The notes beneath the pieces are model-generated. The model was given only the letters and a program-made list of their open reading frames with translations. It was not told the origin of the DNA and did no database searches. Of a stretch of 64,000 nucleotides of DNA, positions 1 through 64,000 are shown piece after piece. Origin of the DNA: Rhizobium sp. Q54 (GTDB lineage Bacteria > Pseudomonadota > Alphaproteobacteria > UBA828); the NCBI GenBank assembly GCA_945892755.1, contig CAMDDO010000001.1, positions 1 to 64,000 of the forward strand, read 5' to 3'. Numbering within the stretch: position 1 is the first letter of the stretch; each line of letters starts with the position of its first letter. The translations under genes were made by a program, and so were the position numbers.

Positions 1-5
1 TCCGA

Positions 6-23
6 CATTCCCCAAGTGGCCTG
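6..23 (+). repeat. IS1380 left terminal inverted repeat
   Basis: CATTCCCCAAGTGGCCTG pairs with the inverted right end at 14 of 18 positions by hand alignment. The eight outermost bases (CATTCCCC) are identical. Confidence 0.65.
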
Positions 24-223
24 TCGTTTGATTGCAAGGTCGGCTGATTTTGCCGCCAGATCAAGTGATCTGCACTCCAAGCCTGGTCTGCGGTCACCGG
101 AACGCTCGAATGTGGGTGGGATTGGGCCGCAAAGCCGCGTCATCCTTGCCCGGCGGCGACGTTTTTCAGCATGGCGGACAGACCTGTCCTGCCGCTTTCG
201 TTCAGTTTGGGCTTGGATCGCGG

Positions 224-1576
224 TCACGCGCATAGCGGCGGCGCTCGCAATCGGCGTATGGCGGCGAGAATGGCCCTGACCATCGGGCCGGTGACCGCGA
301 CCTCGGCCAGCTGGAAAGTGATGGCGCGGGCGTGGCGCACAACGCGGGCGCCGATCTTGATCAGCTTGAGCTGGAGGCTGGTCAGCGACCAGTCGGCCAT
401 CGCCTCGGGCAGCTCGATGCAGCGCAGGAAGGTCGCCAGGTTGTAGGCCAGCGCGTGCAGTTGCAGCCGCACCTCGTTGTCACGGAACCGCCTGCACGAC
501 AGCCGCGTCCAGTGGAAGGCGTGCTTGCCCTCCTTGATGTGCTGCTCGGCGGTGCCGCGTCGATTATAGAAGCGGGTGACCTCGTCCGGCTCCATGGGCA
601 GGTTGGTGACGATGAAGCCGATCTTTGGAAACAGCTCGCCCGGGTGCCATTCGATCTTGGCAATGACACGGCGCGGCTTGTCCCAGGATGCGGCCTGATA
701 CTGAAAGTCCTCGTAGAACCGCTTCACCTTGGTCTTTGACGGCCGCCCCACAGGCCGCTTCAACCGGTGAGCGATGCAACCTTCCAGAACTGCGTTCTTC
801 TTCATCCGGATGGCGTAGAGACAGCCTGCCTCTTCGAGCCGCTCATAGAGTGCCGGGATGGCGTAGGCGGCATCGGCCCGGAAGAAGCGCATGATGTCGC
901 GCTTGGCATACCGGGTGATGACGGGGTCGAGGACATCCCGCCAGCCATCGGCACTGTGGACGTTGCCATGCCGCAGAGCGCAGCGTTCCAGCATGCCGAA
1001 CTGATTGAACAGGAAGTTCGGGTGATAGCAGCTGCAGTCGAAATGCCCATTCCAGGCGGTGCCCTCCTGATCGCCATGGGTGGGGCTGACCGAGCTGTCC
1101 ATGTCCAGCACGATGAACTTCAGCCCATTGCGATCATGGAAGCGGTCGATCCATTGCCCGTTCAGGTCGGCCAGCGCTTCCCGGTTCTCAGGCATGGCCA
1201 GCGTCTCGGTCTCGAACCGCCCCATCTGCGTGGCCGAGGCCGCCTGAGCATCAACAGCACGACCACCCACGACCTGGCGCATGGCTGGATCGAGGGCCAA
1301 CCGGTCGGCGTCGTTGACGTCCTCGTAGCCCGCGAGCCGACCATAAACCGACTGCCGGAACAGGCCGTCGAGCCGATGGGTCGTGTTCTTCCCATGACGG
1401 CTGTCAGACAGCGCTGCCGACGCCAAGTCAGACAGCCCCAGCGCGTCATCCAGTTCGCGCATCACCAGCAGACCACCGTCCGAACTTAGCTGCGTGCCCC
1501 GGAACTCCAGCCGCACCCGACGGTCGAAATCCACCCGATCACCCCGCCCGGAACCCGCACCCTCTGGGTGATCCAT
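224..1576 (-). CDS. IS1380-family DDE transposase
   Basis: A DDE transposase that would cut and paste this element. The 450-residue protein has the family layout: an N-terminal FRGTQLSSDGGLLVMRELDD segment, a first acidic catalytic region around LDMDSS, a middle FRADAAYA stretch and a C-terminal YNRRGTAEQHIKEGK segment carrying the probable catalytic Glu. The frame is open with no visible frameshift, so the copy may be active. I chose the ATG at 1576 because a purine-rich GGAGAGGG lies upstream; a TTG at 1621 would add 15 residues. It is transcribed in the same direction as trpS and downstream of it. Confidence 0.85.
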   Translation of the reverse strand: MDHPEGAGSGRGDRVDFDRRVRLEFRGTQLSSDGGLLVMRELDDALGLSDLASAALSDSRHGKNTTHRLDGLFRQSVYGRLAGYEDVNDADRLALDPAMRQVVGGRAVDAQAASATQMGRFETETLAMPENREALADLNGQWIDRFHDRNGLKFIVLDMDSSVSPTHGDQEGTAWNGHFDCSCYHPNFLFNQFGMLERCALRHGNVHSADGWRDVLDPVITRYAKRDIMRFFRADAAYAIPALYERLEEAGCLYAIRMKKNAVLEGCIAHRLKRPVGRPSKTKVKRFYEDFQYQAASWDKPRRVIAKIEWHPGELFPKIGFIVTNLPMEPDEVTRFYNRRGTAEQHIKEGKHAFHWTRLSCRRFRDNEVRLQLHALAYNLATFLRCIELPEAMADWSLTSLQLKLIKIGARVVRHARAITFQLAEVAVTGPMVRAILAAIRRLRAPPLCA

Positions 1577-1648
1577 GAAACCCGTCCCTCTCCGCCTGTA
1601 ACACAATGAATTATATGACAAATACCGCCATCAGGACAGCAAACTCAG

Positions 1649-1666
1649 CGGGTTACTCGGGGAATG
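1649..1666 (-). repeat. IS1380 right terminal inverted repeat
   Basis: Read on the minus strand this is CATTCCCCGAGTAACCCG, matching the left end at 14 of 18 positions. It lies five bases from the trpS stop codon. Confidence 0.65.
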
Positions 1667-1671
1667 CGGGG

Positions 1672-2664
1672 TTAAGGCTTCAGAAACCCGACGATCGCTT
1701 CGATCTCGCGCAGGTTCCGATCCGCGATGTGCGAGGCCCGTTCTACCCCGGCGCGCAAGACCTCGTCGATATAGTCCGGGTGCTGCAGCAGGCGGCGCAT
1801 ATCGGCGGCCAGCGGCCCGAGCTTCTCGACCGCGAGATCGGCCAGCGCGCCCTTGAAGGTCGAAAAGCCCGAACTGGCATAAAGCGAGGTCACCGTTTCG
1901 CTACTTTGTCCCGCCAGCGCCGCATAGATATCGATCAGATTTGCCACTTCGGGCCGGCGTTCCGGCTCATAGGTCACGTTGGGCTCGGAATCGGTCTTGG
2001 CCTTCTTGATCTTGAGCGCGATCGTCGCGGCGTCGTCGGTCAGATTGATGCGCGAATAGTCCGACGGGTCGGACTTGCTCATTTTCTTGGTGCCGTCCCT
2101 GAGCGACATGACGCGCGTCGCGGCACCGAGGATCATCGGCTCTGGCAGTGGAAAATACTCCATGCCGTAGTTCCGGTTGAAGGCGCCGGCGATGTCGCGC
2201 GCGAGCTCGAGATGCTGCTTCTGGTCCTCGCCGACCGGCACGTGAGTGGCCTTGTAGAGCAGGATGTCGGCGGCCATCAGAACCGGATAGGCATAAAGCC
2301 CGAGGGCGGCCTGGTCGCGCGCCTTGCCGGCCTTTTCCTTGAACTGGGTCATCCGGTTGAGCCAGCCGAGCGGCGTCATGCAATTCAGGATCCAAGCGAG
2401 GCCGGCATGGCCCCTGACCTGGCTCTGGTTGAAGACGGTGCTGCTTTTGGCGTCGATGCCGGCGGCAATCAGCCCCGCGGTGACCTCGCGCGTGGCGGCC
2501 TGGAGCGCCTTCGGGTCCTGCGGCACGGTGATCGCGTGCAGATCGACGATGCAATAGAGGCAGTCATACTCCGCCTGCATCGTGACCCAGTTCTTGATCG
2601 CGCCAAGATAATTGCCGAGGTGCAAATTGCCGGTCGGCTGCACGCCGGAGAATACGCGGTTCAT
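1672..2664 (-). CDS. trpS: Tryptophanyl-tRNA synthetase
   Basis: Charges tRNA-Trp with tryptophan in the cytoplasm. The 330-residue length is typical. The class I HIGH-type motif reads TGNLHLGN (residues 11-18) and the KMSKS loop is intact near residue 193 ([10 protein letters not shown]). The ATG at 2664 is chosen because [17 protein letters not shown] is the canonical N-terminus and a GGAG lies nine bases upstream; the frame stays open for 70 further codons upstream but that part is unlike the family. It is 67 bp downstream of murJ in a glnD-murJ-trpS order seen in many alphaproteobacteria. An IS1380 element begins just after its stop codon, so any native terminator has been displaced. Confidence 0.96.
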
Positions 2665-2731
2665 GGCACTCCGAGGCGGTGAGACAGGGGTCTTTTGAGC
2701 GCGGCACTTATGGCGTGGCGCGCCGGGACGG

Positions 2732-4330
2732 TCAAGCCGCGCCCGGCCTGTCATCAGGCGCAACACCGCCTTTTTCCGCCACCGCGTCGCGTCGCCGCAA
2801 GGCACCGATGAGTTCGCGCGCCTTGAACGCGCCGAGCAGGCGAGCGGTCCCGACATAGGCGGCAAAGCCACCAAGCACGAGCGCGACTAGCCCGACCACG
2901 CGCATCGATTGGCTTCCCGACAGCGCGGAATCGAGCCCCATGCCCAAAGCAAAGAGCACAGCCGCCATCAGCGCGGAAGCCCCCGTGATCGCGATCAGCC
3001 GCGCCTTAAGGCGCGCATCGACGCGAAAATGGCCGCGTCGGTGCAGGCCGCGCGCCAAGAGGATCACATTGAGCCAGCCGGCGATCGAAAGCGATAGCGC
3101 AAGCCCGATATGGCCGAGCACATGCATCAAAGCGAGGTTGAGCCCGACATTGAGGGCAACGCAGATCGCCGCGATGATCACCGGCGTGCGCGTGTCGGCG
3201 CGCGCGAAAAAGCCAGGCGCCAAGACCTTGACCAAGACGAAGGCGGGCAAGCCCGCGGCATAGGCCATCAGCGCGCCCGCCGCCGCGCGGGTCGCGCCGG
3301 CATCGAACGCACCGCGCTCGAACAAAACGCGCATGATCGGCTCGGCTGAAACGATGAGCGCCACCGCCGCCGGCAAGGCCAAAAAGAAGGCGATCTCGAT
3401 CGCCCGGTTCTGGCTATGAGAGGCCGCCGCTTCCTCATTGGATCGAATCTGACGAGAGAGCAGCGGCAAAAGCGCCGTGCCGACCGCGACGCCGACCACC
3501 CCGATCGGCACCTGATTCAGTCGATCGGCGTAATAGAGATAGGAAACCGCGCCTTCCGGCAGCAGCGAGGCGATGACCACCGAGACGAACAAATTCACTT
3601 GCGCGACGCCGGCGCCGAGCGCGGCCGGGCCGATTACCTTCAAAAGGCGCCGCACGCTTGGCGTCAGTCTCGGCCTGCGCAGCCTGAGCCCCATGCCGAG
3701 GCGCGAACAGGCAACGATCAGCCAGACGAATTGCACGACGCCCGCGACCGCGACGCCGATCGCGAGCGCGTGACCGGGCGTCTCGGTCACGCGCCCGATC
3801 GTCAAGATCGCGATGATCATGCAGAGATTGAGCAGGATCGGCGTCGCCGCAGCGGCGGCGAAACGGTAGAGCGAATTCAGCACGCCGCCCAAAAGCGCGG
3901 CGAGCGAAATGAACAGCAAATAGGGAAAGGTAATGCGCGTCAGCGTGACCGTGAGATCGAATTTCACGGGATCGTCGGCGAAGCCCGGCGCCAACACATA
4001 CATCAACCATGGCATCGCGATCTGCGCCGCGACCACGATAAACAGAAGCGCGGTCAAGAGGAGCGCCAACGCCTCCTCGGCCACATTGCGCGCCGCCTGG
4101 AGGCCATCGCGCTCGAGCGCGCCGGCAAATTGCGGCACGAAGGCGGCGTTGAAGGCGCCCTCGGCGAACAGCGTGCGCATGAAACTCGGCACGCGCAGCG
4201 CGATAAAAAAAGCATCCGCCACCAAACCGGCACCGAGCCGGTCCGCGATCAGAATGTCGCGAACGAACCCGAGCACGCGCGAGGCCAGGGTGTAGCCGCC
4301 CACGGTCGCGATCCATCGTCCCATGGCCAT
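2732..4330 (-). CDS. murJ: Lipid II flippase MurJ
   Basis: Inner-membrane flippase of the MOP/MviN family that moves lipid II to the periplasmic face for peptidoglycan synthesis. The 532-residue protein is hydrophobic throughout with about 14 predicted membrane segments. It starts with the family N-terminus [18 protein letters not shown], followed by [21 protein letters not shown] second in-frame ATG at 4324 could be the start. It lies 31 bp downstream of glnD and 67 bp upstream of trpS, so it is probably cotranscribed with them. The charged C-terminal tail ([11 protein letters not shown] region) is poorly conserved in the family. Confidence 0.95.
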
Positions 4331-4361
4331 GTGCCGGATCTCGCTTGCGCTTGTCGGCGGC

Positions 4362-7169
4362 CTAGCTGGCGACGGTCTCGGGCGTCGAGGCAGCCGGTTC
4401 GCCGATCGCTTCGAGCAGGCGCGCGCGCATGGTCTCGATCTGGCTTGCCTTGGTCACCTTCAGCCCGAAGCGATCCTTGACGTAGAAGACGTCGACCGCG
4501 CGTTCGCCATAGGTCGAGATATGCGCGCTCACGATAGAAAGACCTAGCGCGGTCAAGGTCCGCGCGACGTCGTGCAGGAAGCCCGTGCGGTCGCGACCGA
4601 CAATCTCGATCACGGTGTGACGCGAACTAGCCTCATTGTCGATCAAGACGCGCGGCTCGATGCCGAGCGCGGCCGTGCGGCGTGGAAAGCTCGGCCGCCG
4701 ATCGAGTGCCCTGTCGAGCCTGATCTCACCCGCCAAGGCGGCCTCGAGCAGCGAGGCGATGCGTGCCAGGCGCTCGTCGTCGTCGAACGCGCCACGATCC
4801 GCGCTTTGTACCCAAAACGTGTCGAGCGCGACGCCATCGGCCGTGGTGAAGGCCTTGGCGTCGACGATCGAGGCCCCGGCCATGGCGATGGCGCCGGCAA
4901 CCGCCGCGAACAGGCCGGCATGGTCGGCAGCGAAAACCGTGATTTCGGTCACGGCACGCGTACCGTGTACATGGGTGTCGAGCAACAGCGGCGCGTTCCT
5001 GACCGAGGCTTCGCGCGCCAGCCGAGCATGGCGGATTTGGGTTTCGAGATCGGTCGAGAGCCAATAGGCCGGTGGCAAGCGCGCGACATGGGCCTCGACC
5101 TCGCTACCCAGCCAATCGGACAACGCACCGCGTAACGCCGCCTGAGCGCGCACCGCGCGCGCCGTGCTTGCTTCCGCCGCGTGGCCGCCGGTCAAACGCT
5201 CCTCGGCGCGGGAATAAAGCGTGCGCAGCAATGAGCCGCGCCAGCTATTCCAGCGCCCCGGCCCAACCGCGAAGATATCGGCGGCCGTCAGCACGATAAG
5301 AAGGCGCAAACGCTCGATCGACTGCACCTCGGCGACGAAGTCGCTAACCGTCTGTGGATCGTTGACGTCGCGCTTGAATGCGGTGCTGCTGAACAACAAG
5401 TGCCAGCGCACGAGCCAAGCCGCGAGATCGGTTTCTTCCTCGCTCATGCCGAGCCTGGGTCCGAGCGAGCGCGCGATGCGTTCGCCCACCACCGAGTGAT
5501 CCTCGCCGCGACCCTTGGCGACATCGTGCAGGAAGGCGCCGAGATAGAGCGCGTTGCGCGACAGCGGCTTCTTGACGATCTCACTAGCCAGCGGGAGCTC
5601 CGCCACGAGGCGGCCGTTTTCGATGCGCGAGAGAACGCCGATGGCGCGGATGGTATGCTCATCGACGGTGTAGGCGTGGTACATGTCGTGCTGGGTCTGC
5701 GCCACGACGCGGCCAAAATCAGGCACGAAACGGCCGAGCACGCCGGCTTCGTTCATGCGGCGGAGCACGGTTTCGGGGTCGCGCCGATCGGTCAGCAGCG
5801 CAAGGAAAAGAGCGTTGGCCTCAACATCGTCGCGCACCGCCGGCCCGATCAATTTGAGCGATTGATGGACCAGCCTGAGCGTCACCGGATGGACTTCGAG
5901 TTCGAGCTGCTGGGCGATGCGAAAAAGCCGAATCAGGCGGGCCGGCCGCTCTTCGAAAATATCGTCGCGCGCGGCGGCGAGGCGCCCGCCCTCGACCCTG
6001 AAGCCATCGACCTCAGGCCCGGACCAGGCGGCGCTGCCGATCACCGGACTCGGCTTGAAATGCTCGCTTTCGAGCGTCGCGCATAGAACGCGTGTCAGTT
6101 CGCCGGCGGTCTTGGCGAGAAGGAAATAGTGTTTCATGAAGCGTTCGACGGCGCGCGCGCCAGCGCGCTCGGCATAGCCCATGCGCCGCGCGATGATCGG
6201 CTGGACGTCGAAGGTCAGGCGATCCTCGGCGCGCCCGGTGACCGCGTGCAAATGGCAGCGCACCGTGAGCAGAAACACCTCGGCATGGGCGAAGCGGGCG
6301 TATTCCTTGGCGCTGATCACGCCGCGCCCAACCAGATCGCCGAACCGAGCGACGCGATAGAGATATTTGGCGATCCAGAACAGCGTATGCAGATCGCGCA
6401 GACCGCCTTTACCGTCCTTGACGTTGGGCTCGAGCAGATAGCGCGAATCGCCGACCCGGCGGTGCCGTGCGTCGCGCTCGTCGAGTTTTGCCTTGACGAA
6501 CTCGGCCTCGCTCCCCGGCACCAGCTCGGCATCGAAGCGTCGACGCAGTTCTTCCAGCAACGCGGTATCGCCATGAACATGGCGCGCCTCGAGAAGCGCG
6601 GTGCGGATGCTCATGTCGGCGCGCGCCCGCGCGATCGATTCGTCGAGCGAGCGCACCGCGTGACCGACCTTGAAGCCGAGGTCCCACAGCGTATAGAGCA
6701 CATGCTCGATCACTTGCTCGGCATTCGGCGTCAGCTTGTAGGGATAGAGAAAAAGCAGATCGATATCGGAATGGGGCGCGAGCTCGGCACGGCCATAGCC
6801 ACCGACCGCGACCAAAGCAAGCCGGTCGGTCAGGGTCGGGTTGGGCAGGGGAAACACGCGTTCGGTCGCATGGTCGAAGGTCACGCGCAGCAGCTCGTCG
6901 ACCAGATTGCTCATGCCGGCCACGAATTCGGGGCCGCGCGCGCCGGCCTCAAGCCGCGCCAGAAGCCGCGCCCGCCCCTCGTCGAGTGCGAGCCTGAGCT
7001 GCGCGAGCACCGGCGCGGAGGCGACGCGCGCATCGCCGCCCGCGGCCTCGAACAAGCGCGCCAATGCGACGCCGAGGTCGCATCGCTCGATGAGCGGCGC
7101 TGCTGCCGCTATGCTGGCCATGGCGGGAGGTCTTCCTGCATCGGAATTGTCTCGATCGGTCTTGCTCAA
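4362..7169 (-). CDS. glnD: Bifunctional [protein-PII] uridylyltransferase/uridylyl-removing enzyme GlnD
   Basis: Senses glutamine and adds UMP to, or removes it from, PII proteins, thereby controlling nitrogen assimilation. Domains in order: nucleotidyltransferase with GGYGRAELAPHSDIDLL (metal-binding Asp135 and Asp137), an HD hydrolase domain near residue 545 (FLHDVAKGRGEDHS), then two C-terminal ACT domains (about 740-810 and 845-920) that bind glutamine. The 935-residue length fits the family. The 7169 start leaves only 23 bp to the divergent DinB gene; an internal ATG at 7121 has a better AGGAAG upstream and may be the true start. It leads the glnD-murJ-trpS run and works in the same circuit as gltBD and rpoN elsewhere in the window. 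Confidence 0.95.
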   Translation of the reverse strand: MSKTDRDNSDAGRPPAMASIAAAAPLIERCDLGVALARLFEAAGGDARVASAPVLAQLRLALDEGRARLLARLEAGARGPEFVAGMSNLVDELLRVTFDHATERVFPLPNPTLTDRLALVAVGGYGRAELAPHSDIDLLFLYPYKLTPNAEQVIEHVLYTLWDLGFKVGHAVRSLDESIARARADMSIRTALLEARHVHGDTALLEELRRRFDAELVPGSEAEFVKAKLDERDARHRRVGDSRYLLEPNVKDGKGGLRDLHTLFWIAKYLYRVARFGDLVGRGVISAKEYARFAHAEVFLLTVRCHLHAVTGRAEDRLTFDVQPIIARRMGYAERAGARAVERFMKHYFLLAKTAGELTRVLCATLESEHFKPSPVIGSAAWSGPEVDGFRVEGGRLAAARDDIFEERPARLIRLFRIAQQLELEVHPVTLRLVHQSLKLIGPAVRDDVEANALFLALLTDRRDPETVLRRMNEAGVLGRFVPDFGRVVAQTQHDMYHAYTVDEHTIRAIGVLSRIENGRLVAELPLASEIVKKPLSRNALYLGAFLHDVAKGRGEDHSVVGERIARSLGPRLGMSEEETDLAAWLVRWHLLFSSTAFKRDVNDPQTVSDFVAEVQSIERLRLLIVLTAADIFAVGPGRWNSWRGSLLRTLYSRAEERLTGGHAAEASTARAVRAQAALRGALSDWLGSEVEAHVARLPPAYWLSTDLETQIRHARLAREASVRNAPLLLDTHVHGTRAVTEITVFAADHAGLFAAVAGAIAMAGASIVDAKAFTTADGVALDTFWVQSADRGAFDDDERLARIASLLEAALAGEIRLDRALDRRPSFPRRTAALGIEPRVLIDNEASSRHTVIEIVGRDRTGFLHDVARTLTALGLSIVSAHISTYGERAVDVFYVKDRFGLKVTKASQIETMRARLLEAIGEPAASTPETVAS

Positions 7170-7192
7170 TATAGCGCGTTTGGAGCCTTATC

Positions 7193-7696
7193 ATGATGGC
7201 GGAATATTTCCGGACCCTTGCCCGCTACAACGCCTGGGCGAATCTTCGCCTCTATGACGCCTGTGCCAAGCTCGGCGAGGTCGAGTATCGCAAGGCGCGG
7301 CCGGTCTATTTCGGCTCGATCCATGGCACGCTCAACCACCTTCTGGCCGGCGACCGGATTTGGCTGGGGCGGCTCGAGGGGGTCGCGTCGGGCGTCAGCG
7401 CGCTCGACCAGATCCTTTACGACGACCTGACGAGCCTGCGCGCGGCACGCCTTGCGGAGGACGCCCGTATCATCGCCTTTGCCGCTCGGCTGACCGACAC
7501 CGACCTCGCCAAGACCTTGCATTATCGGACGCTCGCGCAGCCGCAAAAGGACATGGCGACGCCGCTCCCCTTGGTGCTGGGCCATCTATTCAATCATCAG
7601 ACGCATCATCGCGGGCACGCTCACAGCTTGCTGTCGCAGACCGACGTGCCGCCGCCATCTCTTGACCTAATCTTTTATTTGCGCGACGCCGGATAG
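7193..7696 (+). CDS. DinB-family four-helix protein
   Basis: A 167-residue DinB/YfiT-type protein, a four-helix-bundle metalloprotein family with damage-inducible and thiol-transferase-like members. Likely metal ligands are the first-helix-end His (GTLNHLLAGDRIW) and the pair in HQTHHRGH near the C-terminus, giving the family's three-His pattern. The substrate is unknown. It is divergent from glnD with a very short intergenic space, and its last 22 bp overlap the end of the convergent methyltransferase gene. Alternative starts are few because the MAEYFRTLARYNAWAN N-terminus is typical of the family. Confidence 0.85.
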   Translation: MMAEYFRTLARYNAWANLRLYDACAKLGEVEYRKARPVYFGSIHGTLNHLLAGDRIWLGRLEGVASGVSALDQILYDDLTSLRAARLAEDARIIAFAARLTDTDLAKTLHYRTLAQPQKDMATPLPLVLGHLFNHQTHHRGHAHSLLSQTDVPPPSLDLIFYLRDAG

Positions 7697-8937
7697 CGCA
7701 GGAACATCATGTTGCCAGCGTTGAGCGCGGTGTAGAGCATGTCGAAGGCCTCCTTGAAGCGCTCATAGGGGCCGGCCGTGGCGCCCAGCGCGGCGTGGAT
7801 CTCGGCCAGGCTGCGCCTGCCGTCGATCGCCAGAATGAGCGCCGTCGCGCCCCTCGGCAGCGGATAACGCAACTTCGCCCCGTCGTAATTGAGCACCAGG
7901 CCGCTGCCCCGGCTGAGGCGGCCGGCGAACTCGGCCTGATCGCGAACGTCGAGCAACGGAACCACATCGGGCGAGTCAGGCCGCGCCAGCGCGCTCGAGA
8001 GCGTCGCCGGCTCGACCAGGTAGCAGATGTGCTTCTTGATCGTGCCCGAGATCAATTCGGCGGCCGCCCAGGCATCTTCCGGCGCCAGCGCCGAGAGCCG
8101 CGCCTTGAGCCCTGGATCGCTGACATAGCGCACCGGCTGATAGCGCGCGGGCTCGATGAAGCCGCTGATCGCAAGGCCGGCGCCGCGCACCAACGCGACC
8201 AGCTCGGGCACGAGATAGGCGCGGTCGCGCGCGTGCAACAGAAGATCGACGATGCCGGCGTGGCCGAGAAGGTGATGGTCGGTGATACCCTTGTTGGTCT
8301 TGAACGGATGGCCGTCGGGGAGAGCGTCCAAGGTCAGCAGCGCGAGATCGATGCGCTGGTCGAGCGACAGGCCCTCGCCGGTCAAGCGTAGAAGCGCCTG
8401 AACCTCATAGACTCCGGCGCGCCCCAGAGGTGCGTAGACCATGAGACCAATCCCGCCGCCGGGCGCTAGGGCGCGACGCAGCGCCGCCAGACCGGCCGGC
8501 GGATCGTCGAGGTGATGGAGCACACCGCAGCAATCGATGTAGTCGAAGCCGCGAAGGCTCAGTCCGTCGAGCTCCAGGAGCGAGGCACGGTGCAGGCGCA
8601 AATTGCGCAAACCGCGCGTCTTAGCGCGCCGCTCGACGATGCCGAGCGCGGCGTTCGACAGATCGATGCAGACGACCTCGGCGGGGCAGCCCGAGGCCTG
8701 AAGCTCATAGCCGAGCATGATGGCCGCATCGCCGGTGCCGCAGCCGGCGACCAAGGCTCGGAACGGTTGGCGAAAGTCGCGTCTTCCGCCGAAGACATAG
8801 TGATTCAGCTCATCGAGCGGGCTTGGCGAGCCCCTGATGATGCGTCGTTCCGCTTCTTTCGCCGGGATGCGCGGCGGATAGGGGTAGGCCTCATATTGGT
8901 CGCGTACGACCGCGCTGGAGTCCTGATCGCCGGTCAT
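7675..8937 (-). CDS. Class I SAM-dependent methyltransferase with C-terminal accessory domain
   Basis: A 420-residue protein. The N-terminal half is a Rossmann-fold methyltransferase: motif I is ALVAGCGTGDAAI (about residues 62-74), the acidic motif II is CIDLSNAAL, and CCGVLHHLDDP is the post-motif. Residues beyond about 300 form a second domain of unknown role (LNYDGAKLRYPLPRG region) resembling the winged-helix-like accessory domains of other 'methyltransferase plus regulatory domain' proteins. The substrate cannot be read from sequence. The start ATG overlaps the TGA of the upstream asparaginase gene (ATGA), so the two are translationally coupled. The 3' end overlaps the DinB gene. Confidence 0.8.
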   Translation of the reverse strand: MTGDQDSSAVVRDQYEAYPYPPRIPAKEAERRIIRGSPSPLDELNHYVFGGRRDFRQPFRALVAGCGTGDAAIMLGYELQASGCPAEVVCIDLSNAALGIVERRAKTRGLRNLRLHRASLLELDGLSLRGFDYIDCCGVLHHLDDPPAGLAALRRALAPGGGIGLMVYAPLGRAGVYEVQALLRLTGEGLSLDQRIDLALLTLDALPDGHPFKTNKGITDHHLLGHAGIVDLLLHARDRAYLVPELVALVRGAGLAISGFIEPARYQPVRYVSDPGLKARLSALAPEDAWAAAELISGTIKKHICYLVEPATLSSALARPDSPDVVPLLDVRDQAEFAGRLSRGSGLVLNYDGAKLRYPLPRGATALILAIDGRRSLAEIHAALGATAGPYERFKEAFDMLYTALNAGNMMFLRYPASRK

Positions 8938-9977
8938 GGCCCCGTTCGCCCTCTGTCATCGGGCAACCAGCCACCCGCGACGCGGATCACGCCGACCGGA
9001 ATGCCGTGCCAATTCCTGAACTCGGGTTCAAAACGAGGCGCGAGGCTGCGCTGAAGCTCATGGCCGAGCGCACCGAAATAGCGCAGCAACACGATTGCCG
9101 CAATCTCGGCCGCGCGCCCGGCGCCGTCGGCCACTTTGAGCGCGAAGCCCAGCCCCTTGTGCGGAAGGGCGCCCGCCGCGACACCTTCGGCGCCCTCCTT
9201 GAGCAGGATCGTGCCGGCGGATAGCGCGATCAAGTCGGTCGAGAGTCTGCCACGACCGGCGACCATCACCGGCTCGGCGGTCATGGCCGCGGCGACGCGC
9301 CGGCAGGCGGCACCGAGCGCGGGCTCCAGGACCTCCGGCGCGGCGAAGCGGGCGAACGCCCGCGCCAAGGTCCGGAGCGGCATGGCGAGGTTGGGCGCGC
9401 TGCAGCCATCGATCCCCAGCGGGGCGTTTCCGAGCGGATGACCGCCGAGCGCCTCGAGCAGCCCGACGATGCGCCGTTGCACCGGATGATCGGGCGCGAT
9501 GTAGCCGATGATCGGCTCGCCCAAATGGCGGGCCGTCGCGATCATGCCGAGGTGCTTGCCGATGCAATTGTTGTGCAGCACGGTCGCTGGCTCGTCATGG
9601 CGCGCAAGCGCTTGAGCCGCCGCGCCGTCATAGGGCGCGTGCACGCCGCAGGCGATTTCGACCAGATTGATACCCGTGCGTTGCCTAAACGTTTCGGCAA
9701 TCTCGACGTGATGGGGCGTGCCGATCTGCGAGCCGGTCGCGAGCGCGAGCTCGGCCGGCGTGACACCGAAGGCATCGGCTGCGCCCGAGTGAACGAATGG
9801 CAGCGCCTGAAGCGGCTTGATTGCCGAGCGCGGAAAAACCGGCACGTCGACGTCGCCCCAGGCGCCGTAGAGCCGCCCCTCGGTGTCCGCGACGGCGGCC
9901 GCGACAAAATGCCGGCTTTCGACCGCGCCGCCGCGCGTCACCTCGATCACGAAGGGGGCCACGATCCTCGCCATCAT
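8934..9977 (-). CDS. L-asparaginase II family protein (Rhizobium-type)
   Basis: Predicted to hydrolyse L-asparagine to aspartate and ammonia. It belongs to the PF06089-type family (Rhizobium etli inducible asparaginase), not the E. coli type. The conserved N-terminus is VTRGGAVESRHFVAAAV, followed by PVFPRSAIKPLQALP, with a probable catalytic Ser in PRSAIK, and LHNNCIGKHLGMIATA. The product is 347 residues from the ATG at 9977; a longer frame to 10007 adds basic residues not typical of the family. It overlaps the methyltransferase downstream by four bases and is divergent from the SPOUT methyltransferase with 59 bp between starts. Confidence 0.85.
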   Translation of the reverse strand: MMARIVAPFVIEVTRGGAVESRHFVAAAVADTEGRLYGAWGDVDVPVFPRSAIKPLQALPFVHSGAADAFGVTPAELALATGSQIGTPHHVEIAETFRQRTGINLVEIACGVHAPYDGAAAQALARHDEPATVLHNNCIGKHLGMIATARHLGEPIIGYIAPDHPVQRRIVGLLEALGGHPLGNAPLGIDGCSAPNLAMPLRTLARAFARFAAPEVLEPALGAACRRVAAAMTAEPVMVAGRGRLSTDLIALSAGTILLKEGAEGVAAGALPHKGLGFALKVADGAGRAAEIAAIVLLRYFGALGHELQRSLAPRFEPEFRNWHGIPVGVIRVAGGWLPDDRGRTGP

Positions 9978-10036
9978 CTTTTTTACCCGACGCCGCGCAC
10001 CTTGCATGGCGCGCTCGGAGCCTGCAAGCTCCGGCC

Positions 10037-10570
10037 ATGCGCGGCTATTTTGGCATCGGCGTCGAGGGCCTCAGCAAGCCGATGAACCTCGGCAATCTGA
10101 TGCGCTCGGCGCACGCCTTTGGCGCGCGCTTCTTTTTCACGATCAACACCGCGATCGAGCCTGACGCCGAAGCCATCTCGGATACCGCCCGATCCGCAAC
10201 CCATCTGCCGGTCTATCGTTTCGAGTCCGCGGCCGATCTTGTCTTGCCCGAAGCCTGCAAGCTGGTCGGCGTCGAGATTCTCGATTCGGCGGTCGAGCTG
10301 CCGAGCTTTCCCCATCCAATCGCGGCCGCCTATGTGCTGGGGCCGGAACGCGGCCGTCTCTCGCCCGAATTGATCGCGCGCTGCGAGCACGTCGTGCGCA
10401 TCCCGAGCGCGTTCTCGGTCAATGTCGGCGTCGCCGGGGCGATCGTGATGTACGATCGGATGCTGGCGCTCGGCCGCTTTGCCGCCCGGCCGGTTGGTTC
10501 GCGCGCGGCCGCTGAACCGAAGCCGGCGCACGTTTATGGCGCGCCGCGAAAGCGCCGGCGATCAGAATGA
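10037..10570 (+). CDS. TrmH/SpoU-like RNA 2'-O-methyltransferase (SPOUT)
   Basis: Small SPOUT-fold RNA ribose methyltransferase of 177 residues. The SpoU signature is visible as PMNLGNLMRSAHAFGA near the N-terminus, with the trefoil-knot motifs LGPERGRLSPELI and IPSAFSVNVGVAGAIVMYDRM at the C-terminus. It lacks the extra RNA-binding N-terminal domain of longer TrmH/RlmB proteins. The ATG at 10037 is chosen because MRGYFGIGVEG begins the domain; the frame upstream encodes an Arg-rich stretch antisense to asparaginase. The tail is basic (PRKRRR). The RNA target is not predictable. Confidence 0.88.
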   Translation: MRGYFGIGVEGLSKPMNLGNLMRSAHAFGARFFFTINTAIEPDAEAISDTARSATHLPVYRFESAADLVLPEACKLVGVEILDSAVELPSFPHPIAAAYVLGPERGRLSPELIARCEHVVRIPSAFSVNVGVAGAIVMYDRMLALGRFAARPVGSRAAAEPKPAHVYGAPRKRRRSE

Positions 10571-10638
10571 TGTGATGAGGAAGGGCTTTGCTGCGGGCGT
10601 CGGTTGGGCTAATCCTTGCGCGCCAACGAGGGCGAAAG

Positions 10639-11163
10639 ATGTCTGTGATGCAGTATTTCAGCTATGCGATGAAGGCGACCGCCGCGGCGCTTTGCCTAGG
10701 CTCTATTTTGCTGCCGTCCGCCCACGCCCAGGAGGTGTTATCGACCCATGGCGACTGGACGGCCTACGCCTATGTCGAGAACGGCAAAAAGGTCTGTTAC
10801 ATCGCCAGCCGCCCTTCGAAGCATGAAGGCAGTTTCAAGAAGCGCGGCGAGCCCTATGCCATCGTGACACGACGCGAGCCCGGCAAGGACCGCGAAGAAA
10901 TCAGCGTGACCGCCGGCTATCCATACAAGGAAAGCGGCAAGGTCGAAGTTTCGATCAGCAACATCTCATTCACGCTCTTTACCGAGAACGAATGGGCCTG
11001 GGCGCAGAACGAGGCCGGCGACAAGGAGATCGTCGGCGCGATGGTGCGCGGCACAACGATGACCGTGAAGGCCGAATCGAAGGTTGGCACCAATTCCATC
11101 GACACCTATTCGTTGAACGGCTTTTCAACCGCACGCAAGGCCATCGCTGAAGCCTGCGCCTGA
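10639..11163 (+). CDS. Invasion-associated locus B (IalB) family protein
   Basis: A secreted or periplasmic protein of the IalB family, common in alphaproteobacteria and linked to erythrocyte invasion in Bartonella but also present in free-living species. From the ATG at 10639 it is 174 residues with a signal peptide ([15 protein letters not shown], cleavage likely before QEV). The mature part has the family start [23 protein letters not shown] and a C-terminal Cys (EACA) that may pair with the VCYIA Cys. GAGGG upstream supports this start; the frame remains open to 10588. The neighbours give no functional clue. Confidence 0.85.
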
Positions 11164-11216
11164 GGCCCAGCGGCGCGGCGGTGGAAAACCCACCGCCAAC
11201 GGCGTATATCACCCCC

Positions 11217-12356
11217 ATGGCGCCCGATCTCCCAATCACCATGAGCGCGTTCAAGCCCCTCATCGGGCTCAGCCGAGCCGAGCTCGAGGCCGAGCTCGTG
11301 GCCTTCGGTGAGCGGCCGCAGGCCGCGCGCATGCGCGCACGCCAGCTCTGGCACTGGATCTACCATCACGGCCTGAGTTCATTCGACGGCATGAGTTCGA
11401 TCGCGCGCCCGATGCGGGAAAAGCTGGCCGCCACCTATTGCCTCGCGCGTCCCTCGATCGCGCGCGAGCAACGCTCCAATGACGGCACACGCAAATGGCT
11501 GTTGCGCTTCGATGATGGCCAAGAAGTCGAGACGGTCTACATCCCCGAAGAGGATCGGGGCGCGGTTTGCATTTCCTCGCAAGTCGGCTGTTCGCTGACC
11601 TGCAAGTTTTGCCATACCGGCACGCAGCGCTTGGTGCGTAATTTAGGCGCGCGCGAAATCGTCAGCCAATTCATGGTGGCGCGCGATTCCTATGGCGAGT
11701 GGCCGAGCCCAAGCGGCGAGCGCATGCTCTCCAACATCGTCATGATGGGCATGGGAGAACCGCTGCTGAACTTCGAGAATGTCGCCAAGGCACTCCGCAT
11801 CGTCATGGATTCCGAGGGCATTTCGATTTCGCGTCGGCGCATCACGCTCTCGACCGCAGGCGTCGTGCCGTTGATGGAGCGTTGCGGCCAAGAACTCGGC
11901 GTCAACCTTGCGGTCTCGCTCCACGCGGTAACTGACGAATTGCGCGACGAGATCGTGCCGGTCAATCGAAAATACCCGATCGCCCAGCTAATCGATGCCT
12001 GTCGGCGCTATCCAGGTGCCAGCAATGCGCGGCGCATCACCTTCGAATATGTCATGCTCAAGGACGTCAATGATTCGCCGGCCGACGCCAAGGCGCTGGT
12101 CAAACTGATCGCGGGCATTCCGGCCAAGATCAATTTGATCCCGTTCAACGCCTGGTCCGGCGCGCCGTTCGAGTGTTCGTCCGACGAGGCGATCGAGCGC
12201 TTCGCCGATATCGTCAATCGCGCGGGCTATTCCGCGCCGGTGCGCCAGCCACGCGGACGCGACATTCTGGCGGCCTGCGGCCAGCTCAAATCGGCTAGCC
12301 AACGCGCGCCGAAACGCGTCGCGGAAGCCAGCACCCCGGCGCCGCTGCCGGTCTGA
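11217..12356 (+). CDS. rlmN: Dual-specificity RNA methyltransferase RlmN
   Basis: Radical SAM enzyme that methylates C2 of A2503 in 23S rRNA and A37 in some tRNAs. The CxxxCxxC cluster motif reads CSLTCKFC, followed by [11 protein letters not shown]. The [12 protein letters not shown] segment, [17 protein letters not shown] and [12 protein letters not shown] are all family hallmarks. The second catalytic Cys is expected in the C-terminal [16 protein letters not shown], where Cys is present. Length is 379 residues from 11217. The start is uncertain: ATG 11241 ([11 protein letters not shown]) is equally plausible and neither has a strong Shine-Dalgarno. Two small membrane-protein genes follow on the same strand. 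Confidence 0.95.
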
Positions 12357-12373
12357 TCAAGGCCGCAACCGCC

Positions 12374-12565
12374 ATGAATCCGATCGCCATATTTCTGATC
12401 GCCATCGGGCCGATCGTAGTCTACCCGCTCTGGCGCATCTTCGCGCGCACCGGTCTGCACCCCGCGCTCTCGCTCATTGTGTTATTGCCGATCGCTGGGC
12501 CGCTCTTCGTCTCCTGCATCCTCGCCTTCGCGCGTTGGCCCAAGGAGCCATTTCATGGGCGCTGA
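12374..12565 (+). CDS. Small two-helix membrane protein (ARWPK type), copy 1
   Basis: I do not recognise a named family. The 63-residue protein has two hydrophobic segments (about residues 3-20 and 30-50) with a short basic loop between them (WRIFARTGLHP) and ends in [13 protein letters not shown]. The C-terminal half resembles the next gene product: both have a hydrophobic helix followed by A-[FY]-ARWPK. It starts 17 bp after rlmN and overlaps the next gene by 11 bp, so rlmN and the two small genes may be cotranscribed. The function is unknown. Confidence 0.7.
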   Translation: MNPIAIFLIAIGPIVVYPLWRIFARTGLHPALSLIVLLPIAGPLFVSCILAFARWPKEPFHGR

Positions 12566-12818
12566 ACCGGGCGGTGCCGGCGGCGTCCTCCTGCTTCTTC
12601 TGTTCATCGCGTTCGCGGTCGGCTACGGCGTCTGGTGCTGCACGCGAATTCTTGCGCGCGCGGGGCAGAGCCAGCGCTGGGCCTTCCTGATGGTCGTGCC
12701 GGTGCTCAACCTGGCGCTGGTCTGGGTCTTTGCCTACGCGCGCTGGCCAAAGCTCGACGAGCGCGCGCCGATTCCGCCCGAGGACAACCGCTACATGCCA
12801 CCACCCGGAACGCGCTGA
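12555..12818 (+). CDS. Small two-helix membrane protein (ARWPK type), copy 2
   Basis: 87 residues with two hydrophobic helices (about 10-27 and 42-61) separated by [16 protein letters not shown]. After the second helix comes [18 protein letters not shown]. The ATG at 12555 is supported by AAGGAG seven bases upstream. The helix-basic loop-helix-ARWPK layout matches the preceding gene and suggests tandem duplication with divergence. The loop pattern (R-x-G-x-S/H followed by a hydrophobic helix) is reminiscent of DUF805-like small membrane proteins, but I would not assign it to that family. The function is unknown. Confidence 0.72.
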
Positions 12819-12889
12819 ACCGGGATGGCTTGCCGCGCAAGCGGCTTTCCCTATACTCCCCGGCTTCCATGGCGAAAGGAGCGGCCTCC

Positions 12890-14092
12890 ATGCCCGCCGC
12901 AAAGCCCGTCAAGAAGGTCGTGCTCGCCTATTCGGGCGGGCTCGACACCTCGGTCATTCTGGTTTGGCTGAAAGAGACCTATGGCTGCGAGGTGGTGACC
13001 TTCACCGCCGATCTCGGCCAGGGCGAGGAGCTCGAGCCGGCACGCGCAAAGGCGCAGATGTTCGGCGTCAAGCAGATCTTCATCGAGGATCTGCGCGAGG
13101 AGTTCGTGCGCGACTTCGTGTTTCCGATGTTCCGCGCCAACGCGATCTATGAAGGGACCTATTTGCTCGGCACCTCGATCGCCCGGCCCTTGATCGCCAA
13201 GCGCCAGATCGAGATCGCGCAGGCGACCGGTGCCGACGCGGTGGCTCATGGCGCGACCGGCAAGGGCAATGACCAGGTCCGCTTCGAGCTGACCTATTAC
13301 GCGCTGAAGCCGGATATTCGCGTCATCGCGCCGTGGCGCGAATGGGCGCTGAACTCGCGCACCGCTCTGCTCGATTATGCCGAGAAACATCAAATCCCGA
13401 TCGCGCGCGACAAGCGCGGCGAGCCGCCCTATTCGACCGACGCCAATCTTTTGCACATCTCCTATGAAGGCAAGGCGCTCGAAGATCCGTGGCAGGAACC
13501 ATCGGCCGACATGTTCACCCGCTCGGTCGCGCCCGAAGAGGCGCCCAATAAGCCGACCTATGTCGAGATCGAATTCGAGCAGGGCGACCCGGTCGCGGTG
13601 AACGGTGAGAAATTATCACCCGCAAGACTACTCACGAGGCTGAACGAGCTTGGCGGCGCCAACGGCATTGGCCGGCTTGATTTGGTCGAGAACCGCTTCG
13701 TCGGCATGAAATCACGCGGCGTCTATGAAACGCCGGGCGGCACGATTTTGTTCGCGGCGCGGCGCGCGGTTGAGAGTCTCACCCTCGATCGCGGTGCTAT
13801 GCACCTGAAAGACGAACTCATGCCGCGCTATGCCGAGCTGATCTATAACGGCTTCTGGTTTGCGCCTGAGCGCGAAATGCTCCAGGCGCTGATCGACGAG
13901 AGCCAGAAGACCGTCACCGGCACGGCGCGCCTCAAGCTCTATCGCGGGTCCGCCATGGTGGTCGGGCGCAAATCGCCGATGAGCCTTTATAAGCAAGACC
14001 TCGTCACCTTCGAGGCCGACACTGTCTACAACCAGCGCGACGCGGAAGGCTTCATCAAGCTGAACGCGCTGAGATTGCGATTGAGGAAATGA
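12890..14092 (+). CDS. argG: Argininosuccinate synthase
   Basis: Joins citrulline and aspartate with ATP to form argininosuccinate in arginine synthesis. It is 400 residues, the normal size. The N-terminal ATP pyrophosphatase loop is [10 protein letters not shown], and the substrate segments [19 protein letters not shown] and [13 protein letters not shown] are intact. The ATG at 12890 has GGAG upstream and begins [17 protein letters not shown]. The frame upstream overlaps the small membrane gene and is not used. It is followed by a perfect 12-bp-arm hairpin repeat that could also act as a transcription stop. Confidence 0.97.
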
Positions 14093-14095
14093 CCT

Positions 14096-14157
14096 CCCTT
14101 CCTCCCCAGAAGGGGAGGAAGGGCAGGGGATGGTGGGGCGAAAATCGAGCGGCCGAC
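14096..14157 (+). repeat. Palindromic interspersed repeat, copy A (stem-loop plus tail)
   Basis: A perfect 12-bp stem (CCCTTCCTCCCC / GGGGAGGAAGGG, loop AGAA, 14096-14123) is followed by a G-rich tail starting CAGGGGATGGTGGGGCG. The stem and tail match copy B at 14791-14849 read in the opposite direction. The stem sequences differ, but each is fully self-complementary. It lies immediately after argG. Confidence 0.8.
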
Positions 14158-14166
14158 AGCCGCTAT

Positions 14167-14194
14167 TTGACGTGAGGAATGCCCCATAGATAAT
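14167..14194 (+). promoter_or_regulatory. Sigma70-type promoter for the GIY-YIG gene
   Basis: TTGACG at 14167-14172 and GATAAT at 14189-14194 are separated by 16 bp, and each matches the consensus at five of six positions. It is by eye one of the two strongest sigma70 promoters in the window. It lies 75 bp before the GIY-YIG start codon. Confidence 0.65.
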
Positions 14195-14269
14195 TCTCTG
14201 CTATTTCCGCGTATCGATAGCCCGCGACGAAGACATCGATAAAAATGGCATCAACACGCGGGGAGCCTC

Positions 14270-14764
14270 ATGGGTGGTAGGCTGTTCTTGAAGCGAATCG
14301 AGAGTCTTGCTCGAAGCCTCTTCGAAAAGCGATGGATGCCGCTTGACCAAGCGTTTTCGGGCTCTTCTCTGAAAATGCCAGGTATTTACGCACTCGCCTA
14401 TTCCGACCAGATGCTGTCTGGACGACGGGTTAGCATGAAGGACATCTTCTACATCGGTATGTCGAATTCGGCCGGCGGAGTAAAACAGCGCCTCAAGCAA
14501 TTCCGAGCGGGAATCGAAAGCGGTACTGGGCATTCTGGAGGCAACCGATTCTTTCGAGACTATTCGCATAGCGCGCCGTTTTCGAAGGTTCAGTCCGGAA
14601 AGAAGTTTTACGTCGTAACGGTCATGCTTGAGTGCAGCACTCAGAAACTGAGTCGCAACTCGGAGGACCTCCGGCAAATGGGACATATCGCGTGTATGGA
14701 GTATTACGCACTTGCGCTCGTTCGCGATCAGATGGGCATGGAACCGAAATTGAACAAGCGCTGA
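14270..14764 (+). CDS. GIY-YIG domain protein, probable nuclease
   Basis: A 164-residue protein with a GIY-YIG-type core. GIYALAY is near residues 38-44 and FYIGMS is near 60-65. They are followed by a basic segment (GGVKQRLKQFRAG) where the catalytic Arg is expected, and a late MEYYALALV segment where the metal-binding Glu would sit. A C-terminal Asn (EPKLNKR) matches the usual final conserved residue. I infer a DNA-cleaving or DNA-binding role; the biological target is unknown. GGGGAG lies six bases before the ATG. The gene has its own promoter, lower GC content by eye than its neighbours, and inverted copies of one palindromic repeat on both sides. Together these suggest recent acquisition as a cassette. 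Confidence 0.75.
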   Translation: MGGRLFLKRIESLARSLFEKRWMPLDQAFSGSSLKMPGIYALAYSDQMLSGRRVSMKDIFYIGMSNSAGGVKQRLKQFRAGIESGTGHSGGNRFFRDYSHSAPFSKVQSGKKFYVVTVMLECSTQKLSRNSEDLRQMGHIACMEYYALALVRDQMGMEPKLNKR

Positions 14765-14790
14765 TCGAGTTCGCTGGCCAACCGGGCTCC

Positions 14791-14849
14791 GTCCGCTTTC
14801 ATTTCGACCCACCTCCCCTTGCCCCTCCGCCCTCTCCAGGGCGGAGGGG
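14791..14849 (-). repeat. Palindromic interspersed repeat, copy B (inverted relative to copy A)
   Basis: A perfect 12-bp stem (CCCCTCCGCCCT / AGGGCGGAGGGG, loop CTCC, 14822-14849). Read on the minus strand the tail is CAAGGGGAGGTGGGTCGAAA, clearly homologous to the tail of copy A. It ends five bases from the stop codon of the dimethylformamidase-like gene, where it may also work as a bidirectional stop. Confidence 0.8.
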
Positions 14850-14853
14850 TATT

Positions 14854-17103
14854 TCAGCGCGCGAACGGTTCCGGGTTCAAAAACCTTCGCACCACGTTCT
14901 CGGTGATTCGCGACACGTTGTTCTGGCAATCATTCCAGATCATCGAGCCGGCCCAGGCGATCGAGCCGGTCGAGAACACCGCGCCGCCATGATTGGTTTC
15001 GAAAAACGCGAGATCGGCGCGGATCGCGGCGTTCTCCGGCCCGCTTGTGCCCGGGTAATTGAAAAATAAATCCTCGGCGACGAGAACATAGGTGTCGGTG
15101 TGATTCTCTGATGAGGCGAGATTGAGCACATGCGGGGGCGAGCCGTAATAGGCATCGACCCGGTCGATTTCGAGCCCGGCCGCGCCGCCGCCGATATAGC
15201 CGAAATCGCCGATCGTCTCATCCTTGCCGATTCCGGCGAAAATCCATGACGCGCGCGGGTTGAAGCTGTCGGGATTGCGTTTATAAGGGCTCGACACATC
15301 GAGCCCGTGGCTGGCGAAGCCGACACCCGTGATCACATTCGGCCCGGTCTTTGCTTGGCGCCGCCAAAGCCCGCCATATTCGCCGGTGAAACCCATATAG
15401 CTTTCGCCGTTCAAGGGCTCCCAAGCGCGGCTGCCGCCCTCGGCGCGGCGCACCTCGATCACACCGGGCAATTCCTGGTGATAGGCGATGCGCCAATAAA
15501 AGCCGTTGCCGCCGAGATAGATCAGACGCCCGCCCGTCTGCGTGAACGTCTCAACCGCGTCATACATGGTCTTTGAAAAATACTCCGGGTGGCTGCCGGT
15601 CATGATCACGTCATAGGGGCGGAGCGCCTCGATCCCCTCCGCGTGCAAATCATCGTCGGTGATCACGTCATAGTCGAAGCCGAGGCGCGTCAGCCAATGA
15701 AGGATGTGGGTATCGGCATTGAACTGCCAAATCTGCGACCCCGCGCCGCCATTCACGCTTTGCACGCGCGGGCGCATGTTCAACAACGGTCTCAAGCGTG
15801 ACGAGGTCGCGACGCCCGTGCCATCCGAGTGATAGTCATAGAGCGAGTGGCCATACTCGCGATGCTCGTTCAAGAAGATCGCGTGCGGGAACAGCTCGAC
15901 CGCACGTCCGATCAAAGGTTCGATCAACCAGACATTGGTCGCGAAATGCTCATTGCCATAGGCCATGTAGCTCGCGGACGGAAACAGGAAGACGAGCTTT
16001 TTCTCCCGGCCTTTTGGGGCACGTACGACGAAGGGAATGTATTCGACATCGTCACCGGCGCGGAGCCTTGCGGCATAAACGCCGCTCGGCAGATCGTCCG
16101 GCACGGTGAACGAAAAATCGACATCCCATTCCGCGTCATAGATGTCGTCGTCATGAAAATGAATCGCACCATAGTCATCGGGCGCATGGCGCCAGCACAT
16201 TTCCGCGCCGCTCCAAGTCCAACCGGTAACGCCGCGCAAGGGCAGATTGACGCATTCGCCGTCCAACCAGTTCGCCGAACCATCGCGCACACGCGTTCCG
16301 GTAATGTCGGCGGCGAAATCCCACGCCGCCACAACGTCAGTCGCGAGCGATGGCGGCAAAGCGCGGGCGCGCAGCGTCTCCATCTCGCCCCGACCAAGCG
16401 CACGGCGGCAGAGGCGCGGGCCATCGATCTTGCCATTGTAATGCGCGCCGAACAAAGCGCGTCCGCCGGCCCGCTCCCCGTCATGCCAGGCCGCCATGAC
16501 GAGCGGCCCCTCGATCGCGCTCGGGCGCAGCGCGACGACCGATTCCGCCGTGCCGCGATCGTCGATCGTCGGATAGGCATCGCGCGGCTCCTGATAAACG
16601 CGCACCTGACCGGTCGCGCCGTCATAGCTTGCCGCAACGAAATACCATTGCCGGGCAAGCATGGGTTTACTGGTGCTGATGGTCTCGACCCGCGTGCCAT
16701 CACCAAGCCGGAGTGCGACGCTGCCCGTGTCATCGATCATGAGCGCGAAACCGGCCTCGCGCTGGTTGTCCCATCTGGTGATCAGCCCTTGGGCGCCCTT
16801 GCCCGGCGTGGTCGGCCAAATCTGTGCCTGGAGGCTGAAGCTCGACAGTGCGCCCAAAGCCGGGCCGTGCGGCACCATGACGCAGGAGCCGGCATGGATG
16901 ACCTGTTCGCGTCCCGAAAACGTTCGGTTTATCGCGCTTTCGATCACCGGCTCGACCAGGCCCGGCCCAGTTGGATTGACGTCGCCCTGAACCACCCGCA
17001 CCAGCTCGGCGCGGTATTCGGGCGCCACGCAGTTGACATAGAAGCGGATCGTCCCGCCCGCTCGAACACTAATCTGGTCGCTGTAGCCGGTGATCTTGAG
17101 CAT
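14854..17103 (-). CDS. N,N-dimethylformamidase-like large (beta) subunit
   Basis: Resembles DmfA2, the iron-dependent catalytic subunit that hydrolyses N,N-dimethylformamide to dimethylamine and formate. It is 749 residues, near the usual size. Residues 85-240 form a LamG/concanavalin-like sandwich (SLQAQIWPTT, RQWYFVAASYDG). The C-terminal catalytic domain begins near 370. Candidate 2-Tyr/1-carboxylate iron ligands are Tyr382 (SYMAYGNEH), Tyr424 (YDYHSDG) and Glu507, next to His505 (GSHPEYFS). The start at 17103 (MLKITGYSDQ) is preceded by GGGGAAG. The small alpha subunit usually found beside it is not in the window, and the real substrate may be another amide. Confidence 0.8.
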   Translation of the reverse strand: MLKITGYSDQISVRAGGTIRFYVNCVAPEYRAELVRVVQGDVNPTGPGLVEPVIESAINRTFSGREQVIHAGSCVMVPHGPALGALSSFSLQAQIWPTTPGKGAQGLITRWDNQREAGFALMIDDTGSVALRLGDGTRVETISTSKPMLARQWYFVAASYDGATGQVRVYQEPRDAYPTIDDRGTAESVVALRPSAIEGPLVMAAWHDGERAGGRALFGAHYNGKIDGPRLCRRALGRGEMETLRARALPPSLATDVVAAWDFAADITGTRVRDGSANWLDGECVNLPLRGVTGWTWSGAEMCWRHAPDDYGAIHFHDDDIYDAEWDVDFSFTVPDDLPSGVYAARLRAGDDVEYIPFVVRAPKGREKKLVFLFPSASYMAYGNEHFATNVWLIEPLIGRAVELFPHAIFLNEHREYGHSLYDYHSDGTGVATSSRLRPLLNMRPRVQSVNGGAGSQIWQFNADTHILHWLTRLGFDYDVITDDDLHAEGIEALRPYDVIMTGSHPEYFSKTMYDAVETFTQTGGRLIYLGGNGFYWRIAYHQELPGVIEVRRAEGGSRAWEPLNGESYMGFTGEYGGLWRRQAKTGPNVITGVGFASHGLDVSSPYKRNPDSFNPRASWIFAGIGKDETIGDFGYIGGGAAGLEIDRVDAYYGSPPHVLNLASSENHTDTYVLVAEDLFFNYPGTSGPENAAIRADLAFFETNHGGAVFSTGSIAWAGSMIWNDCQNNVSRITENVVRRFLNPEPFAR

Positions 17104-17482
17104 GGTCTTCCCCCGTCGCGCCGCGCTAATTCCGCCGTCGCCGGTCGCCACGATGGCAAAGCCGTGGCGGCGCGGTCAAATCGGCGTGCGCGAGGGTCTG
17201 AACGCGCGCGCCAAGGCTTGGTTCGGGCGGCGACCTGTCGCATAGTTGGGCCGACGGTTCGCGGGGCGATACGGAGCGCCGTGCACCGGCTTGACCAAGC
17301 TCGGCAAGTTCGCGGTCATCGCGCGGCCCAATACAGACATGACGCAGATGAGAAGTATCCCGGTCTGGTGGGATCGGCGGCGGCGGAGAGATTGCGCCAC
17401 GCACGGGGCATGGAATCCAATTCCGCTTGGTCGAGGCACGTTCTAAGGATAGCGATATCGCGGCACGGAAGAGGGACATGGC
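17104..17482. other. Divergent intergenic region (379 bp)
   Basis: Lies between the dimethylformamidase-like and Rieske oxygenase genes, which are transcribed away from each other. It must carry both promoters. I found no convincing -35/-10 pair and no gene; the short plus-strand frame 17246-17446 has no recognisable product. Confidence 0.4.
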
Positions 17483-18646
17483 GTGATCATGAACACGGAC
17501 TCAGCCAACGCAATCAAACCTCCGGTTTCCGCGGCAACCGAGCAGCGCCCGGAAGCGAGCCGCGGCACTCCCGTTCACCTCGCCGTTCATCATCAGCGCG
17601 GCACGCCGCGCGATATTCGAAAGACGGGGCTATCCCCCGACCACTGGTATCCAGTGGCCCGATCGGAGCAGGTGGTGAAGGGCAAGCCGCGCGGGGTGTC
17701 GTTCGCGGGCCAACCCATCGTGCTGGTGCGCCCTGAGCAAGGCCCCGTGTTCGCGCTCGAAAACCGCTGCGCGCACCGCCAGATCCCGCTCGAGGTCGGG
17801 GTGGTGCGCGGCGAGCTGCTGCAATGCGCCTATCATGGCTGGACGTATGATTCGACCGGCGCGTGCGTCAACGTGCCCTATCTGGACAAGACGAAAGCCC
17901 TGCCCAAGGGTGTGAGGAGCTATCCTTGCCGTGAAGCCTATGGCCTGATTTTCGTCTATCCGGGGGATCCGGCAGGATTGAACAAGGCGCGCTTTCCCGA
18001 AATCCCGAGCCATGGCGACGCCCAATACAAGATCCGCTATTTGGACCGCCGGGTTGGCTGCCATTACAGCTTCATGCACGAGAACCTGATGGACATGAAC
18101 CATCAATTTCTGCACCGCCGCCTCATGCGCGCGATCAAGGCCAGGTGCTTGGACATCAGAAGCGGCGACACCTGGGTCGAGGTCGATTACACCTTTTCCC
18201 GTGAAACCGGCTGGGATCCGTTTTATGAAACGATGATTGGCAAGCGGCAAGCGCCCACCGAAGGTCGCGAGCGCGACCTCATGACCATCCGCACCGAATA
18301 CCCCTATCAGACCTTGAAGTTTTGGCGCATGGGCAACGAACACCCCGCGCTCGACCTGTGGAACGTCTACATTCCGGTCGATCGCGAGCAGCGCATCAAC
18401 CACACCTTCGGCCTGATGATGCTGCGCAAGCCCTCGACGCCGGGCTTGATCAAATTGATGTGGCCCGTCTTCGTCTGGTTCACCAATTTCATCTTCAAAG
18501 AGGATCGCTGGGCCGTGGAGCTGGAGCAGGCCGCGTTCGACGCTCAAGGCGCCGACTGGAACAACGAAATCGCACCGCAGATCCTGCAGCTGCGCCGCTT
18601 GTTGATTCAGCAGGGCGCGCCGCTCACGACCGGGCAAGCCGGGTAG
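17483..18646 (+). CDS. Rieske non-heme iron oxygenase, alpha-subunit type
   Basis: Predicted oxygenase acting on an aromatic or similar ring substrate using electrons from a separate reductase. An N-terminal extension of about 50 residues precedes the Rieske domain, whose [2Fe-2S] ligands are in CAHRQIP and CAYHGW. The mononuclear iron site is in ENLMDMNHQFLHR, giving the D-x2-H-x4-H-like spacing. At 387 residues it is of the single-component or vanillate-demethylase-like length. No reductase or ferredoxin gene is adjacent. The GTG at 17483 lies eight bases after GAGGG; an ATG at 17489 is the alternative. The substrate is unknown. Confidence 0.85.
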   Translation: MIMNTDSANAIKPPVSAATEQRPEASRGTPVHLAVHHQRGTPRDIRKTGLSPDHWYPVARSEQVVKGKPRGVSFAGQPIVLVRPEQGPVFALENRCAHRQIPLEVGVVRGELLQCAYHGWTYDSTGACVNVPYLDKTKALPKGVRSYPCREAYGLIFVYPGDPAGLNKARFPEIPSHGDAQYKIRYLDRRVGCHYSFMHENLMDMNHQFLHRRLMRAIKARCLDIRSGDTWVEVDYTFSRETGWDPFYETMIGKRQAPTEGRERDLMTIRTEYPYQTLKFWRMGNEHPALDLWNVYIPVDREQRINHTFGLMMLRKPSTPGLIKLMWPVFVWFTNFIFKEDRWAVELEQAAFDAQGADWNNEIAPQILQLRRLLIQQGAPLTTGQAG

Positions 18647-18655
18647 TGACGCGAC

Positions 18656-19297
18656 TCAAGGCAGGCCCGAGAGCCCAAAGACGAATTCGTGCGCGAATAG
18701 GATCACGAGATAGACGACGATCGCCGGCAACACGCCGCGCAACAATACGCGCGGCCTGTCGAGCGCGCCAGCGCGGCCCTGGATGAGCGCGACGAACGGA
18801 ATCATCGAGGTGGTGCGCGCGCGCTCGGCCCAGAGCGCCGGCTCGTCGCGCCGCACGCGCGAATCGTTGAGCGGCATGTCGATCAACGCGAACAGCGCGA
18901 AGCCGCCAAACAAGATGAGCGAGCCGGCATCGCCATTGGGCACGATATGCGCGAGCGCCCAGAGCAGCGTGGCGGTCAACATCGGGTGGCGCACGATCTT
19001 CTTCGCTTCGACCGGCGCGCTATAGACGAGGATCAGCAGGCACAGCGCCACCGGCAGCACCGCGAGCGGAATGAGCCGCGCCCAGGGCCCGCCCTCCCAG
19101 AGCGCGTCATAAGGCCCGCGATGGGCGGCGATCAGCCAGCCGAACGAGGCGGCGGCGAACAACGAGAACAGCCCGCGATAGCCATTGCGCGTCAGCCGCA
19201 CGATCAGTCTGGAGCGCAGCCCCGGCACGCTGGGGAGCAAATGAACACCGAAAAAGGCGGCGGCGGCGAGCGCCAAGCCCCATAAGGTGTCGATCAT
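18656..19297 (-). CDS. NnrU-family membrane protein
   Basis: A 213-residue protein with about six hydrophobic segments and the NnrU/isoprenylcysteine-methyltransferase-like segment [23 protein letters not shown]. NnrU was named for a link to nitrate/nitrite reduction, but many members sit outside denitrification loci, and no denitrification gene is visible here. The ATG at 19297 overlaps the folD TGA (ATGA), so it is translationally coupled as the last gene of a yggT-yggU-folD-nnrU-like operon. The frame upstream inside folD is not used. Confidence 0.85.
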
Positions 19298-20175
19298 TGC
19301 GGGTCGGGTATCCCCCTGATGCGACAGGCCGCGGTCACGGTGTTGCGCAACAGGCAGGCGATCGTCATCGGCCCGACGCCGCCCGGCACCGGCGTGATCA
19401 GCCCGGCGATCTTGACCGCCTCGTCGAACGCGACATCGCCCACCAGCCTCGCCTTGCCGCCCTGCTCGACGCGATTGATGCCGACGTCGATCACGGTCGC
19501 GCCCGGCTTGATCCAATCACCGCGGACCATCTCCGCCTTGCCGACGGCCGCGATCACGATATCGGCGCGCCGCACTTCACCCGGCAGATCGGCGGTGCGC
19601 GAATGCGCGATCGTCACCGTGCAGCTCTCGCCCAACAGCAACGCCGCCATCGGCTTGCCGACGATGTTGGAGCGCCCGACCACGACCGCGCGCTTGCCGG
19701 CGAGCGTGCCGAGATGATGCCTGAGCATCAACAAACATCCGAGCGGCGTGCAGGGCACCATGCTGGGCTGCCCGGTATTGAGCCGCCCGACATTGACGAC
19801 ATGAAAGCCGTCGACGTCTTTCGCCGGATCGATCGCGTTGATCACGGCCGCCGAATCGACCTGCTTCGGCAGCGGCAACTGCACCAAGATGCCGTGCACC
19901 GAGGGATCCTTGTTAAGCGCATCGACCCGCGCCAGCACTTCGGCCTGCGTCGCGCTTGCGGGCAGGCGGAATTCCTCGGATTTCATGCCCGCTTCGTTGG
20001 TCGCCTTGCCCTTGTTGCGGACATAGACGTGGCTCGCGGGATCATCGCCCACGAGCACGACCGAAAGGCCGGGCACCAGGCCATGATCGGCCTTGAGCCG
20101 CGCGACATGCCCGGCTATGTCTCTGCGCAGGCCTTCGGCAAAGGCTTTGCCATCGATGATGTTGGACGCCGTCAT
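19294..20175 (-). CDS. folD: Bifunctional methylenetetrahydrofolate dehydrogenase/cyclohydrolase FolD
   Basis: Interconverts 5,10-methylene-, methenyl- and 10-formyl-tetrahydrofolate. It is 293 residues, typical. The catalytic segment is [17 protein letters not shown] (the Lys is conserved). The family signatures [11 protein letters not shown] and DVDGFH, and the NADP-binding [15 protein letters not shown], are intact. The end [18 protein letters not shown] is the second signature. It overlaps the upstream YggU gene and the downstream NnrU-like gene by four bases each. Confidence 0.97.
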
Positions 20176-20498
20176 GATCTCCCCTCAAGCCACGGCTTGA
20201 GCTTATCTTCAAGCGCGTCCGGGTCGCCTTCGATCGCGACCAGCTTGCGCCGATCCGTCTGGCCGCGCTCGATCGTGACACGCGATGCCCCGACCCCGAG
20301 CGTCTTGGCGATCAGCTTGACCAGCGCGCGGTTCGCCTCACCCTCGCTCGGCGCGGCGGTGACGCGCGCCCTTAAGCGGCATGTACCATCGGCCGCGGTC
20401 TCGACGCTGACCAACCGGCTATCGGCGGCGCGCGGCTGAAGCAAGACAGCGAGCGCGATGCCTTCGGAGCGCCGGCTGAGCGGGCCTTTCGCACTCAT
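20172..20498 (-). CDS. yggU: DUF167/YggU family protein
   Basis: Small conserved cytoplasmic protein of unknown biochemical role (108 residues). The family core [26 protein letters not shown] is present, followed by the strand-rich [14 protein letters not shown]. It sits between yggT and folD, a common arrangement in proteobacteria, and overlaps folD by ATGA. Confidence 0.9.
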
Positions 20499-20525
20499 CG
20501 CGCAGGATTCCGCGGTCTATGCCCT

Positions 20526-20816
20526 CTAGGCAAGGCTTCGCAGATAGTCGACGAGCAAGCGCTGGCCGACAAAATGAAGGACCAGGATCAGAATGACGGG
20601 CGAGACGTCGATTCCGCCCATGGTCGGAATCACACGTCGGATCGGCCGCAGCACTGGTTCGGTAATGCGGTAGAGGAAGTTCATCGCGGCATGGACCGCG
20701 CGGTTGCGCACGTTGATCACGTTCAACGCGGTGAGCCAGCTGATCACCGCAGTGGCGATCAGCAGGTAGATAAAGATTTGGATGATCGTATCAATCGCGT
20801 CGGCGAGTACGTCCAT
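20526..20816 (-). CDS. yggT: YggT family membrane protein
   Basis: A 96-residue inner-membrane protein with two hydrophobic helices (about residues 10-30 and 68-88) joined by the family segment FLYRITEPVLRPIRRVIPTMGGIDVSPV. YggT proteins have been linked to osmotic tolerance and to cell-division or septum placement in different bacteria; the exact role is unclear. It is the first gene of the yggT-yggU-folD-nnrU-like run. Confidence 0.92.
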   Translation of the reverse strand: MDVLADAIDTIIQIFIYLLIATAVISWLTALNVINVRNRAVHAAMNFLYRITEPVLRPIRRVIPTMGGIDVSPVILILVLHFVGQRLLVDYLRSLA

Positions 20817-20976
20817 TGCCTCCTCGACTCGGCAAATACCGTGAATCGCGCGGCAGTATAGCGAATTGTCCTAAAGCCACCATCGCGAAGCGACGTTTTG
20901 TCCCGATCCTGCGGATCCGCCGTCAAGGCATGACAAACTCAGCATTGATTAACCAGGGCAGGGATAGCTTTGATCC

Positions 20977-21010
20977 CGGCCGTTCCCTTGACAGCCTATG
21001 GGAACGGCCG
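20977..21010. repeat. Perfect inverted repeat around the tRNA-Ala promoter -35 box
   Basis: CGGCCGTTCCC (20977-20987) and GGGAACGGCCG (21000-21010) are exact 11-bp inverted copies separated by 12 bp that contain TTGACA. An outer pair, GGGATA (20961-20966) and TATCCC (21015-21020), extends the symmetry imperfectly. Confidence 0.7.
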
Positions 21011-21017
21011 ACATTAT
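20988..21017 (+). promoter_or_regulatory. Sigma70-type promoter for tRNA-Ala
   Basis: A perfect TTGACA at 20988-20993 and CATTAT at 21012-21017 with an 18-bp spacer. Transcription would begin about 40 bp before the mature tRNA. Confidence 0.6.
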
Positions 21018-21062
21018 CCCGGCGCTTCGGCCCATGGCCGGGGCAATCCGGTCGTTTCGAGT

Positions 21063-21138
<76 letters not shown>

Positions 21139-21180
21139 CTCCTCACGGAAGCCACCTGCGTCGGTCTCTGACCCCTCAGC

Positions 21181-22851
21181 TCAGAGCGCCTTGAGCGCGT
21201 CCTCGACCGACTTATGGGACTCGGACCCCGGCGGCAGCAGCCCGAGCAGCTTCCGCCAATGGCCGAGCGCGGTGTCTTTGTCAGGCGGCGAAGCGGTTGC
21301 CGCCGCATAGCCGACGAACCAGAGCGCGTCAGGTTGCTCGGGATTGAGCTCGAGCACGCGCCGATAGAGCCTGATCGCTTCCTCCGGCAGGCGCTCCTGC
21401 GCCGGCGCGGCATCGAGAATGGCGCGCGCGTAATCGGCCTGCACGCCGGCGTCGTTCGGTGCCAACCCGGCGGCGCGCCGATAGGCCGGCAGCGCCCTGT
21501 CCATTTCCCCCAACACGCGATAGGAGTGCGCCAGCCGCTTCCAACCTTCCAAATCATTCGGCTCTTTCTCGAGTCGCGCCGCGAGTTGCGCGACCATCGA
21601 GCGGACCACCGCGCTGCGTTTCTCGGGCGACAGATCAGCTGCGGCGCTCATGTCGCCTTCGCTCGGCCCGTTCGACGCGTCCGTTCCAACCGATGGGGCC
21701 GCGCCGCCCTGGGCTTCAAGGCGCGCAACATTGGCATCGGCCTCGCTCGCCTTATCCGCTTCGCCGAGCACGCGATAGGCCTTGGCGAGGCGGCGCCAGC
21801 CTTCGAGATCATCGGGCTCGTCCTTGAGCCGGGCAGCCAGCCGCTCGACCATCGAGCCGATCATCGCCTGCTGCTCGTCGGGCGACATCGATGCCGCGGC
21901 CGCCATGTCGTCGGCGGTCGGTCCCGGCGTACCTGAAGCGCCACCCTCTTGCGTGGCGGCGGTCTTCGACTCGGGCGGCGGCGGCAGCACCTTGGGTTCG
22001 ACGCCGAGCTCGGCCGCCGCCTGTTTCATCAGTGTGACCAGGCCGTCGCGCCATGGCGCGTCGCCGGGTGTGACGGCGGCCAGCGTCTCCCAAATCGCGA
22101 GCGCGGTCTTCGGATCACCGGCCTGCGCATTCGCCATGCCGATATAATAGAGCGCCGCGGCGTCGTTCGGCGTTTTCTCGCGGGCCGCGGCGAACAACCG
22201 GCCTGCCTCGGGCGTGACCACGCCGTTCGCCTCGAAAACCATCGCCTCGGCGAGCGCCGCGACAATCTCGGTCTTGTCACCGGAGAGCGCGGCGGCGCGC
22301 TTGAGCGCGGCGACCGCTTCGCCATGCCGCTCAAGCACGATCAGTGACCGGCCGAGCATGACCCAGCCATTGAGATCGTCGGGCTCGCGTTCAAGGCGTT
22401 CCTTTAGCGTGGTGACAGCGGCATCGATGCTCTGATCTTGGAGACCGCTGGCGTGGCGAATTTCGGCGAAGGGGCGCGAGGGTAGATCGGGCGAGCCGAT
22501 CGAAACGTAAAGCGCGATCGCGGCGGCCGGCAGCGCGACGCCCAGCGTCGCGAGCGGCACGAGGCGGCGCAGCGTCCAGCGGCGCCGAGGCGCGTCCATT
22601 GCCTCAGGCTCCGCCGCTTGGGCAGGCGCCAGCTTCAACATGCGGCGTTGGATTTCAAGCCGGGCGCCTTCCGCCTCGGCGGCTTTGATCACGCCGCGCG
22701 CGAGGTCGTTGTCGATCTCGCGCAGCTGATCGCGATAGACGCTTAAGTCATACGCCTCGCGTGGCGCCGGCGGGCCTCGGCGCGCGAAGAACGGCCACAC
22801 GAGGAGCGCGAGGGCGGCGAGCGTCATGAGTGCGACGGAAAGCCAGAGCAT
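21181..22851 (-). CDS. ccmI: Cytochrome c maturation protein CcmI (CycH), long form with duplicated TPR module
   Basis: Apocytochrome c chaperone of the haem ligation complex. The N-terminus has two membrane helices (about 3-21 and 96-117) flanking a cytoplasmic coiled region (SVYRDQLREIDNDLARG, the family signature). The periplasmic part carries TPR-like repeats. It is 556 residues, longer than typical CcmI, because a module of about 53 residues occurs twice (315-367 and 400-452, roughly 33 identical by hand count), with a related copy near 145-185. It is the last gene of the ccmDEFGHI run, 47 bp after ccmH. Pro/Ala-rich linkers separate the modules. Confidence 0.9.
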   Translation of the reverse strand: MLWLSVALMTLAALALLVWPFFARRGPPAPREAYDLSVYRDQLREIDNDLARGVIKAAEAEGARLEIQRRMLKLAPAQAAEPEAMDAPRRRWTLRRLVPLATLGVALPAAAIALYVSIGSPDLPSRPFAEIRHASGLQDQSIDAAVTTLKERLEREPDDLNGWVMLGRSLIVLERHGEAVAALKRAAALSGDKTEIVAALAEAMVFEANGVVTPEAGRLFAAAREKTPNDAAALYYIGMANAQAGDPKTALAIWETLAAVTPGDAPWRDGLVTLMKQAAAELGVEPKVLPPPPESKTAATQEGGASGTPGPTADDMAAAASMSPDEQQAMIGSMVERLAARLKDEPDDLEGWRRLAKAYRVLGEADKASEADANVARLEAQGGAAPSVGTDASNGPSEGDMSAAADLSPEKRSAVVRSMVAQLAARLEKEPNDLEGWKRLAHSYRVLGEMDRALPAYRRAAGLAPNDAGVQADYARAILDAAPAQERLPEEAIRLYRRVLELNPEQPDALWFVGYAAATASPPDKDTALGHWRKLLGLLPPGSESHKSVEDALKAL

Positions 22852-22898
22852 CGCGGCAACGCCTCAGACGCGCAGCGCGATAAACGAGGGTAAGCCGA

Positions 22899-23369
22899 TC
22901 ACCGACCGTCGTCTCGCAGCAGCGGTTCGAGTGCGCGCCGCTCCGCCTCGCTCAGCGGCTTGAGCGCGGCATCATTGGGCCGGCGCGTGCGACGCAGCAC
23001 CACAAACACAGCGAGGCCGCCGATCACGAGCAGCACGGGCGGCCCGAACCACAGGGCATAAGTCGCCGGCTTGACCGGTGGTTCGAGCAGCACGAAATCG
23101 CCATAGCGCGCATGAAGGAAGTCGAGCACCGTCGCGTCGCTATCGCCCGCCGCGACACGCTCGCGCACGAGCGCCCGCAGGTCGAAGGCGAGTGTGGCGT
23201 TCGAATCGGCGATCGACTGACCCTGGCAAACCAGGCAGCGGATTTCCTGATGCAGCTTGAGCGCGCGCGCCTCGAGCGCGCGGTCGTCGAGCGGTCGGTC
23301 GACCGCGGCGCGCGTGGCCAAGGGAGCCACCAGCAGAAGCACGGTCGCGAGGGCTAAGACCCAGCGCAT
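22899..23369 (-). CDS. ccmH: Cytochrome c maturation protein CcmH
   Basis: Thiol-disulphide protein that keeps the apocytochrome haem-binding cysteines reduced and works with CcmF and CcmI. It is 156 residues with a signal/anchor helix (VLALATVLLLVAPLA), the redox motif LVCQGQSIADSNA (conserved; two-Cys pattern RCLVC), and a C-terminal helix (FGPPVLLVIGGLAVFVVL). It starts three bases after ccmG ends. Confidence 0.95.
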   Translation of the reverse strand: MRWVLALATVLLLVAPLATRAAVDRPLDDRALEARALKLHQEIRCLVCQGQSIADSNATLAFDLRALVRERVAAGDSDATVLDFLHARYGDFVLLEPPVKPATYALWFGPPVLLVIGGLAVFVVLRRTRRPNDAALKPLSEAERRALEPLLRDDGR

Positions 23370-23372
23370 CGC

Positions 23373-23975
23373 TCAGCCCTTAAGGCGCGCGATGAGCGGC
23401 AGAATCGTCTGGTCGAGATCCTTCCGCGTCATGACGCCGATGTGCTTCAGGACGATGCGCCCGGTTGCATCGATGACGAAGGTCTCCGGCACGCCATAAA
23501 CGCCGAAGTCGATGCTGACCCGCCCGTCGCGATCGGCGCCGATCAGCTTGTACGGGTCGCCGAGCTTCTTGAGCCAGTTCGCGGCGTTCTCTGGCTGATC
23601 CTTTGAGTTGAGGCCGAACAAGGGCACGGCATCGCTCTGTTTGGCGTAAGCCATCCAGATCGGGTGCTCGACTTGGCAAGGACCGCACCATGAGGCGAAC
23701 ACGTTCAGGATGGAAACGCCGGCGGCTTTGATATCGGCGTCCGAAAGCCCCACCTCATAGCCCTCGACAGGCGGCAGCGTGAAGGCCGGGAGTGGCTTGT
23801 CGATCAAAGCGGATGGCAGATCGCGCGCGTGCTCGTCGCCCTGGCGGCCAAGCCCAAAGACGAGCGCGGCCGCGATGCCAACAAAGACCAAGATCGGCAG
23901 GGCAAACCAGAGCCGACGCCTCGCGATTGGACGCGCCAATTCTTGCGCCACGATCGGCTCCGGTTGTTCGCTCAC
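23373..23975 (-). CDS. ccmG: Thiol:disulphide interchange protein CcmG/DsbE
   Basis: Membrane-anchored thioredoxin-fold protein that reduces CcmH or apocytochrome c in the periplasm. It is 200 residues: an N-terminal anchor helix (residues 22-42), then a thioredoxin domain with the active site SWCGPCQVEHP and the cis-Pro region GVPETFVID. The GVPET segment is the CcmG-specific feature. The start overlaps the ccmF stop by ATGA. Confidence 0.95.
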   Translation of the reverse strand: MSEQPEPIVAQELARPIARRRLWFALPILVFVGIAAALVFGLGRQGDEHARDLPSALIDKPLPAFTLPPVEGYEVGLSDADIKAAGVSILNVFASWCGPCQVEHPIWMAYAKQSDAVPLFGLNSKDQPENAANWLKKLGDPYKLIGADRDGRVSIDFGVYGVPETFVIDATGRIVLKHIGVMTRKDLDQTILPLIARLKG

Positions 23976-25975
23976 GGTCCACCGCCCGCCGAGGCCGCTT
24001 GCGCCGGCTGTGCCGCCGACGCGCGCCGCCTGGAAGGCGCGCCGACGCGCAGGCGACGATCAGAGAGCGAGAGCCCGCCGCCGACCACCAACATCAGCGC
24101 ACCGATCCAAATCCACGGCACGAACGGGTTGTGATAGAGCCTGACACCGACGCCACCGCTCGCCTCATCGGGGTCGCCCAGCGCGATATAGAAATCGGCG
24201 AACCAGGTGGTACGAATGGCGGCCTCGGTGGTTTGCGTCCCTTGCACCGGATAGAACCGCTTTTCGGGATACATGAGGCCGCGCAACTCGCCGTCGCGCT
24301 CGAGCCGCATCTCAGCGATCTGCGCCGTGTAATTCGGCCCTTTCGATTCACCGATCGTGGTGAGCGTGACGGTATAGCCGGCGAGTTCGGCGTGATCGCC
24401 CGGTTTCATCACGGCGATGGTCTCGCTGCGCCACGCCGTACCGGCCACCGCGCCGACCACAAGGACGGCGATACCCATATGGGCCAGGGTCGTGCCGAGG
24501 GCCGAGCGCGGCAGGCCCGCGAAGCGCACCAGGGTCTCGCTTAAGGGCGCGCGGAACAATTTGATGCGATCGAAGAAATCAACCGCGGCGCCGGTGAACA
24601 GCCAGGCGGCGATGCCGAGGCCGATCGCCGCGCCGATTGGGCCGCCATGCAGCGCATAGGACAGGGCGATGACCGCCACCAGCGCGGCGAACGCGAGGCT
24701 GAGCCGCTGCAACACGCCCGGCAAATCGGCGCGTTTCCAGGCCAGCATCGGCCCCGCCGCGGCGACCAGCAGCAGCGGCGCCATCAGCGGCGCAAAGGCT
24801 TTCTCGAAGAAGGGCGGACCGACCGAGACCTTCGAGCCATCGATCGCATCGAGCACGATCGGGTAGAGCTCGGCCACGAACACCGTGCCGCAGCCGACCA
24901 CGAGCAGGAGATTGTTGAGCAGAAGCGCGCTCTCACGCGAGATCGGCTTGAACGTACCACCCGCTTTCAAAGCCGGCGCACGCCAAGCGTAGAGCGCGAG
25001 CGAGCCGCCAACCACAAGAATTAGGAAGCCCAGAATATAGGCGCCACGCGCGGGGTCGCTGGCGAAACTGTGGACCGACGTCAGCACGCCGGAGCGCACC
25101 AGGAAAGTGCCGAGCAGGGAGAGGGAGAAGGCAAGGATCGCGAGCAGCACGGTCCAGCTTTTGAGGGCGTCGCGCTTTTCCGCGACGATGGCGGAATGCA
25201 ACAGCGCGGTGGCCATCAGCCAGGGCATGAAGGAGGCGTTCTCGACCGGGTCCCAAAACCAGAAGCCGCCCCAGCCGAGCTCGTAATACGCCCACCACGA
25301 ACCGAGTGTGATGCCCGCGGTCAGCGAAATCCAGGCGAGCAGCGTCCACGGCCTGACCCAACGCGCCCAGGCCGGATCGACGCGGCCTTCGATCAGCGCG
25401 GCGATGGCAAAGGCAAACGGCATCGAGAGCCCGACATAGCCGAAATAAAGCAGCGGCGGATGGAAGGCGAGGCCGGGGTCCTGCAGCAAGGGGTTGAGAT
25501 CGTTGCCGTTGATCGGCGCCGGGTCGAGCCGCATGAACGGGTTGGAGGTGCCGAGCGAGAACAGCAGGAAGCCGAGCCCGATCAGACCCTGGATCGCGAG
25601 CGCCCGCGATTTCAATACGGGCGGCAGATTGCCGCCAAAGGCCGTGACCGCGAGTCCATAGACCGCGAGAATCCAGACCCAGAGCACCATCGAGCCTTCA
25701 TGGTTGCCCCAGACCGCGGTGAATTTGTAGAGCAGCGGCTTGTCGGAGTGGCTGTTCGCCGCCACGTTCATGACCGAGAAATCGGACACGACATAAGCGT
25801 ACATCAGGCAGGCGAACGCCATCGAGACGAAGACGAACTGCCCGATCACGGCCGGTCCGGCCAGCGCCATCAACGTGTGATCGCGCCGGTGCGCGCCGAT
25901 CAGCGGCAGAACACTCTGCACCAGCGCCATGATGAGCGCGAGGATCAGCGCGTAATGACCTAGCTCGGCCGTCAT
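23972..25975 (-). CDS. ccmF: Haem lyase CcmF
   Basis: Large polytopic membrane protein that transfers haem from CcmE to apocytochrome c. From the ATG at 25975 it is 667 residues with about 15 membrane helices. The haem-handling WWD segment is visible as GGFWFWDPVENASFMPWL, preceded by WAYYELGW. The conserved WGNHEGSMVLWVW is near residue 90. The C-terminal periplasmic domain (TIGESKGPNYTAQIAEM) is intact. A longer frame to 26035 overlaps ccmE and is not needed. It overlaps ccmE and ccmG by four bases each. Confidence 0.96.
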   Translation of the reverse strand: MTAELGHYALILALIMALVQSVLPLIGAHRRDHTLMALAGPAVIGQFVFVSMAFACLMYAYVVSDFSVMNVAANSHSDKPLLYKFTAVWGNHEGSMVLWVWILAVYGLAVTAFGGNLPPVLKSRALAIQGLIGLGFLLFSLGTSNPFMRLDPAPINGNDLNPLLQDPGLAFHPPLLYFGYVGLSMPFAFAIAALIEGRVDPAWARWVRPWTLLAWISLTAGITLGSWWAYYELGWGGFWFWDPVENASFMPWLMATALLHSAIVAEKRDALKSWTVLLAILAFSLSLLGTFLVRSGVLTSVHSFASDPARGAYILGFLILVVGGSLALYAWRAPALKAGGTFKPISRESALLLNNLLLVVGCGTVFVAELYPIVLDAIDGSKVSVGPPFFEKAFAPLMAPLLLVAAAGPMLAWKRADLPGVLQRLSLAFAALVAVIALSYALHGGPIGAAIGLGIAAWLFTGAAVDFFDRIKLFRAPLSETLVRFAGLPRSALGTTLAHMGIAVLVVGAVAGTAWRSETIAVMKPGDHAELAGYTVTLTTIGESKGPNYTAQIAEMRLERDGELRGLMYPEKRFYPVQGTQTTEAAIRTTWFADFYIALGDPDEASGGVGVRLYHNPFVPWIWIGALMLVVGGGLSLSDRRLRVGAPSRRRASAAQPAQAASAGGGP

Positions 25976-26457
25976 TTCGCGGTCTCCGTCACGTTCGGGG
26001 CGTCGGCCTTCGCGTCGCCGGCTTGGCCCTTCCATTGGCCGGACTTCCTGAGCGCGTCGGCGACCTCGCGTGGCATGTAGTTTTCATCGTGTTTCGCCAG
26101 CACTTCGGTCGCCTCGAACACGCCGTCGGCGCGCAGTTTGCCCTCGGCGACGACGCCCTGCCCCTCGCGAAACAGATCGGGCAGCAGATCCTTGTAAACG
26201 ACCTGGAGCGAAGCGGTGAGGTCGGTGACGCGAAAGCGCACGGTCACACCGTCCGCCTCTTTCGAGACGCTGCCTTCCTCGACCAGGCCGCCAATGCGGA
26301 TGCGTTGATCGGGGCGCGTCTCTCTGGCCTGGAGCTCGGTCGGGCTGAAGAAGAAAACCAGGTTTTCATCGAAGGCCGAAATGATCAGGCCAGCCGCGAT
26401 GCCGAGTGCCGCCATGCCGGCGGCGACAAAGAGCAGCCGTTTGTGCTTGCGCTTCAT
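25972..26457 (-). CDS. ccmE: Haem chaperone CcmE
   Basis: Periplasmic haem chaperone that binds haem covalently through a His and hands it to CcmF. It is 161 residues: N-terminal anchor helix (LLFVAAGMAALGIAAGLII), an OB-fold core (RIRIGGLVEEGSV, VTVRFRVTD) and the conserved haem attachment motif AKHDENYMP with its His. The C-terminal tail is charged and variable, as usual. It is coupled by ATGA to ccmD and ccmF. Confidence 0.96.
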   Translation of the reverse strand: MKRKHKRLLFVAAGMAALGIAAGLIISAFDENLVFFFSPTELQARETRPDQRIRIGGLVEEGSVSKEADGVTVRFRVTDLTASLQVVYKDLLPDLFREGQGVVAEGKLRADGVFEATEVLAKHDENYMPREVADALRKSGQWKGQAGDAKADAPNVTETAK

Positions 26458-26639
26458 GCTTGGCGCTCGCTGTCATTGCCGTTGCTTGCGGCGCGTTGAC
26501 GTTCAAGCGCGCGCAAAGCCCGCTCCCGCGCGCGGAGCGTGCACACGCTGATCACCAGAAGCGCGAGCAAGATGACGGCGGCGGCGCCGAAGGCGGGCCA
26601 AACGTAGACGGCATAGCCACCCATTTCCCAGAAGGACAT
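26454..26639 (-). CDS. ccmD: Haem exporter protein CcmD
   Basis: Small single-helix protein that links CcmE to the CcmABC complex. It is 61 residues from the ATG at 26639, with the family start MSFWEMGGYAVYVWPAFG followed by a membrane helix and an Arg-rich cytoplasmic tail (RARERALRALERQR). Here it is separated from ccmC by the cytochrome b561-like and hypothetical genes, whereas ccmD normally follows ccmC directly. Confidence 0.9.
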   Translation of the reverse strand: MSFWEMGGYAVYVWPAFGAAAVILLALLVISVCTLRARERALRALERQRAASNGNDSERQA

Positions 26640-26768
26640 CAGAGGACCGCGATCACACGAGCCAGAATGTAGCCCCTGCCGAAGCCGGTCGGGCACACCA
26701 CCATCTGCGCGATCCATATAGGGCTGGCGATGGTGGGCGTCCAGCCGAACGGTTGTCGCGCCGCCGTT

Positions 26769-27512
26769 TTAGCCGATAAGGGCAATGTAGCAGGTCAGGC
26801 CGATCGCCGCGAGCGCGAGCGGTATGGCGAGGCTGAGCCGTGATGAGCCGATCGCCTGTGAGGGATCAAAGCCGGGCTTCAGCGCCTTCTCGCCGGTGAT
26901 CATGGCGCGGATCAGATTATCGCGCGTCAGGAGCCAGTCGAGCAGAACGCCGAGAACGTGGACGATGATCAGTGCGATCAGCAGATTGGCGAACACCTCA
27001 TGAACGCCGCTCAGGAAATCCGCCGTCCCGGGTGAGACCGAATCGGCAAACGGCCCGCCCTCGCTCAAACCTCCGCCACCGCCTGCTTCGACGTCGTTCT
27101 CGTTTTCGCCGGCCTCGCCACCCTCTCGCTCCTCGCTCTCCTCGCCCTCACCGGCGAAGAGACCCGTGCCGATAACCACGATGAGATCGACCAGCAGCAG
27201 CACGACCATCCAGCCGCCGAGCGGGTTGTGGCCGAGCGAGGCGGGCGGCGCAAAACGCATGAGGGCACGACCATAGGTGAGGACGGTCCGCGGCCCACGG
27301 ATGAAGCTCCTGAAGCGGACATGACGCGTGCCGACCAGGCCCCAGGCCAATCTGAAGATCAGCAGCGCCATCACCAGGAAGCCGAAAATCTGGTGGAAGG
27401 AGAGAACGCCCTCCTCACCCTCCTCGCCAGTCACCAGTGCCACCAGAACGCCGAGAAACAAGAGCCAGTGGAAGATGCGCGTCGGCAAGTCCCAAACTCG
27501 GATGGTTTGCAT
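26769..27512 (-). CDS. Cytochrome b561-like membrane protein with acidic insert
   Basis: Resembles the di-haem cytochrome b561/Ni,Fe-hydrogenase b-subunit family, which carries electrons through the inner membrane. The 247 residues start with the family motif VWDLPTRIFHWLLF (first haem His), then SFHQIFGF, later HNPLGGWM and a late VHVLGVLLDW His. Five helices are predicted (about 12-29, 39-60, 100-119, 172-195, 225-245). Residues 121-153 are a Glu/Gly-rich low-complexity insert (GEGEESEEREGGEAGENEND region) that I do not expect in the family. It lies inside the ccm cluster with 129 bp before ccmD, so it could be a late substrate or partner of c-type cytochrome electron transfer. The electron partner is unknown. 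Confidence 0.8.
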   Translation of the reverse strand: MQTIRVWDLPTRIFHWLLFLGVLVALVTGEEGEEGVLSFHQIFGFLVMALLIFRLAWGLVGTRHVRFRSFIRGPRTVLTYGRALMRFAPPASLGHNPLGGWMVVLLLVDLIVVIGTGLFAGEGEESEEREGGEAGENENDVEAGGGGGLSEGGPFADSVSPGTADFLSGVHEVFANLLIALIIVHVLGVLLDWLLTRDNLIRAMITGEKALKPGFDPSQAIGSSRLSLAIPLALAAIGLTCYIALIG

Positions 27513-27538
27513 TGCTGCACGCTCTGGGAGGTAACATC

Positions 27539-27557
27539 AAGGCGCTTCGGGCGCCTT
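27539..27557. terminator. Possible hairpin between the hypothetical gene and cytochrome b561-like gene
   Basis: AAGGCGC (27539-27545) and GCGCCTT (27551-27557) form a 7-bp stem. There is no clear U-tract on the minus-strand transcript, so termination is uncertain. Confidence 0.3.
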
Positions 27558-27619
27558 TGGGGACGGTTTCGAAGAAGGACTAGCCGATCGGCCGCTGGCG
27601 AGCGTTGACTCAAGTCAAG

Positions 27620-27898
27620 CTACGCGCCGTGATCGGCGAGCAGGCGGGCGGCGACCTCGTCGAGCAACTCTTCGCGGATTGCGGTGAAGGCCTTGGCGGC
27701 TGGCTCATCGCCGTTCGCGCGGTGGCGGTTCTCTTCGCCTTGGAGCTCGGCGGCAAGCTCGCGCACGAGCCGCGCCATGGTGCCCTTGGGATCATAGGCG
27801 CCCGGCGCGCCGGGCCGCGTCGCCTGACGGAAGCGCCGTTCCAGCTTGATCTTGAGCGCGTTGGCCAATTCCTGATGGAGCTCGGGCGCAAGGCTCAT
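27620..27898 (-). CDS. Small helical hypothetical protein in the ccm cluster
   Basis: Not recognised. 92 residues, hydrophilic and predicted all-helical (LAPELHQELANALKIKLERR, LVRELAAELQGEENRHRAN), with no signal peptide or Cys. It starts 21 bp after ccmC on the same strand and likely belongs to the ccmABC transcript. Coding is inferred from position, an ATG start and plausible amino-acid composition. A long plus-strand frame covers the same bases but has the Arg/Gly-rich look of an antisense shadow. Confidence 0.6.
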   Translation of the reverse strand: MSLAPELHQELANALKIKLERRFRQATRPGAPGAYDPKGTMARLVRELAAELQGEENRHRANGDEPAAKAFTAIREELLDEVAARLLADHGA

Positions 27899-27919
27899 CG
27901 CGGCCTCCGAAGCGCAGGC

Positions 27920-28693
27920 TCAGCCAGCGGATTGCATGAGGCGCAAATTTCGGATGCGCCGGGCGATGATGTCGCTTCGAACGCGAATCGTCAGCATCAG
28001 CACATAATAGGCCAAAAAGCCGATCAGCATCAGGAACAGCGGCGCCATCATGGAGGGGTCGATCGACGGTCGATCGAGTTTCATGATGGTGGCCGGCTGA
28101 TGCAGGGTGTTCCACCAATTCACCGAAAAATGGATGATCGGCAGATTGACCAAGCCAACGAGCGCCAGAATCGCGGCGGCGCGGGCACCCTTGGTCGGAT
28201 CCTCGAACGCGCTCTGGAGCGCGATATAGCCGAGATAGACAAAGAAGAGGATCAGCATCGATGTGAGGCGCGCGTCCCACACCCACCAGGTGCCCCACAT
28301 CGGCTGACCCCAGAGCGAGCCGGTCAGGAGATTGATGAAGGTGAAGGCGGCACCGACCGGCGCGCTGGCTCGCCCGATCAAATCGGCCAGCGGGTGTTTC
28401 CAGATCAACGCGGCAGCCCCCGCAAGCGCCATGACGACGTAGATGATCATCGCCAGGGACGCCGCCGGCACGTGCACAAAGATGATCCGATAGGCATCGC
28501 CCTGCTGGTAATCCGCCGGCGCCACCGCGAGGCCGAGCACGACGCCGGCGATGAGCGTCCCGGCCGCGATGACGGCCGCGAACGGAAAAATCGCGCGCGC
28601 GAGCCGCATGAAGCGCGCCGGGTTGGCGAGCGCGTGCAGGCCACGGGCGCGACGCGGCGGTGGGTTTCCTGTGTTGGCCGATTTCGCCGCCAT
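27920..28693 (-). CDS. ccmC: Haem exporter/chaperone-loading protein CcmC
   Basis: Membrane protein of the haem-handling family that loads haem onto CcmE. It is 257 residues with six helices and the tryptophan-rich motif WGTWWVWDARLTS in the periplasmic loop. The two conserved His are in FVHVPAA and IIHFSVNWWNTLHQ. An N-terminal basic stretch of about 30 residues precedes the first helix. It lies six bases after ccmB. Confidence 0.96.
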   Translation of the reverse strand: MAAKSANTGNPPPRRARGLHALANPARFMRLARAIFPFAAVIAAGTLIAGVVLGLAVAPADYQQGDAYRIIFVHVPAASLAMIIYVVMALAGAAALIWKHPLADLIGRASAPVGAAFTFINLLTGSLWGQPMWGTWWVWDARLTSMLILFFVYLGYIALQSAFEDPTKGARAAAILALVGLVNLPIIHFSVNWWNTLHQPATIMKLDRPSIDPSMMAPLFLMLIGFLAYYVLMLTIRVRSDIIARRIRNLRLMQSAG

Positions 28694-28699
28694 GAGCCC

Positions 28700-29368
28700 C
28701 TATTCCAATGTCAGCCGGAGCGCCGCCGCGGCTGCGAAGGGCGCCAGCACCAGCGCGACGATCAAACCACCCGCCAAGATTAGCAGATGCGCGCGCTCGC
28801 CAAAGCCATAGATGGCGCCCTCGACCGCGCCGACGCCGAAGATCAGCACCGGCACGCAGAGCGGCAGGACGAGCAATGAGATCAATACGCCACCCCGGCG
28901 CAGCCCAACCGTCAGGGCGGCGCCAACCGAGCCGATCAATGAGAGGATCGGGCTGCCGAGCAGGAGCGAGACGATCAATACGACGAACCCCTCGGTCGAC
29001 AGGTTGAGCAATACCGCCAGGACCGGCGCCGCCAAAACCAGCGGCAAGCCGGTCGTCAGCCAATGCGCGATAGCCTTGGCCAGGACAACCAATTCCAAGG
29101 GCAGCGCGCCAAGCGTGATTTGCTCGAGGCTGCCGTCGTCATGATCGTCGTGGAACATCCGATCGAGCGAGAGCATGGCGGCCAGCAGCGCGCAAACCCA
29201 GAGCACGCCCGGCGCGACACGCTCCAAGAGATCGAGCGCCGGTCCGACGCCGAGCGGAAACAACGTGACCGCGATGACGAAGAAGACCACCGACACCAGG
29301 CTGCCAATGCCGCCCCTGAAGGCGAGGCGAAGATCGCGTCCGATCAACGCAAGAAACGGCCTCACCAT
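28700..29368 (-). CDS. ccmB: Haem exporter membrane subunit CcmB
   Basis: Membrane permease partner of CcmA in the ABC-type complex that releases holo-CcmE. 222 residues, six hydrophobic helices, with the conserved FPLGVGP and DRMFHDDHDDGSLEQ segments near the N-terminus. Its start overlaps the end of ccmA by seven bases. Confidence 0.95.
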   Translation of the reverse strand: MVRPFLALIGRDLRLAFRGGIGSLVSVVFFVIAVTLFPLGVGPALDLLERVAPGVLWVCALLAAMLSLDRMFHDDHDDGSLEQITLGALPLELVVLAKAIAHWLTTGLPLVLAAPVLAVLLNLSTEGFVVLIVSLLLGSPILSLIGSVGAALTVGLRRGGVLISLLVLPLCVPVLIFGVGAVEGAIYGFGERAHLLILAGGLIVALVLAPFAAAAALRLTLE

Positions 29369-30072
29369 GTTTCGTCCTCGAACGAAGCGGCCTCGCCAGC
29401 GCCGGCTCGTTCCGATCGCGCCCGCCCGCCTCGAAAATGCGACAGATCGATGCGCGCCGCGCCATCGAGCACAAGTCCGGTGTGGGTCGCGACAACCACC
29501 ATGCCGCCTTGGGCGCGATGCGCCGCCATCAGGCCTTCAAGCCGCGTGGTCGCCTCAAGATCGAGCGTCACGGTCGGTTCGTCCAACAGCCACAGGCGAG
29601 CCGGCGACGCGATCAACCGCGCCAAGGCGACGCGGCGCTTCTGCCCGGCCGAAAGATAGCGCCCGGGCGTCTCTGCCAGCCCCGCGAGGCCGAGCCGCTC
29701 CAGTGCCAAATCGGCGCGTGCCTGTTGGCCGCGCATCGCGGCGAAGAAGCCGAGTGTCTCGCGCGGCGTCATCAGGGGCTTCAGCGCATCGAGATGGCCG
29801 ACATAGTGTAACCGCGCCCGATGGGCCTCTTGATCGTCTCGGACCGCCGCGCCATTCCACATCAGATGCCCGGCTGCCGGTCGCAACAGGCCGGCAAGAA
29901 TACGCAGCAGGCTCGATTTGCCCGCGCCATTCGGCCCGTGCAGCAGGAGCGCGCCGCCCGCTTCAAGCCCAAAGTCGAGACCGCCAAACACCGCGCGGCC
30001 GCCGCGCACGCAATCGAGTGCGCGCGCGTCAAGGCGGGCCGGGCCGTCAAAACCTTGCGTCATTGGAGCCAT
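29362..30072 (-). CDS. ccmA: Haem exporter ATPase CcmA
   Basis: ATP-binding subunit of CcmAB. It is 236 residues from the ATG at 30072. Walker A is HGPNGAGKSSLLR, the signature is YLSAGQKRRVALARL (variant of LSGGQ, as in other CcmA), Walker B is LWLLDEPTVTLD, and the switch His lies in VVATHTG. A GGAAG lies ten bases upstream; ATG 30063 is a close alternative. The frame extends to 30585 antisense to the hydrolase gene and is not coding there. It is the first gene of the ccmABC run. Confidence 0.93.
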   Translation of the reverse strand: MAPMTQGFDGPARLDARALDCVRGGRAVFGGLDFGLEAGGALLLHGPNGAGKSSLLRILAGLLRPAAGHLMWNGAAVRDDQEAHRARLHYVGHLDALKPLMTPRETLGFFAAMRGQQARADLALERLGLAGLAETPGRYLSAGQKRRVALARLIASPARLWLLDEPTVTLDLEATTRLEGLMAAHRAQGGMVVVATHTGLVLDGAARIDLSHFRGGRARSERAGAGEAASFEDETW

Positions 30073-30141
30073 GGCATTGCGTCTTCCGCGCCCGATGCCT
30101 AAGAATGCCGGCCGAGTCTCAGGGCGCGGTGCCCGACCATA

Positions 30142-31065
30142 GTGGCCGGCCATAGCGACGACAAGGCATCGAAGGCCATGCGGTTCTGGCCAAGATTCTC
30201 CCCTAAACCGATTGAGCTGCCGAAGCGCAAGCCTCAGGTTCGGCCAAAATCCGCGGTCGATAAGGCGCGCGAATCGGCCGTGCTCGACGTGCGCGCCGGC
30301 GGCAAGCGCTTGCGCGCCGTGGTCATCGGCCCGGGACCAAAAGAGGCGCGAACGCTGGTTTTCCTTCATGAGGGACTCGGCTGTATCGCGATGTGGCGCG
30401 AATTTCCCGCCGAGATCGCGCGCCTCACCGGTTGCAACGCGTTGATCTATGAACGCCAGGGCCATGGCGGCTCCGATCCGCTCGAAGGTTCCCGCCCGGT
30501 CGATTATCTTGAGCGCGAAGCGCGAGACGTATTGCCCGATATGTTGGATTATTTCGGCATCGAGAGGGTGACGCCGATCGGCCATTCCGATGGTGGCACG
30601 ATCGCGCTTCTATTCGCGGCGCTTTATCCTGAGCGCACCGAGGGCGTGATCGCCATCGCCGCGCATGCTTATGTCGAAGAGGTTGCCCTTGCCGGCATTC
30701 GCAAGACCGCGGCGGCCTATGAGAGCGATCGCGGCTTTCAAGAGCGGCTTGAAAAGTACCACGGCGAAAACGCCGAGCCGATGCTCCGGGCTTGGGCTGA
30801 TACCTGGCTTTCCGAATCCTTCCGGCGCTGGACCATCGAGGCGACGCTCAAGGAGGTGCGCGCGCCCGCCTTGATCATTCAGGGCAGCGCCGATGAGTAC
30901 GCGACGCCCGAGCACGTGGCACGCATCGCCGGCGCGCTCGGCGGACCGGTCGAGACGCTCTTGATCGAGGGCGCCGGCCACACGCCGCAGCGTGACGCCA
31001 GACCCCAGATGATCGAGGCGATCCAGCGATTTCTCAAACCGATCGAGGTGCCGACACCGGCCTAA
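30142..31065 (+). CDS. Alpha/beta-hydrolase fold protein
   Basis: Serine hydrolase of the alpha/beta fold with unknown substrate. The nucleophile elbow is GHSDGG (Ser about residue 149), the oxyanion region is [12 protein letters not shown], and the probable catalytic Asp and His lie in [11 protein letters not shown] and [10 protein letters not shown]. It is 307 residues from a GTG at 30142; an ATG at 30178 would remove a basic N-terminus of 12 residues and may be the true start. It is divergent from ccmA and followed by acnA on the same strand with 97 bp between. Confidence 0.8.
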
Positions 31066-31162
31066 GGGTGACTTATCGGCCCCCGCCATCGGTGTTAGGA
31101 TTCGACTCGAACCATGTCAAATCAGCCGCGCACGCCGCGTGGAGTTTCCAAGGAGGTACTTT

Positions 31163-33859
<2,697 letters not shown>

Positions 33860-33915
33860 GCCGGCCGGCGGCGCGTCCCCAGATCGGGAATGGGTTTGGG
33901 ATCGAGTTGAAAACA

Positions 33916-33946
33916 AGGCGCGGGCCGGGAGGCTCGCGCCTATTTT
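33916..33946 (+). terminator. Intrinsic terminator after acnA
   Basis: An 11-bp stem (AGGCGCGGGCC / GGCTCGCGCCT with one G-U pair), loop GGGA, followed by TATTTT. It lies 57 bp after the acnA stop codon. Confidence 0.75.
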
Positions 33947-34015
33947 CGTGGCGCGCCCATATTGCCGCGCACGTCGCCCTCCGGCACAGTCGCGCGTAGA
34001 ATCGAGGAGCGCGAC

Positions 34016-35239
34016 GTGGGTTCAGGCGGTGCGACGCCCTATGATGCGATCATTGTCGGCGCGCGCTGCGCCGGCGCGCCCTGCGCCATGTTGCTCGCAC
34101 GCCAAGGCCTCCGCGTGTTGCTGATCGACCGCGATCGTTTCCCGAGCAACATGCCGCAATCGACGCACCTGATGCATCCACTCGCGGTCGCCAAGCTCAA
34201 GGCCTGGGGCCTGCTCGAACCGATCGCGGCGCGCACGACGCCGCTCACGAATTGGCGCCTTGATCTCTACGGCAATGTTCTTGTCGGCGTCCCACCGCCG
34301 GTCAATGGCAATGTGCTGTCCTTTGCGCCGCGCCGGCACGTGCTCGACGACGTGTTGGTGCGCGCGGCGGTCAAGGCCGGCGCCGAATTGCGCGAAGCCA
34401 GCACGGTGACCAACCTTGTGTTCGAGGATGATCGCGTCGTCGGCATCGAAGCGCGCGAATGCAATGGCAAGAAATTTATTGAGCGCGCACCAATCGTGAT
34501 CGGCGCGGACGGGCCGGGTTCGGTCGTGGCCCATCGGGCCAAGGCCCAGGAAATCGACGTCGTGCCGATCGTGCAAAGCAATCTCTGGAGCTATTTCGAA
34601 GGTGTGTCGCTCGATGAGGTACAACTCTATGTCCACCCGAAGGCCGGCGCCTTTGCCTTCCCTTCGAGCGATGGCAGCACGCTGGTCGCCGCCAATCTGA
34701 TGTATGCAGAATTCATCACGGCCAAGGCCGATCGGTCGGCGGCCTTCTGCGCCAGGCTGCGCCAGGTGGCGCCCTCGCTTGCCGCGGCGATCGGGCACGC
34801 GAAACAAGTCGACCGACTTTATGCCGGCTGCACGCGCGCCTTCGTGCGCAAAGCCTGGGGACCGGGCTGGGCGCTGATCGGCGATGCCGGTATGAAGAAG
34901 GATCCCGTCACCGCCCAAGGGATCCCCGGCGCGTTCCTGACCGCGGAATGGATGGCGCAAGCTGTCGCCGACGGGCTTTCGGGCCGTCAATCACTCGACC
35001 GGGTGTTGGCAGACTATGAGGCCAAACGCGATGCCTTCATGATGCCGTTCTACAGCTTCACCGCGCGACTTGCTGAGTTCAACCCACCAAGCCCCGACCA
35101 AGATCGCCTTTATCGCGCCCTGAGGGCGACCCCGACGGATACCAGCGAGCTGTTCGGCGCGGTCGCGCTGACCCACTCGCCAGCGGCTTTTTTCGCCCCC
35201 GACAATGTGCGACGCATTCTGGCGGCCTATGGTCACTGA
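34016..35239 (+). CDS. FAD-dependent monooxygenase/oxidoreductase (PHBH-like fold)
   Basis: Flavoprotein of the p-hydroxybenzoate hydroxylase/geranylgeranyl-reductase superfamily. The dinucleotide-binding motif is DAIIVGARCAGAPCAMLLARQG near the N-terminus (read as IVGARCAGAPCA). The second FAD motif is GWALIGDAGMKKDPVTAQG, and IGADGPGS matches the DG motif. It is 407 residues from a GTG at 34016 with GAGGAG six bases upstream. The substrate is unknown. It stands alone between acnA and the EF-hand gene. Confidence 0.82.
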   Translation: MGSGGATPYDAIIVGARCAGAPCAMLLARQGLRVLLIDRDRFPSNMPQSTHLMHPLAVAKLKAWGLLEPIAARTTPLTNWRLDLYGNVLVGVPPPVNGNVLSFAPRRHVLDDVLVRAAVKAGAELREASTVTNLVFEDDRVVGIEARECNGKKFIERAPIVIGADGPGSVVAHRAKAQEIDVVPIVQSNLWSYFEGVSLDEVQLYVHPKAGAFAFPSSDGSTLVAANLMYAEFITAKADRSAAFCARLRQVAPSLAAAIGHAKQVDRLYAGCTRAFVRKAWGPGWALIGDAGMKKDPVTAQGIPGAFLTAEWMAQAVADGLSGRQSLDRVLADYEAKRDAFMMPFYSFTARLAEFNPPSPDQDRLYRALRATPTDTSELFGAVALTHSPAAFFAPDNVRRILAAYGH

Positions 35240-35554
35240 GACGACGCGGGCCACTGGCAACTTCCGCGCACGCCTGCGCTAAACTTGGATCGGGCGCTGA
35301 AAGACCGGGCCCGCGGCGGAGGCACGACGGGCGACCATGAGCGCGAACGCACCTCGCGAACGACGGCTGGCCGCCCATCATGGCGCGAGCGGGCCCGGCC
35401 GCGTGAGTCGACGCGCGAGACCCGCCGCTCTTGGACGGGGCGTCCGACCCCTGGTCGCCCCCCAATTTTCATCGGCGCGACGGACTCCGATACTCCATCC
35501 GTTGAACGTTCAGGATTGCGCGTCTCGCGCGATTGGACAATTGGAGATTCCTGC
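35240..35554. other. Intergenic region before the EF-hand/ECF operon (315 bp)
   Basis: No gene is apparent. A perfect 10-bp palindrome TGAACGTTCA at 35503-35512 lies 42 bp before the EF-hand start codon and could be an operator. TTGAAC (35502) and CGTCTC (35521) look like ECF-type boxes but their 13-bp spacing is too short, so I do not call a promoter. Confidence 0.35.
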
Positions 35555-36031
35555 ATGAAACCGACCCGATTCACGCTGGTCGCGGCGTTCGGCGCTTTGA
35601 TCGCCGGCGGCACGTTCGTGGGCGTGGGCATTGCCGGTCAAGGCTCGGTGGAGCATTCGGCGGAGGCCCGCTTCAAGGCGATGGACGCTGACGGCGACGG
35701 CAAGGTCGGCTCGGCCGAGTTCGAAACCCACCACAGCGCGAAGCTCTTGGAGGCGGACCTGAACGCCGATGGAAAAGTGACGTTCGATGAGATGCAGGCG
35801 GCGCGCGAGAAGCGGCGCGCGCAGCGCGCGCGTGCCCATTTCAATTCGCTCGATAGCGACGGCGACGGCGCGGTGACCGAGGCCGAGCTGAAGGCACGCC
35901 CCAACCCGATGTTCGCCAAGCTCGACGCCGACAAGGATGGTTCGTTGAGCCCGGATGAGCTCAAGGCCGCGCGCCGCAAAGGGCACGGGCATCATGGTCA
36001 TCACGACGACCAAGGCCCTAACACGGATTGA
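35555..36031 (+). CDS. Exported EF-hand calcium-binding protein
   Basis: A 158-residue periplasmic or membrane-anchored calcium sensor. An N-terminal signal helix (LVAAFGALIAGGTFVGVGIAG) precedes four canonical EF-hand loops: DADGDGKVGSAE, DLNADGKVTFDE, DSDGDGAVTEAE and DADKDGSLSPDE. The Gly at position 6 and Glu at position 12 are present in each. A His-rich C-terminus (GHGHHGHHDD) could bind transition metals. GGAG lies eight bases before the ATG. The ECF sigma gene follows 31 bp later on the same strand, so the protein may feed a calcium or metal signal into that system. Confidence 0.88.
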   Translation: MKPTRFTLVAAFGALIAGGTFVGVGIAGQGSVEHSAEARFKAMDADGDGKVGSAEFETHHSAKLLEADLNADGKVTFDEMQAAREKRRAQRARAHFNSLDSDGDGAVTEAELKARPNPMFAKLDADKDGSLSPDELKAARRKGHGHHGHHDDQGPNTD

Positions 36032-36062
36032 CGGAGGCGCCGAACCGCGCTCGACTAGACGA

Positions 36063-36629
36063 ATGGACCAGGGCGCCGCGGCGGACGGCGAGTTGATGCG
36101 CCGCGCCGCGGCGGGCGACGACGACGCCATGCGCGTCCTGGTCGAGCGCCATGTGGCGCGGGCGGCCGGCCTTGCTTATCGCATGTTGGGAAACCCCACC
36201 TCGGCCGAGGACGTCGCACAGGAGGCCTTCCTTCGCCTCTGGAAGCAGGCGGGGCGCTGGCGGCCCGAGGCAAGGGTCGGCACCTGGCTCTATACGGTCG
36301 TGCACAATCTTTGCCTCGATGAGTTGAGACGCCCGATGCGGCATGTTGGCGAATTGGATCCTGAATTGGCGGATTCGCGCGAGACCCCGTACGCGGCGAG
36401 ACAGCGCAGCGAGGTTGCGGCCCTCGTCGAGACCGAATTGCAGGCTCTACCCGAGCGCCAGCGCGCCGCGCTCGCGCTGGTGCACTACGAACAAGTGGCG
36501 GCGGCCGAGGCCGCCGCGATCATGGCAATCAGCATCGAGGCACTCGAATCGCTCTTGGCGCGCGGACGGCGCACGCTACGGGCACGCCTCGCCGGCTTGA
36601 GGCCGGATCTGATGGGAGAAGTCGAATGA
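36063..36629 (+). CDS. ECF-type RNA polymerase sigma factor
   Basis: Group 4 sigma factor of 188 residues. Region 2 is clear (LAYRMLGNPTSAEDVAQEAFLRLWKQAGRW), with VGTWLYTVVHNLCLDELRR after it. Region 4 holds LPERQRAALALVHYEQ and a helix-turn-helix around AAIMAISIEALESLLARGRRTLR. The start is uncertain: ATG 36063 gives a normal N-terminus, while ATG 35994 would overlap the EF-hand gene. It overlaps the next gene by ATGA, the usual sigma/anti-sigma coupling. The regulon is unknown. Confidence 0.87.
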   Translation: MDQGAAADGELMRRAAAGDDDAMRVLVERHVARAAGLAYRMLGNPTSAEDVAQEAFLRLWKQAGRWRPEARVGTWLYTVVHNLCLDELRRPMRHVGELDPELADSRETPYAARQRSEVAALVETELQALPERQRAALALVHYEQVAAAEAAAIMAISIEALESLLARGRRTLRARLAGLRPDLMGEVE

Positions 36630-37066
36630 ACGACGAGATGATGACGCGCGAGCGGCTCGGCGCCTTGCTTGACGCCTATGGCGGCGATCTGAGTCGCTGG
36701 CCGGCACCGTCGCGCGTCGCGGCCGAGGCGCTGATCGCGCGTGATCCGACCGTCCACCGGCTGCTCGATCAGGCGCGCGCGCTCGACACATTGCTCGATC
36801 AGGCGCCCGCGCCACTGCCGAGCGGTATCCTCAGGGCTCGCGTGCTCGCGCGTCGCTCACCAACCCTGTGGCGCCAAAGTCTGGGCGCGCTATGGCCGTT
36901 CGGCCCGGTCTGGCAGCCCGCGATGGCATTCGCCCTCATCGCGGCGCTTGGCATCGCGCTTGGAGCTTATGTCGGCGGCCCGGATCGCCTCGTTGCGAAC
37001 AAGGACGTGAACGAATCGGGTATTGCGGGGCTCGACGGCGATTTCGACGAGGACGACCTATTATGA
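36626..37066 (+). CDS. Probable anti-sigma factor, single-pass membrane protein
   Basis: 146 residues. The N-terminal 90 residues are cytoplasmic and helical (LGALLDAYGGDLSRWPAPSR), then comes a membrane helix (about 97-117, AMAFALIAALGIALGAYVGG) and a short acidic periplasmic tail (GLDGDFDEDDLL). I recognise no named domain. The anti-sigma role is inferred from its position: it is coupled by ATGA both to the upstream ECF sigma gene and to the downstream sensor-like gene, and its topology suits a membrane anti-sigma factor. Confidence 0.65.
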   Translation: MNDEMMTRERLGALLDAYGGDLSRWPAPSRVAAEALIARDPTVHRLLDQARALDTLLDQAPAPLPSGILRARVLARRSPTLWRQSLGALWPFGPVWQPAMAFALIAALGIALGAYVGGPDRLVANKDVNESGIAGLDGDFDEDDLL

Positions 37067-37566
37067 CACTCGGCCGTTCACGCATTCTCGGATTGGTCTT
37101 GCTTGCTTCGCTCGGGCTGAACGTGTTGCTTGGTGGCCTGTTGATCGGCGATTGGGCCGGCGACGGCTCGAACCAAGGCATCCGAGGCTCACGTTGGTTT
37201 GACCGCGAGACGGCACGCGCGGCGCTACCGGCCGAGGCGCAGAAAATCGTCGACGCTATCTGGTCGCGCCACGAGGCGGCGGTGCGCGAGGGGTACAAAG
37301 CCGTGCGCGAGGCGCGGGCGGAACTCCAGCGCGTGCTCACCGCCGATGAGCTTGACCCTCCGGCGCTCGAAGCGGCGCAAGCCAATTTGGCGACGCGGCG
37401 CGAAGCGGCACGCCTCAATATCACCGCGAGCATGGCTGAACTTGCGCACGCTTTGCCGCCAAAGGACCGAAAGCTGTATTTCACCACGGGCGCCAAACGC
37501 GCCCAAGATCAAGACGCGCGCTCCGCCGAGTCCGCGGAAACCGACAAGCCGCCGCCGGCCCAATAG
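37063..37566 (+). CDS. CnrX/ZraP-like periplasmic metal-sensor or chaperone protein
   Basis: 167 residues with an N-terminal membrane anchor (about 8-28, ILGLVLLASLGLNVLLGGLLIGD) and a helical periplasmic domain of the heavy-metal-resistance type: IVDAIWSRHEAAVREGYKAVR and LQRVLTADELDPPALEAAQANL. The His in SRHEA may be a metal ligand. The last 25 residues are disordered (QDARSAESAETDKPPP). Coupling to a sigma/anti-sigma pair resembles the CnrYXH nickel/cobalt system. The actual signal is unknown. Confidence 0.75.
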   Translation: MTLGRSRILGLVLLASLGLNVLLGGLLIGDWAGDGSNQGIRGSRWFDRETARAALPAEAQKIVDAIWSRHEAAVREGYKAVREARAELQRVLTADELDPPALEAAQANLATRREAARLNITASMAELAHALPPKDRKLYFTTGAKRAQDQDARSAESAETDKPPPAQ

Positions 37567-37579
37567 GGCCAGGCCGCCC

Positions 37580-38695
37580 TCAGGGGTGCAGCTCGGGGCG
37601 CACCAGCTTGGCGCCGGGCCAGAGCTTCGGCCTTGCGCGCTCATATTGCACGACGACCTTGAGATCGTCGCCGAGCGCCTCGGCGGCGTGCCAGGCCCAG
37701 CGCGGATCGTCGAGAAAGCCGCGCGCCAGCGCCACGAGATCGGCCTCGTTTTTGGTAACAATACCATCGGCCGCCTTGGGCTCGGCGATCATGCCGACCG
37801 CCATGGTGGCGAGGCCGCTCAGCCGCTTGACCTCGGCCGCGAACGGCACTTGATAATGCGCCTTGACCGGAATCTCCTGCTTCGGGCTATTGCCGCCGCC
37901 CGACACGCAGACATAGTCGATGCCTAGCGCTTTTAGCGCGGTCGCCACCATGGCGGTTTCCTCCACCACGATGCCGCCCGGCATGAAATCCGTGCCATTG
38001 AGCCGAACGCCGAGCGCGCGCTCGCTCGGCCAGGCGGCCCTGACCGCGCGCGCGATTTCGAGCGGAAAGCGCATGCGGTTCTCGAGGCTGCCGCCATATT
38101 CATCGGTGCGCTTGTTCGCGAGCGGCGAGAGGAATTCGCTGATCAGATAGCCGTGCGCGCCGTGCAGCTCGATCAGATCCAACCCAAGGCGCAAGCAACG
38201 CTCGGTCGCCTGCACGAAGGCGGCGATGATCTTGTCCATCTCGGCGCGATCGAGCGGCTTCGGCATAGTCCAGCCATCGGCGAACGGCAGCGCCGAAGGC
38301 GCGACCGTCTCCCAGCCGCCGGCGGCCGAACTGGTCAATGGCTTATTGCCGCGCCAAGGCACGTCAGTCGACGCCTTGCGCCCGGCATGGGCGAGCTGAA
38401 TGCCGAGCTTCGCGCGGTTATAGGGCCTAACCGCCTTCAGCACCCGCTCGAGCGCGCGCTCATTGTCATCCGAATAGAGCCCGAGGCAGGCCGGCGTGAT
38501 GCGCCCACGCGCCTCGACGCCCGACGCTTCGAGGATCAAGAGCCCGGCGCCCGAGAGCGCCATTTGGCCGAGATGCATGACGTGCCAATCGGTCGCGGAA
38601 CCGTCGAGCGCCGAGTATTGGCACATCGGCGAAACCACGATGCGGTTCTCGAGCGTGATTCCGGCAAGTTGATAGGGGCTGAACAGAGCGGACAT
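37580..38695 (-). CDS. NADH:flavin oxidoreductase/Old Yellow Enzyme family (YqjM type)
   Basis: FMN-dependent ene-reductase-like enzyme of 371 residues. The YqjM-type start is LFSPYQLAGITLENRIVVSPMCQYSA, with the Cys of SPMCQYS characteristic of thermophilic-like OYEs. Active-site segments are IQLAHAGRKAS, ELHGAHGYLISEFLSPLANKR (HGAH catalytic pair) and EYGGSLENRMRFPLEI. The ATG at 38695 begins the domain; upstream codons to 38743 look non-coding. It is convergent with the CnrX-like gene, with 13 bp between stops. The natural substrate is unknown. Confidence 0.92.
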   Translation of the reverse strand: MSALFSPYQLAGITLENRIVVSPMCQYSALDGSATDWHVMHLGQMALSGAGLLILEASGVEARGRITPACLGLYSDDNERALERVLKAVRPYNRAKLGIQLAHAGRKASTDVPWRGNKPLTSSAAGGWETVAPSALPFADGWTMPKPLDRAEMDKIIAAFVQATERCLRLGLDLIELHGAHGYLISEFLSPLANKRTDEYGGSLENRMRFPLEIARAVRAAWPSERALGVRLNGTDFMPGGIVVEETAMVATALKALGIDYVCVSGGGNSPKQEIPVKAHYQVPFAAEVKRLSGLATMAVGMIAEPKAADGIVTKNEADLVALARGFLDDPRWAWHAAEALGDDLKVVVQYERARPKLWPGAKLVRPELHP

Positions 38696-38988
38696 TCGCG
38701 AGTTTCCCTCGGGGCTTGAGATTTGGCGGCGCCACTGAAGCACAGTCGGACCCGCCGACCAAGCGCTTCACATCATGCTAAACTGGCCGGTTCGACGTGC
38801 AGTCGAAGGCGCGGTCACCGCTATCATGGAATGGACTTCACAGCGGCGCGGTAGACCGGCTGAGCGTGAATTTCACGTGGCTGCGCACGCGCGTGGCCGA
38901 CCTGGCGGACCCCGATTTCGTCGGTGACGGCGGGGACGCATGGTGCTAGGAACGCCTCGACCTGCAAAAGCCACGATGGGAGACCGAC

Positions 38989-39360
38989 ATGGGTGTGAAG
39001 CAGCCCACCGAGATGCCCAAGACCTGGGAGCGGCACTTTAACGAGCGCAACAAGTCCGCGATCATGGCGCTCTATGACGATCAGGCGGTCCTGACGATGG
39101 ACGGCAATGTTCAGGTCAAGGGCAAGGCCGACATCGAGGCCACGCTATCAGCCATGATGACGCAACCGAACAAGGCCGTGTGCCGATGCGTATCGTGCTG
39201 GCAGGCGGGCGACACCGCCTTGGTGCGAACCGAGTGGCATTCGACGGATCCGACCGGCGCAGTAGTGATGAAAGGGCTCGCGGCCGAAGTGTTGCGCCGC
39301 GGTTCGGACGGCCTGTGGCGTTTCGTGATCGATGACGCCACCTATGCCAGCCGGAGATAG
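38989..39360 (+). CDS. NTF2/SnoaL-like fold protein
   Basis: 123 residues with the SgcJ/DUF4440-type pattern: WERHFNERNKSAIMALYDDQAVLTMDGN, then KGKADIEATLSAMM and a C-terminal DGLWRFVIDDATY. Members are small cone-fold proteins with varied or no enzymatic activity. GGGAGA lies five bases before the ATG. The 293 bp before it (38696-38988) shows no convincing gene. The function is unknown. Confidence 0.8.
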   Translation: MGVKQPTEMPKTWERHFNERNKSAIMALYDDQAVLTMDGNVQVKGKADIEATLSAMMTQPNKAVCRCVSCWQAGDTALVRTEWHSTDPTGAVVMKGLAAEVLRRGSDGLWRFVIDDATYASRR

Positions 39361-39533
39361 GCGGAACCACCCAGAGTCAGTCGGCCACCCTTGCGAATCA
39401 ACCGGCTCGGTGCGGCCGTCATGTCGACCCGGAATTACGGTGAAAGTGCATTAAATCGCCCGGCCCCGCCTCGTGATCGGGCGGGCACGGCTTGGGGCCG
39501 CGCTTCGTCGGCGTATTCCGTAATCTCAACCGC

Positions 39534-40403
39534 CTAAAGCCCCGCGACGGCCTCCAAGGCCTTCATGTCGACGGACCGGCTGCCGTCAGGGTTGAGCGGC
39601 TGGACGCAAACATGATCGGCGCCGGCGTCGAGATGCGCTTGCAGGCGGGCGCGGATTTCCTTCGCGGTTCCGATGGCGACCATGGCGTCGAGCAAGCGAT
39701 CGCTGCCGGATCCTGCGAAATCGTCCTTGGTGAAGCCGAGGCTCAGCCAATTGTTGAGATAATTGGGCCACGGCAAATAAAGCGCGAGCACCTGGGCCGC
39801 CGCCGCACGCGCCTGCGCGACGTTGGTTGTCAGGCAAACCTTCTGCTCGACGCAGAGCCATTTGTCGGGTCCGAGAATGGCCCGGGCGCGCGCGGTGTGC
39901 TCGGGTGTCACGAGGTAGGAATGCGCGCCGTTGGTCCGTTCGCCGGCCAGCGCGGTCATCTTGGGCCCCAGCGCGGCGAGCACGATGTTGCGTTCGGGTT
40001 TCTTGATCAGGAGTTCGGCGCGCTCCATGGCGTCCAGATAGGCGCGCATGGTCGAGACGGGCTTGCCGTAGTCGTGGCCGCGAAAGCCCTCGACCATCGG
40101 AATGTGCGAGACGCCGAGGCCGAGAATGAACCGATCGTTATACAGATTGTTGAGCGAATCGTGCCCAGCGATCGAGGCGATGGCGTCGCGCGCGTAGATA
40201 TTGGCGATGCCGCTCGCGACGCGAAGCCGATCGGTCTCGGCGAGAATGAACCCGCCATAGCAGAAGGTTTCGTAGCCGAACGCTTCGGGATACCAGAGCG
40301 TGTCGAACTTGAGCCGTTCCGCGCCCTGCGCCAGCTCGACGATTTCGCTTGTCCCAAGAAAGTCGGCGGCGACCCAGACGCCCAGTCTTCCAATTTTCTT
40401 CAT
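39534..40403 (-). CDS. LLM-class (luciferase-like) F420/flavin-dependent oxidoreductase
   Basis: 289-residue TIM-barrel protein of the bacterial luciferase-like superfamily. It starts GRLGVWVAADFLG and has AERLKFDTLWYPEAFGYE, VASGIANIYARDA and FILGLGVSHIP, all typical of the probable F420-dependent subgroup. No F420 biosynthesis gene is in the window, so the cofactor could be FMN. Its reading direction matches gltB, but 60 bp separate them and it probably is not part of the gltBD operon. The substrate is unknown. Confidence 0.85.
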   Translation of the reverse strand: MKKIGRLGVWVAADFLGTSEIVELAQGAERLKFDTLWYPEAFGYETFCYGGFILAETDRLRVASGIANIYARDAIASIAGHDSLNNLYNDRFILGLGVSHIPMVEGFRGHDYGKPVSTMRAYLDAMERAELLIKKPERNIVLAALGPKMTALAGERTNGAHSYLVTPEHTARARAILGPDKWLCVEQKVCLTTNVAQARAAAAQVLALYLPWPNYLNNWLSLGFTKDDFAGSGSDRLLDAMVAIGTAKEIRARLQAHLDAGADHVCVQPLNPDGSRSVDMKALEAVAGL

Positions 40404-40463
40404 GTCGTGGACGATTCCTTGTTCCAGGTCAGGGTGGGTTCCGGTGACAGCGCAAAAATGAGT

Positions 40464-43400
40464 TCACGCCCGCGCCTTCACCGCCTCGTCGCTCAAGGGG
40501 TGGGCGAGCCGGCTCAGCATCTCCTTCGGGCAGATCTGCCAGAAGCGGCCGATCTCAAGGCTCCAATCGGCCAGCAGGCGCTCGGCAAACGCAGACTGCG
40601 TGGCCTGGAAATGCTCGGCCACCAGCTCGCGCGCGACGCCTTCCCAATAGCGCGAGGCGATGCGCTGATAGACCACCGTATCGGCATTGACGCGCCGCTC
40701 GAACGCGCCATCGGTGTCATAGACGAAGGCCATGCCGCCGGTCATGCCGGCACCGAAATTGTCGCCGACCGGCCCGAGGATCACCGCGGTGCCGCCGGTC
40801 ATGTATTCGCACGCGTTCGAGCCGCAGCCCTCGACCACCGCGCGCGCGCCGGAATTGCGCACGCAAAAGCGTTCGCCCGCCTGGCCGGCGGCGAACAGCC
40901 GGCCGCTGATCGCGCCATAGAGCACGGTGTTGCCGATGATCGTGTTGGCGTTGGACTTGAGCGGGCTCGAGACCAGCGGGCGCACCACGATGGTGCCGCC
41001 CGAGCGGCCCTTGCCGACATAGTGGTTGGCGTCGCCCAATAACTCGAGCCGGAGGCCCTGCACCGCGAAGGCGCCGAGCGATTGCCCGGCCGTGCCGCGC
41101 AGGCGCACCGTGATGTAATCGGGCGGCAGGCCGGTCATGCCGTAGCGGCGCGTGATTTTCGACGAGAGCTTGGCGCCGATCGTGCGCATGGTGTTGCGCA
41201 CCGAATAGGCGAGCTGCATCTTTTCCGGCTTCTCGAGCGCGTCGGCCACGTCGCGGATCATCTGCTCATCCAAGGTCTCGGGCACTTCGTTGCGCCCCTT
41301 GCGCGGCGAGAAGCGCGGGAAGCCCGCCGGGTCCGGCTGCACGAGCAGGGGATTGAGATCGAGATCGTCGAGGTCGGTCGCTCCGCGGCTGACCTGCTTC
41401 AGCATATCGGTCCGCCCGATGATCTCGTTCAGCGTGCGGGCACCGAGCGAGGCCAGAATCTCCCGCACCTCTTCCGCGATGAAGGTGAACAGATTGACCA
41501 CCTTCTCGGGGCTTCCGGTGAACTTCTCGCGCAGTTTGGGATCTTGCGTGCAGACGCCGACCGGGCAGGTGTTGGAGTGGCACTGCCGAACCAGAATGCA
41601 GCCCATCGCGACCAGCGAGGCGGTGCCGATGCCAAATTCCTCGGCGCCAAGCATCGCCGCCATCACCACGTCGCGCCCAGTCTTGAGGCCGCCATCGGTG
41701 CGCACGGTCGTGGTGTGGCGCAGGCGATTGAGCGTCAACACCTGATTGACCTCCGCAAGCCCGAGCTCCCACGGCACGCCGGCATATTTGAGGCTCGATT
41801 GCGGGCTCGCGCCGGTGCCGCCGTCATGACCCGAGATCAGCACGACGTCGGCCTTGGCCTTGGCCACGCCCGCCGCGATCGTGCCGATGCCGGATTCAGC
41901 GACCAGCTTGACCGAGACGCGCGCCTGCGGGTTGATCTGCTTCAAGTCGTAGATGAGCTGGGCGAGATCTTCGATCGAATAAATATCGTGATGCGGCGGC
42001 GGCGAGATCAGCGTGACGCCCGGCGTCGCATAGCGCAGCTTTGCGATCTCCTCGGTCACCTTGAAACCGGGCAGCTGGCCGCCTTCGCCGGGCTTGGCGC
42101 CCTGCGCGATCTTGATTTCGATCTCGCGGCAGCGGTTCAGATACTCGGCCGTGACGCCGAAGCGCCCCGAGGCGATCTGCTTGACCGCGGAATTGGCATT
42201 ATCGCCATTCGAGCGCGGGTTGTAGCGCGAGGCGTCTTCGCCACCTTCGCCCGAGCACGAGAACGCGCCAATTCGGTTCATCGCGATCGCCAGCGTTTCG
42301 TGCGCCTCGCGCGACAGCGCGCCATGCGACATCGAGCCACTCATGAATCGCTTGCGGATTTCAGTGATCGATTCGACATCTTCAAGCGGCACGGGCGGCC
42401 GCTCACGCTTGAAGTCCAACAAGTCGCGAATGTGGATGCGCGGCTGGGCGTAAACCTCCTCCGCGTACTTTCGGTACTTCGCGTAGGATTCGGTGGCGAG
42501 CGCGTCCTGCAGCATGTGGATGAGCTGGCCCTCGAAGGCGTGGCGCTCGCCCGACTTCCGAACCTTGTAGAGCCCGCCGACCGGCAGCACCACCGGCGAT
42601 TCCTGGTAGGCCTTGCGGTGGAGCTCGAGTACGCGCCGCTTGATGCCCGAGAGACCGATGCCCGAAATGCGCGAGGTCATGACCGGGAAGAAATCGGCGA
42701 CCAGCGTGCGCGACAGCCCGACCGCCTCGAAATTGTAGCCGCCGCGATAGGAGCTGATCACCGAGATGCCCATCTTGGAGATCACCTTGAGGAGGCCCTG
42801 GTCGACCGCGTCCTTGTAGCGCTCGACGCATTCCTTGAGGCTGCGTTTGCCGAACAGGCCGCGCGCGTGGCGGTCGGCGATGCTCTCTTGGGCGAGATAG
42901 GCATTCACCGTGGTTGCGCCGACGCCGATCAGCACCGCGAAATAGTGCACGTCGAGGCACTCGGCCGAGCGCACATTGAGCGAGGTGAAGGTCCGGAGCT
43001 TCTGGCGCACGAGGTGGCTGTGCACGCCGCCGGCGGCGAGGATCATCGGGATCGGCGCGCGCTCCGGCCCGACGTTCTCGTCGGTGAGAATGAGATGCAC
43101 CGCGCCGCCGCGCACGGCGTCCTCGGCCTCCGAGCGGATCCGCTCGATCGCCGCGGTCAACGAGCCCGCTCCGCTATCAGCCTCGAAGCTGCAATCGATC
43201 AACGCCGCCTTGTCGCCCATATAGCGGCGCATGGCGACGAACTCGGCGTTGGTCAACACGGGCGAGTTGATCTGCAGCAGGCGCATCTGCTCCGGCCGCT
43301 CGTCGAACATGTTGCCGACATTGCCAAGCCGGGTCTTCAGGCTCATCACGCGATATTCGCGCAATGAATCGATCGGTGGGTTGGTGACCTGACTGAAGCT

Positions 43401-45005
43401 TTGGCGGAAATAATGATGCAGGCCGCGATACTGGTTCGAGAGCACGGCCAGCGCCGTGTCATCGCCCATCGAGCCGATCGCCTCCTTGGCGTCCTCGACC
43501 ATGGGATGAAGGATCAGCTCGAGCTCCTCCATGGTGTAGCCGACAAGACGTTGACGCAATTTCAGCTCGTCGCGCGCGAACGCCACCGGCTCGCTCGCCG
43601 AATCGATCAGGCTGTCGAGCTCGACCACGTTCTTGGCCCACTCGACATAGGGCTTGCGACTTGAGAGCCGATCCTTCAGTTCCTGGTCGTGATAGAGCCG
43701 CCCCTCCTGCAGATCGACCGCGATCATCTGGCCGGGGCCAAGCCGGCCCTTCTCGACCACGTTGGCTTCCGCGAGCGGCACCATGCCAGTCTCGGAGCCG
43801 GCGAAGAGCAGACCATCGCCCGTGATCGTGTAACGCAGCGGGCGGAGCCCGTTGCGATCCATGCCGGCGAGCACCCAACGTCCATCGGTCGCGGCGATCG
43901 CGGCCGGGCCATCCCACGGTTCGATCACGCAATTGCAGTAGGAATAGAAGGCGCGCAGCCTCTCCGGCATATCGGGCCGGTGCGACCATGATTCCGGGAT
44001 CAGCAGGCATTTCGCCGCGGGCGCCGAGCGGCCGGCGCGAATGATCGCCTCCATCACGGCATCGAGCGCCATCGAATCGGAGGCGCTCTCCGGCACGAGC
44101 GGGAACAGATCGCCATTGCGCTGACCGAAGACCTCCGAAACCGCGCGGGTCTCGTGGCTTTTCATCCAGTTGACGTTGCCCTTGACCGTATTGATTTCGC
44201 CATTGTGCGCGAGCACGCGGAACGGCTGGGCCAAACGCCAGGTCGGGAAGGTGTTGGTCGAATAGCGCTGGTGGAAGATCGCGAAGCTCGAGACGAAGCG
44301 ATCGTCCAACAGATCGGGGTAGAACGCCGAGAGCTGCTCGGCCAGGAACATGCCCTTGTAGATGATCGAACGCGAGGAGAGCGAGCAGATGTAGAAATCG
44401 CTCACGTGGCTGTCGAGCACCTTGCGCTCGATGCGCCGGCGAATGATGTAGAGATCGAGCTCGAATTGCTCGTCGGTCACGCCGCGATCGTTCGAGATCA
44501 TGATTTGCTCGATCTCGGGTCGCGTCGCGTTGGCCTTCTCGCCGATCACCGCCGAGTTGATCGGCACCTGGCGCCAGCCATAGATGCCGTGGCCGAAGCG
44601 CAGGATTTCCGATTCGACGATCGAACGGCAAACGTCCTGCGCGCCGAGATCGGTCTTGGGCAGAAACACCTGACCGACCGCGAGCCGACCGGCTTTTGGC
44701 TTATGCCCGGTATTGCCAATGTGCTCCTTGAAGAAGTCCTGCGGAATTTCGACGTGAAGTCCCGCGCCGTCGCCGGTTTTTCCGTCGGCGTCCACCGCGC
44801 CCCGGTGCCAAACCGCCTTCAGCGCGTTGACGCCGGCCTCGACCACCGCGCGACGCGGCTTACCGTCGAGCGCGGCGACCAGGCCGACGCCGCAGGCATC
44901 ATGCTCGGTCGACGGGTTGTAGAGGCCGTCACGCGACAGGCGTTCGACTTCGGCTCGCCAGGACGCGACATATTGCTTTGCATCGAATTCGGGGTTGTCG
45001 GTCAT
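40464..45005 (-). CDS. gltB: Glutamate synthase (NADPH) large subunit
   Basis: Catalyses glutamine plus 2-oxoglutarate to two glutamate, the GOGAT half of ammonia assimilation. 1513 residues. The N-terminal amidotransferase nucleophile is Cys38 in EHDACGVG, so a 37-residue propeptide would be removed. The FMN/2-oxoglutarate domain follows (AKPGEGGQLPGFKV, ISGHDGGTGASP), with the [3Fe-4S] ligands in CILVRQCHSNTCPVGVC. The C-terminal beta-helix has repeated glycine turns (GSNACEYMTGG). It starts 13 bp after gltD. Confidence 0.97.
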   Translation of the reverse strand: MTDNPEFDAKQYVASWRAEVERLSRDGLYNPSTEHDACGVGLVAALDGKPRRAVVEAGVNALKAVWHRGAVDADGKTGDGAGLHVEIPQDFFKEHIGNTGHKPKAGRLAVGQVFLPKTDLGAQDVCRSIVESEILRFGHGIYGWRQVPINSAVIGEKANATRPEIEQIMISNDRGVTDEQFELDLYIIRRRIERKVLDSHVSDFYICSLSSRSIIYKGMFLAEQLSAFYPDLLDDRFVSSFAIFHQRYSTNTFPTWRLAQPFRVLAHNGEINTVKGNVNWMKSHETRAVSEVFGQRNGDLFPLVPESASDSMALDAVMEAIIRAGRSAPAAKCLLIPESWSHRPDMPERLRAFYSYCNCVIEPWDGPAAIAATDGRWVLAGMDRNGLRPLRYTITGDGLLFAGSETGMVPLAEANVVEKGRLGPGQMIAVDLQEGRLYHDQELKDRLSSRKPYVEWAKNVVELDSLIDSASEPVAFARDELKLRQRLVGYTMEELELILHPMVEDAKEAIGSMGDDTALAVLSNQYRGLHHYFRQSFSQVTNPPIDSLREYRVMSLKTRLGNVGNMFDERPEQMRLLQINSPVLTNAEFVAMRRYMGDKAALIDCSFEADSGAGSLTAAIERIRSEAEDAVRGGAVHLILTDENVGPERAPIPMILAAGGVHSHLVRQKLRTFTSLNVRSAECLDVHYFAVLIGVGATTVNAYLAQESIADRHARGLFGKRSLKECVERYKDAVDQGLLKVISKMGISVISSYRGGYNFEAVGLSRTLVADFFPVMTSRISGIGLSGIKRRVLELHRKAYQESPVVLPVGGLYKVRKSGERHAFEGQLIHMLQDALATESYAKYRKYAEEVYAQPRIHIRDLLDFKRERPPVPLEDVESITEIRKRFMSGSMSHGALSREAHETLAIAMNRIGAFSCSGEGGEDASRYNPRSNGDNANSAVKQIASGRFGVTAEYLNRCREIEIKIAQGAKPGEGGQLPGFKVTEEIAKLRYATPGVTLISPPPHHDIYSIEDLAQLIYDLKQINPQARVSVKLVAESGIGTIAAGVAKAKADVVLISGHDGGTGASPQSSLKYAGVPWELGLAEVNQVLTLNRLRHTTTVRTDGGLKTGRDVVMAAMLGAEEFGIGTASLVAMGCILVRQCHSNTCPVGVCTQDPKLREKFTGSPEKVVNLFTFIAEEVREILASLGARTLNEIIGRTDMLKQVSRGATDLDDLDLNPLLVQPDPAGFPRFSPRKGRNEVPETLDEQMIRDVADALEKPEKMQLAYSVRNTMRTIGAKLSSKITRRYGMTGLPPDYITVRLRGTAGQSLGAFAVQGLRLELLGDANHYVGKGRSGGTIVVRPLVSSPLKSNANTIIGNTVLYGAISGRLFAAGQAGERFCVRNSGARAVVEGCGSNACEYMTGGTAVILGPVGDNFGAGMTGGMAFVYDTDGAFERRVNADTVVYQRIASRYWEGVARELVAEHFQATQSAFAERLLADWSLEIGRFWQICPKEMLSRLAHPLSDEAVKARA

Positions 45006-45018
45006 GCGATTGGTCCCC

Positions 45019-46467
45019 CTACTCCGCCGCCGACGCGACGGCGGAGCGGCTCGACTTGTCCTGGAGATAGCGGTCGATGCCCTCGGCTGCGTCGCGGCCG
45101 TCCTTGATCGCCCACACGACCAGCGAGGCGCCGCGCACGATATCGCCCGCGGCGAACACGCCCTCCATCGAGGTCATCATCGACTTCCAGTCGAGCTTGA
45201 GCGTGCCCCAGCGCGTGACCGAGAGGCCGGGCGCGTTGAACTGAGCGGGCAGATCCTCGGGGTCGAAGCCGAGCGCCTTGATCACGAGACTCGCCGGCAG
45301 ATTGTAGCTCGAGCCGGGAATCGCCTGCGGTGCCTGACGGCCGCTCGCATCGGCGACACCCAGATGAATCCGAACGGCGCGCACCGCTTCGACCGCGCGA
45401 TCGCCGAGAAAGGCCTCGGGCGCGGCGAGCCAAACGAATTCGACGCCTTCTTCCTCGGCGTGTTTCACCTCGCGCATCGAGCCCGGCATATTGGCGCGGT
45501 CGCGCCGGTAGAGACATTTGACCGAACGTGCGCCCTGGCGCACCGCGGTGCGCACGCAATCCATCGCGGTGTCGCCGCCGCCCAGCACGATGACGTCCTT
45601 GCCGTGCGCGTTGAGCGTGCCGTCATCGTAGAGCGGCACAGGGTCGCCGAGGTCTTTCCGGTTGCTCGCGGTCAAATAAGTCATCGCTTGGAAGATGTCA
45701 TCGAGCCCAGCGCCCGGCATTTGCAGGTCGCGTTCCTTGTACGCGCCGGTGGCGACCAGCACGGCGCCGTGACGCGCGCGCAGATCGGCCAGCGAAAGAT
45801 CGCGCCCCACCGCGGTATTGAGATGGAACACGATGCCGGCCTCACGCAGCAGGCGCGCGCGACGCTCGACCACGCTCTTCTCGAGCTTGAAGTTCGGAAT
45901 GCCGTACAGCAGTAGGCCGCCGACCCGGTCATAGCGGTCATAGACGTGGACCTGATAGCCCTTCTTGCGCAATTGCTCGGCGGCAGCGAGGCCGGCCGGT
46001 CCAGCCCCGATGATGCCGATCGATTCGGGCCGCTCGCGCTGCGGTTTAACCGGCTTCACCCAGCCTCGCTCGAAGGCGGTCTCGGTGATGTAGCGCTCGA
46101 CTGCGCCGATGGTCACCGAGTTGAAGCCCTTCTCGATGACGCAATTGCCTTCGCACAGGCGATCCTGCGGACAGATGCGCCCGCAAATCTCGGGCAAATT
46201 GTTGGTCGCGCTGGAGGCCTCATAGGCTTCTTCGAGCCGGCCCTCGGCGGTCAGCATCAGCCAATCGGGGATGTTGTTGGCCACCGGGCAATGGATTTGA
46301 CAGAACGGCACGCCGCATTGCGAGCAGCGCCCGGCTTGCTCGGCCGCGCGCGCTTGCGAGAACTCCTCGTAGATCTCATGCCAGTCCTGCCGGCGCGACT
46401 CGGCCGAGCGCTTGTCGGGGTTCGCCTGCGGCAATGAAACGAAACGAAGCATCCGCGTATCGGCCAC
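45019..46467 (-). CDS. gltD: Glutamate synthase (NADPH) small subunit
   Basis: Provides electrons from NADPH to GltB. 482 residues. Two N-terminal [4Fe-4S] Cys groups are intact (CSQCGVPFCQIHCP and CGRICPQDRLCEGNC). The FAD site is GIIGAGPAGLAAAEQL and the NADPH site is VIVLGGGDTAMDCVRTA. It begins at a GTG (46467) with AAGGAG eight bases upstream. The order here is gltD then gltB, both on the minus strand and probably one transcript. Confidence 0.96.
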   Translation of the reverse strand: MADTRMLRFVSLPQANPDKRSAESRRQDWHEIYEEFSQARAAEQAGRCSQCGVPFCQIHCPVANNIPDWLMLTAEGRLEEAYEASSATNNLPEICGRICPQDRLCEGNCVIEKGFNSVTIGAVERYITETAFERGWVKPVKPQRERPESIGIIGAGPAGLAAAEQLRKKGYQVHVYDRYDRVGGLLLYGIPNFKLEKSVVERRARLLREAGIVFHLNTAVGRDLSLADLRARHGAVLVATGAYKERDLQMPGAGLDDIFQAMTYLTASNRKDLGDPVPLYDDGTLNAHGKDVIVLGGGDTAMDCVRTAVRQGARSVKCLYRRDRANMPGSMREVKHAEEEGVEFVWLAAPEAFLGDRAVEAVRAVRIHLGVADASGRQAPQAIPGSSYNLPASLVIKALGFDPEDLPAQFNAPGLSVTRWGTLKLDWKSMMTSMEGVFAAGDIVRGASLVVWAIKDGRDAAEGIDRYLQDKSSRSAVASAAE

Positions 46468-46793
46468 GGCTCGATCTCCTTGGGACCATTCGCCCGTTCA
46501 AGCCTCCGCAGGGTCGATGGCGGTGGCCAAGAAACGCGGGCATATCCTTCTTCAGGAAAAACCTAGCGGCGATTTTGCCGGCGCGCGAGGCAAAAATCCA
46601 TGATGAGTAAGCTTTGCTGTCTATTTTAATGCGCTTGCTTTGCTAAGTTTCAGTAAACCGCGTTGCACCTGGGGAAATTCAAAACAGGATGGTACCGTTT
46701 TAGGACTATATGCCGGATTCCGGCCGCCAGGGCGTGGTGCTATAAGGCGCCGGGCCGGCGCCCGCACATCGCGCCGCCCAAAAGGGGGCCCGC
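46468..46793. other. Divergent intergenic region between gltD and uppP (326 bp)
   Basis: No gene is apparent. The stretch is visibly more AT-rich around 46590-46660 than its surroundings, as expected of promoters. It contains the dyad listed at 46573-46595. I could not assign -35/-10 boxes with confidence on either strand. Confidence 0.5.
46573..46595. promoter_or_regulatory. Candidate operator dyad upstream of gltDB
   Basis: TTTTGCC (46573-46579) and GGCAAAA (46589-46595) are exact 7-bp inverted repeats with a 9-bp spacer, 106 bp upstream of the gltD start codon. The spacing suits a dimeric DNA-binding protein. Which regulator binds is unknown. Confidence 0.4.
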
Positions 46794-47597
46794 TTGTCCT
46801 TGCTGCAGATCGTCGTGCTCACCATCGTGCAGGGCATCACCGAGTTCCTGCCGATCAGTTCCTCCGGCCATCTTCTGCTCGTCCCCGTAGTCACCGGCTG
46901 GCCCGACCAGGGGCTCAACATCGACGCGGCGGTGCATGTCGGCACGCTCCTCGCGGTGCTGGTCTATTTCTGGCGTGACGTGCTGGCCATGGCGACCAGC
47001 CCGCTCAGCCGTCGGAGCCCGGAGCGCACCGCGGCACGACGGCTGTTCGCCTTTCTTGTGCTCGGTACCATCCCCGCTCTGGTGGCGGGTGGGCTGATCC
47101 ATAGCTTCGCGCCCGATTTCTTTCGCTCCGCCAAAGTCGTCGCCTGGACCACGCTCGGCTATGCGGTGTTGCTGTTCTTGGCTGATCGCTTCAGCCCGAC
47201 GTTGAAGCGGGTCGAGCACATCAAATTGTCGGGTGCCCTGATCATCGGGCTAGCGCAGATGCTCGCGCTGGTGCCGGGCACGAGCCGATCCGGCATCACC
47301 ATGACGGCGGGTCGGCTGCTCGGCCTCGAGCGGACCGAGGCAGCGCGTTACGCGATGCTGCTCTCGATTCCGGCCACGGCCGCGGCCGGCGCGCTCGCGA
47401 TCGTGGACGTGCTGACCAGCGATGGCGGCGCCGCGCCTGGCGACATGCTGCTCGCGATCGGCCTCACCTTCTTGGTCGCGCTTGGGGCGATCTGGTTCCT
47501 GATGAACCTGCTGCGCCGGTTCACCTTCACGCCGTTCGTGATCTACCGGCTGCTGCTGGGCGTCGCGCTTGTCGTGTGGCTCTACGGCTATTCCTAG
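46794..47597 (+). CDS. uppP: Undecaprenyl-diphosphate phosphatase UppP (BacA)
   Basis: Membrane phosphatase that recycles undecaprenyl diphosphate for peptidoglycan and other envelope polymers. 267 residues with about eight helices. Signatures are the N-terminal GITEFLPISSSGHLLL and the later LVPGTSRSGITMTAG, both containing active-site residues. The start is a TTG at 46794 preceded by AAAAGGGGG. Its stop codon shares CTAG with the stop of the convergent NDUFA9-like gene. Confidence 0.96.
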   Translation: MSLLQIVVLTIVQGITEFLPISSSGHLLLVPVVTGWPDQGLNIDAAVHVGTLLAVLVYFWRDVLAMATSPLSRRSPERTAARRLFAFLVLGTIPALVAGGLIHSFAPDFFRSAKVVAWTTLGYAVLLFLADRFSPTLKRVEHIKLSGALIIGLAQMLALVPGTSRSGITMTAGRLLGLERTEAARYAMLLSIPATAAAGALAIVDVLTSDGGAAPGDMLLAIGLTFLVALGAIWFLMNLLRRFTFTPFVIYRLLLGVALVVWLYGYS

Positions 47598-48598
47598 ATC
47601 GTCGGCAAGGTTTCGGCCCGCCCAGCCCGGTAAGCGTGCATATAGGTCGGCAGAATAAGCTCGGCCGCGGTCGGCGTGATGCCGAGGTCGGCCAAACCGG
47701 ACGCGCCCTTCGACACGACATTGTCGAGCTTCATCAGGCGCACGAGATCGCGCTTGAGCGGCGAAAACGGAATGACACCGGCAAAGAACGCCGCCACCTC
47801 AAGCGCAAGGAACGGCACCGGCACGAGACAACGGCGCCGCCCGATGACGTCGAGCGCGAGCGCAACCACCTCGCGGAAGCGATAGACGGTCGGACCGCCA
47901 AGCTCATAGACGCGACCGGCGGTCTTGGCGTCGCGCAAACAGGCGATCGCGGCATCCGCCACGTCGCCGACATAGACCGGCTGCAACAGGCTGGCACCGG
48001 CCCCGGGGAAGCGCGGTTGCGGAAACAGGCCGTCAAAGGCGAGCGTGGGTCGGCCGCGAAAGAAAAGCGGAATGATCGGAGCGAGCCGGCTGATCGCGCC
48101 GAGCATGTTGAACAAGCCGTCCTCGGGCCCAAAAACGACGCTCGGCCGCAAGATGGTGACGCCCGGGAACGCGGCCCGTGCCGCGGCTTCGCCCGCCGCC
48201 TTGCTGCGCGCATAGGACGCCGGCGACGCGCTATCGGCACCGATCGCCGAGATTTGAATGAAACGGCTGGCGCCGGCCGCGCTCGCGGCCCGTGCGATGC
48301 GGCCCGGCAGCTCGTCATGGACGGCGGCAAAGGTGCGTCCGGGCTGCTCGGTCAGAATGCCAACCAGGTTGATCACCCAATCGGCGCCCTGGACGGCGCG
48401 AGCGATCGACCCGTCCTTGCCGTAATGCACCGGAATCGGGACGATTTGGCCGACATTCCCAAGCGGCTTCAAAAAGAGCGCCCGGTCCGGCCGCCGCGTG
48501 GCCACCCTTATGGTGACGCCAAGCCGCGCCAGCCGCTGCACCAGATGGCGGCCAATGAAGCCGGTGCCGCCGAATATGGTCACAACCGGATCGGACAT
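47594..48598 (-). CDS. Complex I NDUFA9-like NAD(P)-binding SDR protein
   Basis: Atypical short-chain dehydrogenase-fold protein of 334 residues related to the mitochondrial complex I accessory subunit NDUFA9, common as a single copy in alphaproteobacteria. The dinucleotide-binding loop is VTIFGGTGFIGRHLV. The TILRPSVVFGPEDGLFN, QPVYVGDVADA and YELGGPTVYRF segments match the family. The usual SDR catalytic Tyr-x3-Lys is present as YARSK but activity is uncertain. It is divergent from rnd with a 171-bp gap. Confidence 0.9.
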   Translation of the reverse strand: MSDPVVTIFGGTGFIGRHLVQRLARLGVTIRVATRRPDRALFLKPLGNVGQIVPIPVHYGKDGSIARAVQGADWVINLVGILTEQPGRTFAAVHDELPGRIARAASAAGASRFIQISAIGADSASPASYARSKAAGEAAARAAFPGVTILRPSVVFGPEDGLFNMLGAISRLAPIIPLFFRGRPTLAFDGLFPQPRFPGAGASLLQPVYVGDVADAAIACLRDAKTAGRVYELGGPTVYRFREVVALALDVIGRRRCLVPVPFLALEVAAFFAGVIPFSPLKRDLVRLMKLDNVVSKGASGLADLGITPTAAELILPTYMHAYRAGRAETLPTI

Positions 48599-48690
48599 TC
48601 TTCACCCCGCCGTTCGGTTGCGCGCCGTTTATCACGATCGATCAAGGGAGGCCAGCTTGTTGCCCGACCAGCGCCAAGGTGGCTCTGGAT

Positions 48691-48719
48691 TGACAGGAAT
48701 CGTGCCACTGTCTAGCACT
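48691..48719 (+). promoter_or_regulatory. Possible sigma70 promoter for the rnd-kdsD-lpt operon
   Basis: A perfect TTGACA at 48691-48696 and TAGCAC at 48714-48719 with a 17-bp spacer. The -10 box matches at only three of six positions. It lies 50 bp before the rnd start codon. Confidence 0.45.
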
Positions 48720-48769
48720 GACGCCAGCGACGAGTCGCGCCGCGGGCGCGCCGCTATCGCGAGAGGACG

Positions 48770-49384
48770 ATGAGCCTCCACCTCCACAAGGGCGATCTGC
48801 CGCCCGGCCTCACCTTTGGCAATTCGGTCGCGATCGATACCGAAACAATGGGCCTGAACCCGGTCCGCGACCGGCTTTGCCTGATCCAGATCTCGCGCGG
48901 CGACGGCGATTGCCACCTTGTCCAGGTCCCGGCGCCCGGCCGAATCGAGGCGCCCAATCTATGCCGCCTGCTGGCCGATCCGGGGGTGCTCAAGATCTTT
49001 CATTTTGCGCGCTTCGACCTGGCCGTCATCGCGCATTACCTGGGCGTTACCTGCGCCCCGGTTTATTGCACCAAGATCGCGTCGAAATTGGTCCGCACCT
49101 TTACCGACCGACATGGCCTCAAGGACCTGTGCAAGGACCTCGTCAATGTCGAAATCTCGAAACAGCAACAATCCTCCGATTGGGGCGCGGACGAGTTGAG
49201 CGAGGAGCAGCTGAGCTACGCCGCGTCCGACGTTCTCCACTTGCATGCGATCAAGGAAAAACTAGATCAAATGCTTAGACGCGAGGGCCGGAGCGCCATG
49301 GCCGAGGCGTGCTTCCGCTTTCTGCCGACCCGCGCGGCCCTCGATCGGCTCGGATTCACCGAGCCTGATATCTTTGACCATTAG
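48770..49384 (+). CDS. rnd: Ribonuclease D-like 3'-5' exonuclease
   Basis: DEDD-family exonuclease of 204 residues that keeps only the catalytic domain and lacks the C-terminal HRDC domains of E. coli RNase D. Exo I is AIDTETMGLN, Exo II is FHFARFDLAVI, and Exo III is YAASDVLHLHAI, giving the DEDDy set. GAGAGG precedes the ATG. It heads the rnd-kdsD-lptCAB-rpoN block, which is a common alphaproteobacterial order. Confidence 0.92.
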   Translation: MSLHLHKGDLPPGLTFGNSVAIDTETMGLNPVRDRLCLIQISRGDGDCHLVQVPAPGRIEAPNLCRLLADPGVLKIFHFARFDLAVIAHYLGVTCAPVYCTKIASKLVRTFTDRHGLKDLCKDLVNVEISKQQQSSDWGADELSEEQLSYAASDVLHLHAIKEKLDQMLRREGRSAMAEACFRFLPTRAALDRLGFTEPDIFDH

Positions 49385-49390
49385 GACGCG

Positions 49391-50389
49391 ATGCCAGGCG
49401 AAACGTCGAGCGCGGCTCTGAGTCGAGAAGCTGCCGGGAGCGAGGACCTGGCGCGAGCGCGGCGCGTGCTCGCGATCGAGGCCGACGCACTGGAGCGTCT
49501 AGGGCGCGCGGTCGATCAACGCTTTGTCGAGGCGATCACGTTGCTCGCGGCGGTCAAAGGCCGCATCGTCGTTTCGGGCATGGGCAAAAGCGGCCACATC
49601 GCGACCAAGATCGCCGCGACGCTCGCCTCGACCGGAGCACCGGCGATCTTCGTCCATCCGGCCGAAGCCAGCCATGGCGACCTCGGCATGATCACGCCCG
49701 AGGACGCCCTGATTCTGCTATCGAATTCGGGAGAAACAGCTGAACTCGCCAATTTGATCCAGTTCGCCAAGCGCCATCGCATTCCCTTCGTCGGCATCGT
49801 TGGCCGGGCCCGCTCGACGCTCGCCGAGGCGGCCGATGTGGCGCTCGTGCTGCCGGAGGCGCCGGAAGCCTGTCCGCTCGGTCTGGCGCCGACCTCGTCG
49901 ACCACCATGATGCTGGCGTTGGGCGATGCGCTGGCGGTCGCGCTGCTTGAGCGCAAGGGCTTCACCGCAGAAGATTTCCAGGCTTTCCACCCCGGCGGCC
50001 AGCTCGGCGGACGGCTGCTCCGCGTGCGCGACATCATGCACCAGGGCAGCGCACTGCCGGTCATCGCGGCTTCGGCGCGCATGGCGGAGGCCATGATCAC
50101 GATGACCGCCAAGGGCTTCGGCTGCATCGGCGTACTTGACGATGCCGGCCGTCTCATCGGCATCGTTACCGATGGCGATCTGCGCCGCCACATGGGCGAA
50201 GGCCTGTTGCGCCAGACCGTTGCCGCGGTGATGACCGCCGGGCCCAAGACCATTCGACCCGGCGCGTTCGCCGCCGAGGCGCTCAATATTCTGAACGAGC
50301 GCAAGATCACCAGCCTGTTCGTGATCGAGCACGAACAGCCGATCGGCATCGTTCATATTCACGACTGCCTGAGAGCAGGAATTGCATGA
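49391..50389 (+). CDS. kdsD: D-arabinose 5-phosphate isomerase KdsD/KpsF
   Basis: Converts ribulose 5-phosphate to arabinose 5-phosphate, the first step to Kdo for lipopolysaccharide. 332 residues: an SIS domain (VVSGMGKSGHIATKIAATL, PAEASHGDLGMI, LSNSGETAEL) followed by two CBS domains (about 205-330). It begins seven bases after rnd and its end overlaps lptC by ATGA, linking Kdo synthesis to LPS transport. Confidence 0.95.
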   Translation: MPGETSSAALSREAAGSEDLARARRVLAIEADALERLGRAVDQRFVEAITLLAAVKGRIVVSGMGKSGHIATKIAATLASTGAPAIFVHPAEASHGDLGMITPEDALILLSNSGETAELANLIQFAKRHRIPFVGIVGRARSTLAEAADVALVLPEAPEACPLGLAPTSSTTMMLALGDALAVALLERKGFTAEDFQAFHPGGQLGGRLLRVRDIMHQGSALPVIAASARMAEAMITMTAKGFGCIGVLDDAGRLIGIVTDGDLRRHMGEGLLRQTVAAVMTAGPKTIRPGAFAAEALNILNERKITSLFVIEHEQPIGIVHIHDCLRAGIA

Positions 50390-51105
50390 GCATCGGCAGC
50401 AATGAGTTTGACGTCATGCGCGACCCCGCCACGCGCCAGCCGGCGAAGCGTCTGGTTGGGTTGGTCGCCGGCCGAGCCGGCAAGTCGCTCAGCCGAATCG
50501 GTCGCTACAGCGCGTTCGTCGGCGTCATGCGCTTTGCGCTGCCGCTCGTCGCCGTGCTCCTGCTCGGGCTGGTTGTTGTTTGGCCGCTGGTTTCGGGTCG
50601 CGAAGAGGGCTTCCGCGTCACCTATAGCGAGCGGGTTCAGCAGGACGGCAGCCTGAAAATGCTGAATGCCCGCTATATCGGCACCGACAGCGAGGGCCAG
50701 CCCTATACGATAACCGCTGAAGAAGCGATACCGAGCGCCGCCGACGCCGCCATCGTCACGTTGAAAAATCTGAAGGCCGACATGTTCAACAAGGATGGCT
50801 CATGGTCTCTGATAGCGGCGCGAGAAGGCCTCTATAACCGCCTTCCCGCGACGCTCGATCTTGCCGGCGATGTCGCGATCCATTCCGACAGGGGCGACGA
50901 ATTGCGCACGCAGAGCGCGCACATCGAGATCAATGAGGGCAGGGCGGACGGCGACCAACCGATATCGGGCCAGGGGCCCCTCGGTTTGATCGAAGGTACA
51001 GGCTTCTCGACGGTCGATCGGGGCGCGAACATTCTGATCCGGGGGCCGGTCAAGGTGACCGTCTTCCCGAAGAGGCAGAGCAAAGCCACGGAAGGTGGGC
51101 AATGA
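50386..51105 (+). CDS. lptC: LPS export protein LptC
   Basis: Bitopic inner-membrane protein that passes LPS from LptB2FG to LptA. 239 residues: cytoplasmic N-terminus of about 45 residues, one membrane helix (FALPLVAVLLLGLVVVWPLV) and a periplasmic beta-jellyroll domain (MLNARYIGTDSEGQPYTITAEEA, LDLAGDVAIHSDRGDELRT). It is coupled by four-base overlaps to kdsD and lptA. Confidence 0.92.
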   Translation: MSIGSNEFDVMRDPATRQPAKRLVGLVAGRAGKSLSRIGRYSAFVGVMRFALPLVAVLLLGLVVVWPLVSGREEGFRVTYSERVQQDGSLKMLNARYIGTDSEGQPYTITAEEAIPSAADAAIVTLKNLKADMFNKDGSWSLIAAREGLYNRLPATLDLAGDVAIHSDRGDELRTQSAHIEINEGRADGDQPISGQGPLGLIEGTGFSTVDRGANILIRGPVKVTVFPKRQSKATEGGQ

Positions 51106-51716
51106 ACGCGCGGACCTTGCGGCCGCTCCTGGCGGCGCTCGCGATCGGCCTGTTCGGCGTTGCAACTCTTGCCGAGGCGCGCGCAGCCGATGTGGTGGAG
51201 CCCGCGACCAAAACGAAATCGTCGGCGGTGCCCTTCGTCGGTACGCGCACCGATACCAGCCTGCCGATTGAAATCACCGCCGACACGCTTGAGGTAAAGC
51301 AAAACCAGCAGCTCGCGATCTTCCGTGGCAAGGTCGACGCGCTACAGGGTGACATGCGCCTGCGCGCGGATCAGCTCATCGTCTATTACCGCGACGACAA
51401 GGAGAACCCCGACCAACCCGGCATCGCCAAGATCGAGGCCGAAGGCAATGTGTTCATCTCTTCGCCGAAGGAAACCGGCAAGGGCGCCCGCGGCGTCTAC
51501 GATGTCGATCGTGCGCGCATCGATCTGGTCGGCGACGTCGTTCTTACGCAGGGCCAAAACGTCGTCAAGGGCGATACGCTGGAGATGAACCTCGCGACCG
51601 GAGAGAGCAAGGTGGCCAGCGGCAAGTCTGGAAGCGGCCGCGTCAAAGGTCTCTTCATCCCGGAAAAGAAACCGGCGACCGGCAAGAACGACGCCTCTTC
51701 GCAGAAGAAAAATTAA
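51102..51716 (+). CDS. lptA: LPS transport periplasmic protein LptA
   Basis: Periplasmic bridge that carries LPS between LptC and LptD. 204 residues with a signal peptide (LLAALAIGLFGVATLAEARA) and the OstA-type core: LPIEITADTLEVKQNQQLAIF, then FRGKVDALQGDMRLRADQLIV and GDVVLTQGQNVVKGDTLEMNL. The C-terminus is Lys/Ser-rich. Its start overlaps lptC by four bases. Confidence 0.94.
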   Translation: MNARTLRPLLAALAIGLFGVATLAEARAADVVEPATKTKSSAVPFVGTRTDTSLPIEITADTLEVKQNQQLAIFRGKVDALQGDMRLRADQLIVYYRDDKENPDQPGIAKIEAEGNVFISSPKETGKGARGVYDVDRARIDLVGDVVLTQGQNVVKGDTLEMNLATGESKVASGKSGSGRVKGLFIPEKKPATGKNDASSQKKN

Positions 51717-51739
51717 CCGAATCAGGTATATTGCTCACT

Positions 51740-52561
51740 ATGTCATCAGGCAGGAGCGACGAACGTGGGAGCGAACGTCGGAGCGATGTGAGCCCGTCTG
51801 ACACCGGCTCCGCTGTCGGGCCGCGGCTGGTCGCTTCGAATTCGGGACTGGTCGCTCGCAAGCTGGGCAAGCGCTTTCGCAAGCGGCCGGTGCTGCGCGA
51901 CATCAGCATCTCGGTGCAGCGCGGAGAAGCGGTCGGCCTGCTCGGGCCCAACGGCGCCGGCAAGACCACGACCTTCTACCTGATCACGGGATTGATCGCG
52001 CCGGACTATGGTCAGGTCTTCTTCGATGGTCACGATATTACCGAGTTGCCGATGTACCGCAGGGCGCGCCTTGGCATTGGCTATTTGCCCCAAGAAGCAT
52101 CGATTTTCCGCGGCATGACGGTCGAGAACAACATCAAGGCGGTGCTCGAAGTCTCCGAGCCGGCGCGCGAGCGGCGCGATGCGTTGCTCGACGAGCTGTT
52201 GGCTGAGTTCTCGATCAGCCACCTGCGCCATACGCCAGCGCTCGCGCTTTCGGGCGGCGAGCGGCGGCGCGTCGAGATTGCACGCGCGCTGGCGTCGCGG
52301 CCGAGCTTCATGCTGCTCGACGAGCCGCTCGCCGGCATCGACCCGATCGCAGCCGGTGAAATCCGCGAGCTGGTCGCCAACCTCAAGGACCGCGGTATCG
52401 GTGTCCTGATCACCGACCACAACGTGCGTGAGACGCTCGACATCGTCGATCGCGCCTACATCTTGCACGAAGGTGCCGTTCTGATGGAGGGCGTGCCGGA
52501 CGACATCGTGGCGCATGAGGAAGTGCGACGCGTCTATCTCGGCGAGCGCTTTCGTTTATAG
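51740..52561 (+). CDS. lptB: LPS export ATPase LptB
   Basis: Cytoplasmic ATPase that powers LPS extraction with LptFG. 273 residues from ATG 51740 (a TTG at 51731 is possible). Walker A is LLGPNGAGKTTTFY, the signature is ALSGGERRRVEIARAL, Walker B is FMLLDEPLAGIDP, and the switch His is in ITDHNVRE. An N-terminal extension of about 30 polar residues precedes the domain. It lies 23 bp after lptA and 17 bp before rpoN. Confidence 0.95.
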   Translation: MSSGRSDERGSERRSDVSPSDTGSAVGPRLVASNSGLVARKLGKRFRKRPVLRDISISVQRGEAVGLLGPNGAGKTTTFYLITGLIAPDYGQVFFDGHDITELPMYRRARLGIGYLPQEASIFRGMTVENNIKAVLEVSEPARERRDALLDELLAEFSISHLRHTPALALSGGERRRVEIARALASRPSFMLLDEPLAGIDPIAAGEIRELVANLKDRGIGVLITDHNVRETLDIVDRAYILHEGAVLMEGVPDDIVAHEEVRRVYLGERFRL

Positions 52562-52578
52562 CCGGTCGAGCGCCAGTC

Positions 52579-54090
52579 ATGGCCACCGTGAAGCCGCAAC
52601 TGATCCTCAAGCAGGGGCAGGCGCTCGTGATGACGCCGCAGCTCCAGCAGTCGATCAAGCTGCTCCAGCTCGGCGCCCAGGAACTCCAGACGTTCGTCGA
52701 GGCGGAGCTCGAGAGCAATCCGCTGCTCGAACGCGACGACGGCGATGCGCCCGGCGAAGGCGACCAGCCGCTTTCCGAGACGCCCGAGGCCGATGCCCCA
52801 TTCGCCACCGATCGGGCGATGGATCGTCTCGAGGTCGAAGGACCCGAGGCTGCTGGCCTCGATCTTGCGCCGGAAGCGATGTGGGAAACCGATAGCGCGC
52901 CAGGCGATGCCGGGCGCTGGGCGCGAGCGGGCGCCGCACCGAGCGGCGATGAGATCGATCGAATCGAACAGGCCGCGTCGGACGGCCCCACGCTCCGCGA
53001 ACATCTGCTGTCTCAGTTGCGCGTTTCCTGCAGCGACCCGACCGACCTGCTGATCGGCAGCCGCCTGATCGACTTGATCGACGAGGCAGGCTATCTGCCC
53101 ACCGATCTGTCCTTGGTCGCCCAGCAGCTTGGTTGCGAACCGGCGCGCATCGAGCACACGCTAGCTATTCTGCAGCGCTTCGAGCCGACCGGAATCTTCG
53201 CGCGCTCGCTCAGGGAATGTCTCGCACTCCAGCTCGCCGAGAAGAATCGGCTCGACCCCGCGATGATGGCGTTCCTCGAGAATCTCGATCGTCTCGCCGA
53301 ACGCGACTTCGCCGCCTTGCGAACCGCCTGCGGCGTGTCGGACGAGGACCTGACCGACATGGCCGCCGAAATCAAGCGGCTTGAGCCCAAACCAGGGCGG
53401 GCCTTCGGCGCCGAGCTGGCCCCGACGGTGATCCCGGACATTTTCGTACGAATCGGGCCGGACGGGACATGGCAGGTCGAGCTCAATCCCGAGACGATGC
53501 CCAAGGTGATCGTCAATACCGGCTATTTTTCCTTGTTGGCGAAGGGTGTTCGCTCACCGGCCGAGCATCAATTCCTGACCACGCAGCTGCAATCGGCGAA
53601 TTGGCTCGTGCGTTCGCTCGTGCAGCGCGCCCGAACCATTATGAACGTCGCGCGCTCGCTGGTGAGCCAGCAGGCCGGCTTCTTCTCGCACGGCGTGCGC
53701 GAAATGCGGCCGATGACGTTGCGCGACATCGCGACCCAGATCGGTGTCCACGAGAGCACGGTGAGCCGGGTGGTCGCCAACAAATACCTGGCTTGTCCGC
53801 GCGGCGTGTTTGAACTGAAATTTTTCTTCTCGGCCGCCCTGCAGAGCAGCGCGGGCGGCGAAACCCACGCGGCCGAGGCGGTTCGCCACCGCATCAAGGC
53901 CATGATCGACGCGGAACCGCCCAACAAGATTCTGTCCGACGACCACATTGCGGCGGCGCTCAGCCGCGGCGGGGTCGCCATTGCCCGCAGAACGGTAGCA
54001 AAATACCGCGAAGCGATGCACATCCCGTCTTCCGTGGAGCGCCGTCGCCTGAAGCGCAAGGAGCGCCCGGAAATCGAGGCAACTATATGA
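52579..54090 (+). CDS. rpoN: RNA polymerase sigma-54 factor RpoN
   Basis: Sigma factor for -24/-12 promoters, typically controlling nitrogen metabolism with enhancer-binding proteins. 503 residues. Region I is Gln-rich (TPQLQQSIKLLQLGAQELQ), an acidic variable region II follows, then the core-binding region III. The helix-turn-helix is MTLRDIATQIGVHESTVSRV and the RpoN box is ARRTVAKYRE near the end. It directly follows lptB, as in many proteobacteria. Confidence 0.96.
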   Translation: MATVKPQLILKQGQALVMTPQLQQSIKLLQLGAQELQTFVEAELESNPLLERDDGDAPGEGDQPLSETPEADAPFATDRAMDRLEVEGPEAAGLDLAPEAMWETDSAPGDAGRWARAGAAPSGDEIDRIEQAASDGPTLREHLLSQLRVSCSDPTDLLIGSRLIDLIDEAGYLPTDLSLVAQQLGCEPARIEHTLAILQRFEPTGIFARSLRECLALQLAEKNRLDPAMMAFLENLDRLAERDFAALRTACGVSDEDLTDMAAEIKRLEPKPGRAFGAELAPTVIPDIFVRIGPDGTWQVELNPETMPKVIVNTGYFSLLAKGVRSPAEHQFLTTQLQSANWLVRSLVQRARTIMNVARSLVSQQAGFFSHGVREMRPMTLRDIATQIGVHESTVSRVVANKYLACPRGVFELKFFFSAALQSSAGGETHAAEAVRHRIKAMIDAEPPNKILSDDHIAAALSRGGVAIARRTVAKYREAMHIPSSVERRRLKRKERPEIEATI

Positions 54091-54137
54091 AAATAAGACA
54101 TTAAATCGTCGAGTCTCCCGGTTCGATCAGGGCTACG

Positions 54138-54166
54138 TTGACTCGGCGGGCGGGCGGACTTATGGT
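54138..54166 (+). promoter_or_regulatory. Candidate sigma70 promoter upstream of ptsN
   Basis: TTGACT (54138-54143) and TATGGT (54161-54166) with a 17-bp spacer, about 200 bp before the ptsN start. It would give a long leader. The region 54091-54367 holds no convincing gene. Confidence 0.45.
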
Positions 54167-54367
54167 GCGCCGCCTTTTCGCCCGGGGCAGGCCGCCCCAC
54201 TTTATGGATCACCGGGTGAAGACGGCGCGCGAGCGCCGACATTGCGGCAAAGCGACGGGCTTGGCGGTACGCCGGAATGGCAGGAATCGCGCGGCCATCG
54301 CGAGGACGAGCTGGCCGACGCGGGCCTCACCTGCCTGGCGCTTCAAGCCGTCGAAGACGGAGAGCCT

Positions 54368-54832
54368 ATGGAAATTCAGGATATCGTCGAGCTGCGGGGC
54401 GTGCTTCCGCGCCTGCGAGCAACCAGCAAGAAGCACCTCTTGCAGGAACTTGCCGGACGAGCGGCCGAATTGACCGAATTGCACGAGCGCACGATTTTTG
54501 ACGCGCTGCTTGAGCGCGAACGTCTCGGCTCAACCGGCAGCGGCAAGGGGATTGCGATCCCGCACGCTCGTTTGCCGGGGCTGAAGCGTCTGGTCGGCGT
54601 CTTTGCCCGCCTTGAGCAGCCGGTTGAGTTCGACGCGGTTGATGGCCGCCCGGTCGACCTCGTTTTCATGTTGCTGGCGCCAGCCAGCGCCGGCGCCGAC
54701 CATCTAAAGGCGCTTTCGAACATTTCACGCCTGTTGCGCAAGGACGAAGTGGTCGAGCGTTTGCGCGGCTCGGACCGCGCCGAGGCGATCTTCGCGCTCC
54801 TGATCGAGCCGCCGGCCCGTTCGGCCGCGTGA
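54368..54832 (+). CDS. ptsN: Nitrogen-regulatory PTS protein EIIA-Ntr (PtsN)
   Basis: Phosphocarrier-type regulator of the nitrogen PTS, which controls potassium transport and other targets. 154 residues of the EIIA-fructose/mannitol fold. The phosphorylated His is His66 in GIAIPHARLPGL, preceded by ERERLGSTGSGK. Start ATG 54368 has GGAG six bases upstream and begins MEIQDIVEL. It sits between rpoN and hprK. The hpf/raiA gene often found between rpoN and ptsN is missing. Confidence 0.93.
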   Translation: MEIQDIVELRGVLPRLRATSKKHLLQELAGRAAELTELHERTIFDALLERERLGSTGSGKGIAIPHARLPGLKRLVGVFARLEQPVEFDAVDGRPVDLVFMLLAPASAGADHLKALSNISRLLRKDEVVERLRGSDRAEAIFALLIEPPARSAA

Positions 54833-54887
54833 GCCCGCTCCGCGTCTCAATTGACAGCGCCGGACACCGGCGCGACCCTGCTGGCCG

Positions 54888-55361
54888 ATGAGCCGGCTTC
54901 ACCACGCCAGTTGCGTCGAATTCGAGCACGTCGGCCTCTTGCTGCGCGGTGCGGCCGGCGCCGGGAAATCCGATCTTGCCCTGCGCTTGATTGACGCCGG
55001 CGCCACGCTCATCGCGGACGATCAGGTCGTCATTTCGGCGCGCGACGGGCGTCTGGTCGCGCAACCGCCGGCGGCACTCGCCGGACTGCTTGAGATTCGC
55101 GGCCTTGGCGTCGTCGCACTGCCTCATGGCACCGAAACATTGCTTGCCCTCGCGGTCGATCTCATGGACGACGGCGAAATCGCTCGCCTGCCGGCGGCCG
55201 AGGCAACCACCATCGAAGGCGTAGTCCTGCCATTGATCCGACTCCAGCCCTTCGGAGCATCGGCGATCGCAAGACTTCGGATCGCGGCCCGTCTGGTCGA
55301 CGGCCGGCTTGAGGGCGTCGAGGCCGCGCTGGGGCTCCGCCCCGCGCGACGATCGGCCTGA
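54888..55361 (+). CDS. hprK: HPr kinase/phosphorylase, short alphaproteobacterial form
   Basis: Phosphorylates and dephosphorylates the regulatory Ser of HPr. 157 residues comprising only the C-terminal catalytic domain of Gram-positive HprK. The P-loop is GAAGAGKS (residues 21-28), followed by LIADDQVVISA with the catalytic Asp pair and the signature LEIRGLGVVAL. It lies 4 bp before rapZ and in the same run as its substrate HPr. Confidence 0.94.
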   Translation: MSRLHHASCVEFEHVGLLLRGAAGAGKSDLALRLIDAGATLIADDQVVISARDGRLVAQPPAALAGLLEIRGLGVVALPHGTETLLALAVDLMDDGEIARLPAAEATTIEGVVLPLIRLQPFGASAIARLRIAARLVDGRLEGVEAALGLRPARRSA

Positions 55362-55365
55362 CGCC

Positions 55366-56280
55366 GTGGTAGACGAGACGGCGGCCGGTTCCGACGGCGC
55401 ACGACGTCGGCTTGTTGTCCTCACCGGCATGTCGGGCGCCGGCAAATCGACCTCGCTTCGGGTGCTCGAGGATCTCGGCTACGAGGTTGTCGACAACCTC
55501 CCGGTCACCTTGATCGGCGGCTTGGTACGTGGCGTCGATGGCGAAATCTCGCCGCGGCGCCCGCTCGCGATATGCGTCGATGTGCGCACGCGCGAGTTCG
55601 ATGTCGACCATTTCGAGCGCTATCTCGCGCCGCTGCTCGATCGCGACAGTCTCGATACCACGCTCATTTTCCTCGATTGCGACGATGAGGTCTTACGTCG
55701 GCGCTTCACCGAGACAAGGCGGCGCCACCCGCTGGCCGACGATCGACCGGTCAGCGACGGCATTCGGCTCGAGCGCCAGCGCCTCGCCTGGGTTCGCAAT
55801 CGAGCCGATCTGGTTGCCGACACCTCGGGCTTGGCGCTGCCCGACCTGCGGCGGCTGCTCACCGGGCATTTCGCGATCTCGAGCAAGGCCGGGCTTGGCG
55901 TGCACGTCGTCTCGTTCGGCTATCGCCACGGCCTACCGCCCGAGGCCGACCTCGTGTTCGACGTTCGTTTCCTCGCCAACCCGCACTATGAGCCGAGTCT
56001 GCGCGCCGGAACCGGCCTTGACGCCGAGGTCGCCACGTTCGTCGAGCAGGACTCCGCCTTTGCGCCATTCTTTGCTACGCTGACCGATATGCTGACCTCT
56101 CTGCTCCCTGCCTATGAACGCGAGGGCAAGGCCTATCTGACGATCGCCATCGGTTGCACGGGCGGACGGCACCGGTCGGTCCACGTAGCGAGTCGGCTTG
56201 CCGAGGTGCTGCGCGCCGCCGGTTGGCCGGCTAGTTTGCGGCATCGTGACGTCGAACGCGCGGCGCCGGCTCGCGACTGA
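55366..56280 (+). CDS. rapZ: RNase adapter protein RapZ (YvcJ family)
   Basis: P-loop nucleotide-binding protein that in Enterobacteria binds small RNAs and controls glucosamine-6-phosphate synthase; in alphaproteobacteria it is genetically tied to the PTS. 304 residues from GTG 55366. The P-loop is GMSGAGKSTSLRVLEDLGYEV, followed by DNLPVTLI. The family C-terminus is VAIGCTGGRHRSVHVA-like (IAIGCTGGRHRSV). The start is uncertain because the Shine-Dalgarno is weak; the frame opens at 55309. Confidence 0.93.
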   Translation: MVDETAAGSDGARRRLVVLTGMSGAGKSTSLRVLEDLGYEVVDNLPVTLIGGLVRGVDGEISPRRPLAICVDVRTREFDVDHFERYLAPLLDRDSLDTTLIFLDCDDEVLRRRFTETRRRHPLADDRPVSDGIRLERQRLAWVRNRADLVADTSGLALPDLRRLLTGHFAISSKAGLGVHVVSFGYRHGLPPEADLVFDVRFLANPHYEPSLRAGTGLDAEVATFVEQDSAFAPFFATLTDMLTSLLPAYEREGKAYLTIAIGCTGGRHRSVHVASRLAEVLRAAGWPASLRHRDVERAAPARD

Positions 56281-56320
56281 TGCGCCGGCTGACGCTTTCC
56301 TCCCGCAATCGGGTTTCCAC

Positions 56321-56728
56321 ATGATTGGTCTTGTTCTGGTTACGCATGGCCGCCTGGCCGAAGAATTCATCGCCGCTACCGAGCACGTGGTCGGGCCGCA
56401 GGAGCGCATGCGTGCCGTGTGCATTGGGCCCGACGACGACATGGAGCGTCGCCGCAAGGACATTCTCGAGGCGGTCAGCGCGGTCAATGATGGCGACGGC
56501 GTCATTCTGCTGACCGACATGTTTGGCGGCACGCCGTCCAACCTCGCGATCTCGGTGATGGATCGTGCCAAGGTCGAAGTCATCGCCGGCATGAACTTGC
56601 CGATGCTGATCAAGCTCGCCTCGGTGCGGAAGGAAGAGAGCCTCGAGCGGGCCGTTCTCAGCGCCCAGGAATCGGGACGCAAATACATCAACGTGGCAAG
56701 CAGCCTCTTGAACGGAGACGCGGTGTGA
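56321..56728 (+). CDS. PTS EIIA-Man-type phosphocarrier
   Basis: 135-residue EIIA of the mannose/sorbose family. The phosphorylated His is His9 in LVLVTHGRLAEEF, and the ILLTDMFGGTPSNLAI segment completes the fold. No membrane EIIC/EIID is encoded nearby, so it likely works in regulation rather than sugar uptake, as in other alphaproteobacteria. Its stop overlaps the HPr start (GTGA). Confidence 0.94.
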   Translation: MIGLVLVTHGRLAEEFIAATEHVVGPQERMRAVCIGPDDDMERRRKDILEAVSAVNDGDGVILLTDMFGGTPSNLAISVMDRAKVEVIAGMNLPMLIKLASVRKEESLERAVLSAQESGRKYINVASSLLNGDAV

Positions 56729-57033
56729 ACGCGCCGGCCGACCAAAGCGTCAACGACGCGCCCGCGGGACGGCGCCGAACCGTGATGATTTCGAACCGGC
56801 TCGGCCTGCACGCGCGCGCCGCCGCCCGCTTCGTTCAGGCGGCGGCTGATTTCGAGGCTGAAATCTTGGTGTCGCGCAACGACACATCGGTTTCGGGATC
56901 GTCGATCCTGGGCCTGATGATGCTGGCGGCGGGGCCGGGACAGGAGATCGTGATCGAGGCCCGTGGCCGCGACGCCGATGCCGCCCTGCTGGCGCTCATC
57001 GCGCTGGTCGAGCGCCGCTTTGACGAAGACTAG
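56725..57033 (+). CDS. ptsH: Phosphocarrier protein HPr
   Basis: Takes phosphate from enzyme I and passes it to EIIA proteins. 102 residues with an N-terminal extension of about 14 residues relative to E. coli HPr. The active His is His29 in NRLGLHARAAARF. The regulatory Ser is Ser60 in SGSSILGLMML, exactly 31 residues later as in classical HPr, and suits HprK control. It starts with GTG overlapping the EIIA stop and is followed eight bases later by enzyme I. Confidence 0.94.
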   Translation: MNAPADQSVNDAPAGRRRTVMISNRLGLHARAAARFVQAAADFEAEILVSRNDTSVSGSSILGLMMLAAGPGQEIVIEARGRDADAALLALIALVERRFDED

Positions 57034-57040
57034 GCAAACG

Positions 57041-58828
57041 ATGGTCGAGCTGCGCGAGGAAGAGACGGAAGCAGGCGAGGCGTTCGAGCACCGCTTCGAG
57101 GGGCTTGGCGTTTCGTCGGGCATCGCGATCGGACCGGCCCATGTCATCGAGCGCGGTTTGATCGACCTGCCCGAATATGGCCTTGCCGAGCACGAAGTGG
57201 CGGGGGAGGTCGAGCGCTTCGAAGAGGCGGTCGCGGTTTCGACCAAGCAGCTTCGCAAGCTGCGCAGCAAGGCCAGCGACCTGCCCGGCGCCGCCGCCGA
57301 GGAACTCAGCTATTTGCTCGACGCGCACCTCCAGATGCTCAAGGGTTCGCGCCTGGTGCGTGGCGTGGCCGAGCGTATCCGGCGCCAACACATCAATGCC
57401 GAAGCGGCCGTGCAGGGCGCGCTGGTCGAGATCGGGCAGGCCTTCGCCGAGGTCAGCGATCGCTATCTGGCGAGCCGGATCGACGACGTGCGGGAAGTCG
57501 GTACGCGCATCGTGCGCAATCTCTCGAAAGTGCCCTATCAGGCGTTCTCCTCCTTGCCGCAAGGCGCGATCATCATCGCCGAGGAGATCACGCCGGCCGA
57601 CACCGCCTTGATGGACCCAACCAAGGTCGGCGGCTTCGCCTCGGCGCTCGGCGGCGCGGAGGGCCACACGGCGATCATGGCACGATCGCTTGGCCTGCCC
57701 GCCGTGCTGGGCGTCCCCAGCCTGGTCACCACGGCGAAGCCAGGCGATCTGATCATCGTCGACGGAACGCGCGGCCACGTCGTGGTCCATCCCTCGCGCG
57801 AAACCGTTGGGCGCTATCAGCGGCGGCGCGAGGCGCTGTTGCGCCGGCAGCGCCAGCTCGATCGGCTGCGTGGAATCGCGGCGATCACGCGCGATGGCGA
57901 GCGGATCGGGCTCCAGTGCAACCTCGAATTGCCGTCCGAACTGGTGCTTGCCCATGCCGCCGGCGCCGAAGGCATTGGCCTCCTGCGCAGCGAGTTCATG
58001 TACATGAACCGCGACCAGCCGCCGGGTGAAGAAGAACAATATCGTGTCTTGCGCACGATCGTGGAAGGCATGGGCGGACACCCGGTCACGGTCCGCACGC
58101 TCGACGTCGGCTCCGACAAGCTCGCCTATTCGCTGGGCGAACATTTGAGCCCGAGCGTGAACCCGGCGCTTGGGCTGCGCGCGATCAGGCTTTCGCTCAA
58201 GGTACGGCCGCTGCTCGAAGCGCAGATCGGCGCCATGTTGCGCGCCAGCGCGCATGGTCCGGTGCGCATCCTGCTGCCGATGATCACGACCGTCGGCGAG
58301 GTCAAGGCGGTGCGCGAGCTGATCCTGCGCGTGGCGCGGCGGCTTTCGCGCAGCCGTGTGGCGATCAGCGATCCGCTGCCACCGGTCGGGGTGATGATCG
58401 AGACGCCGGGCGCCGCGCTGGCGGCCGATGCGCTTGCTCAAACCGCCGACTTCTTCTCGCTCGGCACCAACGACCTGACCATGTATACGCTCGCGATTGA
58501 CCGCGGCGACGAGCAAGTCGCGCATCTATACGACCCGTTACATCCTGCCGTTCTGAGGCTTGTCCAATTTGCAATCGCGGCGGCGCGGCGCGCTCACATT
58601 CCGGTCAATTTGTGCGGCGAAATGGCCGGTAATCCGCGCTTTACCGCCCTCCTCCTCGGGCTTGGCCTGCGCGACCTCTCGATGGCCTCGCCCAGCCTGC
58701 CCAGAGTCAAACAGCGGATTCTCGATCTCGACCTCGGCGAGGCAAGCAGGCGCGCCGAACAGATCATGCTGCAATCGGATTCAGGGGTGATCGCGGCGCT
58801 GATCGATGATTTCAACGCGCTCGACTGA
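57041..58828 (+). CDS. ptsI: PTS enzyme I without GAF domain
   Basis: Uses phosphoenolpyruvate to phosphorylate HPr. 595 residues, with no N-terminal GAF domain, so it is the classical EI layout rather than the longer EI-Ntr (PtsP). The phosphorylated His is His209 in [22 protein letters not shown]-like sequence. PEP-site signatures are [29 protein letters not shown] and the Cys of [11 protein letters not shown] 57041 is chosen because MVELREEE starts the protein; upstream codons overlap HPr. Confidence 0.93.
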
Positions 58829-58832
58829 GCGT

Positions 58833-58879
58833 GCCGCCTGCAGTTGTAACCATGCGAGGCGGCTGATAAAACGGCCGCC
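58833..58879 (+). promoter_or_regulatory. Leader upstream of ahcY with two mutually exclusive hairpins
   Basis: Hairpin 1 pairs GCCGCCTGCA (58833-58842) with TGC and AGGCGGC (58853-58863), a 10-bp stem with one bulged G. Hairpin 2 pairs GGCGGC (58858-58863) with GCCGCC (58874-58879). Both use 58858-58863, so only one can form. The Shine-Dalgarno GGAGG of ahcY follows at 58894. No known riboswitch consensus is recognised. Confidence 0.45.
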
Positions 58880-58904
58880 CTGCCCAAGAACTCGGAGGCT
58901 CTCA

Positions 58905-60308
58905 ATGGCCGATGCTACCGACTACAAGGTCGCCGATATTGCCTTGGCCAAATGGGGCCGCAGCGAAATCGACATGGCCGAGACCGAGATGCCGGGCCTG
59001 ATGGCGCTGCGCGACGAATTCAAGGGCAAGGCACCGCTCAAGGGCGCGCGCGTCGCCGGCTCCTTGCACATGACCATCCAGACCGCCGTGCTGATCGAGA
59101 CCCTGCAGGCGCTCGGCGCCGACATTCGCTGGGCCTCGTGCAACATCTATTCGACACAAGACCACGCCGCGGCGGCGATCGCCGCGGTCGGCACGCCGGT
59201 CTTCGCCTATAAGGGCGAAACGCTGACCGAGTATTGGGACTATATCCACCGGATCTTCGAGTGGGCCGACGGCGGCACGCCGAATATGATTCTCGACGAT
59301 GGCGGCGATGCGACCTTGTTGGTCCATCTTGGCTCCGAGGCCGAAAAGAATCCGTCCGTTCTGCCAAAGCCGCAAAATGAAGAAGAAGAGGCGCTCTTCG
59401 CCGCGATCAAGGCGCGGCTCAAAGCGAAACCCGGCTGGTACACCGCGCTTGCCAAGGCCATACGCGGCGTGAGCGAAGAAACGACGACCGGCGTGCACCG
59501 GCTCTACCAAATGCAGAAGGAAGGCCGGCTGCTGTTCCCCGCGATCAACGTCAACGATTCAGTGACCAAGTCGAAGTTCGACAACATCTATGGCTGCCGC
59601 GAAAGCTTGGTCGATGGCATCAAGCGCGGCACCGACGTGATGATGTCTGGCAAGGTCGCGGTGGTGTGCGGCTTCGGCGATGTCGGCAAGGGCTCGGCCG
59701 CCTCGCTCCGCAATGCCGGCTGCCGCGTCGTGGTGACAGAGATCGATCCGATTTGCGCGCTTCAGGCCGCGATGGAGGGTTATCAGGTCGCCGCGATCGA
59801 AGACGCCCTATCGTTCGGCGATATTTTCGTCACCGCGACCGGCAATGTCGACGTCATCACGCTAGAGCATATGCGCCAGATGAAGCACCGCGCCATTGTG
59901 TGCAACATCGGCCATTTCGATTCCGAGATCCAGGTCGCCGCGCTCAAGAACTACAAATGGCACAATGTGAAGCCACAGGTCGACGAGATCGAATTTCCTG
60001 ACGGCAAGAAACTGATCCTCTTGTCGGAGGGGCGGCTGGTCAATCTCGGTAACGCGACCGGCCATCCGAGCTTCGTCATGAGCGCCTCGTTCAGCAACCA
60101 GACGCTGGCGCAGATCGAACTCTGGGCCAACGCGTCCAAATATGAGAAGGGCAAGGTCTACATCCTGCCGAAGCATCTGGATGAGAAGGTCGCGGCTCTG
60201 CACCTGGCCAAGCTCGGGGTCAGGCTGACCAAACTGACCGACGCCCAGGCCAAGTATATCGGCGTCAAGCAGACCGGCCCCTACAAGCCGGACCACTACC
60301 GTTATTGA
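58905..60308 (+). CDS. ahcY: Adenosylhomocysteinase (SAH hydrolase)
   Basis: Splits S-adenosylhomocysteine into adenosine and homocysteine, removing the inhibitory product of methylation. 467 residues with the insertion typical of proteobacterial enzymes. The NAD-binding signature is [13 protein letters not shown]. Substrate-site segments include [13 protein letters not shown] and [13 protein letters not shown], and the C-terminal tail ends [10 protein letters not shown], as in the family. The ATG at 58905 has GGAGG upstream. It precedes divL by 84 bp. Confidence 0.97.
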
Positions 60309-60391
60309 AGGGACGTGCCTCTATAGCCGGCGCTTGCCGGAATCGGTTGTGGTGTTACCATCGCGCGCGCTCCAACCGAGTCCCCACCCGG

Positions 60392-62857
60392 ATGACGAGA
60401 CTAGGCAAGGCGGCAGTAGCAGCGTTTGCGGTGTGTCTGGTTTTCGGCCAACGCAGCGCCGAGGCGGCCTGGCAGACTGAACAGTGGCTCACCGCCGGAT
60501 TCGGCGCGGCTGCTTTGGTTGGCGCCGGCGCGATCGTTTTGCTGCTTCTGGTCCTTGCGCGGGCTTCACGAGAGCGCGCGACAAATCGTGCTGAGATCGA
60601 CCGGCTTGACCTCGAAACCGCCGCCGTGCGCGAAGCGCTGGCCCGTGCGCCTTCGCTTCTTCTGTTTTGGCGCCGTGGCCAGCCGGAAGTTCGGCTGGTC
60701 AACAACCCGACGAACCCGTTCGCGCCCTTCAGCGGCACCACCGTGCGCCGCCTCGACGATATCGCCAGCCGTTTGAATAGCTCGGATTTCGACGCGTTGC
60801 GCAATGATCTCGCGCGCCTTGAGCCGGGCGAACAAATGCGCCGGATGTGCCGCGGCGCGAGCGACAACAAAACTTTCGAGGCGGCGGCGGTGGCGGATGA
60901 GGAAAGTATTTTCCTGAGTTTCAGAGACGCCACCGCGCAGGCCGAGACGTTTTCGCGGCTCGAGACAGAAGTGGCTGCGCGGCGCGATGAGGCCGCCGGG
61001 CTGAGAGCCGTGGCTGACGCGATGTCCTTGCCAATGTGGCGGCGTGACGCGACTCTGGCGCTGGTGTGGTGCAATCCCGCCTACGCGGCGGCGGTCGAAG
61101 CCACGCCGGCCGACATCACAAAGCCGCCCGGCATCGAATTGGCACCCGTTCCGCCGGGCGGCGATACGCAGGCTTTGGCCCGCCGCGCGATCACCGAGGG
61201 GAGCGCCGCGACCGGTCTCACCCACGCCGTGCTTCACGGCGAACGCCGCCTGCTCGAGATCAACGAGGCGCCCGCGGCAGGCGGCGGCACGGTTGGTTGG
61301 GCACGCGACGTGACTGACCTCGAGGTCGCGCGAACCACCGTCAAACAGCACATTTCGGCTCATGCCGAGGTGCTCGAATCACTTTCGACGGCGATCGCCA
61401 TTTACAACGCGAGCCAGAACCTCACCTTTTTCAATTCGGAGTTCACCAAGCTGTTTCAGCTCGACGAGCTGTTCTTGCGCACCGAGCCGTCGCTCAGCGA
61501 GGTGATCGATGCCATGCGCGAGACGCGCCGAATCCCCGAGCAAGCCGATTGGCGCGCCTATAAGACGCGCGTGCAGCGATTGTTCACGACCGTCACCGAA
61601 CCGATGGAAGAGCTTCTGCACCTGCCCGACGGCGCGGTGCTGCGCCAGATCGCGACGCCGCACCCCTTTGGCGGCTTGATGTTCATCACCCTGGATGTCA
61701 CCGACCGCTACGCACTCGAGCGCTCGCACTCGACGCTGGCGGCCGTGCAGCGGGCGACGCTCGACAATCTCTATGAAGCCGTCGCTGTGTTCGGCGCGGA
61801 CGGCCGGCTCAAGCTGTCGAACCCGGGCTATGCCGCGATCTGGGGCCTCGATTCGGCGCACCTTCTGAGCGAGCCGCATGTCAACGACCTGCTTGATCTC
61901 GTCCAGGGTCACTTCGAGGCAGCCGAGTTCGAGCAGCACAAGCGCGAGTTCGTTGCCCGCCTCTCGGAGCGCGCGCGGTCGAATCAGCGCCTATTCCGGC
62001 GCGACGGCAAGGTGCTCGATTGCGCTTTCGTGCCTCTGCCTGACGGCGCCACGCTGCTCACCTATCTCGACATCAGTGACCGTTTCCAGGTCGAACGCGC
62101 GTTGCGCGATCGAACCGAGGCGCTTGAGACCGCCGATCGACTCAAATCGGAATTCGTCGCCAACGTGTCCTACGAGCTGCGCACACCGCTCAACACGGTG
62201 ATCGGTTTCACCGAAATCCTGGTCAACCAGTATTTCGGGCCTCTCAACGAGCGCCAGCTGGAATATGCCCGAGGCGTGCTCGAATCGTCGCAGCAGCTTC
62301 TCTCGTTGATCAACGACATTCTCGATCTCGCCACCATCGAAGCCGGCTTGATTCAGCTCGAAATCGAATCGGTCGACGCGCACAGCGTCCTAGTCAGCAT
62401 GCTCAATCTGGTGCAGGAGAGAGCGCGCAAGCAGCAGCTCGAGCTCACGCTCGATTGCTCACGCTCGATCGGCAGACTCGACGCCGACGAACGCCGGCTC
62501 AAGCAGGTGCTCTTCAACCTGTTGAGCAACGCGCTGAAGTTCACGCCGGCCGGCGGCCAAGTCACATTGGGCGCGCGGCGTGACGAGCAGTCGATGATGT
62601 TCTGGGTCTCCGATACCGGCATCGGTATCGAGCGCGACCAGCAGAAGAACGTGTTCGACAATTTTCATCGCGGCACGTCGCCGGTCGCGCGCCAATCGGG
62701 CGCCGGCCTTGGCCTCTCGCTCGTGCGCTACTTCGTGGAGTTGCATGGCGGCGAACTCAGCCTCGATTCGCAGCCCGACGTCGGCACGACGGTGGCTTGC
62801 ACGTTTCCGCTCGAGCCGCCGGCCGATGTCAAAGCGATGTCGCCGCTCAGCCAATGA
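60392..62857 (+). CDS. divL: DivL-type sensor kinase-like protein with Tyr at the H-box position
   Basis: Probable homologue of Caulobacter DivL, a cell-cycle regulator that controls CckA-CtrA signalling. 821 residues from ATG 60392: a hydrophobic N-terminus with one or two membrane segments (to about residue 57), PAS-like regions near 206, 327 and 457, a HisKA-like helix, and a HATPase domain (LKQVLFNLLSNALKF near 702, DTGIGI near 740, GAGLGLSL near 770). The expected phospho-His is replaced by Tyr594 in VSYELRTPLN, the DivL hallmark. The order ahcY-divL-tsaE-amgK supports the identification. The frame opens at a TTG at 60305, but ATG 60392 gives a normal membrane N-terminus. Confidence 0.88.
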   Translation: MTRLGKAAVAAFAVCLVFGQRSAEAAWQTEQWLTAGFGAAALVGAGAIVLLLLVLARASRERATNRAEIDRLDLETAAVREALARAPSLLLFWRRGQPEVRLVNNPTNPFAPFSGTTVRRLDDIASRLNSSDFDALRNDLARLEPGEQMRRMCRGASDNKTFEAAAVADEESIFLSFRDATAQAETFSRLETEVAARRDEAAGLRAVADAMSLPMWRRDATLALVWCNPAYAAAVEATPADITKPPGIELAPVPPGGDTQALARRAITEGSAATGLTHAVLHGERRLLEINEAPAAGGGTVGWARDVTDLEVARTTVKQHISAHAEVLESLSTAIAIYNASQNLTFFNSEFTKLFQLDELFLRTEPSLSEVIDAMRETRRIPEQADWRAYKTRVQRLFTTVTEPMEELLHLPDGAVLRQIATPHPFGGLMFITLDVTDRYALERSHSTLAAVQRATLDNLYEAVAVFGADGRLKLSNPGYAAIWGLDSAHLLSEPHVNDLLDLVQGHFEAAEFEQHKREFVARLSERARSNQRLFRRDGKVLDCAFVPLPDGATLLTYLDISDRFQVERALRDRTEALETADRLKSEFVANVSYELRTPLNTVIGFTEILVNQYFGPLNERQLEYARGVLESSQQLLSLINDILDLATIEAGLIQLEIESVDAHSVLVSMLNLVQERARKQQLELTLDCSRSIGRLDADERRLKQVLFNLLSNALKFTPAGGQVTLGARRDEQSMMFWVSDTGIGIERDQQKNVFDNFHRGTSPVARQSGAGLGLSLVRYFVELHGGELSLDSQPDVGTTVACTFPLEPPADVKAMSPLSQ

Positions 62858-63363
62858 CACCGCTCTCATCCGTTGTGCCATCGGGACCAAGCTCGACTTT
62901 CGAAGTCGAGCTCGCCGACCTTGCCGACACCGAACGGTTCGCGGCCCACCTCGCGCGTCAGACGCGGTCAGGCGACGTCATCGGTCTCGAAGGGCCGCTT
63001 GGCGCCGGCAAGACGACGTTCGCGCGCGGCTTTATCGTGGCGCTCTTGGGCCCCGTTGAAGTGCCAAGCCCGACCTTCACGTTGTTGCAGACCTACGAGC
63101 GGAACGACCTTTCGCTCTGGCATTTCGATCTCTATCGCCTCTCGAAACCCGAGGACGTTGTGGAACTCGGCCTCGAGGAAGCGCTCGGCCGCGCCATTGT
63201 CCTGATCGAGTGGCCCGAGCGACTTGGCGCCTTTGCGCCGGTCGATCGGTTGGTGATCCGCTTCGAGCCCGGTCCGGCGCACAATTTCCGGCATGCGCGG
63301 TTGACGGCCCATGGGCCGCGCGGTCATGCGCTGCTTGCCGCGCTGAGGGCGAAGACACCATGA
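62854..63363 (+). CDS. tsaE: tRNA threonylcarbamoyladenosine biosynthesis ATPase TsaE
   Basis: ATPase that supports the TsaBD complex in making t6A37 on ANN-decoding tRNAs. 169 residues. The P-loop is LEGPLGAGKTTFARGF, followed by VPSPTFTLLQTYE and the WHFDLYRL Walker-B-like segment, then IVLIEWPERLG. The start overlaps the divL stop by ATGA, and the stop overlaps the next gene by ATGA. Confidence 0.95.
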   Translation: MTPLSSVVPSGPSSTFEVELADLADTERFAAHLARQTRSGDVIGLEGPLGAGKTTFARGFIVALLGPVEVPSPTFTLLQTYERNDLSLWHFDLYRLSKPEDVVELGLEEALGRAIVLIEWPERLGAFAPVDRLVIRFEPGPAHNFRHARLTAHGPRGHALLAALRAKTP

Positions 63364-64000
63364 GCGAGCGCGACGACCAGATCGTGCGTTTCCTTGCCTC
63401 GGCCGGATGGGCTGGCGCCGTGCGTCGGCCGCTGGCTGGCGACGCCTCCTTCCGGCACTATGAGCGCTTGAGCCGAAGCGGCGGCAGCGCCGTCCTGATG
63501 GACGCCCCGCCGCCCAAAGAAGACGTGCGCCCGTTCCTCGCCATCGCGCGCCATCTGAGCCGTCTTGGCTACAGCGCGCCCGTGATCAAGGCCGCCGACG
63601 AGGTGGCCGGATTCGTGCTGCTCGAAGATCTAGGTGACGATCTCTATACGCGTGTGCTGGCTGGCCCGGACGGCGCCCGGCTTGAGCCCGAGCTCTACGC
63701 CGCGGCGATCGATTTGCTGGCCGATCTTCACACGCGCCAGGCGCCGGAGGGGCTCGCGCGCTATGACGAGCCGCGCCTGCTGACCGAGACGGAATTGTTT
63801 CTCGACTGGTACGTGCCACGCCGCTTCGGCCGCATGGTCGAGCCGGCCGAACGCGAAGCCTATCGCGCGGCCTGGCGCGAGGTGCTGCCGTTTGCCTGGC
63901 GGGCACCCGCCGCGCTCGCCTTGCGTGACTACCACGCCGATAATCTGATTTGGTTGCCGACGCGCGGCGGAACAACACCCGACCCGCAAGGCATTTGCCG
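63360..64000 (+). CDS. amgK: AmgK-type aminosugar/cell-wall sugar kinase (partial, runs off window)
   Basis: Aminoglycoside-phosphotransferase-fold kinase. In other proteobacteria the gene after tsaE encodes AmgK, which phosphorylates N-acetylmuramic acid and N-acetylglucosamine at the anomeric position in cell-wall recycling. About 213 residues are visible. The start MSERDDQIVRFLASAGW and the segment LAGDASFRHYERL match the family. The catalytic Brenner motif is LRDYHADNLIWL, with an Asp and Asn in the expected places. The C-terminus is beyond position 64000. It overlaps tsaE by ATGA. Confidence 0.85.
   Translation, partial: MSERDDQIVRFLASAGWAGAVRRPLAGDASFRHYERLSRSGGSAVLMDAPPPKEDVRPFLAIARHLSRLGYSAPVIKAADEVAGFVLLEDLGDDLYTRVLAGPDGARLEPELYAAAIDLLADLHTRQAPEGLARYDEPRLLTETELFLDWYVPRRFGRMVEPAEREAYRAAWREVLPFAWRAPAALALRDYHADNLIWLPTRGGTTPDPQGIC

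Follow-up and report, generated by a model that had tools for sequence, protein, structure and literature searches.

Locus organization and the enclosed gene

The window, i.e. the whole 64-kb stretch of DNA analyzed here, is part of the 100% complete genome denoted G000, and two congeners, G001 (an incomplete genome) and G002, are used for comparison. At the locus of interest a small nuclease-like gene and two copies of a palindromic repeat, A and B, are located between two convergent genes, argG and a gene for an N,N-dimethylformamidase beta-subunit-like protein (DMF-like gene). The features are listed below with the evidence for each.

12890..14092, + strand: argG (argininosuccinate synthase), upstream convergent neighbour; ORF, family-wide identity
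14094..14142, + strand: repeat copy A, stem 14096-14123, then G-rich tail; perfect inverted repeat
14167..14194, + strand: promoter-like TTGACG-16-GATAAT, preceding the nuclease gene; by consensus match only
14270..14764, + strand: GIY-YIG nuclease-like gene, 164 aa; motifs, alignment, AlphaFold topology, GC
14803..14851, - strand: repeat copy B, tail 14803-14821 on the side of the nuclease gene, stem 14822-14849
14854..17151, - strand: DMF-like gene, downstream convergent neighbour; PF20254, Pfam E 1e-97

Both neighbours are well conserved: across 16 family genomes argG is 71-94% identical over its C-terminal 201 aa, and the DMF-like gene has a counterpart at the same place in G002 with 85% identity over 447 aa. 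Copy A starts directly after the stop codon of argG (distance 1 bp) and copy B directly after that of the DMF-like gene (2 bp). The first-pass annotation had described the enclosed gene as promoter-bearing; the hexamers named above are indeed found upstream of it, but as a consensus match with 0.4 such sites expected by chance in the region they represent a candidate promoter.

The annotation had further assigned a GIY-YIG domain to the gene and noted its low GC content, and both observations hold. The 164-residue ORF harbors all motifs in the expected order, namely PGIY (residues 37-40), YIG (61-63), R74, E144 and N162, and these are kept in three full-length close homologues except for I/V changes within GIY and YIG. 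The same order of GIY, YIG, R, E and N is characteristic of the GIY-YIG superfamily (PF01541; UvrC, YhbQ, I-TevI, EndoII). An hhalign alignment to the GIY-YIG domains of UvrC/YhbQ proteins from the same genome family places GIY, YIG and R in register, with an E-value of 5.6e-4 for one comparison but a probability of 30%. The AlphaFold model (pLDDT 88.9, calculated from a four-row alignment) depicts the element order strand-strand-helix-helix-strand-helix expected for the superfamily, with E144 in the last long helix. Foldseek gave no significant fold match for the model in the PDB; EndoII, an intron endonuclease and a GIY-YIG protein are among its best-ranked matches to viral models, none of them at E<=0.001. 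Direct searches with the protein in Pfam, NCBIfam, PADLOC, PHROGs and PDB returned nothing significant. In contrast to the known superfamily members, the protein is thus not recognized by the Pfam, NCBIfam and PADLOC models, and together with its own homologues it contains an insertion between GIY and YIG and a GHS(G/A)G motif. On motif grounds we take it as a divergent GIY-YIG nuclease. Assignment as a defence or phage gene was considered and rejected, PADLOC and PHROGs giving no significant match; a homologue search in phage records and viral contigs found none.

With 52.1% GC as opposed to 64.7% for the window, the gene marks the minimum among all 495-bp stretches. Its homologues, found at 27-46% identity, comprise a truncated copy on Bradyrhizobium septentrionale plasmids, one class-level relative (G080), two Nanoarchaeota MAGs, one alphaproteobacterial MAG and a partial copy in one Kiritimatiellaeota MAG. 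The gene family occurs in just 2 of 385 genomes of the class, G000 included, and is absent from G001, G002 and the other genomes of the family. Neighbours of the homologues are a UvrD/PD-(D/E)XK protein together with an Eco57I-type enzyme (locus L067), type I restriction genes (L008) and a YhcG nuclease (L069). Since some homologues adjoin such restriction-type genes, a restriction-like or selfish role is the likeliest for the predicted nuclease activity.

The plasmid-borne homologue in Bradyrhizobium septentrionale (L008 6001-6276) is unannotated and truncated, with 46% identity over 92 aa. It overlaps the end of an annotated MT-A70 methyltransferase gene on the opposite strand and adjoins, besides the type I restriction genes, an IS3-like element.

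A dispersed family of G-rich hairpins

The two repeats have the properties ascribed to them by the annotation: perfect 12-bp stems, homologous G-rich tails and opposite orientation. The stem arms of copy A (14096-14107/14112-14123) and copy B (14822-14833/14838-14849) are 100% complementary over 12 bp with a loop of 4, and in a scan of all 64 kb for perfect stems (9 bp or more, loops of 3-7) they are the longest. Read as its reverse complement, B aligns with A from the stem through the tail (CAGGGGATGGTGGGGCGAA versus CAAGGGGAGGTGGGTCGAA), and the two elements are positioned 660 bp apart with their tails pointing inward. Both match the covariance model described below very well (E 5e-10 for A and 6e-10 for B). 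The inverted flank score of the GIY-YIG gene is 13, a value reached by none of the 58 other genes in the window and by 4 of 106 genes from repeat-bearing loci. The gene is more strongly bracketed by inverted flanks than ordinary genes are. No Rfam family matches the region. A function as intrinsic terminator is not supported, as neither stem is followed by a T-run.

The repeat is by no means confined to this locus. The palindrome pattern is found at 24 sites per strand in G000, some of them overlapping, versus 0 in a reversed control. A covariance model built from ten copies (cut-off E<=0.01) yields 31 matches for G000, 90 for G002 and 20 for G001, which is incomplete. A few palindromes were counted twice, once on each strand, and the number of distinct matches in G000 is 29. 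A blastn search of plasmids with copy A gave no match. The GIY-YIG gene in turn occurs once in G000, and as the repeat is dispersed while the gene is single, the repeats are not tied to the gene.

Single copies show a preference for the 3' ends of same-strand genes. Among 39 intergenic single copies from the three congeneric genomes, 29 have their stem side facing the stop codon of a same-strand gene (binomial p=0.003), and in 24 of these 29 that stop codon is no more than 31 bp from the stem; the gene calls were made by a simple codon-usage script, hence individual cases may be off. As argG and the DMF-like gene are convergent, repeats following their 3' ends are automatically inverted with tails inward, and no cassette is required.

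Close doublets are present as well. In G000 these mostly have their tails outward at a spacing of 16-35 bp, while in G002 both outward and inward pairs are observed, the close inward doublets being 23-69 bp apart without a gene inside. G000 doublets of a related subfamily with a CCCTCCCCCTTG stem (L076, L080-L082 and L089, on contigs 11, 43, 74, 58 and 82) are arranged head to head at a distance of 20-33 bp, their tails pointing outward, a geometry opposite to that of A and B. In L035 and L037 (G000 contig 1 at 91357 and contig 7 at 63227) a second hairpin, CGCAAACGCATGCGCTTGCG, is located between stem and tail, which makes these copies a modular variant of the repeat element; in the related subfamily other inserts are seen, GCGCGAAGCGCC and CCCGTCACGAAGTGACGGG (L047, L041).

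The inverted pair had been likened to REP doublets. Like REP sequences of the RAYT-associated GTAG/CGTC type, the A/B repeat is a short intergenic palindrome present in many copies, singly and in head-to-head or tail-to-tail pairs. The GTAG and CGTC families of REP carry their tag at the foot of the stem (PMC3733652), whereas the A/B repeat has neither tag and instead combines a 12-bp stem with a long G-rich tail. Furthermore, a Y1_Tnp (PF01797) search of the complete G000 genome found no match while controls were detected. A RAYT-driven REP origin was rejected on both counts.

The gene-free junction and the homologous loci

In G002 the same convergent argG/DMF-like pair encloses a gap of about 150 bp without the GIY-YIG gene (L050), i.e. 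an insert-free junction of the kind the annotation had proposed to look for. Copy B is retained there at the same place and in the same orientation, with stem and loop identical, and a short fragment resembling the left arm of A follows argG; alignments between the G000 and G002 gaps are reliable at the B end alone. The spacer of the G002 junction also holds CGTCATGGCCCGGCTTGACCGGCCCATCCA, a 9-bp stem with one mismatch, a loop of 5 and the tail CCA, which by its sequence would fit the CGTC-tagged REP type of PMC3733652.

Comparison of about 70 elements shows copy B to be closest to its G002 orthologue (score 39) rather than to A (22), and copy A to be closest to an element elsewhere in G001 (33). 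Since B is kept at the gene-free junction and is most similar to that orthologue, it is to be regarded as part of the site, not of the gene. For copy A a judgement carries less certainty than for B, as G002 has a fragment only. In G001 a different gene follows argG, and the polarity of gain or loss is consequently unrooted.

A mobile cassette is expected to take both ends along from an empty site, to have ends that are each other's closest copies, and to share these ends with homologous units. Here, G002 retains B, A and B each have closer relatives than one another, and the homologues of the gene lack such flanks: a search with the repeat model at six homologue loci gave no match, and no inverted flanks were found at four of the GIY-YIG homologue loci. 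None of the GIY-YIG homologues tested is thus flanked by the A/B repeat, and many intergenic regions without the gene contain it. Taken together, these observations speak against the proposal that the unit moves or persists as a cassette. That the nuclease recognizes the repeat, as was also suggested, appears unsupported from sequence comparison, given homologues without repeats and widespread repeats without the gene.

We also considered, and rejected, an association between the repeat and other GIY-YIG genes found in the family, because among 11 PF01541 loci matches near E=0.01 are present at L159 only. At this locus (1950-2106; G000 contig 12 near 22850) weak repeat-model matches are located about 230 bp from a YhbQ-like GIY-YIG gene, a proximity that is probably a coincidence. 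The other ten loci have no repeat-model match at E 0.1 or better.

The simpler option offered in the annotation, an acquired gene that landed between common intergenic repeats, is the part of its interpretation that stands, while cassette and repeat recognition do not. We consider it likely that the locus represents a solitary GIY-YIG nuclease gene of sporadic occurrence that was acquired and lies between two common 3'-end repeats. The gene would encode a small stand-alone endonuclease of a rare and patchy family, and it probably arrived horizontally in the gap between the convergent argG and DMF-like genes. Its foreign character is indicated by the window-minimum GC, the 2 of 385 class genomes and the relatives in Nanoarchaeota and other MAGs; we infer horizontal transfer, and gain in G000 rather than loss in G002. 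A and B are members of the dispersed G-rich hairpin family, whose copies typically start a few bases past stop codons with the stem first and the tail after, so that convergent host genes give opposite-facing elements with inward tails between which the acquired gene now lies. The hairpins may serve in mRNA 3'-end protection or insulation. Three observations count against this explanation, namely that copy A in G002 is a fragment, that polarity is unrooted, and that G000 contains a second bracketed nuclease gene, described in the following.

Bracketed DUF559 genes and alternative readings

The sole other strong inward pair enclosing a gene in G000 brackets a DUF559 nuclease gene (PF04480, Vsr-like PD-(D/E)XK):

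contig 44, 24175-24621 (= L151 1676-2122): DUF559 gene in G000, inward repeat pair

DUF559 loci (among them L151, L169-L180, L182, L183 and L188-L190) were sampled from the family (eleven) and from plasmid records (ten), with a flank score of at least 18 as cut-off. By this measure the flanks are mutually inverted at 11 of 21 loci as compared to 1 of 194 control genes. The bracketed loci include Azospirillum, Sphingomonas, Novosphingobium, Qipengyuania and Deinococcus; for one of the 11, L172, another repeat forms the inverted flank. The GIY-YIG bracket with its score of 13 falls below the DUF559 brackets (at least 18). The two cases have in common a small nuclease gene between inward copies of the same repeat family; they differ in that the nuclease families are unrelated and that DUF559 genes, unlike the GIY-YIG homologues, are bracketed repeatedly. 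An association of DUF559 with inverted repeats was not found in the open-access literature mentioning DUF559, as represented mainly by titles and abstracts.

The C-terminus of the G000 DUF559 ORF runs into the repeat (TPPTLTLPLKGGG). Downstream of it (L151 2361-2940), between ribE-like and ribD-like genes, two small ORFs are found that resemble a putative toxin-antitoxin pair of the HigB/HigA type.

If the bracketing of the GIY-YIG gene is accidental, a second nuclease bracket in the same genome is an awkward coincidence, and the inward-bracketed DUF559 genes of the family lend the cassette idea some support, although we regard it as unlikely. It would imply that the inward repeats are the ends of a unit whose movement or maintenance is aided by the nuclease, as may hold for the DUF559 genes; the geometry at both is identical, the inverted flank similarity lies above that of all 58 other window genes, and the frequency of DUF559 bracketing exceeds that of the controls. 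Against such a unit stand copy B at the orthologous site without the gene, the fact that A and B are not mutually closest copies, the GIY-YIG homologues without such flanks, and the presence of one gene among dozens of repeats. A wider version, which we put forward as a slightly more doubtful conjecture still, holds that inward G-rich palindromes delimit small nuclease genes of unrelated folds (DUF559 across many lineages, GIY-YIG at this locus) and that these nucleases act on or spread the repeats. If true, this would amount to a transposase-free equivalent of the RAYT/REP system, and the GIY-YIG unit would represent a nuclease swap inside an existing repeat bracket.

Alternatively, the nuclease gene might home into repeat doublets, with the hairpin as cleavage target and the repeats staying in place. 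The gene-free close inward doublets of G002, 23-69 bp apart, could be such targets, and the first GIY-YIG domains to be identified were those of homing endonucleases (PMC1564403). Yet the homologues occupy sites without such repeats, there is a single insertion despite dozens of repeats, and a length of 164 aa would be too short to accommodate an additional DNA-binding domain like that of I-TevI; this reading is accordingly very improbable. Least probable of all, and barely credible, is that the gene is old in the genus and was deleted in G002 and G001: the G002 gap is rearranged, with the A fragment adjoining an unrelated REP-like element, but the GC content of the gene is far below that of the genome and the gene is absent from all other genomes of the family, and in any case an ancestral gene is a question of timing and would not make the repeats parts of a cassette.

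The preferred reading, an acquired gene between 3'-end repeats, illustrates how an apparent inverted-repeat 'cassette' can come about without mobility, from repeats that follow the 3' ends of convergent genes. For a partnership between nuclease and repeat, DUF559 is a better candidate than the GIY-YIG gene and merits a study of its own. The gene itself adds to the GIY-YIG superfamily what we take to be a divergent, patchily distributed family that is missed by Pfam, NCBIfam and PADLOC.
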